This document shows positions 1-64,000 of a stretch of 64,000 nucleotides of DNA, one piece after another. The stretch's first letter is position 1. Each line of letters begins with the position of its first letter. Below the pieces are notes generated by a model, which saw only the letters and a list, made by a program, of their open reading frames with translations, was not told the origin of the DNA and ran no database searches. A program made the position numbers and the translations under genes. The DNA lies in the NCBI RefSeq assembly GCF_002797735.1, contig NZ_PGFG01000001.1:310001-374000 (forward strand), in the 5' to 3' direction. Source of the DNA: Thermoflavifilum aggregans. Lineage in GTDB: Bacteria > Bacteroidota > Bacteroidia > Chitinophagales > Chitinophagaceae.

Positions 1-270
1 GAACCGCTGGTGCAACGGGTAGCTACCGGTCAGGTACAGGAGGTGATTATGGCTATCAGTCCTACCGTGGAAGGCGACACCACCATCTTTTATATTTCCG
101 GAAAGCTGAAGGCTTATCCCGTAAAACTCACCACCATAGCGCGGGGCATTGCTTTTGGAGGAGAGCTGGAATATGCTGATGAAATGACCCTGGCCCGCTC
201 ATTGACCAATCGCCTGCCGCTGGAAAAATATATGTTGTCATCCCAGGCGGATCCTTCTCCGGACACATAA
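1..270 (+). CDS. recR: Recombination protein RecR, C-terminal part (5' end outside window)
   Basis: The frame is open from the first base, so the start lies upstream; 89 residues are visible. They match the end of RecR: the Toprim-domain stretch EVIMAISPTVEGDTT followed by ARGIAFGGELEYADEMTL, the conserved tail of the family. RecR works with RecO and RecF to load RecA on gapped single-stranded DNA. The N-terminal helix-hairpin-helix and the four-cysteine zinc finger would be in the missing part. An internal ATG at 49 is not the start, because family similarity begins before it. The gene is followed by about 200 bases holding the promoter of the next gene, so it probably ends its own transcription unit. 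Confidence 0.9.
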   Translation, partial: EPLVQRVATGQVQEVIMAISPTVEGDTTIFYISGKLKAYPVKLTTIARGIAFGGELEYADEMTLARSLTNRLPLEKYMLSSQADPSPDT

Positions 271-355
271 GGTTTTCGTTTTGATGCATTGCCTGTTTGC
301 GGCCAAATGTCAATCGGCTGCCATATTTCCATTTGCCTGTTGCATTTCCCTTTTG

Positions 356-384
356 TTTGCCCTGCCCAATATTTGCTATCTTTG
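356..384 (+). promoter_or_regulatory. Bacteroidota-type promoter of the methionine synthase genes
   Basis: TTTG at 356-359 and TATCTTTG at 377-384 match the -33 (TTTG) and -7 (TAnnTTTG) boxes of the Bacteroidota primary sigma factor, separated by 17 bases. Transcription would start near 391, giving a leader of about 80 bases. The leader begins with a small palindrome (ATGCC, 5-base loop, GGCAT, 391-405), followed by an imperfect stem near 411-446. I could not match it to a known riboswitch. Confidence 0.55.
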
Positions 385-473
385 CTCCTCATGCCTTGCA
401 GGCATGGATTGACGTGGGCGGATTTGTTTATTGTTCGGCCCGTCTGAACTGAACTAATAAACGTGATCATTTC

Positions 474-1511
474 ATGAAATCACTCAACGACTGTGCGCAG
501 GAGCGCATCCTGATTATTGACGGTGCCATGGGCACCATGATTCAGCGTCATCGCCTCTCTGAACAGGATTACCGGGGTCAGCGTTTTGCGGATTATCACC
601 GGGATGTGAAAGGCAATAATGATCTGCTCAATCTCACACAGCCACAGATCATCCGAAGCATTCACGAAGCCTATCTTGAGGCTGGTGCCGATATTATTGA
701 AACCAATACCTTCAGCAGTACTCGCATAGCCCAGGCGGATTATGGGATGCAGGAACTGGCCTATGAGCTGAATTTGGCCGGTGCCCGCATAGCCCGGGAG
801 GCGGCAGATGCTTACATGGCCCGTCATCCCGACCGGCCGCGCTTTGTGGCTGGCGCTATAGGTCCTACCAATAAAACCCTTTCCATTTCTCCGGATGTAA
901 CCAATCCCGGTTACCGGGCGGTGACCTTCGATGAGGTGGCTGAAGCGTATGAAGAGCAGGTGCGTGGGCTGGTAGAAGGAGGTGTGGATGTGTTGCTAAT
1001 TGAAACTATTTTTGATACCCTCAATGCCAAAGCCGCCATTTATGCCATCCGTCAATATTTCCGGAAATCCGGTCGGCAACCATTGCCCATCATGATTTCG
1101 GTAACCATTACCGATGCATCGGGACGTACCTTAAGCGGGCAAACGCTGGAAGCCTTTTATATTTCCATCATGCATGCCCGGCCTTTTTCAGTAGGGTTAA
1201 ACTGTGCTTTAGGCGCCCGGCAGATGGGGCCTTATCTGGAAGAACTCTCACGCATCGCCAGCTGTTATGTGAGTGTATATCCCAATGCTGGTTTACCCAA
1301 TGCTTTCGGGGAATATGATGAGCTGCCCCACGATACGGCCGAAGCCATTGCAGGCTTTGCCCGTGAAGGCTGGGTGAATATTGTGGGTGGTTGCTGTGGC
1401 ACCACGCCCGATCATATACACGAAATCGCCCGGCTGGTGAGCTCCTATCCTCCCCGCCCGCTGCCCATTGTGGCTCAAACGGCCCCTGTTTCCGATTCGA
1501 TTGTAGTTTAA
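474..1511 (+). CDS. Methionine synthase subunit: homocysteine-binding (zinc) domain
   Basis: 345 residues forming a single homocysteine S-methyltransferase barrel, equivalent to the first domain of full-length MetH. The zinc ligands are visible: Cys244 in the GLNCALG motif and Cys307-Cys308 in [11 protein letters not shown]. The N-terminal DGAMGTMIQ is the usual start of this domain. The protein binds and activates homocysteine for methylation by methylcobalamin. The remaining MetH domains are encoded 22 bases downstream, so the enzyme is split over two genes, an arrangement common in Bacteroidota. The two products must act together, because neither half has all the sites. The chosen ATG lies about 80 bases after a good promoter. 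Confidence 0.92.
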
Positions 1512-1533
1512 TGCGTGGATTAACTCATTTCGC

Positions 1534-4251
1534 ATGGCATCTTCCCAAGTAATTATACAACCTTATCTGCGTCTTTCTGGACTGGAACCTTTGGTGGTCA
1601 GGCCTGAAACCAATTTTATCAATATCGGGGAACGAACCAATGTTACCGGTTCCAAAAAATTTGCCCGGCTTATTCGTGAAGGCAAATACGAAGAGGCGCT
1701 TTCCGTGGCCCGCCAGCAAGTGGAAAACGGAGCTCAGATCCTCGACGTGAATATGGACGATGCCCTGCTGGATAGTGAAAAAGCCATGACCACCTTTCTG
1801 CAGTTGCTGGCTGCAGAGCCTGATATTGCCCGTATTCCCGTGATGATCGACAGCAGCCGGTTCAGCGTCATCCTGGCTGGCCTGAAATGTGTGCAGGGCA
1901 AATGCATTGTGAATTCCATTTCCCTGAAGGAAGGCGAAGAAAAATTTCTTGAACAGGCCCGCATCTGTCAGGATTTTGGTGCGGCCGTGGTGGTGATGGC
2001 TTTCGATGAAAAAGGACAGGCCGATACCCTGGAGCGCCGGGTAAGTGTCTGCCAGCGAGCCTATCGGCTGCTGACCGAAAAATTAAACTATGCACCACAG
2101 GACATCATCTTCGATCCCAATGTATTTGCCGTGGCCACCGGTATGGAGGAGCACAACCATTATGCAGTAGATTTCATTGAAGCCACCCGGCAGATCAAGC
2201 AACTCATGCCGTTATGCAAGGTGAGCGGCGGCATCAGCAATGTATCCTTCTCCTTCCGCGGCAACGATGTGGTGCGGGAAGCTATGCATGCGGTATTTCT
2301 GTATCACGCTATCCGTGCCGGCCTCGATATGGGCATCGTCAATGCCGGTGCTATTCCTGTGTATGATGAAATACCCGAAGAGCTGCGCGAAAGAGTGGAG
2401 GATGTGATTCTGGATCGGCGACCCGATGCCACCGAGCGCCTGATGGAATATGCCGAGCAGGTAAAGGCCAAAGGCAAACAGGTGCTTAAGGACGAAAGCT
2501 GGCGCAAAGGCACTGTGCAGGAACGCCTCATCCATGCCCTGGTGAATGGGATCACCGATTATATCGAGCAGGATGTGGAAGAAGCCCGTTTGCAATATCC
2601 CCGCCCGCTGGACGTGATTGAAGGTCCGCTGATGGATGGGATGAATATCGTAGGCGACTTGTTTGGCAGTGGTAAAATGTTTCTGCCGCAGGTAGTGAAA
2701 AGTGCCCGGGTGATGAAAAAAGCCGTGGCTGTGCTGTTGCCCTACATGGAGGCCGAGAAGGCACAGCTGCAACTGGATGGCAAACAGCAGGACAGGCAAC
2801 AGGGCGGTGGTAAAATAGTGATGGCCACCGTAAAGGGTGATGTGCATGATATTGGTAAAAATATCGTGGGTGTAGTGCTGGGTTGCAATGGGTATGAAAT
2901 CCTGGATCTGGGTGTGATGGTACCGGCCGAAAAAATCCTGCAGACGGCCCGTGAAGTACAGGCCGATGCCATTGGCCTGAGTGGATTGATTACACCCAGC
3001 CTCGATGAAATGGTGCATGTAGCGCAGGAAATGGAGCGGCAGGGATTCAGGATTCCGTTGCTGATAGGCGGGGCAACCACCTCCCGGATGCACACAGCCG
3101 TGAAAATCGCACCGGAATATTCCGGCGGCGTGGTGCACGTACAGGATGCATCCAAATGCGTACAGGTCGTAAGCAACCTGATGAATCCCGCATCCCGGAA
3201 CGATTTTCTCAACCATATCCGTGAAGAATATGGCCAGCTGCGCGTGAACTTCCAGAACAAAAAATCCACAAAGTCTTATATCTCCCTGCAGGAAGCCCGT
3301 GCCCGGAAAACACCTGTGGATTGGAAAAACTACCGTCCTCCTGTGCCCCAGCAACCAGGCGTGCAGGCATTTACAGATTATGATCTGGAAGAATTGACTC
3401 ATTATATTGACTGGCAGCCGTTTTTCATTGCCTGGGAACTGCATGGCAAATTTCCCCAGATCCTCGATGATCCCAAGGTGGGCGAATCAGCCCGCAGGTT
3501 GTATGATGATGCGCAGGCCCTCCTGCAGCAGATCGTCAGGGAAAAATGGCTTACCGCAAGGGCTGTGATAGGCCTGTTCCCAGCTTATGCGGTGGATGAT
3601 GACGATGTGATGGTGGAGACCCCCGAAGGGCCTGTTCGATTGTGTTTTCTTCGCCAGCAGATGAAAAAAGCGGCCGACCAGCCTAATTTGTGTCTGGCCG
3701 ACTTTATTAAACCCCAATCCATGCTGGCTCCCGGTGAAACCGACTATATCGGGGCATTTGCCGTGACGGCCGGTATTGGTATCGAAAAATGGATCCGCCA
3801 TTTCGAAGCCGACCACGATGATTATCATATCATCATGCTGAAGGCACTGGCCGACCGGCTGGCAGAGGCTTTTGCCGAACGCATGCATGAACGGGTACGA
3901 AAGGAATTCTGGGGCTATCAACCCGACGAGCAGCTCACCAACGAGCAACTGATCCGAGAAGAATATCTGGGCATCCGGCCCGCACCGGGCTATCCCGCCT
4001 GCCCCGACCATACCGAAAAACGCAAACTCTTCCGGCTTTTGTGTGCTACCGAACATACAGGTATTCAGCTTACCGAATCATTGGCCATGTATCCGGCGGC
4101 CAGTGTGTGCGGCTGGTATTTTTCCCATCCGGAAAGCAAATATTTTGGTGTGGGTAAAATCCTGGAAGATCAGGTGGAAGATTATGCCCGTCGCAAGCAG
4201 ATGCCATTGGATGAAGTTACTTACTGGCTCAGACCCCAGCTGCAGGATTAA
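1534..4251 (+). CDS. metH: Methionine synthase subunit: pterin-, cobalamin- and AdoMet-binding domains
   Basis: 905 residues covering MetH domains 2 to 4. A pterin-binding barrel begins with [17 protein letters not shown]. The cobalamin module has the cap region and the DVHDIG motif at 436-441, whose His438 is the lower axial ligand of cobalamin. The C-terminal reactivation domain carries [12 protein letters not shown] at 815-826, the AdoMet-binding signature. The protein transfers a methyl group from methyltetrahydrofolate to cobalamin and then to homocysteine bound on the partner protein encoded just upstream; oxidised cobalamin is rescued by reductive methylation. The gene is co-transcribed with the upstream subunit. 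No frameshift is seen, and the length suits a MetH lacking its first domain. Confidence 0.93.
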
Positions 4252-4254
4252 GGG

Positions 4255-4285
4255 AATCAGGCTTTTGATTTTTTGTTTTTCATCA
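4255..4285 (+). terminator. Weak candidate terminator after metH
   Basis: AATCA at 4255-4259 can pair with TGATT at 4266-4270, and a T-rich run follows on the plus strand. The five-pair, AT-rich stem is weak. A stronger hairpin (GGCAGG, loop TTTC, CCTGCC, 4312-4327) lies between the convergent genes but has no T run on either side. Confidence 0.3.
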
Positions 4286-4401
4286 ATGAAGAGGTAAATT
4301 CTCCTTCCGCCGGCAGGTTTCCCTGCCCATGACAGTATTTCCTTTGGCTGTGGCCTTGTCGGATGAATGCTTCTTTCGTCCACTCATCAAACGGATTTCC
4401 G

Positions 4402-5685
4402 TTACTCCTCGTGCTTTTCCCGCTTGCGCAACTGGGCATTGATTAAGGGGGTTTTGGGCGCCAGGAAAAAGCCTGTGAGACTGGCAAACATGATGGGCAT
4501 CAACAGGTGAACACCGGTCATGGTGGCAACCAGAATAGTAGAACTCACCGGCGTTCGGGTCACACATGCATTCAGTGCAGCCATACAGCATACCATAATC
4601 AGTGCAGGTTGGGAATAGAGAAAGAAATGCGAAATAATCAACCCCAGCGTAGCGCCCGTGAAAAACAGGGGAATGATAAATCCGCCCCGCCATCCGGATG
4701 TGACAGTTACAGCAATGGATAGGATTTTAACAATCAGAATAGCTACCAGCAGCTGCAAGGTAAAATGCTGGGTAAACAATTCAGGAATCTGATAGTGGCT
4801 GAAATAACGGGTAATAGGCAATTCATACGCCATGATACCTAGCAACAGGCCGCCGATAGCCGTTTTGATGAAAACCGGGAAAGGCAGTGTCCTGAAAATC
4901 CTTTTTCCGGTTCGCACCAGAAATATAAAGACCCATCCCACGGCAGCCGCAATTACACCAAAACCAATAGCATAAAACGCATCGTTCACCTGTACCCGAT
5001 AGGATGCCGGAAATTGCCAGCTGGGGCCTATGCCGATATGGGTAATGATCACAAAAACAATATAGCTTGTACAACTGGCCACGATGGCCGGAATCAGGGC
5101 CTGATAATATTCTGTCACATGTTTATGGTGAAGGATTTCCAGGGCAAACAGGCTGCTGCCCAAGGGAGCACCAAACAAGGCCGTAAACCCGGAAGCCACG
5201 CCGGCAATGGTCATGGAACGGATATCCTCATTGCGGAAATGCAGCCGTTTGGCCAGCCAGGTTCCCGTGGATCCAGTAACCTGAATCATGGGTGTTTCAG
5301 GTCCCAGGCTACCCCCTGAAGCAATGCATACCAGCGAAGACAGAATCATGGCCGGATTATTCCGCGTATCCAGCCGGCCTCCCCGAAACCGGATATTGTT
5401 CACAATCAGATCAATTTCTCCGGGATCGCGCAGCAGGTAAATAATCAGGCCTGCTATCAATCCGGCTCCCGTCATACAGGTAATTACCAAGGCACCAGTA
5501 AAATGAGCTAACAGGCGGGTAAGAGCATCCAGAATGATCCAGTAAAAACCAGCCATGATTCCACCCAATAACCCGATGATAGCCCAGAGAATGAATATCC
5601 GGCTGAAGATAAATTCATTGATTTTCAACCGGTCATTAATGGTATACCGAAGTTCGACCAGTTTTTTCCGCGTGGCATAATCCAT
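4402..5685 (-). CDS. CLC-family chloride channel/transporter
   Basis: 427-residue polytopic membrane protein of the voltage-gated chloride channel (CLC) family. Characteristic stretches are GGSLGPETP at 124-132, which is the position of the GREGP signature, and GFTALFGAPLGSSLFALE at about 166-183, with further hydrophobic helices to the C-terminus. At the place of the gating glutamate of ClC-ec1 (the E of GREGP) there is Leu127; Glu130 follows the proline instead. No cytoplasmic CBS domains are present. The ATG at 5685 is preceded by AAGGA and by a -7 box 20 bases upstream. The gene is convergent with metH and divergent from batB. Whether it is a channel or a H+/Cl- exchanger, and which anion it prefers, cannot be told. 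Confidence 0.87.
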   Translation of the reverse strand: MDYATRKKLVELRYTINDRLKINEFIFSRIFILWAIIGLLGGIMAGFYWIILDALTRLLAHFTGALVITCMTGAGLIAGLIIYLLRDPGEIDLIVNNIRFRGGRLDTRNNPAMILSSLVCIASGGSLGPETPMIQVTGSTGTWLAKRLHFRNEDIRSMTIAGVASGFTALFGAPLGSSLFALEILHHKHVTEYYQALIPAIVASCTSYIVFVIITHIGIGPSWQFPASYRVQVNDAFYAIGFGVIAAAVGWVFIFLVRTGKRIFRTLPFPVFIKTAIGGLLLGIMAYELPITRYFSHYQIPELFTQHFTLQLLVAILIVKILSIAVTVTSGWRGGFIIPLFFTGATLGLIISHFFLYSQPALIMVCCMAALNACVTRTPVSSTILVATMTGVHLLMPIMFASLTGFFLAPKTPLINAQLRKREKHEE

Positions 5686-5702
5686 GATCCTTGTTTTTCG
5701 GG

Positions 5703-5710
5703 CAAAGATA
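5703..5710 (-). promoter_or_regulatory. -7 box for the CLC gene
   Basis: Read on the minus strand the sequence is TATCTTTG, matching TAnnTTTG. It lies 18 bases before the ATG, implying a very short leader. No clear -33 TTTG is seen at the right distance. Confidence 0.4.
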
Positions 5711-5974
5711 GCTTGTGCGAGGGTTCGTGCTGGCTTTTTGCCTTATAAGAACAATTTTTCTTTCCTGGTATAGTAGGCGTGACCTTTATCCACCGTCCTA
5801 ATCCTGAACGAGGCCTGTCTGCCAATAGATATAGATAACGATCTTCTGAGCGTTGTGCATGTACGCAGCAGATCCTGCTGGCAGGCAAGCAAACTCGGGA
5901 TACGGACGTAGGAAGAGTCGTTAATTTTTTTCAAAATATCAGCCGCTGTCCTTCCCGCAGGCCCCGGTAAAAAC

Positions 5975-5982
5975 TATATTTG
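5975..5982 (+). promoter_or_regulatory. -7 box for batB
   Basis: TATATTTG matches TAnnTTTG and lies 22 bases before the batB ATG. A -33 TTTG is not evident. Confidence 0.4.
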
Positions 5983-6004
5983 CCTGAGTGATGAATTCCT
6001 GAGC

Positions 6005-7021
6005 ATGCTTCGGTTTCAGCATCCCGGATATTTTCAGTGGCTATTGCTGCTCATTCCAGCGGTTCTGGCATTTGTATATGTGCTTTGGTGGAAACATCAA
6101 GCCATCCGCAAATGGGGAGATGCCCGGCTGGTACAGCAGTTATTTACCGATTACCGGCCAGCCCTGTTCCGCTGGAAATTTTTGCTTTTGCTTCTGGCCC
6201 TGGTGCTGGTGATTACAGGCGCAGCCAATCTGCAGATGGGTACGCACATGGAAAAGGTGGAAACCAAAGGAGTGGATGTGATGGTGGCCCTGGATGTAAG
6301 CAAAAGCATGCTCGCCCAGGATGTGCAGCCCAGCCGGCTGCAGCGGGCAGTTCAGCTGCTCAGCCGGTTGTTTGATCAGTTGCCTGGCGATCGGATTGGT
6401 TTGGTGGTGTTTGCCGGACAGGCTTATCTGCAGATGCCGCTCACGCTCGATCATGCAGCAGCCCACATGTACCTGAACAGCATCACCCCCGATATGGTAC
6501 CCACACCCGGTACCAACATCGCCAGTGCAATTGAAATGTGCCGTCAGGCTTTTAACAGCCAGGAAAAAACCCATAAAGCTATTATCCTGATTACCGATGG
6601 GGAAGATTTCGGTGAAGGTGCCGTTGAACAGGCCAGAAAGGCTTATCAGGAGGGTATTGTGATCTATACTGTGGGTGTGGGTACACCCGCAGGTGCCCCA
6701 ATTCGGGATCCGCAAACGGGCGATTACAAACGCGATGAAAACGGACAGATCGTTATTTCCCGCTTAAATGAAACTGAACTCAAACAAATTGCTGCCGAAG
6801 GACATGGCTCCTTCCAATACCTGGACCAAGTGAGCGATGTGGCCCGCCGTCTGGAAAATAGCATTAACCAGATGGGACAGAATACCTTTCAGGAAAACAT
6901 GTACACCGACTACAATAGCTATTTTCAATATTTCCTGGCCATCGCTTTGGTATTGCTCGTGCTGGAACTTTTCATCCCCGAAAAATCAAAAGGACTATGG
7001 GCAAAACGGGTTTCTGCCTGA
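6005..7021 (+). CDS. batB: BatB-like von Willebrand factor A membrane protein
   Basis: 338 residues. Two N-terminal membrane helices (about 12-28 and 58-77) precede a VWA domain, and a third helix lies near the C-terminus (about 307-325). The metal-ion-dependent adhesion site is intact: Asp97-x-Ser99-x-Ser101 (DVSKS), a threonine in the TPGTN loop, and the aspartate in ITDGED. This is the architecture of BatA/BatB proteins of the Bacteroides aerotolerance cluster, whose molecular role is still unclear (stress tolerance, envelope or chaperone-like complex). The next gene, which overlaps by 25 bases, is batC. The usual neighbours MoxR, DUF58, BatA and BatD are absent, so this is an isolated B-C pair. 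It could equally be called BatA by sequence alone. Confidence 0.85.
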   Translation: MLRFQHPGYFQWLLLLIPAVLAFVYVLWWKHQAIRKWGDARLVQQLFTDYRPALFRWKFLLLLLALVLVITGAANLQMGTHMEKVETKGVDVMVALDVSKSMLAQDVQPSRLQRAVQLLSRLFDQLPGDRIGLVVFAGQAYLQMPLTLDHAAAHMYLNSITPDMVPTPGTNIASAIEMCRQAFNSQEKTHKAIILITDGEDFGEGAVEQARKAYQEGIVIYTVGVGTPAGAPIRDPQTGDYKRDENGQIVISRLNETELKQIAAEGHGSFQYLDQVSDVARRLENSINQMGQNTFQENMYTDYNSYFQYFLAIALVLLVLELFIPEKSKGLWAKRVSA

Positions 7022-7680
7022 TATTGGTCATGTGTATGGCTGCCTCAGCCGCCGCCCAGTCGGCACACCAGCTCGTTCGGAAAGGCAACAAAGCCTATCA
7101 GAAGGGTGATTATGCCGACGCGGAAGCCGATTACAAAAAAGCGCTGGAAAAACAGCAAAACCTTATGCCCGCCTGGTTTAACCTAGGCAATGCCATGTAT
7201 CAGCAGCAACGCTACGCCGAAGCCCGTCAGCAATACCAGAATAGCTTGGAACTGGCCGGATCCCCGCAAGAGAAAGCTGATGCCTGGTACAATATGGGCA
7301 ATACTTTTATGAGTGAAAAAAATTGGCAGCAAAGCATCCAGAGCTATAAACAGGCGCTGAAGCTTAATCCGGCCGACAACGAGGCCCGCTATAACCTGGC
7401 CTACGCCCAGGAAATGCTGAAAAAACAACAGCAGCAACAATCCGGCGGCGGAAGCCAAAACCAGCAACAGCAACACAAAAACAACCAGAACCAGCAACAA
7501 CAAAATCAACAAAACCAACAAAATCAACAAAATCAGCAGCAAAACCAGAATCCCAATCAGCTCACCCCGCAGCAGGCTGATCAGTTGCTGAAAGCGCTGG
7601 CCCAGCAGGAACAAAAGATTCGTGAAAAACAAAACGAAAACCAAAAACCCCAGCAAGTAACATCCGGAAAGGACTGGTAA
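6997..7680 (+). CDS. batC: BatC-like tetratricopeptide-repeat protein with Gln/Asn-rich tail
   Basis: 227 residues: a signal peptide ending near AAAQ, about three TPR units at about 21-140 (motifs such as AWFNLGNAMY and ARYNLAYAQEM), then a low-complexity tail of glutamine and asparagine, then a charged helix (LTPQQADQLLKALAQQEQ). The start overlaps batB by 25 bases in another frame, so the two are translationally linked. BatC proteins are periplasmic TPR partners of BatA/BatB. The Q/N tail is encoded by a CAA/CAG/AAC-rich stretch at 7425-7560 that is likely to vary in length. BatD, normally the next gene, is missing; ispG follows under separate spacing. Confidence 0.83.
   Translation: MGKTGFCLILVMCMAASAAAQSAHQLVRKGNKAYQKGDYADAEADYKKALEKQQNLMPAWFNLGNAMYQQQRYAEARQQYQNSLELAGSPQEKADAWYNMGNTFMSEKNWQQSIQSYKQALKLNPADNEARYNLAYAQEMLKKQQQQQSGGGSQNQQQQHKNNQNQQQQNQQNQQNQQNQQQNQNPNQLTPQQADQLLKALAQQEQKIREKQNENQKPQQVTSGKDW
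7425..7560 (+). repeat. CAA/AAC-rich low-complexity tract inside batC
   Basis: An imperfect run of CAA, CAG, AAC and AAT codons encoding polyglutamine/asparagine. Units such as AAAATCAACAAAACCAAC recur around 7501-7540. It is a simple-sequence tract in coding DNA, not a CRISPR: there are no unique spacers. Confidence 0.75.
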
Positions 7681-7876
7681 AGCCATGCATCTGGCTGAAC
7701 CTGTGAACGGTATCGAATTGTGCATGAACTGGTTGTTAAATTTTCTGTCATGCCCCCATCTTTGCAGGCTTTGGAAAACATGCCAACCTGATTTTGCGTA
7801 ACTTCGAAGATCCGTTTGCATGGTTTTATTTACGCCTACCTGAGGTGAGTTTGTAGACTATTTAACACGAATCATC

Positions 7877-9892
7877 ATGCAGTATTATGCTCCATCATTG
7901 ACCCGATATCAACGTTTGCCTACACGCGAAGTAAAAATAGGGGACCTGCCGCTGGGCAATTTCCACCCTATCCGCATCCAGACTATGACCACCACCGATA
8001 CGATGGATACGGAAGCTACGGTGGCTCAATGCATCCGTTGCATAGAAGCCGGTGCTGAGCTGGTGCGCATCACTGCTCCCAGCATCCGGGAAGCGGAAAA
8101 CCTGCTGAATATCAAAAAAGCTCTCCGCCAACGGGGCTATCATACCCCGCTGGTGGCCGATATTCATTTTACGCCCAATGCTGCGGAAGTGGCAGCCCGC
8201 ATCGTGGAAAAAGTGCGTATCAACCCCGGCAATTATGTAGATAAAAAGAAATTTCAGTTCAAGGAATACACCGATGCCGAATATCAGGCCGAGATCGAAC
8301 GCATCCGCGAACGCTTCGTGCCTCTGATCCGCATCTGCAGGGAATATGGTACAGCCATGCGCATCGGCACCAACCACGGCTCGCTCAGCGATCGCATCAT
8401 GAGCCGCTATGGCGATACGCCTATGGGTATGGTGGAAAGTGCCATGGAATTCCTGCGTATTGCCCGCGATGAAAATTACCATCAGATCGTACTGAGCATG
8501 AAAGCTAGCAATCCCCAGGTGATGGTGCAGGCTTACCGGCTGCTGGTGAAAACTATGATGGAAGAATTTGGCGAATGTTATCCGCTGCACCTGGGCGTTA
8601 CTGAAGCCGGTGATGGTGAAGACGGCCGTATCAAAAGTGCCATGGGCATCGGCACACTGCTGGAAGACGGTATTGGCGACACCATCCGGGTATCGTTGAC
8701 CGAGGAGCCCGAATACGAAATTCCGGTATGCCGCGACCTGGTGAAGCGATACACGGGCAGGGAAAATCACAAGCCCATACCTCCGGTGGAAAAGCTGGCC
8801 TACTCACCCTTTCAGTACCAGCGCCGCCTTACCCGGCCAGTAGGCCGCATAGGAGGCAGGCAGGTGCCGGTGGTGATTGCAGATTTCAGCGAAGAGCCGC
8901 TGACCCGTGAAAAACTGGCCGACATTGGTTATCGTTATGATCCGAAAAGCGACAAATGGCATGTAAGCGACACGGCGCCCGATTTCATCTATACTTCCGG
9001 CCGATATGTGCCTTTCGATTTACCCGGCACGCTTCAGGTGATCTGCGATGCGCAGGTCTATGCCCATGTGCCCGACCGCCAGCGCTATTTTCCGCTGTTT
9101 ACCTGGACTACCTGGCTGCAAAGGCTGGATGATCCTTCACCCTATCTGAATTTCATTGCCCTGGATACCCTCAACACCACCGACGAAGAATGGGAACAGC
9201 TCCTGCAGTCGCTCGACGACACCACCGTGCTGTGTATCTATACCCAAAACCGGCATGCTATGCCGGCCGTGCGGCAAAAGATCAACGACCTGATGTTGCG
9301 GGGCATCGATATACCCGTGATTCTCTGCGTGGAGAGTTTTCATTCCTCTATTGACGATCAGCTCATCCAGTTTGCCATCGAGGCCGGGGCATTGCTGCTC
9401 GACGGCATGGGCGATGGTATCTGGCTGAAAAATCATCCTGACCTGGTGAAAAACCTCCGGGTGAGCGGCCGTACCTATCTGGAAGTGCACAGCCATGCCC
9501 AGTTTCTCAACAATACCGCATTTTCCGTGCTGCAGGCTTCCCGTACACGTATCAGCAAAACGGAATATATCTCCTGCCCTTCATGTGGCCGCACCCTGTT
9601 CGATCTGCAGGAAACCACAGCCCGCATCCGCGCAGCTACCCATCACCTGAAAGGCGTAAAAATTGCCGTGATGGGCTGCATTGTAAATGGCCCCGGCGAA
9701 ATGGCCGACGCCGACTTTGGTTATGTGGGTAGCGGCCCCGGGAAAATTACCTTGTATAAAGGCAAGGAAATCGTAAAACGCAATGTACCCGCCGAAACCG
9801 CTGTGGATGAGCTCATTCAGCTGATTAAGGAAAACGGCATGTGGACCGATCCGCCTACTGTTCATACTCCGGTTTCATCGGCATCATCCTGA
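7877..9892 (+). CDS. ispG: 4-hydroxy-3-methylbut-2-enyl-diphosphate synthase (long form)
   Basis: 671 residues; IspG (GcpE) converts methylerythritol cyclodiphosphate to HMBPP in the MEP pathway of isoprenoid synthesis. The N-terminal TIM barrel starts with TREVKIGDLPLG and IQTMTTTDTMD. The C-terminal domain carries the [4Fe-4S] ligands Cys567 and Cys570 (SCPSCGRTLFDLQ) and Cys601 in MGCIVNGPGE, with Glu608 completing the motif. The protein is much longer than the roughly 370 residues of E. coli IspG because of a middle insertion between barrel and cluster domain (about 280-550). This is the form found in plants, Chlamydia and Bacteroidota. It is probably monocistronic and convergent with the beta-barrel gene at 9899. 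Confidence 0.95.
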   Translation: MQYYAPSLTRYQRLPTREVKIGDLPLGNFHPIRIQTMTTTDTMDTEATVAQCIRCIEAGAELVRITAPSIREAENLLNIKKALRQRGYHTPLVADIHFTPNAAEVAARIVEKVRINPGNYVDKKKFQFKEYTDAEYQAEIERIRERFVPLIRICREYGTAMRIGTNHGSLSDRIMSRYGDTPMGMVESAMEFLRIARDENYHQIVLSMKASNPQVMVQAYRLLVKTMMEEFGECYPLHLGVTEAGDGEDGRIKSAMGIGTLLEDGIGDTIRVSLTEEPEYEIPVCRDLVKRYTGRENHKPIPPVEKLAYSPFQYQRRLTRPVGRIGGRQVPVVIADFSEEPLTREKLADIGYRYDPKSDKWHVSDTAPDFIYTSGRYVPFDLPGTLQVICDAQVYAHVPDRQRYFPLFTWTTWLQRLDDPSPYLNFIALDTLNTTDEEWEQLLQSLDDTTVLCIYTQNRHAMPAVRQKINDLMLRGIDIPVILCVESFHSSIDDQLIQFAIEAGALLLDGMGDGIWLKNHPDLVKNLRVSGRTYLEVHSHAQFLNNTAFSVLQASRTRISKTEYISCPSCGRTLFDLQETTARIRAATHHLKGVKIAVMGCIVNGPGEMADADFGYVGSGPGKITLYKGKEIVKRNVPAETAVDELIQLIKENGMWTDPPTVHTPVSSASS

Positions 9893-9898
9893 AGGTTT

Positions 9899-12625
9899 TC
9901 ATAATCCCCATTGCAGGCTGATTAACACATAACGCGACACCAGTTCGTAATAGGTCCATGACCCGCGGTTGGGATCGAGAGTGCGGAAAGCTATAACACC
10001 ATGGTTCAGCAGGTTATGCCCGTAAACCGATATGGTGATATTTTTTCGCAGCCGATAAGATGCATACAGATCCAGCGTGTGAAAAGCCGGCAGGGAAGCC
10101 GTGTGAATGTAATTGTACACCAGATTAGCCTTTAGCCAGCTGGACTTGTCGATGGCAGCTTTGATAAAAGCTTTGTTCACCGTGTTGCGCTGGGAAAACA
10201 AAACAGACTGTTGTGGCAGCTGCAGTTCCGTATGCAGTTGCTGCCGGGTATAAGATGCTTCCATCAAAAACCACAGCACCGGACTCCACTGGTAGGAAAA
10301 TGTTTGGGTGAAGTTGGCAAATCGCTGCTGGTATGATAGTTCGTTCAGCTGATAGGGATTGCGCTGAAAAGCATATTGTACATTGTAAAAGCATTTGGAA
10401 TTCCAGGCCAGAAGAAGTTTAGTAAGCCCGCTGGATAGCTGGTAGCTAAAAGCATCTTTACCCATTACGGGTTGCTGAAAACTATAGGCCGGGTTTTCCA
10501 TGGTTGCCCAAACCACAGGGTGTGTATGGTATGAAATGCTGATAGCCGGAAACCAGGTTATGCCAAGAGGGGTGCTTTCTATTTTAGTAGAAAAGGTGAA
10601 ATTGTTTTCTGCAATCCTGAAAATCTCCGCAGCCGGATTTTTCAGCTGATATCCGGCTGTTAAAACAAAAGCAGGAGAAAGCATCTCAGCTGATAGCAGA
10701 TGCTCCCGGTGGTTGAGTGATACACCAATGTTTGACACATAAATTTTTTTTCTTTTTGTTTTTCTTTCTAAGGGCGGCAACCATTGGTACGATGCCATCA
10801 GTTGTTTCAATGTAAAAGAAAGATGTTTGCCCAGGTAAAATGCATCGGCCACTGAAAGGGCTCCGCCAAGGTTCAGTTCGGTAAATAGTCTCCAGCTTCT
10901 TTTGTAGCTAAAGCTGCTTCCCGATTCCCGGAGTGTATAGCGGCTGGTATTCTGAATCAGGGCATCTGGAGGCGACGTGCCGGCATCAATGACATGTTTC
11001 TGGCTGAGGTCATCGTCTTGATAAAATACCTGCGCCTGATAGCTATGTTTGCGGTTACCATGGGTCCAGCCAAGGCGGAGCAGGGAATGACGGAAGCGGG
11101 TATCAAGTTGCTGTTGGTAATCGCGGCCCTGCCCGGTTGTATCCAGAATTTTTCCCAGGCGGGTGGTGTGCAAAATCTGTTGTTCGGGCAGCCGCTGCAA
11201 GGTGTAGGTGTAGCCGGCCGTCAACAAATGTTTGCCGAGTCGCAGTTGCTGGGAAGTTTCCATATTCCATTGCCGGCTGGTGTTTTGGATTAACTCTGTG
11301 AGCGTATCGTACAGATATCCGGATGTCAGCACCCGGTCATCAAAGGCGGGCACATCCTGGCGAAAACTGAAGGCATAGGTACCTACATAATTTTTTTGAG
11401 GGTCATGGGTCCATTTCAGGGAAAAGTTTTGCAGGCTTTCGCTGCGGCTGAACCCATACCGGTTGGTCAGTGACCAGCTTTGCTGGCTCGGCACCACAAA
11501 ATAGCTGCTGTCGTGCTTCACAATATACTGGCGTTGCTTTCCGATTGTATACTCCATGTTGAGGCGGTGGGATTTGGCGGGTTGCACGCTTAGTTCACCC
11601 TTGGCCATTGCATCGCGGTTGTTCACGACGTAGCGGTCATAAGGTACATCAGGGTTGCCTGCTGGTAAGGGCTGAATAAGCCAATCGGGGACTAATAATT
11701 GAGGATCCAGCGGATTGGGTGCCGTCGAGGTATGGCTGAACATATCGTAGCGTTCACCGGCATTGTTCAGTTTTCCGTAGGTAAAAAGTTTCAAGCGTTG
11801 GGTCATGCCAAAGCCGTGCAGTTCAGCCGTGTATTTCCGGAACAGGCTGGTGGCTGCCAGTCCGCTCGCCGATCCGGTAATCGGCCGGTGGGTAACCAGA
11901 TTCACGGCCACGTCCTGCGATTGGGAAAGCCCTTTTTCAAGTCGGTTTCCGTGGTAATCTTTGATAAGCTCAACCGTGTCGAAGGTAGTGGCCCGTATGT
12001 TTAGGGTGAAAGGTTCATAGCTCGCTCCCAGCATAGGATCGCCGTTGATCAGCAATGCCTTGATAGGCTTATTGTTGTAATAAATTTTTCCAGAAGCATC
12101 GGTGCTCAATCCTGGAATGCGGTTGATGAGATCGGAAATATAAAAATCATGTTTTCCCAGATAAGTCTGGATGCGGTAACGAAAAGTATCTATATTGGAA
12201 GTCTCCAGATGGATCACTACCTCAGGCAGTTGATAAGCCCGTTTTTGCAGAAAAATATATACCGGATAGCTACCGCTGTGGGTGATGGCTATGGATATGG
12301 TATCTGTTGCATAACCCATCATGCGCACCGTGCAGAGAGCTGTATCAGCATGGTTCAAGATGCCGGTAAATGAAAAATGTCCGAGGCTGTCGGTAAAAGT
12401 GTAGCTCATGTAATTTTCATGCTTCAGCTGCAGGATGATGCTGGCCCGAGAAGCCGGGCTATCGGAAGCAAACACATTGCCATAGATGTGATAGCTGATT
12501 TTCTCCTGTCCATGAAGCCGGCTGTCGGCGCCCAGACATATAAACAGCAAGCAAAGCAGGTAAAATCTGGCACAAGCATATCCCATCGCAACAAACAATT
12601 CAGTTGGTAAACAAAATTTTGTCAA
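9899..12625 (-). CDS. Outer-membrane beta-barrel protein with carboxypeptidase-like regulatory domain
   Basis: 908 residues. Hydrophobic N-terminus (FYLLCLLFICLGADSRLHGQ) acting as a signal peptide, then a carboxypeptidase-regulatory-like (CarboxypepD_reg) domain at about 45-125, a plug-like region (LLINGDPMLGASYEPFTLN), and a long barrel rich in alternating aromatic strands ending in VLISLQWGL. This is the layout of TonB-dependent-receptor-like proteins of Bacteroidota, but a classic TonB box is not obvious and no SusD partner lies nearby. Cargo is unknown. The start may be at residue 13 (MGYACARF), which would give a more usual signal peptide. The gene stands alone and converges with ispG. 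Confidence 0.75.
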   Translation of the reverse strand: MTKFCLPTELFVAMGYACARFYLLCLLFICLGADSRLHGQEKISYHIYGNVFASDSPASRASIILQLKHENYMSYTFTDSLGHFSFTGILNHADTALCTVRMMGYATDTISIAITHSGSYPVYIFLQKRAYQLPEVVIHLETSNIDTFRYRIQTYLGKHDFYISDLINRIPGLSTDASGKIYYNNKPIKALLINGDPMLGASYEPFTLNIRATTFDTVELIKDYHGNRLEKGLSQSQDVAVNLVTHRPITGSASGLAATSLFRKYTAELHGFGMTQRLKLFTYGKLNNAGERYDMFSHTSTAPNPLDPQLLVPDWLIQPLPAGNPDVPYDRYVVNNRDAMAKGELSVQPAKSHRLNMEYTIGKQRQYIVKHDSSYFVVPSQQSWSLTNRYGFSRSESLQNFSLKWTHDPQKNYVGTYAFSFRQDVPAFDDRVLTSGYLYDTLTELIQNTSRQWNMETSQQLRLGKHLLTAGYTYTLQRLPEQQILHTTRLGKILDTTGQGRDYQQQLDTRFRHSLLRLGWTHGNRKHSYQAQVFYQDDDLSQKHVIDAGTSPPDALIQNTSRYTLRESGSSFSYKRSWRLFTELNLGGALSVADAFYLGKHLSFTLKQLMASYQWLPPLERKTKRKKIYVSNIGVSLNHREHLLSAEMLSPAFVLTAGYQLKNPAAEIFRIAENNFTFSTKIESTPLGITWFPAISISYHTHPVVWATMENPAYSFQQPVMGKDAFSYQLSSGLTKLLLAWNSKCFYNVQYAFQRNPYQLNELSYQQRFANFTQTFSYQWSPVLWFLMEASYTRQQLHTELQLPQQSVLFSQRNTVNKAFIKAAIDKSSWLKANLVYNYIHTASLPAFHTLDLYASYRLRKNITISVYGHNLLNHGVIAFRTLDPNRGSWTYYELVSRYVLISLQWGL

Positions 12626-12770
12626 TTATCCATCATACTATCTCATCATAAATGGAACAAATATTGGTTCCCTTCGCGGGGAACTGGATCATGTCAGGCG
12701 CTGCATCATTTCTTCATCGCTGGTAGTTTGGCAGGACACATGATTTTCAATTAATTATCAGAATCAGAAA

Positions 12771-12806
12771 GGGTAGGGCTTATGTGCATACAACACTTGC
12801 CTACCC
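12771..12806 (-). terminator. Candidate terminator hairpin after the GLPGLI gene
   Basis: GGGTAGG at 12771-12777 pairs with CCTACCC at 12800-12806. It lies about 50 bases past the stop of the minus-strand GLPGLI gene and is followed on that strand by TTTCTG. The loop is long (22 bases) and contains TATGTGCATA, which may form a second small stem. Confidence 0.35.
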
Positions 12807-12857
12807 GCGTATGTGTCCCGAAAAGTATTATGATTATTCAGTTACAAGGAGCTTTGT

Positions 12858-13760
12858 TCACAGTTCAAAGTCATACGCAATATTTTCGTACTTCAATCGC
12901 GCATGCACACTTGCTTTTGTTCTGTTTTTCCCGTCTGATCCCTTGCAACTCACGCAGTTGTCATGGGCCTGTTGCAGATAAATTCTTTCTTTGTTGGCAG
13001 CTCGATCCACGTCTTTGCGGAACACATCATAGCCGGGAATCTGCTTTTTGCTCAGCAATGCTATTTGCCGGCGAATGGAGTCGGGGAAGTGGATAGGTTT
13101 TATTTGTTTAAGCATTAGGCCGGGCATGCTTGGATCTTCCCAGGAGACAATGAGTCCCGGCAAGCCACCCAGTTTCCAGGGCCCATCTGAAATTGGGATG
13201 TCCGGACAATACCAGACAGTTATTTCACGGTTTCTGAAGAAGGTAGTGGCTTTCAGGCAGTGGAGGCTGTCGAACATTTTTTGTTCACCAGGTATCAATG
13301 TCCATCGCATGGGGAAAAGAGTATCCGTGTATAATTTAGCTCGTGGTACGTATATAATATTTGAATATTCGAAAAATAGCCTTTGGTTATGCAAATCTTT
13401 GTAAACGATCGCTTCTGTATCTATACGCTTAAATACAGGCACCGGTAGTCGCATATGGATATAATGCCCGCCTGCACTATCATATTCCTGTTGAACGACC
13501 GGTTCATGATTTTGTGGTTCAAGAGATCGTTTTTCATATTGTGGTGTATTATCTTCAAAAGAATAAAAGAAGGAATAATGGTTATCTGTAATCAGCACAT
13601 TTCGGGTGATGATGCCATCATCAGATAGAAAGCTGGTGCTATCATCCATCATTTTTCCGGCTTTGTTGACGGGCACATATATGCAGTAATAAGCCTGCTG
13701 GGCGGGTAGTGAATGCATAAATAGGGTGATGAACAGCAAAGCAATCATAAGTGTTTTCAT
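12858..13760 (-). CDS. GLPGLI family protein
   Basis: 300 residues with signal peptide (MIALLFITLFMHSLPAQQ). The family-naming motif GLPGLI is present inside the stretch WKLGGLPGLIVSW at about residues 196-208, preceded by WYCPDIPISDGP as usual in the family. The C-terminus is rich in charged residues and has two cysteines (NCVSCKGSDGKN). GLPGLI proteins are secreted proteins restricted to Bacteroidota with no established biochemical role; they often sit in small paralogous sets. A decayed copy of this gene's 3' end is found at 14375-14515, so the locus once held at least two. No TonB receptor gene adjoins it. Confidence 0.88.
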   Translation of the reverse strand: MKTLMIALLFITLFMHSLPAQQAYYCIYVPVNKAGKMMDDSTSFLSDDGIITRNVLITDNHYSFFYSFEDNTPQYEKRSLEPQNHEPVVQQEYDSAGGHYIHMRLPVPVFKRIDTEAIVYKDLHNQRLFFEYSNIIYVPRAKLYTDTLFPMRWTLIPGEQKMFDSLHCLKATTFFRNREITVWYCPDIPISDGPWKLGGLPGLIVSWEDPSMPGLMLKQIKPIHFPDSIRRQIALLSKKQIPGYDVFRKDVDRAANKERIYLQQAHDNCVSCKGSDGKNRTKASVHARLKYENIAYDFEL

Positions 13761-13835
13761 AACATCGGTTTTAGGTTTGTTTTAAAATGCCCGGAGGTAC
13801 GATTAGCAAAAATTAATTAAAGGTGAAAAAAACCA

Positions 13836-14207
13836 TTAATTGGGACCCGCATCAAGTTTTTGCATAGCTACATTAAATAAAATTGTTGCACACTGATAAG
13901 CTACATTAAATGCTGTAACACAATCCGCTTCAGTCGCAGTACATTGTACCCAATGAGTATTTCCATTTTCATCTACTACTGGTGCATCCAGGCTGATTGT
14001 GCATGATGCTACCTGGCCTTGTGGCTGAAAGATTTGTGTTTGAGCGACTGAAACAGGAACGATGCTGTTTTTTGAAAAAATAAATGAATGTTGAAACGAA
14101 TGATAGGGGCCTTGTATATCATACGAGCTAAAGGCCATTACCCTCCCAGAAAAGCTAAGTAGGAGGGTGAGTAAAAGAAACCGCATGAGAAAGGGATGTG
14201 TTTTCAT
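13836..14207 (-). CDS. Small secreted protein, function unknown
   Basis: 123 residues with a convincing signal peptide (FLLLTLLLSFSGRVMAF). The mature part has four cysteines (ASCTIS, VQCTATEADCVTAF, YQCATI), suggesting disulfides in the periplasm or outside the cell. I do not recognise the family. It lies between the intact GLPGLI gene and the GLPGLI remnant, all on the minus strand, and has its own well-formed promoter at 14250-14280. Small signal-peptide proteins beside GLPGLI genes may be exported together, but that is only an association. Confidence 0.7.
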   Translation of the reverse strand: MKTHPFLMRFLLLTLLLSFSGRVMAFSSYDIQGPYHSFQHSFIFSKNSIVPVSVAQTQIFQPQGQVASCTISLDAPVVDENGNTHWVQCTATEADCVTAFNVAYQCATILFNVAMQKLDAGPN

Positions 14208-14249
14208 ATTGATTTGATTTTAGGTGAAAAAATAACCTCCGGGCAAAAA

Positions 14250-14280
14250 CAAATATAAGGAAAAAATGAAATTTTGCAAA
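14250..14280 (-). promoter_or_regulatory. Bacteroidota-type promoter for the small secreted protein
   Basis: On the minus strand TTTG (14280-14277) and TATATTTG (14257-14250) match the -33 and -7 boxes with a 19-base spacer, the classical spacing. The start codon at 14207 is about 43 bases past the -7 box. Confidence 0.6.
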
Positions 14281-14374
14281 AAAAATGTTAATAAAATGGA
14301 TAGAAAAATAATTTGCTATTTTCCCATTTAACCATTGATTATCCTTGAGGCTGAAGGCTGAACAGGTGCTTTGT

Positions 14375-14515
14375 TCACCCTTCAAAGTCATACACTATAT
14401 TTTCGTACTTCACTTGCGCATGCACACTTGCTTTTGTTCTGTTTTTTCCGTCTGGTCCCTTGCCACTCACGCAGTTGTCAAGGGCCTGTTGCAGATAAAC
14501 TCTCCTATCGCTGGC
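14375..14515 (-). pseudogene. Remnant of a second GLPGLI gene (C-terminal about 45 codons)
   Basis: Translated on the minus strand the segment reads FASDRRVYLQQALDNCVSGK... and ends ...KYENIVYDFEG before a stop. It aligns almost residue for residue with the C-terminus of the GLPGLI protein at 12858 (ERIYLQQAHDNCVSCK... to KYENIAYDFEL). DNA identity is high and even extends about ten bases past the stop (GCTTTGTTCA in both). Upstream of about 14515 the homology stops and an in-frame stop appears, so the gene is truncated. One of the two C-terminal cysteines is lost in the remnant. It is a product of tandem duplication followed by deletion. Confidence 0.8.
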
Positions 14516-14554
14516 AAATGGTGATCAGATTCAAATGAGTTCTGAAAAAACAAT

Positions 14555-15022
14555 TCAATCTTCATGCAAACTCCCGAAAATATTTTTCACTGCCTGATAA
14601 CGGTAATCAAAAATCTCGTGCAGTTGTTTGCGGATGTGCAGGGCATGCGCTATCCGGCCAATCCAGCCCCATGGCAGGCGATAGTGCACAATATCGGTCA
14701 TTTCCACACCACCGGGAATTTCCCGGAAATGATGCTGGTGATGCCAGAAAGCATAAGGCCCCATGCGCTGTTCATCCACAAAATATTGCTTATCCGCCAC
14801 ATGCGTAATTTCCGTCATCCAGAACATGGGGATGCCCAGCAAAGGCCTGACAGTATAGGTAATGATCTGGCCGGCATACATGGTGCCGCTTCCGGAAAGG
14901 ATCCGAAAACGCATATAGGGTGGCGTGATATGCTGCAGATTTTCCGGTTTTGAAAAAAAATCCCAGGCTTCTTGTAAGGATATCGGTATGCGTTGCGTGC
15001 GATGCAATAGGAACACTTTCAT
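14555..15022 (-). CDS. SRPBCC (START-like) family protein
   Basis: 155 residues of the SRPBCC ligand-binding fold. The N-terminal pattern HRTQRIPISLQEAWDFFSKPENLQHITPP is typical of the polyketide-cyclase/dehydrase-like group also found fused to YfcH-type epimerases. Later MTEITHVADKQYFVDEQRMGPYAFWHHQHHF and VEMTDIVHYRLPWG fit the conserved strands. No signal peptide, so cytoplasmic. The ligand is unknown; members bind hydrophobic small molecules or assist cofactors. It is divergent from the helicase gene and otherwise isolated. Confidence 0.85.
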   Translation of the reverse strand: MKVFLLHRTQRIPISLQEAWDFFSKPENLQHITPPYMRFRILSGSGTMYAGQIITYTVRPLLGIPMFWMTEITHVADKQYFVDEQRMGPYAFWHHQHHFREIPGGVEMTDIVHYRLPWGWIGRIAHALHIRKQLHEIFDYRYQAVKNIFGSLHED

Positions 15023-15094
15023 GGTTGTCTTTTATATAAAAACGAATTTTTAACGCAAAGGTTGAGTGCGTACATACCATGAGCAAATAGCCCT

Positions 15095-15102
15095 TAGCTT
15101 TG
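15095..15102 (+). promoter_or_regulatory. -7 box upstream of the helicase-nuclease gene
   Basis: TAGCTTTG matches TAnnTTTG, 77 bases before the ATG at 15179. No clear -33 box. Confidence 0.35.
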
Positions 15103-15178
15103 CTCCTGATTTGATTCAGTTGCGATATCCCTGCAGATCAGCTGCTTTTCATTTTCATACTAAACAAAAAAACTTTTT

Positions 15179-16321
15179 ATGTCATCCAACCCCATCAGCT
15201 CACAGGCCTTTCAGCAAGCCTATCAGGCACTGAACCCCAGGCAAAAGGAAGCAGTGGATCATATTTTTGGTCCGCTCATGGTAATTGCCGGGCCTGGCAC
15301 CGGAAAAACGCAACTGCTTTCGGTACGCATTGGCCGAATACTGGAACAGACCGACTATGGTCCTGAAAATATCCTGTGTCTTACTTTCACCAATGCCGGT
15401 GTGGAAGCCATGCGCAAACGCCTGGAATCATTTATTGGCAAGGATGCACGCAAAATCGGCATTTATACCTTCCATGCTTTCTGCAACCAAGTTATCCAGG
15501 ATCATCCGGAATATTTTAATATGGTGGAGTGGCAGCCCATCTCTGAGCTCGAAAAATATGAATGGATGGAAGAAATTATAAGCCAGCTCACACCAGATCA
15601 TCCCTTGTATCGGGGCAAAGGCGACCCGTTTGTAGATGTCGGCAACTTGATTTCGTTGAACCGGATCATGAAGCAGGAAGGGTGGACAAGAGATATTGTG
15701 CAAAAAGAAATTGATGATTATCTGGAAAAAATAAAATCTGGTGAGGATGAAGAATTTGTATATCAGGTAAAAACTAAAAATAGTAAAAAAGGTGATCTGA
15801 AATGGGATAAAATCAGGGAGCATGAAGAAAGGTTTACTCGCACAAAAGCCGCATTGGATGTGATTGAACAATATAATAAACTGCTTGAGCAGAGAAAGCG
15901 GTATGATTATGAAGATATGATCAACTGGGTGATTGATTTGTTTCAGGAAAATAACGGATTGCTGGAAGATTACTGGGAACGTTATCAGTTTATTCTGGTT
16001 GATGAATATCAGGATACCAATGGTGCACAAAATGAAGTATTGCGGTTGCTTACTGATTATGATCAACCCAATGTAATGGTGGTGGGTGATGATGATCAGG
16101 CTATTTATCGCTTCCAGGGAGCCAACATCGGCAACATGAAGTCATTTGCCGATCGCTTTTCGGGTAGTGGTTTGAAGGTGGTGGTGCTGGAAGAAAATTA
16201 TCGTTCCACCCAGGATATTCTGGATGCAGCTAATTGGTTGATTGCAAACAACGGGAATCGGCTTGTAACATATCTACAACAGCAATACCAGTTGTCCAAA
16301 CGTTTATATGCTCATGTTTAA
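15179..16321 (+). CDS. UvrD-like helicase-nuclease, N-terminal part (gene interrupted)
   Basis: 380 residues with superfamily 1A helicase motifs: LNPRQKEAV (Q motif), Walker A GPGTGKT at 38-44, TFTNAGVEAMRKR (Ia), LVDEYQDTN (II, Walker B), VVGDDDQAIYRFQGA (III) and LEENYRS (IV). It ends at TAA (16319-16321) where family members continue. The missing motifs V and VI are in another frame directly downstream, starting at an ATG that overlaps this stop (TAATG). So a protein of about 1,050 residues is here encoded as two frames. This could be a real frameshift mutation, a sequencing or assembly error, or two coupled subunits. Without the second part this product would lack helicase activity. Confidence 0.85.
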   Translation: MSSNPISSQAFQQAYQALNPRQKEAVDHIFGPLMVIAGPGTGKTQLLSVRIGRILEQTDYGPENILCLTFTNAGVEAMRKRLESFIGKDARKIGIYTFHAFCNQVIQDHPEYFNMVEWQPISELEKYEWMEEIISQLTPDHPLYRGKGDPFVDVGNLISLNRIMKQEGWTRDIVQKEIDDYLEKIKSGEDEEFVYQVKTKNSKKGDLKWDKIREHEERFTRTKAALDVIEQYNKLLEQRKRYDYEDMINWVIDLFQENNGLLEDYWERYQFILVDEYQDTNGAQNEVLRLLTDYDQPNVMVVGDDDQAIYRFQGANIGNMKSFADRFSGSGLKVVVLEENYRSTQDILDAANWLIANNGNRLVTYLQQQYQLSKRLYAHV

Positions 16322-18336
16322 TGCTGAAACCTATGGCAATAGAGCTGAAATCTTACCCAACCCCATCTGATGAAATGATCGGTATTGCAGAAGAAATTGA
16401 AAAACTCATCCGGCAGGACGAAGTTGCTCCTTCTGAAATTGCTGTTGTATTCCGGGAAAACAAACAACTGGATGAGATGGCTGCCTATCTGCAATACAAA
16501 AAGATTCCTTTTCAGCTTGTCAGAAAAGAAAATCTGCTGAGGAATTATTTTATCCAACAGATTATTCTGATGCTGGAATGGGTTGCACTGGAAGCCAACA
16601 GGCCGGGTAGCGGCGATCATCATCTGTTTAAATTGTTGCATTTTAAATGGTTTGATTTACCGGCCGAGCTTATCGCCCGTGTGCAGATGGATTTTATTAG
16701 GCAGAAATTTGTTGGTCAGGAATCATTTCGGCTGTATCTGCAGGATTTGCAAAAACAAGGAAATCAGTTATTCACACCAGAAGAAATCCAAAAGCTGAAA
16801 TCTGTATCCGATCTGCTCGAAGCATGGATTAGGGATGTGTACAATGAACCATTGCAAAACTTTTTTTGCCGGGTGCTGGATGAAAGCCGGGTGCTGAAAA
16901 TGGCTTCCCAGGCTCCTGACAGCAGTTTTCTGATTCATCTTATGAAAACGCTATTTGAATTTCTTCAGGCAGAGAATCAGCGCAATCCCGATCTGACGCT
17001 TGAGGGATGGATACAGATAATCCGCAAAATGGAAAAATACAAATTAACCATTCCTTATGAGAGCCAGATAGGCGATGAGCATTGTGTACAGTTGCTTACC
17101 GCCCATGGCACCAAGGGTTTGGAATTTGATTATGTGTTTATAGATGGATGTGTAGAAAAGAATTGGGAAAAAAAGCGGGGGAGAAATATTGGATTTAGTT
17201 TGCCTCCAGCTTTAAAAATTCAGATGAGCAGTTATTCACAATCTGATCTGAAAGAGGAAGATGAACGTCGTTTGTTTTATGTAGCGCTTACACGGGCACG
17301 AAAATATGTGCAGATAAGTTATGCTGAAAAGGATAATCAGGGCAATACATTGCAGAAATCAGAATTCCTCGATGAAATCCTGATCTCCTCGCATATTATT
17401 GTTAACCCTCAGCGACAGGCATACAGCCAGCAAAACAGTTTAACAGATTTTTACGTAAACATATTGCAGGACAGCCTAAATCAGGCTATGCGGCAACAAT
17501 ATAGCCAATCTTTTCTTCAGCATTTGGTCAGCAATTTCAAACTCAATCCTACAGCATTAAACAAATATCTTTATTGTCCCAGAAGCTTTTTCTATGAATC
17601 GCTGCTGCAGGTGCCTCAGGCCCAGCTTATGCATAGTATTTACGGACAGGCCATCCATCATGCACTCAAGCAGGTAGCCAATTCTCATTCTCAGGGAAAC
17701 GGCGTCAACATCGGGAAGGCGCAGAACGATTTTGAATGGTTCATGCACCAAAACAGGCATCATTTCAAGCCGGATGATTTTGTGCGTCATCTGCAACATG
17801 GCAATGAAGTGTTGCAAAATTATCTGAATCAGGTTTTCAGCAACTGGGGTAACATAAAAGAAACGGAAAAAGATTTTCAGGCCCATATCAACCATGTACC
17901 CATCAAGGGACGGCTGGATAAGATAGAAATACAAAATGGCATAACCCGGGTAGTAGATTACAAAACTGGTAATCCTGATCGTGCAGACAATAAACTCAGG
18001 CGTTATAATCCAGAAAACGGAAAGAAGGGTTATGACGATCATGATTACTGGATTCAGGCAGTCATGTATGTAATGTTGTTGCAAGAAAATGGCTATACAC
18101 AGGTCGATACGGTTGTATTTGATTTTGTGGAACCAGATAAAACTGATCGGTTCCGAACTGAATCTGTTTCCGTTGATTCATCCGACATCACATTGGTCGA
18201 GCAGCTTCTCACATATGCCTGGGAGCAGATTCAGTCATTGTCTTTCCCCTGTTGTCAACGTCCGGATTGCCACTGGTGCGCATTTGAGCAAACACTGGCA
18301 GCAGGTGCGCCTGTATTGGGTTTGGATAAGGAATGA
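16321..18336 (+). CDS. UvrD-like helicase-nuclease, C-terminal part with RecB-type nuclease domain
   Basis: Continues the protein interrupted at 16319. An ATG at 16321 overlaps the upstream stop; the frame itself is open from before 16234. It contains the second helicase lobe with TAHGTKGLEFDYVFIDG (V) and DERRLFYVALTRARKY (VI). The C-terminus is a PD-(D/E)XK nuclease of the RecB family with GRLDKIE and VVDYKTG. Cysteines at codons 17575 (YCPR), 18253, 18268 and 18277 (CQRPDCHWC) resemble the iron-sulfur cysteines of AddB/Cas4-type nucleases. Such fusions are thought to process DNA ends in repair, although partner genes (AddA/RecC-like) are not nearby. If the frame break is real the activity depends on reassociation of the two parts. 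Confidence 0.82.
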   Translation: MLKPMAIELKSYPTPSDEMIGIAEEIEKLIRQDEVAPSEIAVVFRENKQLDEMAAYLQYKKIPFQLVRKENLLRNYFIQQIILMLEWVALEANRPGSGDHHLFKLLHFKWFDLPAELIARVQMDFIRQKFVGQESFRLYLQDLQKQGNQLFTPEEIQKLKSVSDLLEAWIRDVYNEPLQNFFCRVLDESRVLKMASQAPDSSFLIHLMKTLFEFLQAENQRNPDLTLEGWIQIIRKMEKYKLTIPYESQIGDEHCVQLLTAHGTKGLEFDYVFIDGCVEKNWEKKRGRNIGFSLPPALKIQMSSYSQSDLKEEDERRLFYVALTRARKYVQISYAEKDNQGNTLQKSEFLDEILISSHIIVNPQRQAYSQQNSLTDFYVNILQDSLNQAMRQQYSQSFLQHLVSNFKLNPTALNKYLYCPRSFFYESLLQVPQAQLMHSIYGQAIHHALKQVANSHSQGNGVNIGKAQNDFEWFMHQNRHHFKPDDFVRHLQHGNEVLQNYLNQVFSNWGNIKETEKDFQAHINHVPIKGRLDKIEIQNGITRVVDYKTGNPDRADNKLRRYNPENGKKGYDDHDYWIQAVMYVMLLQENGYTQVDTVVFDFVEPDKTDRFRTESVSVDSSDITLVEQLLTYAWEQIQSLSFPCCQRPDCHWCAFEQTLAAGAPVLGLDKE

Positions 18337-18401
18337 GCCTAAGCTGGTTGCGGGATGAGGTGTGGTGAAATGTGCAGGATGAAGTACCTTCGCCTGGGTA
18401 T

Positions 18402-19853
18402 ATGGTTCGCATGGCAAAAAGAAGCAACAACCGGCGGAATGTCTATGCATGCATGGTGTGCTGCCTGCTTTTGGTGAGTGCATTATGGCAACGTTGCGCC
18501 AATATTGTACCACCTTCCGGCGGACCTAAGGATACCATTCCACCGGTGCTTGTATCGGCAGTTCCACCCGATTCTACCGTGCATTTTCATAGCGACCGGA
18601 TTGTATTCACCTTTAACAAGTATGTGCAGCTGGCCAGCAATTACAACGATGTATTGATTTTTGCACCTCGCCTGCGCCGCCAGCCCATCATCAATGTAAA
18701 ACTGCGCACCATTACCATCCTGCTGAAAGACACCCTGCAGCCCAATACTACTTACCAGATCAATTTCGGCAACACCATTCAAGATATCAATGAAGGTAAT
18801 GCGATCCCGAATTTTTCCTATATTTTCTCAACCGGCAGTTATCTGGATTCTCTGCAAATCAGCGGCACCGTGCTGGATGCCGAAACAGGCTTACCCGACA
18901 GCAATGTGCTGGTGATGCTGTATAAAAATCTCAGAGATTCCGTGGTGAGTCGGGAAAAACCCTTGTATTACACGCGAACGAATGGTGCAGGTCGTTTTTT
19001 GTTGCACAATCTGCCGGCAGATACATTTAAAATCTTTGCCCTCAAAGAAGAGAACAACAGCCTGATGTATGATGATGTGGGAAAAGAAGCCATTGCTTTT
19101 CTGAATCAACCGATAGCCTTGCATGGGAATATTCAGGGATTGAAGCTGTATTTGTTTCGTGAGGAAGCACCACCAGATACAAGCCGGCAGAATTCATTAT
19201 CGGCCGCATCTCCATCATCCGGTCAGTCACATTCATTTACCGTACAAATGAATCTTGACAATGGCAGGCAATCTCTTATTGCTCCTCTGCAACTGCAATT
19301 TTCACAACCTGTAGCTTTTATTGACAGCAATAAAATCACATTGCTGGAAGATACATTGCTTCATCCGGTGGCATTTCATATCAAGCTGGATGACAGCCTG
19401 CATCAGCAGTTACAGGTGTTTGCACAATGGAAGGAAAATATGCCTTATCAATTACGCATAGCTGATAGTGCCATTGTGGATACGGCACATCAAGCCTTAA
19501 AAGCGGATACACTTGCTTTTCAAACCAAAAAACTATCGGACTATGGCAGTGTGATATTAGAACTGCATGGATTGGATACAGGGTATCACCATAATGTATT
19601 GCAGATCGTAAAAGATCAGCGTGTGGTTTATCATGTCCGGGTTCAGCAAACCACCATCCGCATTCCTTTATTTGATCCCGGCGACTATCAGCTTCGCATC
19701 CTGAAAGATGAAAATGACAACGGCAAATGGGATACAGGTGTGTACTACGGCCCACATCCCCGCCAGCCCGAGAGAGTTATTGCCATTCCGGGAAAAATCA
19801 CCGTACGGGCTAATTGGGATAATACCTGGATCGTGGATGTACCGGCAGATTGA
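18402..19853 (+). CDS. Lipoprotein with bacterial Ig-like (SbsA-type) domain
   Basis: Signal sequence ends in a lipobox-like ALWQRC, and the mature protein begins CANIVPPSGGPKDTIPPVL, a pattern I associate with a Bacteroidota lipoprotein family bearing an N-terminal Ig-like (Big_5/SbsA) domain (VSAVPPDSTVHFHSDRIVFTFNKYV). A carboxypeptidase-regulatory-like segment follows at about 155-230 (SGTVLDAETGLPDSNVLVMLY), then a second Ig-like region and a C-terminal stretch with an EF-hand-like DENDNGKWD. It is probably anchored in the outer membrane; its role is unknown. ATGs at 18372, 18402 and 18411 are possible; the latter two put the signal peptide nearest the start. It follows the helicase-nuclease by about 65 bases. 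Confidence 0.78.
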   Translation: MVRMAKRSNNRRNVYACMVCCLLLVSALWQRCANIVPPSGGPKDTIPPVLVSAVPPDSTVHFHSDRIVFTFNKYVQLASNYNDVLIFAPRLRRQPIINVKLRTITILLKDTLQPNTTYQINFGNTIQDINEGNAIPNFSYIFSTGSYLDSLQISGTVLDAETGLPDSNVLVMLYKNLRDSVVSREKPLYYTRTNGAGRFLLHNLPADTFKIFALKEENNSLMYDDVGKEAIAFLNQPIALHGNIQGLKLYLFREEAPPDTSRQNSLSAASPSSGQSHSFTVQMNLDNGRQSLIAPLQLQFSQPVAFIDSNKITLLEDTLLHPVAFHIKLDDSLHQQLQVFAQWKENMPYQLRIADSAIVDTAHQALKADTLAFQTKKLSDYGSVILELHGLDTGYHHNVLQIVKDQRVVYHVRVQQTTIRIPLFDPGDYQLRILKDENDNGKWDTGVYYGPHPRQPERVIAIPGKITVRANWDNTWIVDVPAD

Positions 19854-19979
19854 ACCTGCACGAGTGCGTGTTAAACTTCTGTCAAATCTGTCAGCAAGCA
19901 AGGCTGCTTGTTTTCATGCGAAATAAACGATGTGGATATTGCAAACGGATTGAAGTAAATTCGATGCAAATCAAAAAAC

Positions 19980-20429
19980 ATGTTGCGTACAGTTCCCGGT
20001 GAATGGATTGCATTGGCTGCGTGTTTTTTATGGATAGGCATGGTAGTAGCCATCAGTTTTATGGAAGCCTGGCTGAAATTTCGTGCGCCGGGTGTAACCA
20101 AAGCTGTCGGATTGAGCATCGGAAAACGGGTATTCACGGCATTGAACCGCACGGAATGGGTTTGCGCTGTGATACTGACGGCAGGTGTATTGTTATTGCC
20201 TGACCGGCTTCATCTCATGACGGCAGTTTGTTTTGCAGGAGCTGTATTTATTTTGTTGATACAAACTATTTTCTGGTTACCTGTTTTAAAAATACAGGCT
20301 GATGCCCTGATAGAAGGGAAAAATTATTCCGGTAAATCGATACATATCAATTATTTGATAGGAGAAATTATCAAAATCATTGCTTTATTCACAGCAGCTA
20401 TTTTATTGGGGCTGCAAAATTTTTCCTGA
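19980..20429 (+). CDS. Four-helix integral membrane protein, function unknown
   Basis: 149 residues with four hydrophobic segments: about 9-28, 61-77, 79-98 and 127-146. The stretch MEAWLKFRAPGVTKAVGLSIGKRVF between helices 1 and 2 is distinctive, but I cannot name the family. The stop overlaps the start of the hemerythrin gene (TGATG), so the two are translationally coupled. A link to oxygen, nitric oxide or metal sensing through the hemerythrin partner is only inferred from this coupling. Confidence 0.72.
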   Translation: MLRTVPGEWIALAACFLWIGMVVAISFMEAWLKFRAPGVTKAVGLSIGKRVFTALNRTEWVCAVILTAGVLLLPDRLHLMTAVCFAGAVFILLIQTIFWLPVLKIQADALIEGKNYSGKSIHINYLIGEIIKIIALFTAAILLGLQNFS

Positions 20430-20935
20430 TGTCTAAACCTATCAAACGTCATCCTGCCATTCAGCAGCTTTCCCGCGATCATCATTATGCCTTGTTGTTT
20501 TGCTGGAAAATAGGCCAGGGGCTGCAATTGCAGATTGATACCATCCGTATCAGAAAATATGTAGCTTATTTTCATCAGCATTATCTCATTCCACATTTTC
20601 AGGAAGAAGAACAGATTTTGTTTGTGCTGATGCCCGATGATGAGAAGGTGAAAAGGGCTATTGCACAACATCGGGAAATAGAACAACTGGTTACGCAGCA
20701 ACTGATTGCGCCGGAAAAAATAGATGCCGGGATGCCCGAGGATGCCTCTTTGCTCACAACGCTTGCTGAAAAGCTCAATCAGCATGTACGATATGAAGAG
20801 CGGGAGCTGTTTCCTTATCTGGAGCAGCACCTGAGCGAAGCCCAGTTGGAGCAGGTGGGCAAACAGCTTGCCGAAGCAACACATACCCCCGATGATGCCT
20901 ATGCGGATGCCTTTTGGTTGAAAAAAAGTACCTGA
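20429..20935 (+). CDS. Hemerythrin-like (HHE) domain protein
   Basis: 168 residues, all-helical. Candidate di-iron ligands of the hemerythrin fold are visible: His in SRDHHYALLF, HFQEEEQIL, QHREIEQLV and HVRYEERELFPYLEQHL. Such proteins bind oxygen or nitric oxide, or help repair iron centres, in the cytoplasm. It is translated from an ATG overlapping the stop of the membrane protein gene. The frame ends just after a run of seven A (TTGAAAAAAAGT); in the next frame 46 further codons stay open (to about 21067, ending ELAAWTAAMAWIFG), which might be a lost C-terminal extension. Confidence 0.85.
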   Translation: MSKPIKRHPAIQQLSRDHHYALLFCWKIGQGLQLQIDTIRIRKYVAYFHQHYLIPHFQEEEQILFVLMPDDEKVKRAIAQHREIEQLVTQQLIAPEKIDAGMPEDASLLTTLAEKLNQHVRYEERELFPYLEQHLSEAQLEQVGKQLAEATHTPDDAYADAFWLKKST

Positions 20936-21096
20936 TTTCAGCCATCCAGGCAGATCTTTGAACACGGAACAGGATCTAACCGACGGCGTTGTCACGCTTG
21001 AAATACCCAAAAGCAGCAATCAGGAATTGGCAGCCTGGACAGCAGCGATGGCATGGATATTTGGTTAAAAAACCAGAATGATCTAACTTCGCTAAG

Positions 21097-21522
21097 ATGC
21101 GGCGCATGCTGGCCATAGTATTCCTGCAGATTTATTTTCTGGCCTTTATAGAAGGCCATGAATTGTTGCGTGTGCCTTTACTGATTCAACATTATATTAC
21201 GCATAAACATGAAAATCCACAGATGAGCCTGTTGGATTTTTTTTCTTTGCATTATAGCGGAAAAATCATTTATGATGCCGACTGGCATCAGGATATGCAA
21301 CTTCCATTTAAATCCCTTCCTGCTAACGATCTTTGTTTATATGCACTAAGCAGTATCATTACACCTTTGCAATATTCGCGGAATATTCAGTTATCTCCGC
21401 CTGAACCAAAATCTTCCCTTCGCCTTCCTCAAAACAACCAGGATTTATATCCTGTTAATATCATCTCTGAAATTTTGAAACCTCCCCGTTATCAGGTTTT
21501 CTTTTTCGATCCTTTTATTTAA
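21097..21522 (+). CDS. Small exported protein associated with heavy-metal efflux genes
   Basis: 141 residues with an N-terminal hydrophobic stretch (MLAIVFLQIYFLAFIEG). The middle part, LLIQHYITHKHENPQMSLLDFFSLHY followed by an acidic/His segment and LPFKS, resembles a small protein I recall seeing upstream of CusA/CzcA genes in Bacteroidota; it has no assigned function. His and Asp residues (HKHEN, DADWHQD) could bind metal. It precedes the RND efflux operon by 186 bases on the same strand. The assignment rests on context and recollection, not on a named domain. Confidence 0.6.
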   Translation: MRRMLAIVFLQIYFLAFIEGHELLRVPLLIQHYITHKHENPQMSLLDFFSLHYSGKIIYDADWHQDMQLPFKSLPANDLCLYALSSIITPLQYSRNIQLSPPEPKSSLRLPQNNQDLYPVNIISEILKPPRYQVFFFDPFI

Positions 21523-21708
21523 TTCCATCGTTGGTATACACATGCATGGATGTGAAGTAAAGCACGTATATGTGTTTGTTTTTCATCCGTAAAAATATCC
21601 TTCATATGAGGATGTTTTAAAATGATGCAGGTAAGTTCATCTGTTTGCTGATGATGGAATAGATAGGCGTGTATTGTTTCATAAGCAGAAGTTGTAAAAA
21701 AGAAAACC

Positions 21709-24700
21709 ATGTGGCAAGCGATTATAAATTTTTCAATTCGCCATAAATTTCTCATAGGCATATTTTGCCTGGGATGGATAGGTTATGGCATATATAATCT
21801 CATGCATTTACCCATTGATGCTGTACCTGATATTACCAATAACCAGGTACAGGTCATTACAGTTTCTCCGAACCTGAGTGCACCTGATGTGGAACGATTT
21901 ATTACTGTCCCCATTGAACAGGCTACCCGCAACATACCGGGTATCACGGAGCAACGCAGTTTTTCTCGTTCTGGTTTAAGTCTGGTTACCATTGTATTTA
22001 ATGATCAAACAGATATTTACTGGGCACGCCAGCAGGTGAGCGAACGATTGACACAGGTAAGGTCGCAGATTCCTGATGGTATGGGCTCACCTGAACTTGG
22101 TCCTGTTACTACGGGGTTGGGTGAAATTTATCAATATGTGGTGAGACCTTTACCCGGGTATGAAGGAAAATACAGTTTAGAAGACCTGCGTGATATTCAG
22201 GATTGGATTGTACGCAGGCAATTATTGGGTACGGAAGGTGTAGCTGATGTGAGCAGTTTTGGAGGTTTATTAAAGCAGTATGAGGTAGCTGTACATACGG
22301 ATCGGTTAAACACCTATCATCTGAGCATTGCCGATGTATATCAGGCTTTATCCCAAAACAATCAGAATGCAGGAGGAGCTTATATTGAAAAAGGAAACAA
22401 CGTATTATTCATCAGAACCGAAGGACTGGTGCGTAATCTGGATGATATCCGGCAAATTGTGATCAAGCGTGTGGAAGGTGTTCCGGTTTATATAAAAGAT
22501 GTAGCGGATGTACGTATTGGACATGCGATTCCTTATGGAGCCATGGTTTATGTGAATAAGCATCATCAGCAGGAAGTAGCCGGTGCTGTGGTGATGATGT
22601 TAAAGGGTGGAAACAGCAGCGAAGTAATTCGCAATGTGAAACGCAGAATTGAAGAAATTAAAAAAACATTACCGGAAGGCGTAACCATTGAGCCTTTTCT
22701 GGATCGTACGAAAATGGTGAATAATGCCATCCACACGGTGAAGAAAAATCTTATTGAAGGGGCGTTGATTGTGATTTTCATTCTGGTATTGTTTTTAGCC
22801 AATCTGCGTGCAGGACTCATTGTGGCATCTGTGATTCCCATGAGTATGCTGTTTGCGTTTTCTATGATGAATCTTTTGGGAGTGAGCGGCAATCTGATGA
22901 GCCTTGGTGCGCTTGATTTTGGATTGCTGGTTGATGGCGCTGTAATCATTGTGGAAGCCGTGATGCATAAACTTAGAAATTTAACTCATTTGCCGAACAC
23001 CACGCGAATGGATTGGCAGCAGATGGATGAGCTCGTCCGAGAATCAGCCGGTAAAATGATGAGTTCGGCTTCATTTGGGCAAATCATCATTCTGATTGTG
23101 TATTTACCGATTTTGAGTTTGCAGGGTATTGAAGGGAAAATGTTCAGACCTATGGCCGAAACCGTTGCCTTTGCAATTTTAGGTGCTTTGATTTTATCAT
23201 TAACCTATGTACCAGTAGTTTCATCATTGGTTTTGGGAAATAAACTATCAGCAAAAGAAACCTATGCAGATCATGCCATTCGGTATTTGCAAAGAAAATA
23301 CAAAACTTGGTTGATCAAGGCACTCCGAAAGCCAGCGGTGTTGCTGGGTGGTTCGGTATCACTGTTTGTTATATCTGTATGGATTCTTTTGAGATTGGGA
23401 GGAGAGTTTATTCCTCAGCTGGAAGAAGGAGATTTTGCTGTTGATACTCGTTTGCTCACGGGAGCATCGCTTAGCAATACGATTCACACAACCCAAATGG
23501 CGGCAAAATTACTGGCGGATAGTTTTCCGGAGGTGGAAAAGGTAGTAGTGAAAATTGGTTCCGGTGAAATTCCAACAGATCCCATGCCTGTAGAAGCTTC
23601 GGATATGATGGTAATCCTGAAGGATAAATCATTATGGACCAAAGCGCATACTTTTAATGATTTGGCCGAGCAGATGAGTCGTGTATTGCAGGCTGTTCCC
23701 GGAATTGCAACAGGTTTTCAGTTTCCAGTGCAAATGCGGTTTAATGAACTGATGACGGGTGCTAGGCAGGATGTGGTATGTAAAATATTCGGTGATAATC
23801 TGGATACACTTGCACATTATGCGCAGCAATTAGGCGACATCATACAAACTGTTGCAGGCGCAAAAGATTTATACGTGGAAACGGTTACAGGTATTCCGCA
23901 GCTGGTGATCCGATATAATCGGGCTGCTCTGGCACAATATGGTTTGCAGATTTCAGATGTGAATCGGGCTGTTCAGGCCGCTTATGCTGGTGCAATTGCG
24001 GGTTCCGTGTTTGAAGAAGACAGGCGGTATGATTTAGTGGTGAGACTGGCAAAAAAACAACGCGATAGCCTGAATGAAATGCAAAACCTGCCTGTTACTC
24101 TTCAGGATGGTACTATTATTCCGTTGCGGTATGTGGCTGATATCCGTGTGGAAGATGGGCCTTATCAGATACAACGAGAAGATGCACGAAGAAGAATTAT
24201 CGTGGGATTCAATGTGCGCGGAAGAGACGTGCAAAGCCTTGTAAATGAATTGCAGCAAAAGGTAAACAAACAGTTACATCTTCCACCGGGATATTACATC
24301 ACGTATGGTGGTGAGTATGAGAATCTACAGCATGCGACCCGCAGATTATCCATTGCTGTTCCAGTAGCATTGGTCTTGATTTTATTGATTTTATATCTGG
24401 CATTTCAGCGATTGAAATATGGTCTTATGATCTTTTCTGCTATTCCGTTATCAGCTGTTGGAGGTATATTATCATTGTGGTTACGAGGCATGCCGTTCAG
24501 CATATCGGCAGGTGTGGGTTTTATTGCCTTGTTTGGGGTAGCTGTGTTAAACGGCATTGTGATGGTCAGCGAAATGAATCGCCTGAGGCAAATGCATAAT
24601 TGGCCATTGAGCCACATCATATTGAGGGCTACATCCATCAGATTACGTCCGGTATTGATGACTGCTTCTGTAGCTTCATTGGGTTTTCTGCCGATGGCTG

Positions 24701-26088
24701 TCAGCCAGTCTTCCGGTGCAGAAGTACAAAGACCTTTGGCTACTGTTGTAATTGGAGGATTGATAACAGCCACTATTCTCACCCTGTTTGTTTTGCCATG
24801 TATTTATTTCATTGTTGAGCGTGTTCGTATGCCAAGAATAAAGATCTCTCACATGCTTGTACTGCTGATGGTCCTGCTGGTATCTTATCCTGCTAAAAGC
24901 CAGCAGATGCAACAACCTGTTCTGCCAATCAGCTGGGAAACATTGCGTTCACGCATATCGTCACATGATCCCAGATGGCAGGCAAGTGATTTTCAGGTAT
25001 ATTATCAGCAAATTTTGGTAAAAACAGCATCAGATATTCCGAAAACTCAACTAACGGCAGAATATGGAAATTTAAACAGCCCGTTTGCTGATACGCGCCT
25101 GAATATTTCACAAAGCATAGCCTGGCCGGCTTATTACACAAGATTGAAAAAACGCTATGAAGCTGAATTGCAGGCAACTAAGTATGAAAGCCAGATGAAA
25201 AAATCTTCCATCATCCACTTGATGCAGATGAGTTATGTGGAATTGCAATACCAGCAAGCCCTGCATCAGCAATTATCCTGGATGGATAGCCTGTATCAGC
25301 GATATGCGCAGTTGGCTCAATTGCAATATGAAAAAGGTGAATTTTCATTGCTTGAAAGAAATACACTTCAGCAGGAAGCACGGCTTATGCATCTGAAAAA
25401 AATTGCAGCAGAAGACGATTTGAAGGCTGTTCAGCAGCAACTCATGCAGTGGCTACAAACAGATTCGTTGATTGTAGCCACCACACCCTTTGTTCCATCG
25501 AATGAAGTGTTTGACACTAGTGAAATTTATCTGAAACCTTATGTGCAATATTATCAATCCCGCATGCAAATGTTCAGACAAAATGTTTTTACTGAACAGT
25601 CACATCTATTACCTGAATTTTCAATCGGATATGTCAATCAATCTTTTACAGGCTGGCATACACTGAAAGATCGTACAGAACAGTACTATAATTCATCCAC
25701 TCGTTTTTCTTCATTGATTTTGGGTGTAAATATTCCTTTGTTTCTTAAGCCTTATCGTGCACGTGTGGATGCAGCCAGGATTATGGAACAAATCAGCAGG
25801 AAAGAATATGAATGGTCTGTGGTTTCATTGCAGATGCAAATAAAAAAAGTATGGCAGGATTATCAGAAGTACACCCATCAGTTGCATCTGCTTGAATCAG
25901 AAGAATTACCAGTTGCAGATCAAATACTGGAACTTTCCCGGCAACGTTTTCAAAACGGAGAAATAGGTTATATGGAATGGATATATGCCATGCGTCAGGT
26001 AAGCGACATTCGGCTTCAATACTTGCAAACTATCAGGGATCAATGGTTTGCAGCCATTACTTTACATGATTTATTGACTGAATTCTAA
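21709..26088 (+). CDS. Heavy-metal RND efflux pump (CusA/CzcA) fused to a TolC-type outer-membrane domain
   Basis: 1,459 residues. Residues 1 to about 1040 form a complete HME-RND transporter: ISPNLS-like porter start (VITVSPNLSAPDVERF), twelve predicted membrane helices in two sets, and in helix 4 Asp403 and Asp409 (LDFGLLVDGAVIIVEA), the latter at the proton-relay position of CusA. After the last helix comes a second signal-like hydrophobic stretch (HMLVLLMVLLVSYPAKSQ, about 1047-1064) and an outer-membrane-factor domain of about 390 residues with long heptad-rich helices (QYQQALHQQLSWMDSLYQRY). The fusion, known from Bacteroidota, joins inner- and outer-membrane parts. The adaptor gene follows after 12 bases. 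The exported metal (Cu, Ag, Co, Zn or Cd) cannot be deduced. Confidence 0.92.
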   Translation: MWQAIINFSIRHKFLIGIFCLGWIGYGIYNLMHLPIDAVPDITNNQVQVITVSPNLSAPDVERFITVPIEQATRNIPGITEQRSFSRSGLSLVTIVFNDQTDIYWARQQVSERLTQVRSQIPDGMGSPELGPVTTGLGEIYQYVVRPLPGYEGKYSLEDLRDIQDWIVRRQLLGTEGVADVSSFGGLLKQYEVAVHTDRLNTYHLSIADVYQALSQNNQNAGGAYIEKGNNVLFIRTEGLVRNLDDIRQIVIKRVEGVPVYIKDVADVRIGHAIPYGAMVYVNKHHQQEVAGAVVMMLKGGNSSEVIRNVKRRIEEIKKTLPEGVTIEPFLDRTKMVNNAIHTVKKNLIEGALIVIFILVLFLANLRAGLIVASVIPMSMLFAFSMMNLLGVSGNLMSLGALDFGLLVDGAVIIVEAVMHKLRNLTHLPNTTRMDWQQMDELVRESAGKMMSSASFGQIIILIVYLPILSLQGIEGKMFRPMAETVAFAILGALILSLTYVPVVSSLVLGNKLSAKETYADHAIRYLQRKYKTWLIKALRKPAVLLGGSVSLFVISVWILLRLGGEFIPQLEEGDFAVDTRLLTGASLSNTIHTTQMAAKLLADSFPEVEKVVVKIGSGEIPTDPMPVEASDMMVILKDKSLWTKAHTFNDLAEQMSRVLQAVPGIATGFQFPVQMRFNELMTGARQDVVCKIFGDNLDTLAHYAQQLGDIIQTVAGAKDLYVETVTGIPQLVIRYNRAALAQYGLQISDVNRAVQAAYAGAIAGSVFEEDRRYDLVVRLAKKQRDSLNEMQNLPVTLQDGTIIPLRYVADIRVEDGPYQIQREDARRRIIVGFNVRGRDVQSLVNELQQKVNKQLHLPPGYYITYGGEYENLQHATRRLSIAVPVALVLILLILYLAFQRLKYGLMIFSAIPLSAVGGILSLWLRGMPFSISAGVGFIALFGVAVLNGIVMVSEMNRLRQMHNWPLSHIILRATSIRLRPVLMTASVASLGFLPMAVSQSSGAEVQRPLATVVIGGLITATILTLFVLPCIYFIVERVRMPRIKISHMLVLLMVLLVSYPAKSQQMQQPVLPISWETLRSRISSHDPRWQASDFQVYYQQILVKTASDIPKTQLTAEYGNLNSPFADTRLNISQSIAWPAYYTRLKKRYEAELQATKYESQMKKSSIIHLMQMSYVELQYQQALHQQLSWMDSLYQRYAQLAQLQYEKGEFSLLERNTLQQEARLMHLKKIAAEDDLKAVQQQLMQWLQTDSLIVATTPFVPSNEVFDTSEIYLKPYVQYYQSRMQMFRQNVFTEQSHLLPEFSIGYVNQSFTGWHTLKDRTEQYYNSSTRFSSLILGVNIPLFLKPYRARVDAARIMEQISRKEYEWSVVSLQMQIKKVWQDYQKYTHQLHLLESEELPVADQILELSRQRFQNGEIGYMEWIYAMRQVSDIRLQYLQTIRDQWFAAITLHDLLTEF

Positions 26089-26100
26089 AAATTTTGAGAT

Positions 26101-27240
26101 ATGAAAAGGTTCGTTTTTGCGTTTTTCGCATTTTGGGTATCTTGTGCTTCACCCTCCCAACAGCCAGCACAAAATGAAGCAAAAGTTGCAAATGAGCAGG
26201 ATAGTTTGGTAACAATGAGTGACGTGGAATTGCAAAATGCAGGAATACAACTTGTGCATCCTGAAATAAGAGACATTTATACTCAGGTGAAACTGAACGG
26301 ACAAATAGATGTGCCTCCGCAAAATCTGATTTCTATTTCATCGCCAGTGGGTGGATTTTTGAAATATACCCATTTGCTTCCCGGTGATCATGTTAAAAAG
26401 GGAGAAGTAATTGCCGAACTGCAGGATATGCAATATATTCAGATGCAGCAGGATTATCTTGCTGCAAAAGCACGCCTGACCTATTTGCAGCAGGAGTTGA
26501 ATCGCCAACAGACATTGAGTGAAAATCAGGCAACCAGCCAGAAAAATTATCAGCAAATATTAAGCGAATATCAGGCTCAGCAAATTCAGTTTCATGCGCT
26601 GGCTGCCAAACTGCGCCTGATTGGTATTCAACCGGATTCCCTTACGCCCGATAAACTTCGTTCTACCATTCAGCTTCGTTCGCCTATCAACGGATATGTA
26701 ACTTCTGTAAATGTCAACATCGGAAAATATGTGATGCCTACGGATGTGTTGTTTCAATTGGTAGATCCCAGAGATATTCATGCAGCCATGACTGTTTTTC
26801 AGGAAGATATAGATTTATTTAAACCCGGAATCCGCGGAAAAGTGTATTTACCGAATCAACCTGGAAAATTTTATGATGTTGAAGTGGTGCTCATTACCAG
26901 GAATGTGGATAGTAACAGGGCAGGTCTTTTGCATTGCCATTTTTTGCAGGATGCATCAGGTTTGTTGCCTGGCATGTATGTATCGGGAAATTTTACATTG
27001 GGTCATGAACGTGATGTAGCCGTACCAGATCATGCTGTGGTTCACTACCAGGGAAAAGATTATGTTTTTGTGGCACATGATAATCATACATTTGTGCTTA
27101 CGCCCGTGCGGACAGGTAAAGCAGATAGCGGATGGATCGCGTTGCCTGATGCGAATCCGGAGGAATGGCTTCGGTTGCAGGTTGCTGCGGGAAATGCTTT
27201 TGCTATTTTGGGCAAAATGAAAAACAAGATAGAAGATTGA
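26101..27240 (+). CDS. RND efflux periplasmic adaptor (CusB/CzcB-like lipoprotein)
   Basis: 379 residues. Lipobox FWVSC puts the lipidated cysteine at residue 15. The membrane-fusion-protein layout is clear: beta-barrel and lipoyl half (LNGQIDVPPQNLISISSPVGGFLKYTHLLPGDHVKKGEVIAELQD), an alpha-hairpin (about 115-180, rich in QQ), the second lipoyl half (IQLRSPINGYVTSVNVNIGKYVM) and a C-terminal barrel (VYLPNQPGKFYDVEV). It bridges the pump and the outer-membrane channel in the periplasm. It forms an operon with the fused pump gene upstream. There is no separate CusF-like chaperone and no obvious metal regulator beside it. Confidence 0.9.
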   Translation: MKRFVFAFFAFWVSCASPSQQPAQNEAKVANEQDSLVTMSDVELQNAGIQLVHPEIRDIYTQVKLNGQIDVPPQNLISISSPVGGFLKYTHLLPGDHVKKGEVIAELQDMQYIQMQQDYLAAKARLTYLQQELNRQQTLSENQATSQKNYQQILSEYQAQQIQFHALAAKLRLIGIQPDSLTPDKLRSTIQLRSPINGYVTSVNVNIGKYVMPTDVLFQLVDPRDIHAAMTVFQEDIDLFKPGIRGKVYLPNQPGKFYDVEVVLITRNVDSNRAGLLHCHFLQDASGLLPGMYVSGNFTLGHERDVAVPDHAVVHYQGKDYVFVAHDNHTFVLTPVRTGKADSGWIALPDANPEEWLRLQVAAGNAFAILGKMKNKIED

Positions 27241-27292
27241 AATAATTGTCGGAATACATACTTTACGATGTCTTTATTGGACAGGAGTTTGT

Positions 27293-27300
27293 TAAATTTG
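27293..27300 (+). promoter_or_regulatory. -7 box upstream of the PcrA/UvrD gene
   Basis: TAAATTTG matches TAnnTTTG, 49 bases before the ATG at 27349. No good -33 box. Confidence 0.4.
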
Positions 27301-27348
27301 CCGGAAGATGGATATTCATGCCCAATAAAAATTTTCTAATTTCTTACC

Positions 27349-29640
27349 ATGCATTTTCTCGACGAACTTAATGAACGCCAGCGTGAGGCGGTACAACATA
27401 TCGATGGGCCATTGATGGTAATAGCCGGTGCCGGCTCCGGCAAAACCAAAGTGCTCACTGCCCGCATTGCTTACCTGATGGAACAGGGCGTAGATCCCTT
27501 TCACATCCTGGCCCTGACATTTACCAACAAGGCAGCCAATGAAATGAAAGCCCGCATTGAACGGATGCTGGGTAGTACAGAAGCCCGTAATTTATATATC
27601 GGCACTTTTCACTCGGTATTTGCACGTTTGTTGCGTGCGGATGCTCACAGGCTCGGATATCCATCCAATTTTACCATTTATGATACAGATGATTCCAAAA
27701 ATGTATTGAAAAAAATCATAGCAGAACTACGACTTGATGATAAACATTACCGCCCCGGCATGGTGTATAACCGCATTTCCAATGCAAAAAACAGCCTGAT
27801 TGGATGGGAAGAGTACCAGCAATATCCGGAACTCATACAGGAGGATACAAGAGCTGGAAGGCCTATGATCGGAAAAATCTTTGAATGGTACGCCAAACGT
27901 TGCTTTCAGAATGGGGCTATGGATTTTGATGATTTGTTGTATCAGATGTATGTGTTGCTCACCCGTTTTCCGGATGTGCTGCATAAATACCAGCATAAGT
28001 TTCAGTATATCCTGATTGATGAATATCAGGATACCAATCCTGCGCAATATGCCATCATTAAGCTGCTGGGCGCGGTGCATGAAAATATTTGTGTGGTGGG
28101 TGATGATGCACAAAGTATTTATTCTTTCCGCGGGGCCACCATTCAGAATATCCTGCAGTTTGAAAAAGATTATGAAGATGTGAAGGTGGTGAAACTGGAG
28201 CAAAACTATCGAAGTACGCGTAGTATCTTATCTGTAGCCAATGAAGTGATTGCCTATAACAAACGCCAGCTTCCTAAAGTTTTATGGACGCAAAATGATG
28301 AAGGCGAAAAAATCAAACTGGTTTCCCTATTGTCTGAACATGATGAAGCCCGCTTTGTAGCCGATACCATTGCCGAACAAAAATTACGAAATCACTATGC
28401 CAACAAGGATTTTGCCGTGCTGTACCGTACCAATGCCCAGAGCCGAAGTTTTGAAGAACATCTGCGCAGATTGAATATTCCTTACAGAATATATGGTGGC
28501 ATATCATTCTATCAACGAAAAGAAATCAAGGATTTTCTTGCTTATCTGCGTGTGATTGTCAATCCTAAAGATGAAGAAAGTTTATCAAGAATTATTAATT
28601 ATCCTGCACGTGGTATCGGTGAGCAAACCCTGCAAAAATGTTTGTTGCTGGCTCGTGAACAAGGTATATCGCTTTGGGAAGTATTGGAAAATATCAGAAA
28701 ATATGATCTGCGTTCAGTTCCTGTTAATCAGATTGAAGATTTTGTGGTGATGATTAAAAACCTGCAGCTGCTGCTCAGCAAGGAAAATGCCTATACCGTG
28801 GCCGTACAGGCTGGCAAAGCATCTGGACTGGTAAAGGAATTGTACAATGATCAGAGTGTGGAAGGCATTGCCCGGTATGAGAATGTGCAGGAATTGTTGA
28901 ATGCCATCAAAGAATTTACAGAAACACCCGACAGTGAAGGCGAACTGGCAGATAAGGACCTGGGAAGCTACTTGCAGCAGATTACCTTGCTCACCGATGC
29001 GGATGATGAAAAAGAAGAGAGTGATACCGTAAAGCTCATGACTATTCATGCAGCGAAAGGACTTGAATTTCCTTGCGTATTTGTGGTCGGCCTGGAAGAG
29101 GGGCTTTTCCCCAATGCCATGTCAATTAACACACGCGATGAGCTGGAAGAAGAGCGGCGACTGTTTTATGTAGCCATTACCCGTGCGAAAGAAAAATTAT
29201 GGCTCACCTATGCGATGAACCGATATCGCTTCGGCAGTTTTGTACAAAATGATCCCAGCCGTTTTATATCGGAACTACCACCGGATTATGTTGAAAAACC
29301 ATTAGGCAGAGATTACAGAACGAATCACGGCAGTAGCTTTCGGCAAAATCAAACACAGAGAAGATCTCCTACTTCCGGCAATTTATCATTTTCTCAGCCC
29401 AAGCCAGCAACTGCTGTGCATACGCCTTCACCTGATTTTAAACCGGATGATTTCCGATTAATGAAAGAAGGAATGAAAGTGGAACACCAGAAATTCGGAT
29501 ATGGTATCATTCTTTCCATTGATGGAAATGCATCCAACCCGATTGCAACCATCCGTTTTGAATTAAGCGGTGAAAAGAAAATCATGCTGAATTATGCACG
29601 CCTGCGGATTGTGCGCACAGATGAAACAGATTCTCAATGA
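27349..29640 (+). CDS. ATP-dependent DNA helicase, PcrA/UvrD type
   Basis: 763 residues with the full set of SF1A motifs: LNERQREAV, Walker A GAGSGKT (residues about 26-32), TFTNKAANEMKAR, LIDEYQDTNPAQY, VVGDDAQSIYSFRGA, LEQNYRST, TIHAAKGLEF and RRLFYVAITRAKEKL. The C-terminal Tudor-like segment VEHQKFGYGIILSIDG is typical of PcrA/UvrD and contacts RNA polymerase in other bacteria. It is a 3'-5' helicase for nucleotide-excision and replication-associated repair. It is distinct from the interrupted helicase-nuclease at 15179, having no nuclease domain. recX follows after nine bases, probably in one operon. Confidence 0.92.
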   Translation: MHFLDELNERQREAVQHIDGPLMVIAGAGSGKTKVLTARIAYLMEQGVDPFHILALTFTNKAANEMKARIERMLGSTEARNLYIGTFHSVFARLLRADAHRLGYPSNFTIYDTDDSKNVLKKIIAELRLDDKHYRPGMVYNRISNAKNSLIGWEEYQQYPELIQEDTRAGRPMIGKIFEWYAKRCFQNGAMDFDDLLYQMYVLLTRFPDVLHKYQHKFQYILIDEYQDTNPAQYAIIKLLGAVHENICVVGDDAQSIYSFRGATIQNILQFEKDYEDVKVVKLEQNYRSTRSILSVANEVIAYNKRQLPKVLWTQNDEGEKIKLVSLLSEHDEARFVADTIAEQKLRNHYANKDFAVLYRTNAQSRSFEEHLRRLNIPYRIYGGISFYQRKEIKDFLAYLRVIVNPKDEESLSRIINYPARGIGEQTLQKCLLLAREQGISLWEVLENIRKYDLRSVPVNQIEDFVVMIKNLQLLLSKENAYTVAVQAGKASGLVKELYNDQSVEGIARYENVQELLNAIKEFTETPDSEGELADKDLGSYLQQITLLTDADDEKEESDTVKLMTIHAAKGLEFPCVFVVGLEEGLFPNAMSINTRDELEEERRLFYVAITRAKEKLWLTYAMNRYRFGSFVQNDPSRFISELPPDYVEKPLGRDYRTNHGSSFRQNQTQRRSPTSGNLSFSQPKPATAVHTPSPDFKPDDFRLMKEGMKVEHQKFGYGIILSIDGNASNPIATIRFELSGEKKIMLNYARLRIVRTDETDSQ

Positions 29641-29649
29641 TGCATCAAC

Positions 29650-30135
29650 ATGTCGGATTGCCAGCACATCAAACAATCTGTAATCTGGAAAAAAATCACA
29701 CATTATTGTGCTTATCAGGAGCGATGCCATCAGGAAGTAAAGCAAAAATTGCATCAGCTGGGTGTGTATGGTCAACAAGCAGAAACTTGTATTGCCTGTT
29801 TGATAGAGGAAAATTATCTGAATGAAGAACGTTTTGCCATGCAGTTTGCCCTTGGCAAATTCAACATCAACAAATGGGGTAAACGAAAAATCGCTTCGGC
29901 CCTTCAGCAAAAACAAATTTCATCGTATCTGATCAAAAAAGCAATTGCACAGATAGATACGGATCAATATCTGAAAGTTTTGCAAAAACAAATGGAATCA
30001 AAAATAGCTGCTGGTAAAGATCTGAGTGTTCCTGTGCTGAAACAAAAAATTATGTCTTATTTTTTGCAAAAAGGATATGAAGCGGAATGCATTGAACAGA
30101 TTTGGAATCGTATTCAGGATTTACAGGAGGAATAA
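29650..30135 (+). CDS. recX: Regulatory protein RecX
   Basis: 161 residues of three-helix repeats as in RecX, the RecA modulator. Family-like segments are CHQEVKQKLHQLGVY, LIEENYLNEERFAMQFALGKFNINKWGKRKIASAL and LKQKIMSYFLQKGYEAECIEQIW. RecX binds RecA filaments and limits their extension. Placing it next to a UvrD-type helicase rather than recA makes a small DNA-repair group. An ATG at 29641 exists, but in another frame. The product is a little shorter at the N-terminus than some homologues. Confidence 0.85.
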   Translation: MSDCQHIKQSVIWKKITHYCAYQERCHQEVKQKLHQLGVYGQQAETCIACLIEENYLNEERFAMQFALGKFNINKWGKRKIASALQQKQISSYLIKKAIAQIDTDQYLKVLQKQMESKIAAGKDLSVPVLKQKIMSYFLQKGYEAECIEQIWNRIQDLQEE

Positions 30136-30138
30136 AAC

Positions 30139-30966
30139 ATGAAATCACATCTTCATATTGCTTTGATGCAGATTGACATACAGTGGGAGCAGATAGATGA
30201 AAATCTGCGGCAGATTTCGCAACAGCTTGCCGCGCTTCCCCGTGAAACAGAAGTTGTATTTCTTCCGGAGATGTTTGCAACCGGATTCAGCATGAACGCT
30301 GAAAAGCTCGCACAGCCTATGAATGGAAAAATTGTACAGTGGATGAGAGAACAGGCTTACAAGCATCGGATCATTCTGTGTGGCAGTGTGATGATTTATG
30401 ATCAGGGTAAATATTGGAATCGCCTGATTTGGATGCAACCGGATGGTAATTTTGGTACGTATGATAAGCGACATTTGTTTGCCTATGCGGAGGAAGACAA
30501 GCATTATACATCAGGTAGTCGCCAGTTGATTGCTCAGGTAAACGGATGGCGGGTAGCTTTATACATTTGTTATGATCTGCGTTTTCCGGTATGGTGTGCC
30601 CAACAGCCTACAGACGATGGATCAGCAGCCTACGATGTATTGGCTGTTATTGCCAGCTGGCCGGCATCGCGCATTGAAGCATGGGATCTTTTGCTGCAGG
30701 CACGCGCTCTTGAAAACCAGGCTTATGTGATCGGTGTAAATCGCGTAGGCGAAGAGCCACCGGCAAAAGCACATGCTTCGCATGGAATACAATATCCCGG
30801 CTATTCCGCTATCGTGGATCCTGCAGGAAAATGGCTTTATCGCTCCACCCATCCACAACCTGAGATTATTACCCATATCCTTTCGGCGCAGCATCTGCAA
30901 CAGGTGCGCAAGCATTTTCCTTTTCTGCGTGACAGGGATCGTTTTACTATTCTGAATCATGAATAA
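30139..30966 (+). CDS. Nitrilase-family amidase (omega-amidase, YafV-like)
   Basis: 275 residues of the carbon-nitrogen hydrolase fold. The catalytic Glu-Lys-Cys set is visible: Glu in FLPEMFATGF, Lys in YDKRHLFAYA and Cys in YICYDLRFPVW. The conserved stretches GFSMNAEKL and DVLAVIASWPASR are the pattern of YafV/omega-amidase, which removes the amide from alpha-ketoglutaramate or ketosuccinamate in methionine-salvage-linked transamination. It is cytoplasmic. It begins 3 bases after recX, so it is in the same operon, although the functions look unrelated. Confidence 0.88.
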   Translation: MKSHLHIALMQIDIQWEQIDENLRQISQQLAALPRETEVVFLPEMFATGFSMNAEKLAQPMNGKIVQWMREQAYKHRIILCGSVMIYDQGKYWNRLIWMQPDGNFGTYDKRHLFAYAEEDKHYTSGSRQLIAQVNGWRVALYICYDLRFPVWCAQQPTDDGSAAYDVLAVIASWPASRIEAWDLLLQARALENQAYVIGVNRVGEEPPAKAHASHGIQYPGYSAIVDPAGKWLYRSTHPQPEIITHILSAQHLQQVRKHFPFLRDRDRFTILNHE

Positions 30967-30975
30967 GTTTATGTG

Positions 30976-32076
30976 ATGAGACAGGCTTACTACAATGGAA
31001 TCATTTACACGGGTAAAGAAATACTGAAACATCTTGCCGTGCTGATGGATGGCTATCAAGTACTGGATATTGTCCCGGAAAGTAGCATCCCGGAAGGCTT
31101 TCAGCGGATAGATGTGCAAGGCAATTGCATAGCTCCCGGTCTGATTGATTTGCAGATTTATGGTGGCAATGGTCAATTGTTTTCCCTGTATCCGGATGTA
31201 TCGTCAATTTTGGCTACCGAAGAATATTGCAAGGCAGGAGGAGCCTTGTATTTTCAGCCTACCGTAGCAACCCATGAACCCGGGCTGATGCAAAAAGCCC
31301 TGGAGGCTTACCGGCAATATCGGGATAGTGGCGGAAAAGCAGCCATAGGTGTGCATTGGGAAGGGCCATTTCTCAACCCGCAAAAACGAGGCGCTCACGT
31401 GGAGAAATACATCCGTCCCTTGCAAAAGGATGAAGCCTTGCAGCTGGCGCAACACCACGATGCCCTTCGTACCATCACGCTGGCACCGGAGTGTTGTGAT
31501 CCGACATGTGTGGAAGTGTTGATGCAGGCCGGTATCAGGGTTTCGGCCGGACATAGTGCTGCAACCTATGAACAGGCCAGGCAGGCATTTGCACAAACCG
31601 GTATCCGGCTGGCTACCCATTTGTTCAATGCAATGTCGCCCCTGCAGACACGCGACCCCGGACTGGTGGGCGCGATCTTCGAGGATACAGCTGTGTATGC
31701 CAGTATCATTGCCGATGGCGTTCATGTGCATCCGGCCAACATCCGCATCGGCAAAGCTATCATGGGCAACAGGTTGTTTTTGATTACAGATGCTGTGGAA
31801 GAAAGTAAAAACGGCCCCTATATTTATCTGCGGCAACAGGATCGATATGTGAATCAGGAGGGTGTGCTGGCAGGATCTACCCTAACCATGCTGAAAGCAG
31901 TGGCTTATTGCGTGCAACAGGCAGGTATTGCATTGGACGAAGCTTTGCGTATGGCATCGTGGTATCCGGCAAAAGCCATGGGTATGGATCAGCAAGCAGG
32001 CTTGCTGCATCCCGGTTATCATTCGGGCTTAATTGTGTTTGACAACAATTTTGAGTTGCTTTATCGTTCGGTGTAG
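30976..32076 (+). CDS. nagA: N-acetylglucosamine-6-phosphate deacetylase
   Basis: 366 residues of the amidohydrolase superfamily. Conserved features are APGLIDLQIYGGNG near the N-terminus, HWEGPFLNPQKRGAH (metal-binding Glu), SAGHSAATYEQ and THLFNAMSP (metal-binding histidines), and LITDAVEE with the catalytic aspartate. The enzyme makes glucosamine-6-phosphate from GlcNAc-6-phosphate during amino-sugar use or cell-wall recycling. A GTG at 30973 precedes the ATG chosen here by one codon. It starts about ten bases after the amidase, probably co-transcribed. The AmpD-like amidase at 33221 could feed the same recycling route. Confidence 0.92.
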   Translation: MRQAYYNGIIYTGKEILKHLAVLMDGYQVLDIVPESSIPEGFQRIDVQGNCIAPGLIDLQIYGGNGQLFSLYPDVSSILATEEYCKAGGALYFQPTVATHEPGLMQKALEAYRQYRDSGGKAAIGVHWEGPFLNPQKRGAHVEKYIRPLQKDEALQLAQHHDALRTITLAPECCDPTCVEVLMQAGIRVSAGHSAATYEQARQAFAQTGIRLATHLFNAMSPLQTRDPGLVGAIFEDTAVYASIIADGVHVHPANIRIGKAIMGNRLFLITDAVEESKNGPYIYLRQQDRYVNQEGVLAGSTLTMLKAVAYCVQQAGIALDEALRMASWYPAKAMGMDQQAGLLHPGYHSGLIVFDNNFELLYRSV

Positions 32077-32516
32077 GGCTTGAGTAAGATCTGCGCACTG
32101 TCCAAAGCGCGATACATGCTGTCTTTTACCTGCTCAACATATTGCAGCTGGGTGATTAAATATTGCTTGCGCAGATCAGGCTGTGCTGTATCTTTATCAA
32201 TATCAAACTGTCCCATCCAGTTGAACATAGCGCTATCAGCTAGGCTCAGCTGATTTATGATTCTGTCCCATGCGGCATTTTGCAAATGCAGGGAGTCGCG
32301 CAGATGCTGCATTGTAGCACTGGCCCGGCGTAAGTCTCCTATTTTTCCCATCAGGCTATCGTGCACATGCAGAATCTGATTTTCCAGCGCCTGCAGGCTG
32401 TCCTGCTGACTGGTTTGTCCGGATTGTTGATTGTGTGAATGACAGCTGATAACAAGCATTATGATGCAAACATAAGCCAGCATATGTGGGATGAAGCGAT
32501 GCATAGTGTAATTCAT
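32061..32516 (-). CDS. Lipoprotein of unknown function, helical
   Basis: 151 residues. Signal peptide with lipobox LVISC, then Gln/Ser-rich linker and long helical region (ALENQILHVHDSLMGKIGDLRRASATMQ) with coiled-coil character. Similar small lipoproteins in Bacteroidota carry the uninformative label viral A-type inclusion protein. Its 3' end overlaps the end of nagA by 16 bases in convergent orientation. A more internal ATG (MHRFIPHML, codon 5) is an equally good start. A minus-strand -7 box lies 80 bases upstream. Confidence 0.7.
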   Translation of the reverse strand: MNYTMHRFIPHMLAYVCIIMLVISCHSHNQQSGQTSQQDSLQALENQILHVHDSLMGKIGDLRRASATMQHLRDSLHLQNAAWDRIINQLSLADSAMFNWMGQFDIDKDTAQPDLRKQYLITQLQYVEQVKDSMYRALDSAQILLKPYTER

Positions 32517-32595
32517 TTATGATTTACAAACAGCGTATGTGGATTCGAATTGGTTATTCAAAATAACTGCAAATTGAGACGATAAGCAAATGTAT

Positions 32596-32603
32596 CAAAT
32601 TTA
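32596..32603 (-). promoter_or_regulatory. -7 box for the helical lipoprotein gene
   Basis: Reads TAAATTTG on the minus strand, matching TAnnTTTG, 80 bases before the start at 32516. Confidence 0.35.
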
Positions 32604-32635
32604 TCGGTGATATATCAGGGCTCCTACTGGATTTG

Positions 32636-32643
32636 TAAATTTG
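32636..32643 (+). promoter_or_regulatory. -7 box for the SixA-like gene
   Basis: TAAATTTG matches TAnnTTTG, 58 bases before the ATG at 32701. It is divergent from the box at 32596-32603; both are identical in sequence. Confidence 0.38.
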
Positions 32644-32700
32644 TCCATACATTTTTTTATTCCTGTCTGCTAAAAGACAGTTTTAACAGGACATGATAGC

Positions 32701-33219
32701 ATGAAAACATTGTTGCTCATCCGCCATGCTAAGGCCGACTGGCCGGAAGGTAAAGCACCGGCAAATGCTACAGATCGTGATCGTCCGCTGACTGAGCGTG
32801 GGGAAGCGGATGCTGTGCGGATGGCACAACGTCTTCAACAGCTTAAAGCCGTACCAGAACTGCTTATCAGCAGCCCTGCACTGCGGGCAGCTACCACAGC
32901 GCGCATCATGGCGCACGAATGGAATTATCCCGAAGATGCCATTCAGTGGCAGCCTAGGCTGTATCAGGCCGATCTTACTGATTTTATTGAAACCATCACA
33001 GCCTTGCCCGATACCTGGAAATCCATTGCCTTGGTTTCGCACAATCCTGGCATCACCTTGTTTGCCAATGCACTGACGGCGTACAACATTCAGCATATTC
33101 CTACTTGTGGTGTGGTGGCTTTTCATGTGCAAACATCGGAATGGGCTCGCTTCTGGCCGGCTGAAAAGAAGCTGTGGTTTTTTGAATATCCGGAAAACCT
33201 TCAACAGTCGCGCGTGTAG
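32701..33219 (+). CDS. SixA-like phosphohistidine phosphatase
   Basis: 172 residues of the histidine phosphatase (phosphoglycerate mutase-like) superfamily. The RHG-type motif is LLIRHAKADW with the nucleophile His9, followed by RPLTERGEADA and SSPALRAATTARI; the second catalytic histidine is in LVSHNPGITLFANAL. The small size and RHAKA rather than RHGE fit the SixA group, which removes phosphate from histidine of phosphotransfer proteins; small-molecule substrates are also possible. It ends one base before the stop of the convergent amidase gene. Confidence 0.87.
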   Translation: MKTLLLIRHAKADWPEGKAPANATDRDRPLTERGEADAVRMAQRLQQLKAVPELLISSPALRAATTARIMAHEWNYPEDAIQWQPRLYQADLTDFIETITALPDTWKSIALVSHNPGITLFANALTAYNIQHIPTCGVVAFHVQTSEWARFWPAEKKLWFFEYPENLQQSRV

Positions 33220-33220
33220 C

Positions 33221-34078
33221 TCATCTTCTGTATTTCTGATACACATCATATAAGATCTTCAGCGACAGGCTATCCATCACGGGCGTAATATCGGTTTGTA
33301 CAAAATGTCGTTTGAAAGCTACCAGTGCTGCAGTGGTATCACTCAGATCATAGCCGATGATGCGCAGGGCATCCCAGGGATGAAAATCGGCCGGAGGATC
33401 GACCAACACGCTGTCGCGCCAGAAACCAAATCCATGAGCTGCTAATTCATTCCACGGGAAATATACACTGGGATCCTGTTTGCGTGTGGGAGCAATATCG
33501 GCATGTCCTACAAAGCTTGCGGTATCCAGACGATAGCGTTGCTGCAGGACGTGCAGCAATACCAGCAAGGAATGGATTTGCGTTTCCGGAAAAGGTTCCC
33601 GTCCTGTATTGTCGAGTTCAATGCCAATCGATACCGAATTCACATCGCGGATAGGTCCCCAGCGGGAAACACCAGCCTGCCAGGCCCGGTACACATCAGG
33701 CACGAGCTGAAAGATGGTACCGTCCTTGCAGATCAGATAATGGCTGCTTACTCGGCCGGCCCGGTGGGGATTGGTAAGGGTCGACAAGGATTGTGCACAG
33801 CTTTGTTCTTCTGTTTGATGAATGATCACCAGATCAGGATAACGGATATTGAAATTGGGAGAAGGGGCGATCCAGAAAGCTTGTTGCAGCGAATCCATGG
33901 GCAGTTGAACGGGCACAAAATGCCGATAGGCTTTTCGCATCTGTTTGAGTTGTTGCCGATAAGCCGCTCTGGTGGCCTGATTCAGCCGATAGAAATGAGG
34001 ATTGCAGCTGATGATTAGGCAAGCCAGGCCCATCCACAGATACAGGATAATAAGCTTTTTAACCCCTTGTAATGTCAT
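33221..34078 (-). CDS. N-acetylmuramoyl-L-alanine amidase (AmpD-like lipoprotein)
   Basis: 285 residues. N-terminal hydrophobic stretch ends in a lipobox (LACLIISC), so the protein is exported and probably lipid-anchored. The amidase_2 fold is recognised by VIIHQTEEQ (zinc His), VSIGIELDNTG (catalytic Glu) and SFVGHADIAPTRKQDP (zinc His and Asp). It cleaves the bond between MurNAc and the peptide of peptidoglycan fragments. It lies 18 bases after the GH97 gene on the same strand and may be read with it. This is the envelope-located variant, not cytoplasmic AmpD. Confidence 0.88.
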   Translation of the reverse strand: MTLQGVKKLIILYLWMGLACLIISCNPHFYRLNQATRAAYRQQLKQMRKAYRHFVPVQLPMDSLQQAFWIAPSPNFNIRYPDLVIIHQTEEQSCAQSLSTLTNPHRAGRVSSHYLICKDGTIFQLVPDVYRAWQAGVSRWGPIRDVNSVSIGIELDNTGREPFPETQIHSLLVLLHVLQQRYRLDTASFVGHADIAPTRKQDPSVYFPWNELAAHGFGFWRDSVLVDPPADFHPWDALRIIGYDLSDTTAALVAFKRHFVQTDITPVMDSLSLKILYDVYQKYRR

Positions 34079-34096
34079 GCACTGATGGTTTGCGAA

Positions 34097-36055
34097 TTAT
34101 TCGATTCGGGCTACCCATCCGCCTCCCGGAGCCAGATGAATATGCCAGACATCTCCGGCTTGTACGGTAGCTTCTTTCATGACATAATCGTTGCCATTGC
34201 GATCGGCGTTGATTCCATCGGCATAATACACGATACGGTGAGCGCCTGGCGGAAGAAACGAAAACGAAAGAGTAAGATCCCGTGCTTTTTCATTGGTCAT
34301 GGCTCCTACAAAGTAGGTGTTTCCTTTTTTGCGAGCCATAAGCACATATTTCCCTACTTCGCCATCCAGTGGCAGGGTTTCGTCCCAGGTCGTGGGTACG
34401 GAAGAGATGAAGTCCAGGCATGGTTGCTCTTTCTCATAGGCTACAGGATTGTCGCTCAGCATTTGTAGCGGTGCATCGTAAAGTACATACATCGCCAGCT
34501 GCTGGCAGCGCGTACCCAGGCTCATGGGATGGTTGTTGATAGGTGCAAAATCGCGTGGCTGGGCATTGCGCATGGCTCCGGGAGTATAGTCCATAGGACC
34601 GGCAAACATGCGGATAAATGGGAGCGTCACAGCCATGGTGGAGGTTGCAATAGTTGAAGACCATTTGTCTTGTTCCAGACCTGGTACGCCTTCAAAATTC
34701 ACTACATTCGGATAGGTGCGCTGCAGGCCTGCTGGCTTATGTGCCCCGTGAAAATCTACCAGCAAATGATATTTGGCTGCAGCTGCCGCACAACGCCAGT
34801 AAAAATTCACTACGGCCTGATCGTCGCGATCCATGAAATCCACTTTGATACCTTTAATTCCCCATCGGGCAAATAGCGGCAACACGGTATCCATCTGCTG
34901 ATCGAGTGTATGCCAGGAACACCACAGGATGATACCCACATTTTTTTGTTTGGCATAGTTCAGCAAGGTAGGCATGTCAATATCTGGCACCACGCGGGTC
35001 AGATCGTCCAGCACATACCAGCCATCGTCCATGATGATGTAGGGAATATGATGGCGTGCGGCAAAATCAATATAGTACTGATAGGTTTTGGTGTTGATGC
35101 CGGCACGGAAATCCACGCCGGTGAGATCCCAGTCGTTCCACCAGTCCCAGGCCACCTGCCCGGGCTGAATCCAGTCGGTCTGTGCAAGCTGATTGGGCTT
35201 TGCCAGCTTATAAACAATTTCATTGTTCAGCAATTCTTTGTCTTGATCAGCAAATGCCAGGATGCGCCATGGAAAAGATCTGGCGCCAGAAGTACGTGCG
35301 ATGTAAGGATACACTTCTTTGGGATATACTTCCCGATCCCAGCCCCATTGCGGTGGCTGCAGCAAACGCACGGTTTTTACCGCAGGCGGATAGATAGCCT
35401 CCATTAGGCCTTTGCCATTGCCGGTAAAATACATGCCAGGATAATCGTATAAATCTGATTCGGTAAACAACACATAACCACCATCAGATAATTTCATCAG
35501 CAGGGGCAATTGAGTTGTTTTATCGGCAGTGAGGCTATCGAGGGGCAATAGCTGATACACATGTTCGTAATTATTCATCCAACGTGGCGCCCATTGGAAG
35601 AAAGCCTGGGTGCGATCGGGCATATGAAGCGAGCAGATTTCATTTTGTACATTCACCGAATCCTGTTTCCATGATGTTTCAAACCGATAGGCTACCGCAT
35701 CGTTATACACGCGGAACACAAGGCGGTATTTGTTGCGAAATTGCAGAGTCAATACATTACAGGTGTCGGGGATTTGCTTGTTTTTGATAGCAACCACAGG
35801 CGTGATGATCTGTTCGATGCGGCCTGTGGAAATACGCTGCAGAGGGTCGTCGCCGAGGGTATCTTGATTGATAATCAATCCTACCTGCACATCCGGAATC
35901 AAGATTTTTTCATGGCGCCATACCGTAAAATGAATCCCATGCCTGCTTTTTACTTCTATACGTGTTTGACCATCGGGTGAATGCAGTTCATACGACTGTG
36001 CATAGCTGCCAAGCGTGAAGCATATAAGGCAAATAATGAAGAGCAGATGTTTCAT
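34097..36055 (-). CDS. Glycoside hydrolase family 97 enzyme
   Basis: 652 residues with signal peptide (LLFIICLICFTLGSYAQ), so periplasmic. The N-terminal beta-sandwich begins SYELHSPDGQTRIEV, typical of GH97; the catalytic barrel has WNDWDLTGVDFRAGINTKTY, YIIMDDGWY, GIKGIKVDFMDRDDQAVVNFY at about 395-415, and FHGAHKPAGLQRTYPNVVNFEGV. GH97 covers inverting alpha-glucosidases (SusB-like) and retaining alpha-galactosidases; the residues that separate these cannot be judged without alignment. The Ca2+-binding glutamates of the family are probably in FEGVPGLEQDKW. It lies downstream of the DUF1080 gene on the same strand; no SusC/SusD pair is nearby. Confidence 0.92.
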   Translation of the reverse strand: MKHLLFIICLICFTLGSYAQSYELHSPDGQTRIEVKSRHGIHFTVWRHEKILIPDVQVGLIINQDTLGDDPLQRISTGRIEQIITPVVAIKNKQIPDTCNVLTLQFRNKYRLVFRVYNDAVAYRFETSWKQDSVNVQNEICSLHMPDRTQAFFQWAPRWMNNYEHVYQLLPLDSLTADKTTQLPLLMKLSDGGYVLFTESDLYDYPGMYFTGNGKGLMEAIYPPAVKTVRLLQPPQWGWDREVYPKEVYPYIARTSGARSFPWRILAFADQDKELLNNEIVYKLAKPNQLAQTDWIQPGQVAWDWWNDWDLTGVDFRAGINTKTYQYYIDFAARHHIPYIIMDDGWYVLDDLTRVVPDIDMPTLLNYAKQKNVGIILWCSWHTLDQQMDTVLPLFARWGIKGIKVDFMDRDDQAVVNFYWRCAAAAAKYHLLVDFHGAHKPAGLQRTYPNVVNFEGVPGLEQDKWSSTIATSTMAVTLPFIRMFAGPMDYTPGAMRNAQPRDFAPINNHPMSLGTRCQQLAMYVLYDAPLQMLSDNPVAYEKEQPCLDFISSVPTTWDETLPLDGEVGKYVLMARKKGNTYFVGAMTNEKARDLTLSFSFLPPGAHRIVYYADGINADRNGNDYVMKEATVQAGDVWHIHLAPGGGWVARIE

Positions 36056-36181
36056 AGTGATTGATGCAATTGTTTTCAGATTTACGAATAGACGATAAAA
36101 GAACCGTTCGAAAAATTTGGGGTTATAGGAACGGTTTCCGGTTCACTGGAATAACCGTGAAAAATCAAATTGGCCAGCGTT

Positions 36182-36895
36182 TTAGAGCTTTTTGATTTTG
36201 ATATTCCGGAACCACACTTCATCACCATGATCCTGCAATGCAATATGTCCGCTGTGATATTTGCCATAATCAGGATAATCTTTCCACTTGCCTTCGTTTT
36301 TCAGTTTATACCATTCAGGCGTCCACATATCAAATTCCAGAATTTTTTTGCCGTTCAGCCAGTATTGGACATGCGAGCCACGCACGATAATTTCGGTATG
36401 ATTCCATTCGCCTGCCGGATGCACAGGACGGATTTGTGGTACATGCATGGCGTAGTCGGCACCCGTATGTTGCCATGGTTCCAGTTTTTCGGGATAATGC
36501 TCGTCATCAATGAGCTGAAATTCAGGACCCGTGTAATAGGAAGCAGGCTGTGTTTCCCGCACCAGATACAGGATGCCGCTGTTAGCACGGGGTGCAATTT
36601 TCCAGTCTATTTTCAGATCAAAGCTGGAAAAACTGCTGTCGTCCGTAACTAGATCCACGGGTGAGAATCCGGGTCCTTTTCCCTTGCAGTGCAGGGTTCC
36701 GTCCACAACTTCCCAGGCTGTTGCAGGTTTATGCTGATATCCGTGCCAGCCGCTGAGATCGTGGCCGTTAAATAGCAATTGCCATCCCTCTTGTTTTTCT
36801 TTGTTAGTAAGCTTGTTGTTGGTTTGGGCAGCCGCAGCAGTTAAAAATACAGCGGGTAATAAGGCCGTTAGTCCTAAAAGCAGATGAGATCTCAT
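36182..36895 (-). CDS. DUF1080 (3-keto-disaccharide hydrolase-like) secreted protein
   Basis: 237 residues with signal peptide (LLLGLTALLPAVFLTAAAAQ). The DUF1080/LamG-like fold is shown by GWQLLFNGHDLSGWHGY, WEVVDGTLHCKGKGPG, SFDLKIDWKIAPRANSGILYLV and the C-terminal GHIALQDHGDEVWFRNIKIK. Members hydrolyse 3-keto sugars in the periplasm, or bind glycans. It is the first gene of a minus-strand group with GH97 and the AmpD-like amidase. It starts divergently 48 bases from the start of the GHL10 gene, so the two transcription units may share a regulatory region. Confidence 0.9.
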   Translation of the reverse strand: MRSHLLLGLTALLPAVFLTAAAAQTNNKLTNKEKQEGWQLLFNGHDLSGWHGYQHKPATAWEVVDGTLHCKGKGPGFSPVDLVTDDSSFSSFDLKIDWKIAPRANSGILYLVRETQPASYYTGPEFQLIDDEHYPEKLEPWQHTGADYAMHVPQIRPVHPAGEWNHTEIIVRGSHVQYWLNGKKILEFDMWTPEWYKLKNEGKWKDYPDYGKYHSGHIALQDHGDEVWFRNIKIKKL

Positions 36896-36943
36896 GCAGA
36901 TGAATTTTCAACCAAAATACAAAACATTTACGGAGATTGCAGC

Positions 36944-38719
36944 ATGCTGAACAGGAAAACGTTTGCACGAATGCTTTGCCGCCGGTTGTATAGGCCCATG
37001 CGATGGATGTTTTTGCTATGTATTGTGTACATGCATGTATATGCACAAGTGCCGCCCAAATGGGAATTGCGGGGTGCCTGGATTGCTACGGTGGGGAATA
37101 TTGACTGGCCATCCAAGCCAGGATTGCCTGCCGATCGGCAAAAAGCAGAATACGTGCAGTTGCTAGATTCGTTGCAGCACCTGGGTATCAATGCCGTGTT
37201 TGTGCAGATACGTCCTGCTGCCGATGCATTTTATGCTTCTTCTCAGGAGCCCTGGAGTTATTGGCTAAGTGGTGAGCAGGGGAAACCACCCTATCCGTTG
37301 TATGATCCGCTGCAGTTTATGATTGAAGAAGCGCACAAAAGAGGTATGGAATTTCATGCTTGGCTGAATCCATATCGCGCAGTATTTAACATTCGTACCA
37401 GCAAAGTTGCAGCCAATCATATTACCCGGCGATCTCCGCAATGGTTTTTGGCTTACGGAGATAAACTTTATTTCAATCCAGGCTTACCGGCCGTGTGGCA
37501 TTACCTGACCGGTATTATTGCTGATGTGGTGCGGCGATATGATGTGGATGGCATTCATTTCGACGATTATTTTTATCCTTATCGGATTCCGGGCAAGGAA
37601 TTTCCGGATCAACTTACGTATGCAACCTATGGACACGGCATGACTCTGGACGACTGGCGCAGGCATAATGTGGATACGGTAATTGAAATGATTCATGATA
37701 CGATTCAGGCTATCAAACCATGGGTAAAGTTTGGTGTCAGTCCTTTTGGTGTATGGCGCAACCAGAGCCGGGATCCGGAAGGCTCTCAAACCTATGCAGG
37801 ACAAACCAATTATGATGATTTATATGCCGATGTGCTGAAATGGTTGCGGAAAGGATGGATTGATTATGTGGTGCCGCAGCTGTATTGGGAATTTGGATTT
37901 CGTGCTGCCGATTATGGTGTGTTACTCGACTGGTGGGCGCGTCACACCTATGGCCGTGCCTTGTATATTGGCATGGCACTATACCGTGTGGGTGGCCGTG
38001 GTGCCTGGAGCGATCCGGATGAATTGCCCCGGCAGCTGCTAGCCAGCCGCAGTTATCCGCAGGTGCAGGGTCAGGTGTATTTCAGTGCCAGCGTGTTTTA
38101 TCGGAATCCACTGGGGTTCGATGATTCTCTGCGTCATCATTTTTACCGGTTTCCGGCCATTGTACCGCCTATGCCGTGGAAAGACCATATCCCACCCGCT
38201 TCTCCCAAACTGATGATGATAACGCCTGCGGAAAAAGGTTTTACGCTTTGGTGGGAAAATGCGGATACCACAAACAAGGTGAAAAGTTATGTGATTTATC
38301 GTTTTGCCGCGGATGATGCCAAACCTGATTTTAACGATCCCCGGCATATTGTAGCCATCGTTCCGGATATTTCATCTGCTGAGATAAATCATGCCATGTA
38401 TCATTTTACCGATACTACGGCTGTTGCCGACATGAATTATGCATATGCCATTACGGCACTGAATCGGTTGCATAATGAAAGTGCACCATCAGCCTGGCTG
38501 AACGTATGGCCCCGTTCGAAGTTTGAATATCGTTTACACGAAAATCTGTATCCGCTGAAAAATATTTCCATGCTGGATTATCGTACACCTGTACCGGCTC
38601 ATATACCCACATCGGTCAACATGAATTTATGGCAATCATCATCTCCATCCCGAAAAGTTCCCGCTTTCCGTAGGCCGTGGTGGCGGATTTTAATTCCATG
38701 GCATAAATCTGGACAATAA
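36944..38719 (+). CDS. GHL10-type (DUF187) glycosyl hydrolase-like protein
   Basis: About 591 residues from ATG 36944, which has GGAG eight bases upstream. An upstream ATG at 36884 would add 20 residues and overlap the divergent gene, so it is less likely. Signal region MRWMFLLCIVYMHVYAQ. The GHL10 domain begins LRGAWIATVGNIDWPSKPGLP and includes GINAVFVQIRPAADAFY, FHAWLNPYRAVF, DGIHFDDYFYPYRIP and VKFGVSPFGVW; Asp and Glu residues in these are candidate catalytic residues. A fibronectin-like region at about 430-530 (FTLWWENADTTNKVKSYVIYRF) follows. Members act on cell-wall or other glycans, with precise substrates unknown. Confidence 0.88.
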   Translation: MLNRKTFARMLCRRLYRPMRWMFLLCIVYMHVYAQVPPKWELRGAWIATVGNIDWPSKPGLPADRQKAEYVQLLDSLQHLGINAVFVQIRPAADAFYASSQEPWSYWLSGEQGKPPYPLYDPLQFMIEEAHKRGMEFHAWLNPYRAVFNIRTSKVAANHITRRSPQWFLAYGDKLYFNPGLPAVWHYLTGIIADVVRRYDVDGIHFDDYFYPYRIPGKEFPDQLTYATYGHGMTLDDWRRHNVDTVIEMIHDTIQAIKPWVKFGVSPFGVWRNQSRDPEGSQTYAGQTNYDDLYADVLKWLRKGWIDYVVPQLYWEFGFRAADYGVLLDWWARHTYGRALYIGMALYRVGGRGAWSDPDELPRQLLASRSYPQVQGQVYFSASVFYRNPLGFDDSLRHHFYRFPAIVPPMPWKDHIPPASPKLMMITPAEKGFTLWWENADTTNKVKSYVIYRFAADDAKPDFNDPRHIVAIVPDISSAEINHAMYHFTDTTAVADMNYAYAITALNRLHNESAPSAWLNVWPRSKFEYRLHENLYPLKNISMLDYRTPVPAHIPTSVNMNLWQSSSPSRKVPAFRRPWWRILIPWHKSGQ

Positions 38720-38873
38720 TTTTTTGCAAATGCAGATGTGTGTATTTGAATGTATGTGAGTGTGTGAATGATATTTTTTACCTGATATCCTGCAAGCATG
38801 TGATGAGTGTTTTAAGATGTGGCTGACAGCAAATAGAAATCATCTGCGGTTTTATTTTCCATCAGGCTCATTT

Positions 38874-38881
38874 TATCTTTG
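38874..38881 (+). promoter_or_regulatory. -7 box for the cystathionine enzyme gene
   Basis: TATCTTTG matches TAnnTTTG, 24 bases before the ATG at 38905. The bases 38720-38870 upstream are GT- and T-rich and hold nothing else recognisable. Confidence 0.4.
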
Positions 38882-38904
38882 GAAAAACATTCAATTTTCA
38901 TTGT

Positions 38905-40050
38905 ATGCAATTAGCAACCAAACTGATTCATGCGGGTGTAGAGCCCGATCCGGCTACGGGCGCCATTATGACGCCAATTTATCAGACTTCCACTTATGTG
39001 CAGGAAGCACCTGGCAAACACAAGGGCTATGAATATGCCCGTACGCAAAACCCTACCCGCAAGGTGCTGGAACAGGCTGTGGCTGCGGTTGAAAACGGTA
39101 CACATGGTATTGCCTTCAGCAGCGGCATGGCAGCCATTGAAGCTATGATGCATACCCTGCAACCCGGCGATAAAGTCATCGCATCCAACGATTTGTACGG
39201 GGGCAGCTATCGGTTGTTTACCCGCATATTTGCCAAGTATGGAATTGAGTTTCAGTTTGTGGATCTGCAAGATGCTGGCCGCCTAGAACAGTTTGCTGAT
39301 GAGCGTACCCGGCTGATCTGGATTGAAACGCCCACCAATCCGCTCATTCGGATTGTAGATATTCAGGCCTGTGCTGAGATTGCCCATGCACGCGGAGCCT
39401 TGTTGTGTGTCGACAATACTTTTGCATCGCCCTGGCTGCAAAATCCGCTCGACTGGGGAGCCGATGTGGTGGTACATTCTGCTACGAAATACCTGGGTGG
39501 GCACAGCGATGTGGTACTGGGTGTGGTGGTAGTAAAAGATGTATCTCTTGCCGAACAATTGTATTTTATTCAGAACAGTGCCGGTGCTGTGCCTGGGCCA
39601 CACGACTGCTGGCTGGTATTGCGCGGCATGAAAACCCTGCACGTGCGCATGCAGAGGCATTGTGAGAATGCCCGGCAGATTGCATCATTTCTCCGTCAGC
39701 ACCCCAAAGTGCAGCAAGTCCATTGGTGTGGTTTTTCCGATCATCCCAATCATGCAATTGCCCGCAAGCAAATGCGCGATTTTGGTGCTATGATGTCGTT
39801 TGTCCTGAAAGACGATCGTATTGAAACAGCCCATCGGATCCTGTCGTCAACCCGCCTGTTTGCATTGGCCGAAAGTCTTGGGGGGGTGGAATCCCTGATT
39901 GGCCATCCGGCTTCCATGACCCATGCTTCTATACCACGAGAAGAACGGTTGAAATCGGGTTTATCTGATTCATTGATCCGCTTGAGTGTGGGCATTGAAG
40001 ATGTACAGGATCTGATCGCTGATCTGGAACAGGCATTGGAGAAAGCGTGA
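38905..40050 (+). CDS. Cystathionine gamma-synthase/gamma-lyase family PLP enzyme
   Basis: 381 residues of the Cys/Met metabolism PLP-dependent family. Landmarks are GYEYARTQNPTR (phosphate-binding Tyr/Arg), FSSGMAAIEA, VDNTFASPWLQNPLDWGADVV, SATKYLGGHSD with the PLP-binding lysine, and the C-terminal SLGGVESLIGHPASMTHASIP. It exchanges O-activated homoserine for cystathionine (gamma-synthase) or cleaves cystathionine (gamma-lyase); the two cannot be separated by eye. The role links to the methionine synthase genes at 474-4251. It stands alone and has its own -7 box. Confidence 0.9.
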   Translation: MQLATKLIHAGVEPDPATGAIMTPIYQTSTYVQEAPGKHKGYEYARTQNPTRKVLEQAVAAVENGTHGIAFSSGMAAIEAMMHTLQPGDKVIASNDLYGGSYRLFTRIFAKYGIEFQFVDLQDAGRLEQFADERTRLIWIETPTNPLIRIVDIQACAEIAHARGALLCVDNTFASPWLQNPLDWGADVVVHSATKYLGGHSDVVLGVVVVKDVSLAEQLYFIQNSAGAVPGPHDCWLVLRGMKTLHVRMQRHCENARQIASFLRQHPKVQQVHWCGFSDHPNHAIARKQMRDFGAMMSFVLKDDRIETAHRILSSTRLFALAESLGGVESLIGHPASMTHASIPREERLKSGLSDSLIRLSVGIEDVQDLIADLEQALEKA

Positions 40051-40150
40051 GGATCAGCAAAACTTATTTCTGCCGCTGATTGTACCTGGGGGATAAATCA
40101 TTCATTATGAAAATTTAATTTTAACGGAGAAATTTATTTTTTCAAAGAAC

Positions 40151-41446
40151 ATGCAAACACATCATCTGATTATCAACGGGGATAGCAGGCAAATGATGGA
40201 ATTAAATGATCATTCTGTTCATTTGATTATCACATCCCCACCCTATTGGCAATTAAAGGATTATGGGGATCCGAATCAAATTGGTTTTCATGATACTTAT
40301 GAAAACTATATTAATAACCTGAATCTTGTATGGCTTGAATGCAACCGCGTATTACATCCCGGATGCAGAATGTGCATTAATATTGGAGATCAGTTTGCCA
40401 GATCAGTGTATTATGGCAGATACAAGGTAATTCCTATACGGGAAGAGATTATCCGGTTTTGTGAACATATTGGATTTGATTATATGGGAGCCATTATCTG
40501 GCAGAAAGTTACTACGTCTCATACTACAGGGGGAGGCGTTCAGATGGGGTCTTATCCCTATCCCAGGAATGGAATCATAAAAATTGACTATGAGTTTATT
40601 CTGATTTTTAAAAAACATGGAATTGCTCCCAAACCTACGAAACAACAAAAGGAATTATCCAGATTGACTGCTGATGAATGGAATACCTATTTTTCGGGGC
40701 ATTGGAATTTTCCGGGAGTAAAACAGGATGGTCATCTGGCTATGTTCCCGGAAGAATTGCCCAGAAGATTAATCAAGATGTTTTCTTTTGTGGGAGATAC
40801 AGTGTTGGATCCTTTTGCCGGTAGCGGGACAACCAATCTTGTTGCCAAACAGCTTGGCAGAAATTCAATCGGATATGAGATCAATGCATCTCATATTGAG
40901 TTAATAAAGAAAAAATTACAACATGAGCAAAAAGATATTTATGGAACTACATATCAGTTTATAAAGAGTAATGTACCTGTTAACCTTGATGAATCCCTGA
41001 GAAAGCTTCCATATGTTTTTAAAGACCCCCATGCTTTGGATAAAAAGATTGATCCTAGAAAATTAACTTTTGGAAATAAGATAGGGCAGGAAGGTAAAAA
41101 AGAAAGCGAGGAGTTTTATGTTGTAAAGGAAGTTATTACTCCTGATCTTTTCCGTTTAAATGGTAATATATGCATAAGGTTAATGGGAATTAAAATTCTT
41201 CCTGATCATTATAATGATGCTATGAAGTTCTTAACTGAAAAAATAAAAGGGAAAAAGGTGTTTATTAAATTTGACAGAAAGAAATATGATCAGGATAATA
41301 ATTTGCTTGGATATGTATATCTGCAAAATAAAACATTTATCAATGCACACCTAATTAAGCATGGGTTTGCGATCGTAAACACGGAAGAGGATTTCCTATA
41401 TAAGGATAAGTTCTCAAAGATGAGCTCACAAATACTTGCAAGATGA
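40151..41446 (+). CDS. Type II DNA methyltransferase with C-terminal nuclease-like (SNase) domain
   Basis: 431 residues. Motif IV SPPYW at 29-33 comes before the AdoMet motif DPFAGSGTT at 220-228, the beta-class order; SPPYW favours N4-cytosine methylation. From about residue 320 there is an extra domain with the pattern of staphylococcal nuclease: IRLMGI at 342-347 (Arg343 in the position of a catalytic arginine), KGKKVFIKFD, then NNLLGYVYL at 383-391 and HLIKHGFAIV. Where active nucleases have an arginine in the YGR motif there is Leu385-Leu386, so it is probably a binding module rather than a nuclease. The stop overlaps the start of the endonuclease gene (ATGA). The region is visibly AT-richer than its neighbours, suggesting transfer. 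Confidence 0.88.
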   Translation: MQTHHLIINGDSRQMMELNDHSVHLIITSPPYWQLKDYGDPNQIGFHDTYENYINNLNLVWLECNRVLHPGCRMCINIGDQFARSVYYGRYKVIPIREEIIRFCEHIGFDYMGAIIWQKVTTSHTTGGGVQMGSYPYPRNGIIKIDYEFILIFKKHGIAPKPTKQQKELSRLTADEWNTYFSGHWNFPGVKQDGHLAMFPEELPRRLIKMFSFVGDTVLDPFAGSGTTNLVAKQLGRNSIGYEINASHIELIKKKLQHEQKDIYGTTYQFIKSNVPVNLDESLRKLPYVFKDPHALDKKIDPRKLTFGNKIGQEGKKESEEFYVVKEVITPDLFRLNGNICIRLMGIKILPDHYNDAMKFLTEKIKGKKVFIKFDRKKYDQDNNLLGYVYLQNKTFINAHLIKHGFAIVNTEEDFLYKDKFSKMSSQILAR

Positions 41447-42042
41447 AATTTTTAATAAAGAATAGCGAGATCTTTTCAGATATAGAAGCTGAAAAACCAA
41501 AATTCAACACATATGTGAGCCCCTTGCTAAACCTTGCAAATCAGTTTGCACAAGCTACCAGGCCCCATAAAGTTGGTAAAATGAGTGAATTAATCAAACA
41601 GTTTACAGGGAATAAATTGAGTGAATGGGAAGAATTTTATTTAAAAAACTATCCGAATGCAATCAGCAGAGCGGTTAAAGAAATACGTTATAAAATCAAT
41701 GAATTTAAGGAAACGATTGAGAATATAACAGATGAAACAATAGAAGATTGGGTCAAGGATTTAGTTATTGTCAAAACCTTTGCAGGACTAAGGTTTCAAA
41801 TGGCTATCCTGAAGAAGATATCTGAATCACTCGGTGGAGTCGAATATCGGCTTGCTACGCTGAATGAAGAATCGAAAGGTATTGATGGATATATTGGGAA
41901 ATATGCTGTCAGCATTAAACCAAGGACTTATGAAGGAAAGCAATCTCTACCTGAAGAAATACAAGCAGATATAATCATTTACTATAAAAAGACAAAGAAT
42001 GGGATTCAGGTTGAGTTTGATGAACATAAATTGAAAGGGTAA
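41443..42042 (+). CDS. Type II restriction endonuclease, MjaI family (predicted CTAG)
   Basis: 199 residues. The stretches FNTYVSPLLNLANQFAQATRP, VGKMSELI and DWVKDLVIVKTFAGLRFQ are those I associate with the MjaI restriction endonuclease family, which cuts at CTAG. A degenerate PD-(D/E)XK core is likely at GIDGYIGKYAVSIKP, with Asp148 and Ser157-Ile-Lys159. The ATG overlaps the methyltransferase stop by four bases, the usual coupling of a restriction pair. CTAG is rare in this window, in keeping with the predicted specificity. Family recognition is from memory; recognition site is inference. AT-rich codon use matches the methyltransferase and not the flanks. Confidence 0.8.
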   Translation: MKFLIKNSEIFSDIEAEKPKFNTYVSPLLNLANQFAQATRPHKVGKMSELIKQFTGNKLSEWEEFYLKNYPNAISRAVKEIRYKINEFKETIENITDETIEDWVKDLVIVKTFAGLRFQMAILKKISESLGGVEYRLATLNEESKGIDGYIGKYAVSIKPRTYEGKQSLPEEIQADIIIYYKKTKNGIQVEFDEHKLKG

Positions 42043-42140
42043 TAAAACAAATTTTACATATAGTCGGAATGACTTGTCTCTTCGTATAAACGGATGAATC
42101 ATTTCATTTTCTTATCTTTACATTTTCTAATCTGCAACAC

Positions 42141-42884
42141 ATGCTGCTTACGCATATTGGCAGGTATATGCTGATGCTGAAAGGGATGTTTACCCGGCCG
42201 GAAAACTGGCGCATGTACTGGAAGGAGTTTATGCGGCAATGTGTGGATATAGGCATTGGCTCACTGAGCATTGTGCTGATCATTTCCGTATTTATCGGCG
42301 GTGTGTCAACTATTCAGACGGCTTATCAGCTGGTCAGTCCCATCATTCCCAAATCCACCATTGGCCAGGTAGTGCGCGACACTATGATTCTGGAATTTTG
42401 TCCTACCATTACCAGCATTGTACTGGCTGGTGTGGTGGGTTCCAAAATTGCTTCCGAGCTTGGCAATATGCGGGTATCCGAACAAATTGATGCATTGGAA
42501 ATCATGGGTATCAACACCAAAAGCTATCTGATTTTACCGAAGATACTGGCAGCGCTGCTGGTTGTGCCCATGCTGGTGGTGATATCCGGATTTGTGGGTA
42601 TCTGGAGTGGTAAAATAGCAGGTGTGGTTTCAGGTATTCTTTCTGCACAGCAATACATGCAGGGACTGGTGCTGGAATTCAAACCTTTTAATATTGTGTT
42701 TGCACTAGCCAAATCGTATACATTTGCTTTTATCATTTCATCCATACCTGCTTATTTTGGATATCATGTGCAGGGAGGAGCGCTGGAAATCGGCCAGGCC
42801 AGCACAAAAGCCGTTGTGATCAGTTGCATTCTGATTTTGCTGGCCGATTATGGATTGGCAGCCTTGTTGCTGAAAAACGGTTAA
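42141..42884 (+). CDS. MlaE-family lipid ABC transporter permease
   Basis: 247 residues of the MlaE/YrbE permease family. Characteristic segments are DIGIGSLSIVLIISVFIGGVSTIQTAYQ, LEFCPTITSIVLAGVVGSKIASELGNMRVSEQIDALEIMGINT and the C-terminal helices with YGLAALLLKNG. The permease forms a dimer with the ATPase encoded 20 bases downstream and moves phospholipid between the membranes. The MCE-type protein MlaD that completes the complex is not in this window. Upstream is the restriction-modification pair; a near-match -7 box (TATCTTTA, 42113-42120) suggests its own promoter. Confidence 0.9.
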   Translation: MLLTHIGRYMLMLKGMFTRPENWRMYWKEFMRQCVDIGIGSLSIVLIISVFIGGVSTIQTAYQLVSPIIPKSTIGQVVRDTMILEFCPTITSIVLAGVVGSKIASELGNMRVSEQIDALEIMGINTKSYLILPKILAALLVVPMLVVISGFVGIWSGKIAGVVSGILSAQQYMQGLVLEFKPFNIVFALAKSYTFAFIISSIPAYFGYHVQGGALEIGQASTKAVVISCILILLADYGLAALLLKNG

Positions 42885-42904
42885 ACCAGCAATAACACAA
42901 CCAC

Positions 42905-43690
42905 ATGATTGAATTAAAGAATGTTTGCAAACGGTTTGGCGATAAAGAAATCCTGAAAGGTATTTCAGCAGTCATGGAAGCCGGCAAGGCCAATCTCATT
43001 ATCGGAGCCAGCGGCAGTGGAAAAACCGTGCTGATGAAATGCATGGTAGGATTGCTGGAGGTGGATGCCGGTGAAATTCTTTATGACGGCATTTCTTTTT
43101 CTTCCATGAGCAATGCCGAACGCAAACATATCCGCAAGGAAATAGGGATGTTGTTTCAGGGTGCAGCCCTGTTTGATAGTATGACGGTGGAACAAAACGT
43201 GATGTTCCCACTGGAAATGTTTTCAAACCTGAGTTACCGCGAACGGAAAAAACGGGTAGATGCCTGCCTGGCACGTGTGAATCTGCAGGATGCCCATAAA
43301 AAATATCCGGCTGAGATCAGTGGTGGCATGAAGAAACGCGTGGGCATAGCCAGAGCCATTGTGCTGAATCCCAAATATTTGTTTTGTGATGAACCCAACT
43401 CCGGCCTGGATCCGCAAACCTCTATGCTTATTGATAAGTTGATTCATGAAATTACGGTAGAATACAACATCACCACCGTCATCAATACGCATGATATGAA
43501 TTCGGTGATGGAAATCGGAGATCATATCGTGTATTTGTATGAAGGTAAAAAGCAATGGGAGGGGTCTAATAAAGATATCATCTTCAGCAAGGATGAGAAA
43601 CTGAATCAGTTTATTTTTGCTTCGCAGTTTTTGCAGGATGCCAAGGAAATGCGGCAGCAGGAGCTGCTGAATCAGCGATCCGGCACTTGA
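42905..43690 (+). CDS. MlaF-family lipid ABC transporter ATP-binding protein
   Basis: 261 residues. Walker A GASGSGKT at about 38-45, signature ISGGMKKRVGIARA, Walker B YLFCDEPNSGLDP and switch His in INTHDMNS are all intact. The C-terminal tail (EKLNQFIFASQFLQD) resembles the segment by which MlaF holds neighbouring subunits. It powers the MlaE permease encoded just upstream. It is followed after 19 bases by rpiA, which may be read through although unrelated in function. Confidence 0.9.
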   Translation: MIELKNVCKRFGDKEILKGISAVMEAGKANLIIGASGSGKTVLMKCMVGLLEVDAGEILYDGISFSSMSNAERKHIRKEIGMLFQGAALFDSMTVEQNVMFPLEMFSNLSYRERKKRVDACLARVNLQDAHKKYPAEISGGMKKRVGIARAIVLNPKYLFCDEPNSGLDPQTSMLIDKLIHEITVEYNITTVINTHDMNSVMEIGDHIVYLYEGKKQWEGSNKDIIFSKDEKLNQFIFASQFLQDAKEMRQQELLNQRSGT

Positions 43691-43709
43691 TAAATTTCAA
43701 TTCTTTTCC

Positions 43710-44393
43710 ATGGATGCTTTGACAATGAAAAAAGCTGCGGGTGAATTTGCAGCCCGTTATGTGGAGCCACACATGCTGATCGGCATCGGTACTGGATCCA
43801 CGGCTTACTGGTTTATTCAGGCATTGGGTGAAAGAGTGAAGCAGGGATTGCAGATTCAGGCAGTAGCCACTTCCAAGGAAAGTGCACAGCAGGCTTCAGC
43901 ACTTCAGATTCCGATACTGGAGTTAAACGATGTGGATGAGATTATGCTTACGGTCGACGGGGCCGATGAGGTGGATCCGCAGCTGCAGCTCATCAAAGGT
44001 GGTGGAGGTGCCTTGCTGCAGGAAAAGATGGTAGCTGCCGCTTCGCGCCGGCTTGTAATTGTGGCCGATGAGCGCAAGCAGGTACAGCAACTGGGCGCCT
44101 TTCCTTTGCCGGTGGAAGTTATTCCTGCCGGATGGAAACATGTCCGCCGCCGCATCCTCGAGATGAATTGCAGCCGAGTGGAACTACGAGGTTATCCGCA
44201 ACCTTTTGTGACCGATCATGGCCATTACATCCTGGATTGTTATTTCGGGCAAATTGAAGATGCACATGCCTTAAACATAAGTTTGCATCAGATTCCGGGT
44301 GTGGTAGAAACCGGACTATTCCTCAATCTGGCCACAGAAGCCATCATTGCCCGTGCTGACGGTAGCATTCAGATTATCAGGCGTGAATCCTGA
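43710..44393 (+). CDS. rpiA: Ribose-5-phosphate isomerase A
   Basis: 227 residues, the usual length. Family motifs are GIGTGSTAYWFI (phosphate binding), TVDGADEVDP (catalytic Asp region), KGGGGALLQEKMVA (Lys and Glu of the active site) and the C-terminal PGVVETGLFL. The enzyme interconverts ribose-5-phosphate and ribulose-5-phosphate in the pentose phosphate pathway. A second ATG (MKKAAGEF, codon 6) is possible. Converges with ricT after 24 bases. Confidence 0.95.
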   Translation: MDALTMKKAAGEFAARYVEPHMLIGIGTGSTAYWFIQALGERVKQGLQIQAVATSKESAQQASALQIPILELNDVDEIMLTVDGADEVDPQLQLIKGGGGALLQEKMVAAASRRLVIVADERKQVQQLGAFPLPVEVIPAGWKHVRRRILEMNCSRVELRGYPQPFVTDHGHYILDCYFGQIEDAHALNISLHQIPGVVETGLFLNLATEAIIARADGSIQIIRRES

Positions 44394-44417
44394 TACTACC
44401 GCAAGATGAGTTTGTCT

Positions 44418-45545
44418 TCAGGGATTATTTCTTTTCTTTTGTTGCTGGGGTTGTTGTGATTTTTTCTGTTTCTGCTTTCGGCGTTTGCTTGATTTTTCCA
44501 GAGATTTCAGGCTAATTTGCCCCACCACATCCACAAATTCATGCTCTTCTGCTTTGCCTTTGGCAGGCAAATCTTCCACCGGCTTCAGCTCTTCCACAGC
44601 AATGCCCTGTCTGTTGAGTTCCAGGATTTCCTTTACTCGTTCTATGGTGAGGGCATAGGGTTTGGTAGGGTTATGCTCATAGGCATACCACATGAGGTTT
44701 TTGAAAATATCTCTTTTTTGCAGCAAGGCGGGGCCGGAGGCGGTTTGCAGCACATCGGCATCTTCCGGAAAATCTTTCAGGGCATCGAGGTAGGTATCCA
44801 GCTCGTAGTTCAGGCAGCATTTCAGACGGCCGCACTGACCGGAAAGTTTGGCCTGGTTGATGGACAGATTCTGATAACGGGCAGCTGTAGTACTCACGGA
44901 TTTGAAGTCGGACAGCCAGGTGGAGCAGCACAGCTCCCGCCCGCAGGTACCGATGCCACCTACCTTGGCCGATTCCTGCCGGGCGCCGATCTGCCGCATT
45001 TCCACTTTCACGCGGAATTCGCTGGCATACACCTTGATCAATTCACGGAAATCCACCCTTTCATCGGCAGTGTAATAAAAGGTGGCTTTTTTCCCATCGG
45101 CCTGAATTTCCACTTCCGTTAATTTCATCTCCAGCCCCATATTCCGGGCAATAGCCCGGCTACGGATCAGCACTTCTTTTTCCCGTTTTTTGGAGGCCTC
45201 CATTTTGGCGAGGTCATCGGCCGTTGCGCGCCTGAGTATTTTTTTTAGGTCCGGTGTATCGGCAACGCGCTTTTTTTTCATTTGCAGCTTTACCAGTTCA
45301 CCGGTAAGGCTCACCATCCCCACATCAAACCCGTTCATGCCTTCCACGGTGACCATGTCGCCTTTCTCAAAACTGTGCCGGGTAGTATTTCGATAAAAAT
45401 CTTTGCGGCTACCGTTGTTAAAACTTACTTCAACAATGTCAAAAGGCTTATCGTACGGTGATAACGGTATTTCGGCCAACCAGTTCCATACATCCATTCT
45501 GCTGCAACCTCCACATCCGCCGGACCCACATTGTCCACATCCCAT
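44418..45545 (-). CDS. ricT: RicT/YaaT (PSP1 domain) iron-sulfur protein
   Basis: 375 residues. A PSP1 domain occupies about 90-260, with cysteine motifs GIGTCGRELCCSTW and LSGQCGRLKCCLNYE that bind an iron-sulfur cluster in the RicA-RicF-RicT (Y) complex of Bacillus. The N-terminus is unusually Cys/Gly-rich (MGCGQCGSGGCGGC), adding four more cysteines. The C-terminus is a Lys/Gln-rich low-complexity tail. In Firmicutes the complex acts on RNA maturation and development; in Bacteroidota the role is not established, and the gene habitually adjoins holB, as here. The spacing to holB is 113 bases and a minus-strand -7 box lies between. Confidence 0.88.
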   Translation of the reverse strand: MGCGQCGSGGCGGCSRMDVWNWLAEIPLSPYDKPFDIVEVSFNNGSRKDFYRNTTRHSFEKGDMVTVEGMNGFDVGMVSLTGELVKLQMKKKRVADTPDLKKILRRATADDLAKMEASKKREKEVLIRSRAIARNMGLEMKLTEVEIQADGKKATFYYTADERVDFRELIKVYASEFRVKVEMRQIGARQESAKVGGIGTCGRELCCSTWLSDFKSVSTTAARYQNLSINQAKLSGQCGRLKCCLNYELDTYLDALKDFPEDADVLQTASGPALLQKRDIFKNLMWYAYEHNPTKPYALTIERVKEILELNRQGIAVEELKPVEDLPAKGKAEEHEFVDVVGQISLKSLEKSSKRRKQKQKKSQQPQQQKKRNNP

Positions 45546-45629
45546 CTGAATGATTTTTTACTGTCAAAGATGATGTGCATCGATGCTGAGCGGCAACTTT
45601 CACCTGATTCAGCATCTGCATGCAGCTTA

Positions 45630-45637
45630 CAAAGATA
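45630..45637 (-). promoter_or_regulatory. -7 box for ricT
   Basis: Reads TATCTTTG on the minus strand, 85 bases before the start at 45545. No clear -33 box. Confidence 0.38.
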
Positions 45638-45658
45638 AAGTTATTCCCGAAATAGGGT

Positions 45659-46795
45659 TCAGGCATTTACCTGGGGGCGAACCAGGAGTTCCTGCATGTA
45701 CAGGGTGAGGGCGTGAAAGACCAGTTTTGCATAGGCGTTACGTTCAATTTGATAGATGGCTGCATTGAGACGCTCGCTGAGGGTACAAAGCTGGGAAAAG
45801 GAAAATTGGGATTTAAGTCGGTTTACAAAATCCTGTTCAGCTTCTGGCAGGTGAAGCTGCTCCGGCAGGAGGTAATGGGCCTGGATGGTTTTTTCGACGA
45901 GGTTCAGGAAATATTGGAGGAAGAATTTTTGTTGCTCTCTTCCGTTTTTGTTGCTGCCCATTTCATCGATCCATTGTACCAGCGCAGGTATTTGCTGTTT
46001 GGCTATGGCGTTGAGCCAGGAGCGCAGCATTTCCAGCCAGTCGGCATGGGCGTCGTGCAGCAGTCGCAGTGCCATTCGGTAGTTTCCACCGGCAGCCAGG
46101 CCTATCCGGGTAGCCATTTGCGGATCAGCCTGCGACCGTGTAATTAGGGCCTGCGTAATTTCTTCAGCAGGCAGAGGACTCAGCTGAACGGTTTGCAGGC
46201 GGGAGGCAATGGTGCTTAATATGCGCTGGGGCTGCTGGCTAACGAAAAGCATAAGTGTATCGTCAGGTGGTTCTTCCACCAGTTTCAGCAGGCGATTGCC
46301 CTGCTGGCCCAGGTATTCGGGAAGCCAAAAGATGAGTATTTTATAGCGGCCTTCAAACGATTTTAAGCTGAGCTTGCGAACAATTTCCCGGCATTCTGCA
46401 GCTGTAACGTTGGCCTGGCGGTTTTCGGCATGGATCAGCTGCAGCCAGTCCTGCAAATCTCCATAAGGAAATTCCCGGACGAATTCTCTCCATTCCTGCA
46501 TGTAATCATCACTGGTGGGCTCGCTGCCCGGTTTGCGTGATACCACCGGAAAAGCAAAATGCACGTCGGGATGAATCAGTTGAGCCATCTTTCGGCAGCT
46601 GGGACATTGGCCGCAGGCGTCGTTGTCACCGGGCTGTTCACACATCAGGTAGGTAGCAAAGGCAATTGCCAGCAAAAGTCCGCCACTGCCTTCGGGTTCG
46701 CGCAGCAGCAGGGCATGAGCCAGGCGTTGCTGTTTTACCATCTGCAGCAGCGCATCCCGGGATTTTTGTTGATTGATGAGTGATGAAAATAACAT
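45659..46795 (-). CDS. holB: DNA polymerase III delta-prime subunit
   Basis: 378 residues from the ATG at 46795 (MLFSSLINQQ). An ATG at 46837 would add 14 residues but lies upstream of the -7 box at 46819-46826, so the shorter form is preferred. The AAA+ clamp-loader fold is shown by ALLLREPEGSGG, LKSFEGRYKILIFWLPEYLGQQGNRLLKLVEEPP and LFVSQQPQRILSTIASR (sensor 1 and arginine-finger region, SRLQ). The P-loop has lost its lysine (EPEGSGGLLLA), as expected for a non-ATP-binding delta-prime. A four-cysteine zinc module is present (CEQPGDNDACGQCPSC). The subunit helps load the sliding clamp. Confidence 0.9.
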   Translation of the reverse strand: MLFSSLINQQKSRDALLQMVKQQRLAHALLLREPEGSGGLLLAIAFATYLMCEQPGDNDACGQCPSCRKMAQLIHPDVHFAFPVVSRKPGSEPTSDDYMQEWREFVREFPYGDLQDWLQLIHAENRQANVTAAECREIVRKLSLKSFEGRYKILIFWLPEYLGQQGNRLLKLVEEPPDDTLMLFVSQQPQRILSTIASRLQTVQLSPLPAEEITQALITRSQADPQMATRIGLAAGGNYRMALRLLHDAHADWLEMLRSWLNAIAKQQIPALVQWIDEMGSNKNGREQQKFFLQYFLNLVEKTIQAHYLLPEQLHLPEAEQDFVNRLKSQFSFSQLCTLSERLNAAIYQIERNAYAKLVFHALTLYMQELLVRPQVNA

Positions 46796-46818
46796 GCGGG
46801 TGATTGTTTGCAGATGTA

Positions 46819-46826
46819 CAAAAATA
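46819..46826 (-). promoter_or_regulatory. -7 box for holB
   Basis: Reads TATTTTTG on the minus strand, 23 bases before the ATG at 46795. It lies inside the longer possible reading frame and therefore argues for the shorter start. Confidence 0.4.
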
Positions 46827-46915
46827 CACGAATCCATGTGTGATGATGAAAACAGGGACCTGCAATAAATGAATTCTGCAGCCTTTTTGCTACTTTAGTT
46901 GCGTCAAATCCTTCT

Positions 46916-48871
46916 ATGATGCGGAGTTTCCATTGGTTTACCATTTTCGGTACGATTGCAGGTTCGCTGGCTTTTACTTTTGCCTTTGCCCAGCAGTATG
47001 ATCCCTATCAGGCTTTTGCACCCGGATTCTATACCCAGCAAGGTAACCCGTACCGCTCGGCCGATGGTGCGCCCGGCCCGCAGTACTGGCAGAACAGAGC
47101 CGATTATACGGTGCATGCGCGTTTTGATACGGCCACCCTTCGGCTGTCGGGCGATGTGCTGATTCATTATACCAATAACAGCCCGGATACACTGCCATTT
47201 TTGTGCCTGGAACTGGATCAGAATTACGACCGGCCAGCCATGCTTCAGCAAATTGAACGCGGGGAATTGCTACCGCCCGACACCAGTGCTGGATTTATTT
47301 TTTATGCAGTGCAATCGGGCGGAAAGGATTTGCATTATCTGGTAAATGGTACCCGCATGCAGGTGTGGCTCCCGCAGCCACTAGTCCCTCATCAGGAAAT
47401 CCACCTGAAGATAACCTATGCATATCATCTGCTTCCGCGCAGTGGTGGCGATCGTTCGGGATATCTGGACACCCGGCGGGGACGTATTTATGAATTTTCT
47501 TACTGGTATCCCCGCATGTGTGTATATGATGATCTGCATGGCTGGAATACCTTGCCTTTTCTGGGTGAAGGGGAATTTTACATGGATTACGGAAACATTG
47601 ACTACACCCTCACGGTACCTGCCGGCCTGCTGGTGGTGGGTTCCGGAGCTTTGCAAAATGCAGGGGATATCCTCACACCGTTGGAACTGCAACGCCTGGA
47701 AAAAGCCAGGCAAAGCGATCAGACGGTGCTTATCCGTCAGCTAAATGAACCCGCCACTCGGGCACGTAGGGGAGAAGTAAGCTGGCATTTCCGCATGGAA
47801 AATACACGCGATGCAGCCTGGGCTATGTCATCGGCCTTTATCTGGGATGCAGCTCGTATTCTTTTACCCGATGGCAAATCGGCGCTGGCCATGAGTGTAT
47901 ATCCCGAGGAAAGTGCGGGCGACAGCGCATGGGGGCGCGCCACGGAGTACCTGAAGAGCGCAGTGGAAATCTTTTCCCGGCAATGGTTCCCCTATCCTTA
48001 TCCGGTAGCCATCAATGTGGCCGGACCGGTAGGCGGCATGGAATTTCCGGGTATTACGTTTGATTACTGGAAAGAAAAGGGAAAAGATCTATGGGCTTTG
48101 CTGGCACATGAAATAGGCCATAACTGGTTCCCCATGATTGTAGGTAGCGATGAGCGCCGCCATGCGTGGATGGACGAGGGGTTCAACACATTTATTGATG
48201 TATATGCTTCCGAAATCTTTCATCATGGCGAATATGCGCCTAAGCGCGATGGGGAATATGCCCCCCACGGAGGCAATCCGGCCGATGAACTGATTCCGTT
48301 TATGACAAATCCCGGTGTACCGCCCATCATCACCCATGCCGATGTGATTCCTCCCCAATACCTGCATCCGGTTGAATATTTCAAAACTGCATACGGGCTG
48401 GTGCTCTTGCGTGAACTGATTCTGGGACATCAGCGGTTTGATTCTGCTTTTCGCATCTACATCCGACGTTGGGCCTATAAGCATCCTTCGCCTGATGATT
48501 TTTTCCGGACTATGGAAAATGTGTCGGGCGAAGATTTAAGCTGGTTCTGGCGAGGCTGGTTTCAGCACAACTGGCTGCTTGATCAGGCCATTGCCCGGGT
48601 AAATTATGTACAAAATGATCCATCAAAGGGAGCTTTGCTTACCCTGGAAAACCTCCGGCAAATGGTCATGCCAGTGGTGCTAAAAGTTACCCTGCAAAAC
48701 GGCGATACCCTGCGCTATCGTTTGCCGGTGGAAATCTGGCAACAGGGGGCACAATATCAGGTAAAGCTTCCCACCCGTGTGCCTATCCGACAGGTGGAGA
48801 TTGATCCCGATCACCAGCTTCCGGATGTGGATAGGAAGAATAATGTGTGGACATCTGAAGTCAATCCATAA
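46916..48871 (+). CDS. M1-family zinc metallopeptidase
   Basis: 651 residues with signal peptide (GTIAGSLAFTFAFAQQ). The gluzincin motif HEIGH at 398-402 is followed by Glu421 in WMDEGFN, giving the three zinc ligands and the catalytic Glu399. An exopeptidase signature of the GxMEN type appears as GGMEFPGITF before it. The N-terminal beta-saddle domain (YTVHARFDTATLRLSGDVLIHYTN) is typical of M1 peptidases. It probably trims peptides in the periplasm or outside the cell. The gene diverges from holB and converges on katG. Confidence 0.92.
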   Translation: MMRSFHWFTIFGTIAGSLAFTFAFAQQYDPYQAFAPGFYTQQGNPYRSADGAPGPQYWQNRADYTVHARFDTATLRLSGDVLIHYTNNSPDTLPFLCLELDQNYDRPAMLQQIERGELLPPDTSAGFIFYAVQSGGKDLHYLVNGTRMQVWLPQPLVPHQEIHLKITYAYHLLPRSGGDRSGYLDTRRGRIYEFSYWYPRMCVYDDLHGWNTLPFLGEGEFYMDYGNIDYTLTVPAGLLVVGSGALQNAGDILTPLELQRLEKARQSDQTVLIRQLNEPATRARRGEVSWHFRMENTRDAAWAMSSAFIWDAARILLPDGKSALAMSVYPEESAGDSAWGRATEYLKSAVEIFSRQWFPYPYPVAINVAGPVGGMEFPGITFDYWKEKGKDLWALLAHEIGHNWFPMIVGSDERRHAWMDEGFNTFIDVYASEIFHHGEYAPKRDGEYAPHGGNPADELIPFMTNPGVPPIITHADVIPPQYLHPVEYFKTAYGLVLLRELILGHQRFDSAFRIYIRRWAYKHPSPDDFFRTMENVSGEDLSWFWRGWFQHNWLLDQAIARVNYVQNDPSKGALLTLENLRQMVMPVVLKVTLQNGDTLRYRLPVEIWQQGAQYQVKLPTRVPIRQVEIDPDHQLPDVDRKNNVWTSEVNP

Positions 48872-48910
48872 AAAAAAACAGGCTGCGGCATTTCAGCCAA
48901 CAGCCTGTTT
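48871..48910 (-). terminator. Rho-independent terminator of katG
   Basis: AAACAGGCTG at 48876-48885 pairs perfectly with CAGCCTGTTT at 48901-48910 (15-base loop). On the minus strand the stem is followed by a run of eight T, so it terminates katG transcripts, 20 bases past the stop codon. On the plus strand only three U follow, so it is a weaker stop for the M1 peptidase gene. Confidence 0.82.
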
Positions 48911-48929
48911 GGCAGACAGCTAAGATCCA

Positions 48930-51185
<2,256 letters not shown>

Positions 51186-51192
51186 TTATGGG

Positions 51193-51224
51193 CAAACATA
51201 CAGGGAAACGGTGTATCAATCAAA
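51193..51224 (-). promoter_or_regulatory. Bacteroidota-type promoter of katG
   Basis: On the minus strand TTTG (51224-51221) and TATGTTTG (51200-51193) match the -33 and -7 boxes with a 20-base spacer. The -7 box lies 31 bases before the ATG at 51161. Confidence 0.6.
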
Positions 51225-51379
51225 CTGATAATTTTTATAGGAAAATAGTTTTCATCTATTTATTTCAGAAAGCTGAATAACCATCATAATTACGTTTTTC
51301 GAAAGTAAAATTCCCGATTTGAATATTGATTTTCTCAATTGACGGGCAATTTTGCTTCCACATTTCAAAAACAAATACC

Positions 51380-53548
51380 ATGAAAAAATTACATCTCTCT
51401 ATTGCAGCTATATGCATCATCCATATCGGATTTGCACAACAAAAAGATTCCGTTGTTCCATCGCAGGATAGCCTGAAAATACATCAGATTCATCATTTAC
51501 AGGAGGTAATTGTTACTGATCAGAAACATTCCTATCAGGCGGATAATCCTTCACTATCCCTTCGTTTGTTAACCCCCTTACAAAAAATACCGCAAAATAT
51601 TCAGGTAGTTACGGAGGATGTGCTTAATGATCAGCAAGTCACCATGATGGGTAATGATGTTATTCGGAATGTGAGCGGGGCCGTACGCCTGGAGCACTGG
51701 AGCATGTACACTCGGATCAATATGAGAGCCACTCGTGCTTCGGAATTTCGCAATGGGATGAATATTACTTCCACATGGGGACCGCTTTCGCTTGATATGG
51801 GTCTGGTTGATCGCATAGAATTTGTGAAAGGGCCGGCAGGGTTTTTAATGTCAAATGGTGAACCAGGTGCTATTATGAATGTGGTCACCAAAAAGCCGAC
51901 AGGGATAGATCAGGGCGAATTGTCACTTATGTTTGGAAGCTACAGTTTATATCGGTTTTCTATAGATAAAGATGGCATTCTCGATACAAACGGGAAATTG
52001 CTCTATCGTATAAATCTGATCGGACAAACACAAAACTCTTTTCGTCCTTATGAATTTAACCGCAGATTGAGTCTCCATCCGGTTATTACTTATAAGATAA
52101 ACGACAAAACAGATTTTACGGCAGAATACACCCTGCAATCTGTAAGCATGTCTAACGTGGGATCACCTTATGCTTATTCTACCAGAAACTATGCTGATGT
52201 GCCGAAAAGCTTTACCACATTGGAACCCGGATTGGATCCAGCTCGTATCTCAGAACAAAATCTGTTTCTTTATTTTCATCATCATATCAATAATCATTGG
52301 TTGTTAACCGTTCAAACGGCTTATTTCAATTACATGCAACGGGCATCGGATATATGGCCTTCATCGCTGGATAGCGCGGGGAACATGATTCGTGGTGTTT
52401 CCAATTTTGATGTACTTAGTGAATATGCTTTCGGGCAAATTTTTCTGAATGGAAATTTATCAACTGGTCGTCTTACACATCACATACTTACTGGCCTGGA
52501 TCTGGGTAATAAACAAAACTGGTATGACTGGAATCAATATCATGAACTGGATACCAAAGATCATCCGTTTAATATTTATCAACCGGTTTATGGATCCCCA
52601 TCCAATGGCCTTCCAACATTTGATAGGTCAAAAACCATCAGGCAACGTGCAGGTAACAATACTATCAATCAAACTTATTCTGCTCTTTATGTACAGGATG
52701 AGCTGGGATTTGCTGAAGACAAAATCAGGCTTACCCTGGCTGGCCGTTATACCAAAGTCCAGCAATCAGATTATGGCACACCTTATCAGGCTGATCACTT
52801 CACACCCCGTGTAGGATTAAGTGTATCGCTTAGCAATGATGCATCAGTGTATGGGTTGTTTGATCAGTCATTTCTTCCGCAATCGGGATTACTGCGAGGC
52901 AATAAGCTTCCCAAACCTCAAACCGGCAATAATCTGGAATTCGGAATCAAAAAAGATTTCAGAAATGGATTGTGGAACGCAACGGTATCTGTTTACCGGA
53001 TTCAGAAAAACGGATTGCTGGTAAATGATCCGGATACTACGGATAATCCCAACAACCGCTATTCCCTACAATTGGGTCAGGCAGTAGCCAAAGGCGTGGA
53101 GCTGGATATCCGGGGACAAATTGCAAAAGGTTTGCGTGCAGTAATCAATTATGCTTATACAGATGCCAGTATCACAAAGGATATTAATAAAAATAAGGTA
53201 GGCCAGCCATTACCGGGATATGCACACCATATCATCAACACATGGCTTACATATCAGTTACAGAACGGCAAATGGAAAGGTTTGGGTGTATCTGCAGGTT
53301 GTTCCTATCAGAAAGATCGGATTGACTGGTCAGGAGTTTTTCAAGCTGTAGTTCCCTACAGGCCATTGCCTGACTATTTCAGGCTCGATGGCGGTGTTTT
53401 TTGGCAAATTAATCAACTGAAAATAAATCTGACGGTAAATAATATTTTGAATGCTTACCTGTATTCCGGTGGGGCTTATGCCAATTTTTACTACTGGCAG
53501 GCAGAAGCACCCCGAAATTATAAACTCGGCATTTCATATAATTTTTGA
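51380..53548 (+). CDS. TonB-dependent siderophore receptor
   Basis: About 722 residues from ATG 51380, which begins a good signal peptide (MKKLHLSIAAICIIHIGFAQQ); the ATG at 51326 would add 18 residues before it. A TonB-box-like LQEVIVTD precedes the plug (LLTPLQKIPQNIQVVTEDVLNDQ, VEFVKGPAGFLMSNGEPGAIMNVVTKKP), and the 22-strand barrel ends in the usual aromatic terminus YKLGISYNF. The plug patterns are those of ferric-hydroxamate/FhuA-FpvA type receptors. Downstream, 3 bases away, is a PepSY membrane protein often paired with such receptors for reductive iron release. No Fur box was identified with confidence. Confidence 0.92.
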   Translation: MKKLHLSIAAICIIHIGFAQQKDSVVPSQDSLKIHQIHHLQEVIVTDQKHSYQADNPSLSLRLLTPLQKIPQNIQVVTEDVLNDQQVTMMGNDVIRNVSGAVRLEHWSMYTRINMRATRASEFRNGMNITSTWGPLSLDMGLVDRIEFVKGPAGFLMSNGEPGAIMNVVTKKPTGIDQGELSLMFGSYSLYRFSIDKDGILDTNGKLLYRINLIGQTQNSFRPYEFNRRLSLHPVITYKINDKTDFTAEYTLQSVSMSNVGSPYAYSTRNYADVPKSFTTLEPGLDPARISEQNLFLYFHHHINNHWLLTVQTAYFNYMQRASDIWPSSLDSAGNMIRGVSNFDVLSEYAFGQIFLNGNLSTGRLTHHILTGLDLGNKQNWYDWNQYHELDTKDHPFNIYQPVYGSPSNGLPTFDRSKTIRQRAGNNTINQTYSALYVQDELGFAEDKIRLTLAGRYTKVQQSDYGTPYQADHFTPRVGLSVSLSNDASVYGLFDQSFLPQSGLLRGNKLPKPQTGNNLEFGIKKDFRNGLWNATVSVYRIQKNGLLVNDPDTTDNPNNRYSLQLGQAVAKGVELDIRGQIAKGLRAVINYAYTDASITKDINKNKVGQPLPGYAHHIINTWLTYQLQNGKWKGLGVSAGCSYQKDRIDWSGVFQAVVPYRPLPDYFRLDGGVFWQINQLKINLTVNNILNAYLYSGGAYANFYYWQAEAPRNYKLGISYNF

Positions 53549-53551
53549 TTC

Positions 53552-54751
53552 ATGCCTGTAAATAAAAAATCACCTATTCTTCGTATCATAGCCTGGCTGC
53601 ATTTGTGGCCAGGCTTGATTTCTGGCCTAATTGTTTTTATTGTCTCCATTACAGGATGCCTGTTTGTTTTTCAAAAAGAAATTTCAGAGCTAACCCGAAA
53701 AAAGATATTATTCGTCAGCTCTCATCATCCTGCAAATACGTTCCCGCTGCATATCCTTATGGATAACGCACAGTCAGCTTTGGGAAATGATAAACATATT
53801 ACTTACATTACGGCCTATGCTGATCCGTCAAGAGCATGGGAAATGATGGCATATGCACCCGGTGATTCGAAAGCTGTCTTTTTCCCAAATACGCTCCGTT
53901 ATTATGAATCAGTATTTGTAAACCCTTACACCGGTGCAGTTACAGGCAAAATCAATTACAAGAAAGATTTTTTTGTCATTATCAAGTACATTCACTGGAG
54001 TTTATTTCTGAATACTATTTATGGTCAACCCATTGTAGGCTGGAGCACATTGATCTTTATGCTGATATTGATAACCGGTATGATTTTATGGTTTCCTGGT
54101 AAATGGAATCGCCATGAAATTAAAAAAGCATTTACCATTGCGTGGAGAAGCCGATGGAAACGTGTAAACTACGATCTGCATAATGTGCTGGGATTTTATA
54201 TCTTCAATATAGCATTGATTCTTGCTTTTACCGGAATACTATTTGCATTCGGGTGGCTGAGAAATATGTTTTCAGATGTAAAACATCCGCGTTCCAAAAC
54301 TGCGGTTCAGGTATCTGATCAGATGCTTACTTCGCAACCCGAAGGTTTTCTTCCCGATCAAATATTCCAGGCTGTACGGAAACATTTTCCGAATGCGAAA
54401 CGATTCATTCTTCAACTTCCTGCTGACAGCACTGCGCCCATATATTTGAGTGTATATTTCCAGAATGAAGTGTACTATGATGCCCGCACATTAGCATTTG
54501 ATTCACAAACAGGGAGACTCATATCAGACGAAGCATTCTCATCCAAAACTTTTGGTGAAAAGATGCTACAGATGAATTATGATATTCATGTAGGATCCAT
54601 TGGTGGAATCACTGGTAAAATCATTGCCTTCATTGGGAGCTTGATATGCGCAAGTCTTCCGAAAACGGGATTCATCATCTGGTGGGGAAAACGAAAAAAG
54701 AAAACAAACAAAAACCGGAAACCGGTTATTCTTGTTTCTGAGAGTTGCTGA
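53552..54751 (+). CDS. PepSY-associated transmembrane protein (iron reductase-like)
   Basis: 399 residues. First helix: LRIIAWLHLWPGLISGLIVFIVSITGCLFVFQKEI, the typical start of PepSY_TM proteins with His in WLHLWPG. Further helices lie near 150-180 (WSTLIFMLILITGMILWFPGKW), 215-235 (GFYIFNIALILAFTGILFAFGW) and the C-terminus (GGITGKIIAFIGSLICASLP). Conserved histidines (IHWSL, DLHNVLG, YDIHVGSIGG) could bind haem. Members next to siderophore receptors, such as PiuB/FhuF-like partners, are thought to reduce iron from siderophores. It is co-transcribed with the receptor. Confidence 0.88.
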   Translation: MPVNKKSPILRIIAWLHLWPGLISGLIVFIVSITGCLFVFQKEISELTRKKILFVSSHHPANTFPLHILMDNAQSALGNDKHITYITAYADPSRAWEMMAYAPGDSKAVFFPNTLRYYESVFVNPYTGAVTGKINYKKDFFVIIKYIHWSLFLNTIYGQPIVGWSTLIFMLILITGMILWFPGKWNRHEIKKAFTIAWRSRWKRVNYDLHNVLGFYIFNIALILAFTGILFAFGWLRNMFSDVKHPRSKTAVQVSDQMLTSQPEGFLPDQIFQAVRKHFPNAKRFILQLPADSTAPIYLSVYFQNEVYYDARTLAFDSQTGRLISDEAFSSKTFGEKMLQMNYDIHVGSIGGITGKIIAFIGSLICASLPKTGFIIWWGKRKKKTNKNRKPVILVSESC

Positions 54752-54783
54752 TAAGTACAAGATGATAATTTGTGACGATAAGT

Positions 54784-54945
54784 TTATTTTTCTTCATCTC
54801 CGATCCAGACATTGATAATCTTATCAACTTTCCCTGATTCTTCGATTTGCAGTAAATGAACATTCAGTTCATGCAGCAGGTTGGTGTGCAGTGACAGGGT
54901 AAATCCATATTCTCCCTTGTCATATTCCCATGAAGAAATTGTTTG
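54784..54945 (-). pseudogene. Remnant of an unidentified gene (C-terminal about 50 codons)
   Basis: The minus strand reads KQTISSWEYDKGEYGFTLSL, continues HTNLLHELNVHLLQIEES and ends VDKIINVWIGDEEK before TAA. The amino-acid pattern looks like genuine protein, but there is no start codon and an in-frame TGA lies just upstream near 54960. I do not recognise the family. It may be the decayed tail of a gene lost between the PepSY gene and the beta-lactamase-like gene. A chance open frame cannot be excluded. Confidence 0.4.
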
Positions 54946-55019
54946 TTTTATAAAGAATCAGTAGTAGAAGCCAAATAAAATTTTCATGCATCTTATCCAA
55001 ATGAAAATTCAAATGCGTT

Positions 55020-55808
55020 TTATTTCCTTCCCTGAAAAAATCCCTGATCGCTTAGCCATTTTCTGGTGAGTGCTATGGCTTTATCGCGCAATTGTTCAGG
55101 TGTTTGTTGCCTGGATTCCAGAAACACTGTAAAAAAATAAGGATGTTTGTTTTCTTCTTCCCAGCCCAGCATCCAGGCCTGTGCCGTGGTGTCGGTCTGA
55201 ACAGCCGCGGTAACATAACTTAGGGAATATCGGGAGGTATTTTCTTTGAGCATGATTTGCTGCACCAGTCGCTGAGGGCGTTCGTGGAAGGAAAGTTCAT
55301 GAAAATACAGATGAATCAGCAATCCCAGTTGTTCATCCGGAGATATCCGCAGGATGCCGTTTTGCCAGAATGGTTGTGTGGTGTCTATGCTAACCTGGTT
55401 GCCATAATGAACGGAGTCGAGCCAGAATTGCATGACTGCTTTTCGGATATGGGTGGAAAGCCATTGGTTTAGGGCTGCCGGATGCTGGCGGAATAAATCA
55501 CCCATAGACATGGAATCGGTATCTGAAATTGGGACAATGCTGCTGGTATCAGCCACCAGTCCTGATTCCAACGCAACCAGTGAGCTGAATACAACAAATC
55601 CGGATCCGGGAACATAGCGCTGGCGCGCTTTTTCAACAGGATATACGCTTACCTGATCGTGCATATTATCATAAAGCATCAGGCAACCCTCTGCCTGTGT
55701 GCTATCCAGATAGGATTGCCAGGATTTTTTTTCTTTGATACCAGAATGGCAACCCATGAAAAAGCCCGTCCAGAGCAGAACCAGCAATAAATATGGATGC
55801 TTATGCAT
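55020..55808 (-). CDS. Class D beta-lactamase-like lipoprotein, catalytic lysines missing
   Basis: 262 residues. Lipobox GFFMGC gives Cys20, so it is exported and lipid-anchored. Class D (OXA) landmarks are kept: YGN at 135-137 and FWQNGILRISPDEQ at 147-160, plus the terminal AWMLGWEEENKHPYFF. At the place of the S-x-x-K active-site motif the sequence is Ser69-Gly-Phe-Val72, and at the KTG position it is Val199-Thr-Ala201. Both lysines needed for acylation are therefore absent while the fold appears intact. It is probably a ligand-binding or regulatory derivative rather than an enzyme. It starts five bases after kbl ends on the same strand, implying one transcript. Confidence 0.75.
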   Translation of the reverse strand: MHKHPYLLLVLLWTGFFMGCHSGIKEKKSWQSYLDSTQAEGCLMLYDNMHDQVSVYPVEKARQRYVPGSGFVVFSSLVALESGLVADTSSIVPISDTDSMSMGDLFRQHPAALNQWLSTHIRKAVMQFWLDSVHYGNQVSIDTTQPFWQNGILRISPDEQLGLLIHLYFHELSFHERPQRLVQQIMLKENTSRYSLSYVTAAVQTDTTAQAWMLGWEEENKHPYFFTVFLESRQQTPEQLRDKAIALTRKWLSDQGFFQGRK

Positions 55809-55813
55809 GTGAA

Positions 55814-57004
55814 TCAGGATTTCAATACACCCAATTGTTTACCCACACGGGTAAAGGCATCGATGGCTTTATCCAGGTGTTTCCGTTCATGGGCGGCGCT
55901 TAGCTGCACGCGGATGCGTGCCTGCCCTTTGGGCACTACTGGATAGAAAAAGCCGATCACGTAAATATCTTCTTTCAACAGCTCATCTGCAAAACGTTGG
56001 GCTAGCACGGCATCATAGAGCATGACGGGTACAATGGGATGTTCGCCGGGCTTGATGTCAAATCCGGCCTGCTGCATTTTTTCCCGGAAGTAACGGGTGT
56101 TTTCCATCAGCTTATCGCGGAGCTGGGTGGTTTCGCTAAGCATATCCATGACTGCTATGGAAGCGCCTACCACGGCCGGAGCCAGGGTATTGGAAAACAA
56201 ATAAGGTCTGGAACGCTGGCGGAGGATTTCAATAATTTCCTTGCGTCCGCTGGTAAAGCCTCCGGATGCCCCGCCCAGGGCTTTTCCCAGGGTACCGGTA
56301 ATAATATCTATTTTGCCCATTACACCGCGGTATTCATGCGTACCACGACCTGTTTTGCCCAGAAATCCGGTGGCATGGCTATCATCCACCATCACCAGGG
56401 CCTGGTATTTGTCGGCCAGTTCCACAATTTTATCGAGCTGGGCAATAGTACCATCCATGCTGAAACAGCCGTCGGTAGCAATCAGTCGGGTACGGGCGCT
56501 GGCAGCTTCCTGGAGCTTGCTTTCCAGATCGGCCATGTCATTGTGCTTGTACCGGTAGCGCTGGGCTTTGCACAGGCGTATGCCATCAATAATGGAAGCA
56601 TGATTCAGTTCATCGGAAATAATGGCATCCTGCTCGTTGAGCAGCGGTTCAAATACGCCTCCGTTTGCATCAAAACAGGCAGCATAAAGAATGGTATCAT
56701 CCGTTCCCAGAAATTCACTCAACTTGCGTTCCAGCTGTTTGTGAATATCTTGGGTACCGCAGATAAAACGCACACTGCTCAGTCCGTAGCCTCGTTCATC
56801 AATAGTTTTCTTTGCAGCTTCCTTCACCCGTGGATGGTTGGATAGTCCGAGATAATTGTTTGCACAAAAATTGATGACCTCACGGCCATTGACCCGGATC
56901 ACCGCATCTTGGGGCGATTCAATAATGCGTTCCCTTTTATACAGGCCTGAAGCCTGGATATCGGCTAATTCTTTTTGCAGGCGTTCCAGAAAAGTAGTGT
57001 CCAT
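55814..57004 (-). CDS. kbl: Glycine C-acetyltransferase (2-amino-3-ketobutyrate CoA ligase)
   Basis: 396 residues from ATG 57004 (MDTTFLERL); an ATG six codons earlier is possible. The alpha-oxoamine synthase family is shown by [39 protein letters not shown], and [15 protein letters not shown] with the PLP-binding lysine. The N-terminal [21 protein letters not shown] favours Kbl over BioF. The enzyme turns 2-amino-3-ketobutyrate and CoA into glycine and acetyl-CoA in threonine breakdown. Threonine dehydrogenase (Tdh), its usual partner, is not adjacent; instead the lipoprotein at 55020 follows. Confidence 0.92.
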
Positions 57005-57214
57005 GATGGATAATTTTTGCACCTCAAAAGTCGGAATTCATCCGTATTCTTGATACAATGGGCGAAACGATTCTGTATCTTTTAGAAAATTCATACAATT
57101 CCGGAAAAATGATAAAACCAGACAAAACAAAAACTATTTATTTTGGATAAACTGTAACCTTATGCATATCCCATTCGTTTTACGGATGCGTACAAAGTTT
57201 TACATCTGATCCTG

Positions 57215-57697
57215 ATGACGGAAAAAGAGTATAATGATTGTGTGGATCTCTATGCCGACGGGCTGTATCGTTTTGTGGTGAAAAACCTGAGACAGGAAGA
57301 AACAGCGCGGGATCTGGTGCAGGTGAGTTTTGAGAGGCTCTGGCAACATCGCAAAGATGTGGCATTTGCCAAAGCAAAATCATATTTGTTTACCGTTGCG
57401 TATCATGCCATGATTGATCATCTGCGCGTTACCAGGCTTCGCCATCATGTGCCCCTGCATCCGGAGTCTTTTGTACAGCAGCCCCGAACAGAATGGGAAG
57501 TGAAGCATATTGTTGAAAAAGCATTGAATGAACTAGATCAAACGCAGAAAATGCTGATCATGCTGAAGGATTATGAAGGTTATCGGTATGAAGAAATTGC
57601 GCAGATTACCGGTTTAAGTCTGGCACAGGTGAAAGTGTATCTGCATCGGGCAAGGAAAATCCTAAAGCAGGTATTGGAAAAATATTTTGTATTCTAA
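57215..57697 (+). CDS. ECF-type RNA polymerase sigma factor
   Basis: 160 residues. Sigma region 2 spans about 10-75 (YRFVVKNLRQEETARDLVQVSFERLWQHR, AKSYLFTVAYHAMIDHLR) and region 4 about 105-155 (LNELDQTQKMLIMLKDYEGYRYEEIAQITGLSLAQVKVYLHRARKIL). No region 1 or 3, hence extracytoplasmic-function class. The next gene, nine bases on, encodes a protein with one membrane helix and no enzyme motifs, the usual anti-sigma position. The set probably senses an envelope signal and controls the outer-membrane protein gene at 58554 among others. There is no carboxyl FecI-type partner receptor. Confidence 0.92.
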   Translation: MTEKEYNDCVDLYADGLYRFVVKNLRQEETARDLVQVSFERLWQHRKDVAFAKAKSYLFTVAYHAMIDHLRVTRLRHHVPLHPESFVQQPRTEWEVKHIVEKALNELDQTQKMLIMLKDYEGYRYEEIAQITGLSLAQVKVYLHRARKILKQVLEKYFVF

Positions 57698-57705
57698 ATC
57701 GTGAA

Positions 57706-58551
57706 ATGATGAATCCAGAACGATTGGAAGAGTTGATGATACGGGCTGTAGATGAAGAACTTTCCGAAGAAGAGTGGAATGAGCTGCAGGCCTATCTTGC
57801 TGCATATCCGCAATTACAGGCCGAATGGGAGAAATGGCAGATGACACGGTTGCCTGCAGAAACAAGAACTTATCCCGATAAGCAGCAACTATATCGCCGT
57901 AGCGGAAAACGGGTGAAATATCTGTATGGGATGGCTGCAGCAGCCTGCATAGCTGGTTTATGGATCTTAGGAAAAATGTTTATGCCCGCAATCCATCCTG
58001 TCAGGAATCTAGGAGCAGACCAGCCGCAAGTATCCACAGCGGCGATTTCTATTCCAAAAGAAGAAAAACAAAAATCAAATGTGATCTCTTCATCTACCCA
58101 TGCTGGTGTTGATTCATCCCATCATCCCAATACATATCAGTCTGTTGTTTCGCATCAACCCATTATTTCACAAACTTCTGCAAGACCACAATCATTGTCC
58201 ATGCAGGATACGCTTTCAGAAAAAACGATTGTGTATGCAACAAATATTGCACAGCCGGGAAATGAAGCTGATGTATTACCATTGGACCGGTTACCCACCA
58301 TTACCGATCTGCATGCCGAAGCCGATACGAGCGTGGGGATAAGTTATCATAAAAAACAAATTCATTTAAATTCCATACAGGTGTCAGACACGGCAAATGC
58401 ACCGGTTTTGCTTCTGTCGGCACGTAGCCCCCGCACATTTAACCGGATCATACTGGCTGTGGCACGAACGGTAGATAATGCACATAAGATTCAGCAATCG
58501 TTGTTTGCGTCTGATCATATTCGTATTGAACTTCAACAGGAAAATCATTAA
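57706..58551 (+). CDS. Probable anti-sigma factor, single-pass membrane protein
   Basis: 281 residues: an acidic cytoplasmic N-terminus (PERLEELMIRAVDEELSEEEWNELQAYLAAYPQL), one membrane helix at about 71-91 (YLYGMAAAACIAGLWILGKMF), then a long Ser/Thr/Gln-rich periplasmic part. The N-terminal helices resemble anti-sigma domains that hold ECF sigma factors, though no zinc HxxxCxxC motif is present. The call rests mainly on position directly after the sigma gene. It is followed three bases later by the outer-membrane protein gene, suggesting a single three-gene transcript. Confidence 0.72.
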   Translation: MMNPERLEELMIRAVDEELSEEEWNELQAYLAAYPQLQAEWEKWQMTRLPAETRTYPDKQQLYRRSGKRVKYLYGMAAAACIAGLWILGKMFMPAIHPVRNLGADQPQVSTAAISIPKEEKQKSNVISSSTHAGVDSSHHPNTYQSVVSHQPIISQTSARPQSLSMQDTLSEKTIVYATNIAQPGNEADVLPLDRLPTITDLHAEADTSVGISYHKKQIHLNSIQVSDTANAPVLLLSARSPRTFNRIILAVARTVDNAHKIQQSLFASDHIRIELQQENH

Positions 58552-58553
58552 CC

Positions 58554-59573
58554 ATGAACATATTGCACAAAACCTTTGCAGTTGCTGCAGGAATTTCTGT
58601 TTTGCTGGTGCTGCAAACCTCCGCACAGGCCCAGCAAAAGCAATGGATAAAAGTAGAAACCCGTAATGGTGTGCATGTATATGCAGTTGATGAAAATGGT
58701 GAAACAGAAATAAATCTGTTGCACGACACTACACCTTCCGGAGTACATCTGGTAAAAGACAGTATTCCGACCGTTGAAGAAGATACTGTGATTGTGGGCC
58801 GCTGGCGTATCATTCATCGGGAATCGCCGGAAGGACATTCGTATACTGATATTTACCGCATTCCCAAACCAGCTTCCCAGCGCGTGTTTACCCATTGGCT
58901 GGGGATTGATTTTGGTTGGAACAATTTTGTGGATCGGAGTGATTACGCGGGTCTGTCAGGTGTGAATCCCAATGTAAAGGCTTATGATTATTCGGCCCAA
59001 GGATTATATACATTTGCGCCCCGCCCGCCAAGTGATCCGCTTACGGCATCAGAGTTTTCGCTGGTTCCGGAAAAATCGGTCAATGTGAACATCTGGATTT
59101 TCCGCCAGCAGCGTTATCTGCGCAATAACAAGATAGGCATGGAATACGGGCTGGGTTTGCTGATGAACAATTTCCGCTACAGGAGAAACATTACTTATGT
59201 AAATCAGGGAAGCCATACGGAGGTGATTCGGGATAGTATTTCATTCCGGAAAAACAAACTGTTTACCGAATACCTTACCGTGCCTGTGTTCCTTTGTTTT
59301 CATCTGTCAGGTAGAGGCGATGAAGGTTTTCAGGTAAAACTCGGTTCCAATTTCGGATATCTGTTTAAATCGCGTACCAAACAGGTGAGCGATGCGCGGG
59401 GTAAGGTGAAGACCAATGATAATTTCAATCTCAGTACTTTCCGGGTGTCGCCTGAGCTCGCTTTGGGCTGGCATAGCTGGTCGTTTTACGTGACATACAG
59501 CCTTACACCCTTGCATCAATACGGCGTTAAGCAATATCCTTATGCTTTTGGCATCCGGTTTAACGGATTTTAA
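58554..59573 (+). CDS. Outer-membrane beta-barrel protein (porin-like)
   Basis: 339 residues with signal peptide (VAAGISVLLVLQTSAQAQQ). An N-terminal segment of about 80 residues (QWIKVETRNGVHVYAVDENGETEINL) precedes an outer-membrane barrel rich in alternating hydrophobic and aromatic residues, ending YPYAFGIRFNGF with the final aromatic residue needed for membrane insertion. Patterns such as NKIGMEYGLGLLMNNFRYR and LTVPVFLCFHLSG are typical of the PorT/OmpW-like Bacteroidota barrel families. It is the third gene after the sigma/anti-sigma pair and is probably controlled by it. Its cargo or partner is unknown. Confidence 0.75.
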   Translation: MNILHKTFAVAAGISVLLVLQTSAQAQQKQWIKVETRNGVHVYAVDENGETEINLLHDTTPSGVHLVKDSIPTVEEDTVIVGRWRIIHRESPEGHSYTDIYRIPKPASQRVFTHWLGIDFGWNNFVDRSDYAGLSGVNPNVKAYDYSAQGLYTFAPRPPSDPLTASEFSLVPEKSVNVNIWIFRQQRYLRNNKIGMEYGLGLLMNNFRYRRNITYVNQGSHTEVIRDSISFRKNKLFTEYLTVPVFLCFHLSGRGDEGFQVKLGSNFGYLFKSRTKQVSDARGKVKTNDNFNLSTFRVSPELALGWHSWSFYVTYSLTPLHQYGVKQYPYAFGIRFNGF

Positions 59574-59605
59574 AAAAAAAATTGTTGTATTCAACAAACG
59601 GTATG

Positions 59606-59613
59606 TAACTTTG
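59606..59613 (+). promoter_or_regulatory. -7 box of the Cys-rich protein/TonB receptor cluster
   Basis: TAACTTTG matches TAnnTTTG, 19 bases before the ATG at 59633. TTG at 59585-59587 is at roughly the right distance for a -33 box. The end of the box overlaps the palindrome at 59613-59632. Confidence 0.5.
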
Positions 59614-59632
59614 CTACGTATATTATAGTAGC
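59613..59632 (+). promoter_or_regulatory. Near-perfect 20-base palindrome, candidate operator
   Basis: GCTACGTATATTATAGTAGC: arms GCTAC-TATA and TATA-GTAGC pair around a single central T with one unpaired G. It begins at the last base of the -7 box and ends at the base before the ATG, so it covers the expected transcription start. This is a typical place for a repressor site; the TAC...GTA arms recall BlaI/MecI/CopY-type operators, but the regulator is unknown. As RNA it could also form a hairpin over the ribosome-binding region. Confidence 0.55.
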
Positions 59633-59998
59633 ATGAGATTACTTGCTGTCATATGGTTTATAGCAGTGTTATTGCAGGCGTTTAGTAAGAATCTCATTAT
59701 CCTTGACTATCATTTGAATATTAAATACATTTCTACACATTTATGTGTTAACCGAAATCATCCTGAACTACATTGCGAAGGAAAATGTTTTTTGAAAAAA
59801 CAGCTGGAAAAAGATCAACATCGAAATCCTGCAGGTGTACCTGCCGGCAAATTCGCTCCGGATATTCTGTTTTGTGATTGTCATTTCCGTTTACTTGTGC
59901 CTGTTTTTACATCACAGCCTTTTCAATTTCTTCACTTTGTTCCGTTTTATTTAACCGGTATTACCAGTCATATTTTCCATCCTCCTGCCACGTGTTAA
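59633..59998 (+). CDS. Small Cys/His-rich exported protein, function unknown
   Basis: 121 residues with a hydrophobic N-terminus (LLAVIWFIAVLLQAFSKN). Cysteines are clustered: Cys38, then HCEGKCFLKKQL (Cys48, Cys52), then CDCH (Cys81, Cys83), with several His near the C-terminus (SHIFHPPATC). The central block LCVNRNHPELHCEGKC is one I recall from uncharacterised Bacteroidota proteins next to TonB receptors. The cysteine spacing suggests a metal site, possibly copper, but this is unproven. It is the first gene of a group with the receptor (60175) and the CPCC lipoprotein (62473), directly behind a promoter and palindrome. Confidence 0.7.
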   Translation: MRLLAVIWFIAVLLQAFSKNLIILDYHLNIKYISTHLCVNRNHPELHCEGKCFLKKQLEKDQHRNPAGVPAGKFAPDILFCDCHFRLLVPVFTSQPFQFLHFVPFYLTGITSHIFHPPATC

Positions 59999-60174
59999 GC
60001 TCATCATGCTTACCGGATTTTCTATTTTGACGTGGCACACAAACTATTGTGTTTGTAGCGATCTGTCCTATCCGGCATGATGATTCAGCGCAACATGCGT
60101 TATACATCTTGTTTGCTGCATGTTAAGCCGGCAGTATCGATTCTTGATTCATTCAATTATTAAATGTTTTACAC

Positions 60175-62466
60175 ATGAAACATATTTTCCTTTCTTTCAT
60201 ACTCAATTTGCTGTTATTATATGCCTTGGCACAATCGTCATCTGCTATACATGGCATTGTTATCAATGCTTCTACGCTAGAGCCTGTTGCGGGTGCTGTG
60301 ATCCGTGATTCGCACAATAAAGTGATAGCGCTTACGGATGCACAGGGCAGATTCAGTTTTTCCTCCTCTGATGCAGATAGTCTTGTGATTTCATGTCTGG
60401 GATATGAAACTCTGAAAATACCGGCCATTGCTGCTTTTGGTAAATTATACCTCAAACCTGCTGCTACTGCATTGCAGGAGATGGTGGTTACAGCCAGCCG
60501 CGAAGGTGAACAACGTTCAACGGTTCCTGTGGCACTGAGTGTGATTTCATCCCGTATGATGCAGCAAACCCATGCCATTACATTGGATCAACTGCTCAAT
60601 CAGGTTACGGGTGTGTATATGGTTGATCTAGGGAATGAACAACATACTATGGCTATTCGCCAGCCTATCGGATATCGGAGTGTATATCTGTATCTGGAGG
60701 ATGGTATTCCCATCCGTACGGTGGGTAATTTCAATCATAATGCATTGATTGAAATCAACAGTGCAGCAGTAAAAAATATTGAAATCATTCGTGGTCCAAG
60801 TTCATCTTTATATGGCAGTGATGCCATAGGCGGAGCAGTTAATTTTATCACCTATGATCCATCTGCGATTCCTGCCGCAAAGCTTTCTGTGGATGGCTCA
60901 TCTATCGGTTACCATCGTGCGCAGTTTCAGGTATCGGGTACAAAAAACAAGATGGGAATTGGTTTATACGGATATTATGCCAATCAGCATGATACTTATC
61001 ATCAACATAATGATTTTCATAAACTCGCTCTCACACTGAAAGGTGATGCATATATCAACGATCATTTAAAATGGGAAAACGAACTATCTATCATTGATTA
61101 CCGGTCTGATATGAATGGCGGACTCGATAGTCTTGATTTTTATAAGAAAAACTATGCGAGCTATTATACATTCAACTACCGAAGTGTAAAAGCCATTCGT
61201 TTTGCAAGCAGTTTGCATTATGAAAAAGGCAAGCTGGGTGAAGGTTTTGCTACAGCCTATTTTCGGTACAACGATATAGGCCAGAATCCTACATATCGGA
61301 TAAAACGTACAGCTAATCCTTTGAAGGCAACCGGTGAAATCAATGATAACCGGTATACAAGTTATGGTTTGCTGATGCAACACACTTTGAAAAATGCCTC
61401 TTCACATCTTCAGGCAATTTTTGGAATCAATGCAGAATATAGTCCATTGAATTATCATGCCCAGTTTATTCAGATTCAGAAAGATACAGCCGGTTATTAT
61501 ATCAGTTATACACCTACAGATTCTGTACTTACCGATTATCATGCAGGAATTGATAATGAAGCGGCTTATATGCAGCTGAAATGGGAGCCGGTACATGCAT
61601 TATATATGGTAGGTGGAATCAGGTACGACCGGTTGGCATATCATTTTGTGAACCATTTGCCTCCGTCGGCCTATACAGGCGCACCCTCCAGCACCAATGT
61701 GTTTTCACATGTTACACCCAAAATCGGTCTGACCTATCACCTTTCCCTGCATTCAGGTTTTTATGCCAATATCAGCCAGGGATTTGCACCTCCGGATATT
61801 ACGGATTTATACAACGGTGTGAAAGTGCCTTATTTAAAACCAGCTGTTTACATGAATTATGAAGCGGGAGGATGGTTCATGTGGCAGCAGGGAAAGGGAA
61901 GCATACAGGCCGATGTATATCGCATGATTGGAACTAATGAAATTATTTCTGTGCGGCAGGATGATGGATCCTATCAAAATGAAAATGCAGGAAAAACCTT
62001 GCATGAAGGTCTTGAATATACAATTGCATACAGTCCTTTAGCGGGTGTGCAATTCAAATGGAATGGCACCTGGGCTTATCATGAGTTTCTGGAATATCAG
62101 ATCAACGGAAAGGATTATAGCCATACACAAATGAATGCCGCTCCCAAGATTTTATACTTTGCTGAAATCACCTATCATCCTGGATTTTTGAAGAATGCTT
62201 ATATAGCTTTTGACTGGCAGCATGTGGGTAAATATTACATTGATCCGGCCAATACGCAGACGTACAAAGGCTATGATTTGTTTCATATTCGATCGGGGTA
62301 TCAATGGAACCGCCTCGGTGTATGGGTCAATGTATTGAATGTGATGAATACTATTTATGCTACTACGGTTGATTATGCCAGCTATGGAAACACTTATCGG
62401 GCCGGCATTCCACGCACCTGGCAAATAGGTGTCAGTTATGATTTTACAGGTAATCCGAAATCTTAA
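60175..62466 (+). CDS. TonB-dependent receptor
   Basis: 763 residues: signal peptide (LSFILNLLLLYALAQ), a CarboxypepD_reg domain (SAIHGIVINASTLEPVAGAVIRDSHNKVIALTDAQGRFSF), a TonB-box-like LQEMVVTAS, a plug (LDQLLNQVTGVYMVD, IEIIRGPSSSLYGSDAIGGAVNFIT) and a long barrel ending IPRTWQIGVSYDF. The plug resembles receptors for vitamin B12, haem or metal complexes rather than SusC. Substrate is not predictable, but neighbours with Cys-rich motifs make a metal or metal complex plausible. There are 176 bases between it and the upstream small gene with no clear promoter, so a single transcript is likely. The next gene starts six bases after its stop. Confidence 0.92.
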   Translation: MKHIFLSFILNLLLLYALAQSSSAIHGIVINASTLEPVAGAVIRDSHNKVIALTDAQGRFSFSSSDADSLVISCLGYETLKIPAIAAFGKLYLKPAATALQEMVVTASREGEQRSTVPVALSVISSRMMQQTHAITLDQLLNQVTGVYMVDLGNEQHTMAIRQPIGYRSVYLYLEDGIPIRTVGNFNHNALIEINSAAVKNIEIIRGPSSSLYGSDAIGGAVNFITYDPSAIPAAKLSVDGSSIGYHRAQFQVSGTKNKMGIGLYGYYANQHDTYHQHNDFHKLALTLKGDAYINDHLKWENELSIIDYRSDMNGGLDSLDFYKKNYASYYTFNYRSVKAIRFASSLHYEKGKLGEGFATAYFRYNDIGQNPTYRIKRTANPLKATGEINDNRYTSYGLLMQHTLKNASSHLQAIFGINAEYSPLNYHAQFIQIQKDTAGYYISYTPTDSVLTDYHAGIDNEAAYMQLKWEPVHALYMVGGIRYDRLAYHFVNHLPPSAYTGAPSSTNVFSHVTPKIGLTYHLSLHSGFYANISQGFAPPDITDLYNGVKVPYLKPAVYMNYEAGGWFMWQQGKGSIQADVYRMIGTNEIISVRQDDGSYQNENAGKTLHEGLEYTIAYSPLAGVQFKWNGTWAYHEFLEYQINGKDYSHTQMNAAPKILYFAEITYHPGFLKNAYIAFDWQHVGKYYIDPANTQTYKGYDLFHIRSGYQWNRLGVWVNVLNVMNTIYATTVDYASYGNTYRAGIPRTWQIGVSYDFTGNPKS

Positions 62467-62472
62467 AAACAG

Positions 62473-63702
62473 ATGATGATGCGGAAAATATATGGTTCTC
62501 TTTTGATCATTGGTTTGATGGGATGGATATCTTGCTCACGTTCTGAAAAGAATGTTGAACAGATATTTCAGCAAAGGGGCTGGAATTTTTCCTGCCCCTT
62601 TCTTGCTTCAGATTCACAGGGACATATTTTACTTACCTGGGCTGGTATGGATAGTTCAGGAAGGCATAGCCAGATATGGATAGCCAGATTCAACAGGCAG
62701 ACGCTGCAATTGCAGGATGTTGCTCCCGTGCCGCATACAGAGGGTGTGTATCCACATGGCGAAAATCTGCCCAAGCTGGCCTGTGCATCCAATGGTGTCT
62801 GGATACTGGCTTTCGGCACACCTGCCCATCATTCATCCAATCCTTATGCAGGTGAAGTAAAATATGTGGTTTCCACAGATGCTGGTAAACATTGGTCTGA
62901 AGCACATCCATTGGTTAATGACACAACCAGTCATGATCAGCGCTATTTTTCGCTGATACCGTTTTCAGATAATCGCTTTTTCATCATCTGGATGGATGAT
63001 CGTTTGAAAACGAAAGCGGAAGGTTCAACATTGTATTTTGCAGAGCTTAGTCCGGCGAAAGGTATTTTATATGAAAAGCCTATTGCTTATCAGCTTTGTC
63101 CCTGTTGCCGTACAGCCATGCTTTACGATTCAACGAAACATGCATTGCACATTGCTTTCCGGCAAATTATTCACGACAGCATCCGTGATATCATGCATAT
63201 GGTATCGTTTGATCAGGGTCAAACTTTTCAAGAACCTCAAAGAGTAAGTTTTGATAACTGGGTTGTTGATGCTTGTCCGCACAGTGGTCCTTCGCTGGCT
63301 GATTATGGCGGCAATCTGCATATCGTATGGTACACGTTGGGTGGTGGTTGGGGCATTTTCTATGCACGCACAACGGATGATAAACTTTTTACTTACAAAC
63401 AGCAGGTGAGTGATTTTAATATGTCGGCTAAACATGCGCAGATTGCTGCTTTGCCGGATGGACGGCTTGTGATAGCCTGGGATGAATATCCGCTGCATAG
63501 TACAACAGCTCATCAACGCATTGGTTTACAGCTCAGAGATACGGATGGCAAATGGGTCAAAACCTGGTATATTGCAGATACTACCGGAGATCTGCAGTTT
63601 CCCGTCCTGTTACCTGTAAGCCGTCATCAGCTGTTTATAGCCTATACCCGGCAGCAGGGCCGACATTCGGCTGTGATATGTCGTACATGGGATCTTCGTT
63701 AA
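62473..63702 (+). CDS. Lipoprotein with sialidase-like (BNR) propeller and CPCC motif
   Basis: 409 residues. Signal peptide with lipobox LMGWISC, so an exported lipoprotein. Repeated beta-strand blocks with BNR/Asp-box-like turns (STDAGKHWSE, SFDQGQTFQE) indicate a sialidase-type propeller. An unusual motif CPCC lies at 209-212 (YQLCPCCRTAM), with Cys268 in VDACPHSGPS; these are conserved-looking and could bind metal or form disulfides. Catalytic residues of true sialidases were not recognised, so a binding role is more likely. It is the last gene of the palindrome-controlled cluster, six bases after the TonB receptor. Confidence 0.75.
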   Translation: MMMRKIYGSLLIIGLMGWISCSRSEKNVEQIFQQRGWNFSCPFLASDSQGHILLTWAGMDSSGRHSQIWIARFNRQTLQLQDVAPVPHTEGVYPHGENLPKLACASNGVWILAFGTPAHHSSNPYAGEVKYVVSTDAGKHWSEAHPLVNDTTSHDQRYFSLIPFSDNRFFIIWMDDRLKTKAEGSTLYFAELSPAKGILYEKPIAYQLCPCCRTAMLYDSTKHALHIAFRQIIHDSIRDIMHMVSFDQGQTFQEPQRVSFDNWVVDACPHSGPSLADYGGNLHIVWYTLGGGWGIFYARTTDDKLFTYKQQVSDFNMSAKHAQIAALPDGRLVIAWDEYPLHSTTAHQRIGLQLRDTDGKWVKTWYIADTTGDLQFPVLLPVSRHQLFIAYTRQQGRHSAVICRTWDLR

Positions 63703-63759
63703 ATATTGATTGCACCCATCACATAAGCCGAAGCCCCAAATATCGGAAACACCAGCTGA

Positions 63760-64000
63760 TCAAGACTCTGCAATAGCAAGGGTAGCAATACTTATCTGCA
63801 CTCCGGGTAGCTGGATAAGTGTATCAATACAGGCATTTAATGTAGCGCCGGTAGTTACCACATCATCTATCAACAAAAGATGTTTGCTCGTTAATGCATG
63901 CGCGTCGTCCGTTAATTGGAATGCATGTTGAACATTTTGCTGACGGGCTTGCCGGCCTTTACGGGTTTGGGTTTCTGTAAATTTTTTTCTCCTGAGCAGA
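63760..64000 (-). CDS. comF: ComF-like phosphoribosyltransferase, C-terminal part (5' end outside window)
   Basis: The minus strand reads from the window edge: LLRRKKFTETQTRKGRQARQ, then QNVQHAFQL, then LLLIDDVVTTGATLNACIDTL, ending ATLAIAES at a TGA. The PRPP-binding loop LLIDDVVTTGATL and the preceding TETQTRKGRQARQQNVQHAF are diagnostic of the ComF/GntX family of amidophosphoribosyltransferase-like proteins, linked in other bacteria to DNA uptake. About 79 residues are visible; the zinc-finger N-terminus lies outside. It converges on the CPCC lipoprotein gene, 57 bases away. Confidence 0.88.
   Translation of the reverse strand, partial: LLRRKKFTETQTRKGRQARQQNVQHAFQLTDDAHALTSKHLLLIDDVVTTGATLNACIDTLIQLPGVQISIATLAIAES

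Follow-up and report, generated by a model that had tools for sequence, protein, structure and literature searches.

Three consecutive genes of Thermoflavifilum aggregans, contained in the window (the whole 64,000-nucleotide stretch of DNA analysed here), probably form a copper-acquisition operon headed by a nascent-peptide copper sensor, and as such would be a Bacteroidota counterpart of the cruR-crtA-crpH operon of Bordetella pertussis. The three genes are the following:

59633-59998, + strand: small ORF of 121 amino acids, a putative copper-sensing nascent-chain regulatory ORF, like CruR/CutF in logic and not DUF2946
60175-62466, + strand: TonB-dependent receptor (TBDR) of 763 amino acids, putative importer of copper or a copper complex; PF00593/PF07715
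62473-63702, + strand: BNR/Asp-box beta-propeller lipoprotein of 409 amino acids with C209-x-C211-C212 and C268-P-H270

These are real genes that constitute a conserved operon in Bacteroidota. They follow each other on one strand throughout, with gaps of 176 bp between the small ORF and the TBDR and of 6 bp between the TBDR and the lipoprotein. Comparison with T. thermophilum, the sister genome (Thermoflavifilum, Chitinophagaceae) used for pairwise comparisons, yielded dN/dS values of 0.16 for the small ORF, 0.09 for the TBDR and 0.19 for the lipoprotein, indicating purifying selection on all three. A profile scan for the lipoprotein over GTDB species identified 80 loci from Chitinophaga, Rufibacter, Pontibacter, Flavobacterium, Segetibacter, Niastella, Saprospiraceae and others, and at 60 of them the small ORF was called by the gene caller. 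The proposal of the initial annotation that the three genes belong together was borne out by the gene neighbourhoods of these 60 loci, as the TBDR is the next gene after the small ORF in 57 and the lipoprotein is present in 59. Niastella has a variant with the order small ORF-lipoprotein-YHS, without the receptor, and in other relatives HMA, HYC_CC_PP, SCO1 or MbnH genes adjoin the trio.

The families of neighbouring genes, together with the regulation, provide good support for copper as the metal of the trio. In 39 operons of the order that contain the small ORF, we found, among others, MbnP (9 operons), YtkA (7), an own TonB receptor with YtkA (7), an MbnH-like/CCP di-haem enzyme (6), PepSY_TM (5), SCO1 (2) and HMA (1). 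At least one of these families is present in 34 of the 39 operons, a total that is descriptive, because the families counted were picked after inspecting the neighbours; four operons start with a family outside those identified. MbnP is classed as copper-binding by its curated model, and SCO1 is known as a family of copper chaperones. YHS, HMA, HYC_CC_PP and SCO1 genes adjoin the lipoprotein in variant operons, and a small ORF-TBDR-PepSY_TM layout is found in five genomes (PepSY_TM recognized by Pfam in one and by phmmer in the others). The metal link made earlier was therefore right, and copper, then a guess from the cysteine patterns, is backed by MbnP, MbnH, SCO1, YtkA, HMA and YHS as neighbours and by the regulation.

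By its layout, the small ORF is most likely a copper-sensing nascent-chain regulator of the CruR/CutF type and not a metal carrier. Two stretches of its codons are central to this assignment:

59744-59788, + strand: codons of the sensor motif C38...H47-C48-x-G50-K-C52; the three Cys and the Gly are invariant in 50 members
59975-59986, + strand: codons of the C-terminal F-H-P-P, the putative arrest motif; PP lies close to the end of the protein in all 95 members

Within the order, 129 of 199 genomes contain the family, and within the phylum 121 of 296 do; the only residues invariant in 50 diverse members are C38, C48, G50, C52, P117 and P118. All 95 members examined carry PP at most 11 residues from the C-terminus, compared to 7.9% of other proteins; in 94 of them the distance is 1–6 residues, with F-H-P-P in most, and in the window protein (121 residues, <150) it is three. 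The spacing from the Cys motif to PP amounts to 64.9 ± 1.9 residues, and the middle stretch is the least conserved part of the protein, with an information content of 0.9–1.1 bits, compared to 3.0 bits for one motif and 2.7 for the other. Of the cysteine patterns highlighted at the outset, CEGKC (48-52) is present with C48 and C52 invariant, and CDCH (81-84) turned out to be unconserved among the 50 diverse members. An N-terminal hydrophobic, signal-like segment is found in 93% of members, as judged by hydropathy only (KD17 >1.6). The small ORF is usually the first gene, with a same-strand gene <60 bp upstream in only 5 of 39 operons. The window genome has a second copy (L031, G000:C1:59000-76000, positions 5021-8457), which is followed in its operon by genes for a YtkA-domain lipoprotein carrying HMMNMMHSCP and another TonB receptor, carrying CTDKMDP in its plug. 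In some families, tandem pairs of small ORFs lie 0.5–4 kb apart (for example, G259:C2:233170/235650, G411:C26 and G442:C1 in the phylum search).

The gap behind the small ORF contains one further element:

60001-60083, + strand: long stem-loop, candidate attenuator or RBS-masking structure; −26.3 kcal/mol, z −3.06

The stem-loop begins two bases past the stop codon of the small ORF, and its arms are conserved in T. thermophilum, with a changed loop. The gap is 176 bp long in the window, and the median distance from the small ORF to the next gene is 100 bp. Across 95 loci, structure in the first 90 nucleotides after the small ORF exceeds that of coding controls (p = 6e-10). Values of z < −1.5 were obtained for 44% of these gaps versus 33% of other intergenic gaps (p = 0.035), and owing to this marginal excess an attenuator structure was set aside as a family-wide feature and is not used as main evidence.

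The initial annotation regarded the small ORF as an exported metal-handling protein, which is probably wrong given the Cys sensor, its fixed spacing, the C-terminal PP and the position as first gene before a structured gap. In a specific form of that idea, the protein would be an exported copper chaperone or buffer, with the Cys site and HPP, that acts in the periplasm together with the TBDR and the lipoprotein and entails no nascent-chain regulation. We consider this possible but clearly the less probable reading: the signal-like N-terminus, the copper-type Cys motif, purifying selection and an operon shared with a receptor all speak for it, but the sequence between sensor and FHPP is hardly conserved although its length is, PP keeps to the last residues in nearly every member, and the gap that follows is long and structured compared with the 6 bp between TBDR and lipoprotein. 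In addition, action in cis is what experiments revealed for CruR and CutF, the studied proteins of such a layout, and the CutF protein is not detectable (PMC9426467, PMC9973294).

For the small ORF, neither Pfam nor NCBIfam, searched with the window protein, gave a match. DUF2946 (PF11162) was matched at E ≤ 10 by none of the 50 members among the Pfam matches listed (best 25 of 29 families), and the 50 members gave no match to it at E ≤ 1 in NCBIfam; our claim is thus one of the same working principle as in CruR and CutF, not of shared ancestry. In B. pertussis, the CXXC of CruR senses copper in the nascent chain, RAPP is located three residues from the end, the spacing between the two varies by no more than one or two residues, and CruR acts through Rho to control CrtA, the TonB copper transporter (PMC9426467); arrest on CruR was demonstrated in vitro (PMC12992588). 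That no described system has the composition of the trio, as had been stated, is too strong, as cruR-crtA-crpH provides a close functional parallel (PMC9426467, PMC12914433, PMC13038864). The two operons have in common a small exported-type ORF at their head with a Cys motif and a C-terminal PP, a long gap, a TonB receptor as the second gene and a link to respiratory cuproenzymes, and in five relatives PepSY_TM is the third gene as well (PMC9426467, PMC12914433, PMC13038864). Unlike CruR, the small ORF is not DUF2946 and has C-x9-C-x-G-x-C rather than CXXC, FHPP rather than RAPP and a spacing of ∼65 rather than 45 residues; the comparisons carried out do not place the TBDR in the CrtA group, and the third gene in the window encodes the CxCC propeller lipoprotein, not PepSY_TM. 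Copper-related uORFs with RAPP or RGPP are reported to be lacking in Bacteroidota (PMC12992588), which is compatible with a different arrest motif in the small ORF. CutF of Rhodobacter capsulatus has the same layout as CruR, and many CutF-like proteins are reported from Bacteroidota; a difference from the trio is that CutF regulates a multicopper oxidase, its pause being prolonged by copper (PMC9973294). From the likeness to these two proteins we infer that translation of the small ORF would arrest and respond to copper.

The identification of the middle gene as a TonB receptor was confirmed by matches to PF00593 (E = 1.9e-30) and PF07715 (E = 8e-17). The protein comprises Plug (PF07715), barrel (PF00593) and CarbopepD_reg_2 domains, its AlphaFold model has a pLDDT of 86, and M149, H157, M159, H188, H403, H610, H636 and M653 are its invariant Met and His residues in 40 relatives. 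The nearest solved structure to its profile is PqqU/YncD, matched over the full length with E of about 1e-46. This match, and the fact that TonB receptors often serve siderophores, would suit an operon for another metal or cofactor in which the TBDR imports, for example, PQQ or an iron or zinc chelate. Such a function appears improbable, because the TBDR misses the PqqU equivalog cut-off by far (91.9 of 1200 bits), the operon is without biosynthesis or iron genes, the copper gene context recurs, and the invariant Met/His set is located in plug and barrel.

The TBDR, a putative copper importer, was compared with known copper receptors. Its profile matches CrtA (9rvq) with E = 9e-28, mainly over residues 475-755 and behind PqqU and Cir, a general relation that does not establish membership in the CrtA group; Q402-H403 is invariant in the TBDR, and the region of the CrtA Q-x-H ligand (H358) lies outside the profile alignment. 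No Cys is conserved in >60% of 69 receptors, hence the CxxxM-HxM site of OprC is absent, and the 25 best NCBIfam matches did not include TIGR01778. NosA/OprC (TIGR01778) is similar to the TBDR in being a TonB-dependent outer-membrane copper receptor, tied in P. stutzeri to N2O reductase (PMC8610252), and differs from it in that the TBDR has no conserved CxxxM site and is accompanied by the small ORF and the lipoprotein. In some receptors (L052/L131 and L044), the N-terminal carboxypeptidase-like domain contains a CxCxC...CxxC cluster that is missing from the window receptor. Elsewhere in the window, a further TonB receptor, with a PepSY_TM protein behind it (51326-54751), is divergent from a catalase-peroxidase-like gene (48933-51185), an arrangement resembling an iron system.

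The third gene product combines a propeller fold with two sets of conserved residues:

63097-63108, + strand: codons of CPCC (residues 209-212), C-x-C-C; C209, C211 and C212 are invariant in 40 relatives
63274-63282, + strand: codons of CPH (residues 268-270), part of ACPH (267-270); C268 and H270 are invariant in 40 relatives

Both CPCC and ACPH had been noted before, and their cysteines and H270 proved to be invariant; Pro210 is variable, usually Gln, so the conserved motif is C-x-C-C. The sialidase-type propeller proposed for this protein was corroborated by a match to BNR repeats (PF13088, E = 5e-8) and by a fold search with its model (pLDDT 90), which returned beta-propellers of the BNR/Asp-box type such as lectins, CylK and sialidases (Foldseek E down to 2e-11; VIA Z 28–34 for the top rows). 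With these propellers (sialidases, PLL lectins, CylK) the lipoprotein shares the fold; unlike them, it has the invariant CxCC and CPH motifs, and the identity is about 10%. No metal-binding propeller was recognized among the structure matches listed, an absence that is uninformative. Across the phylum, a wider family shares C-x-C-C-x-T and G/A-C-P-x-x-G-P, and its genes sometimes lie next to SCO1-like, CopC-like or HupE-like ones (neighbours recognized by eye). Another lipoprotein in the window (55020-55808, − strand) has a domain like class D beta-lactamases or the BlaR1 sensor (NF012161, E = 2e-33, below the cut-off).

A Cys-rich lipoprotein could also sequester copper, and CutF-like ORFs often precede efflux genes (PMC9973294); on these grounds the operon might serve defence rather than uptake, with the lipoprotein, for example, sequestering excess copper at the surface. 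We regard this as unlikely, since a TonB receptor imports, efflux ATPase or RND genes were not seen in the operons examined, and the operon is co-regulated and co-occurs with nosZ, as described below. Copper acquisition remains our preferred reading.

Upstream of the small ORF, two elements had been proposed to control the operon:

59606-59613, + strand: Bacteroidota −7 box TAACTTTG of the operon promoter, assigned by sequence and kept in T. thermophilum
59613-59632, no strand: claimed 20-base palindrome GCTACGTATATTATAGTAGC, regarded as a chance feature, with perfect arms of only 5 bp

The −7 box holds, as a TAnnTTTG box is found within the last 60 bp before the small ORF in 36 of 60 relatives. 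The palindrome was rejected as an operator: an inverted repeat with arms ≥5 occurs in 72% of shuffles of the 59-bp promoter stretch, the T. thermophilum version (GCTACGTATATTGTAGCAGC) is broken, with one pair lost, and other relatives have none. A perfect repeat at 59582-59597, TTGTTG-TATT-CAACAA, was likewise attributed to chance, as 31% of shuffles contain 6-bp arms, and is imperfect in the sister species. An ECF sigma factor, a putative anti-sigma factor and an outer-membrane barrel are encoded just upstream of the trio (57215-59573); this block is kept in T. thermophilum and absent at another trio locus (L073).

In many relatives, the window not being among them, the trio has a Crp/Fnr-type promoter in common with nosZ. 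The palindrome [AT]TGAY-N4-RTCA[AT] occurs upstream of the small ORF in 24 of 60 relatives, compared to 0.33 expected from mononucleotide shuffles, mostly 35–37 bp before the −7 box, which places its centre near −41, a position that we take to be that of class II activation. A search upstream of the window trio found no such site, and Crp/Fnr control of this copy was rejected. In a search of 199 genomes, one of the places at which the composite of Crp/Fnr site and −7 box turned up was upstream of cytochrome c-nosZ-nosDFY, the nosZ operon of the window genome (L211:6999, 36 bp to the −7 box). In the same genome, a composite class II site with −7 box also lies before a sulfide:quinone-reductase-like gene (L212:7360). 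Such sites are spread over the order and could define an anaerobic/N2O regulon.

The link to nosZ extends to gene content. In the sample of the order, nosZ is present in 12 of 12 genomes with a close relative of the lipoprotein versus 62 of 187 others (p = 4e-6), and within the family in 10 of 10 versus 14 of 25 (p = 0.011), p-values that ignore phylogeny beyond this family-level comparison. The trio and the nos cluster lie in one locus in Flavisolibacter (L213) and in a second genome, G120 (L214). Of 50 named genomes with the trio, just 31 carry nosZ, so nosZ was rejected as the sole client and N2O reductase is considered one client among several.

These elements can be assembled into a putative mechanism. 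At low copper at the nascent chain, ribosomes would pause at the C-terminal FHPP codons of the small ORF; the paused ribosome would cover the start of the gap and block the stem-loop (or Rho), allowing the TBDR and the lipoprotein to be made. Copper bound to C38, C48 and C52, at the fixed distance of ∼65 residues ahead of PP, would alter the pause and switch the downstream genes off. The TBDR would import copper through the outer membrane in free or chelated form, and the lipoprotein, with its CxCC/CPH propeller, may bind copper, hand it over or reduce it, occupying the place of the PepSY_TM reductase in the parallel operons. The imported copper would then serve respiratory cuproenzymes, including N2O reductase.

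We know of no description of copper uptake across the outer membrane of Bacteroidota, a phylum that carries many of the clade II N2O reductases by which N2O emission is limited. Whether the unnamed, phylum-wide ORF family (C-x9-C-x-G-x-C ... FHPP) represents copper-sensing arrest peptides governing copper importers and genes for the maturation of copper enzymes, and the lipoprotein a new copper-binding propeller, is in our estimate evenly balanced. If true, nascent-chain copper sensing would have a second form, with an arrest motif other than RAPP, in a phylum reported to be without RAPP-type copper uORFs (PMC12992588), and the operon would provide a testable copper importer, a new family of copper-binding lipoproteins and a new class of nascent peptides that sense metals and are widespread.
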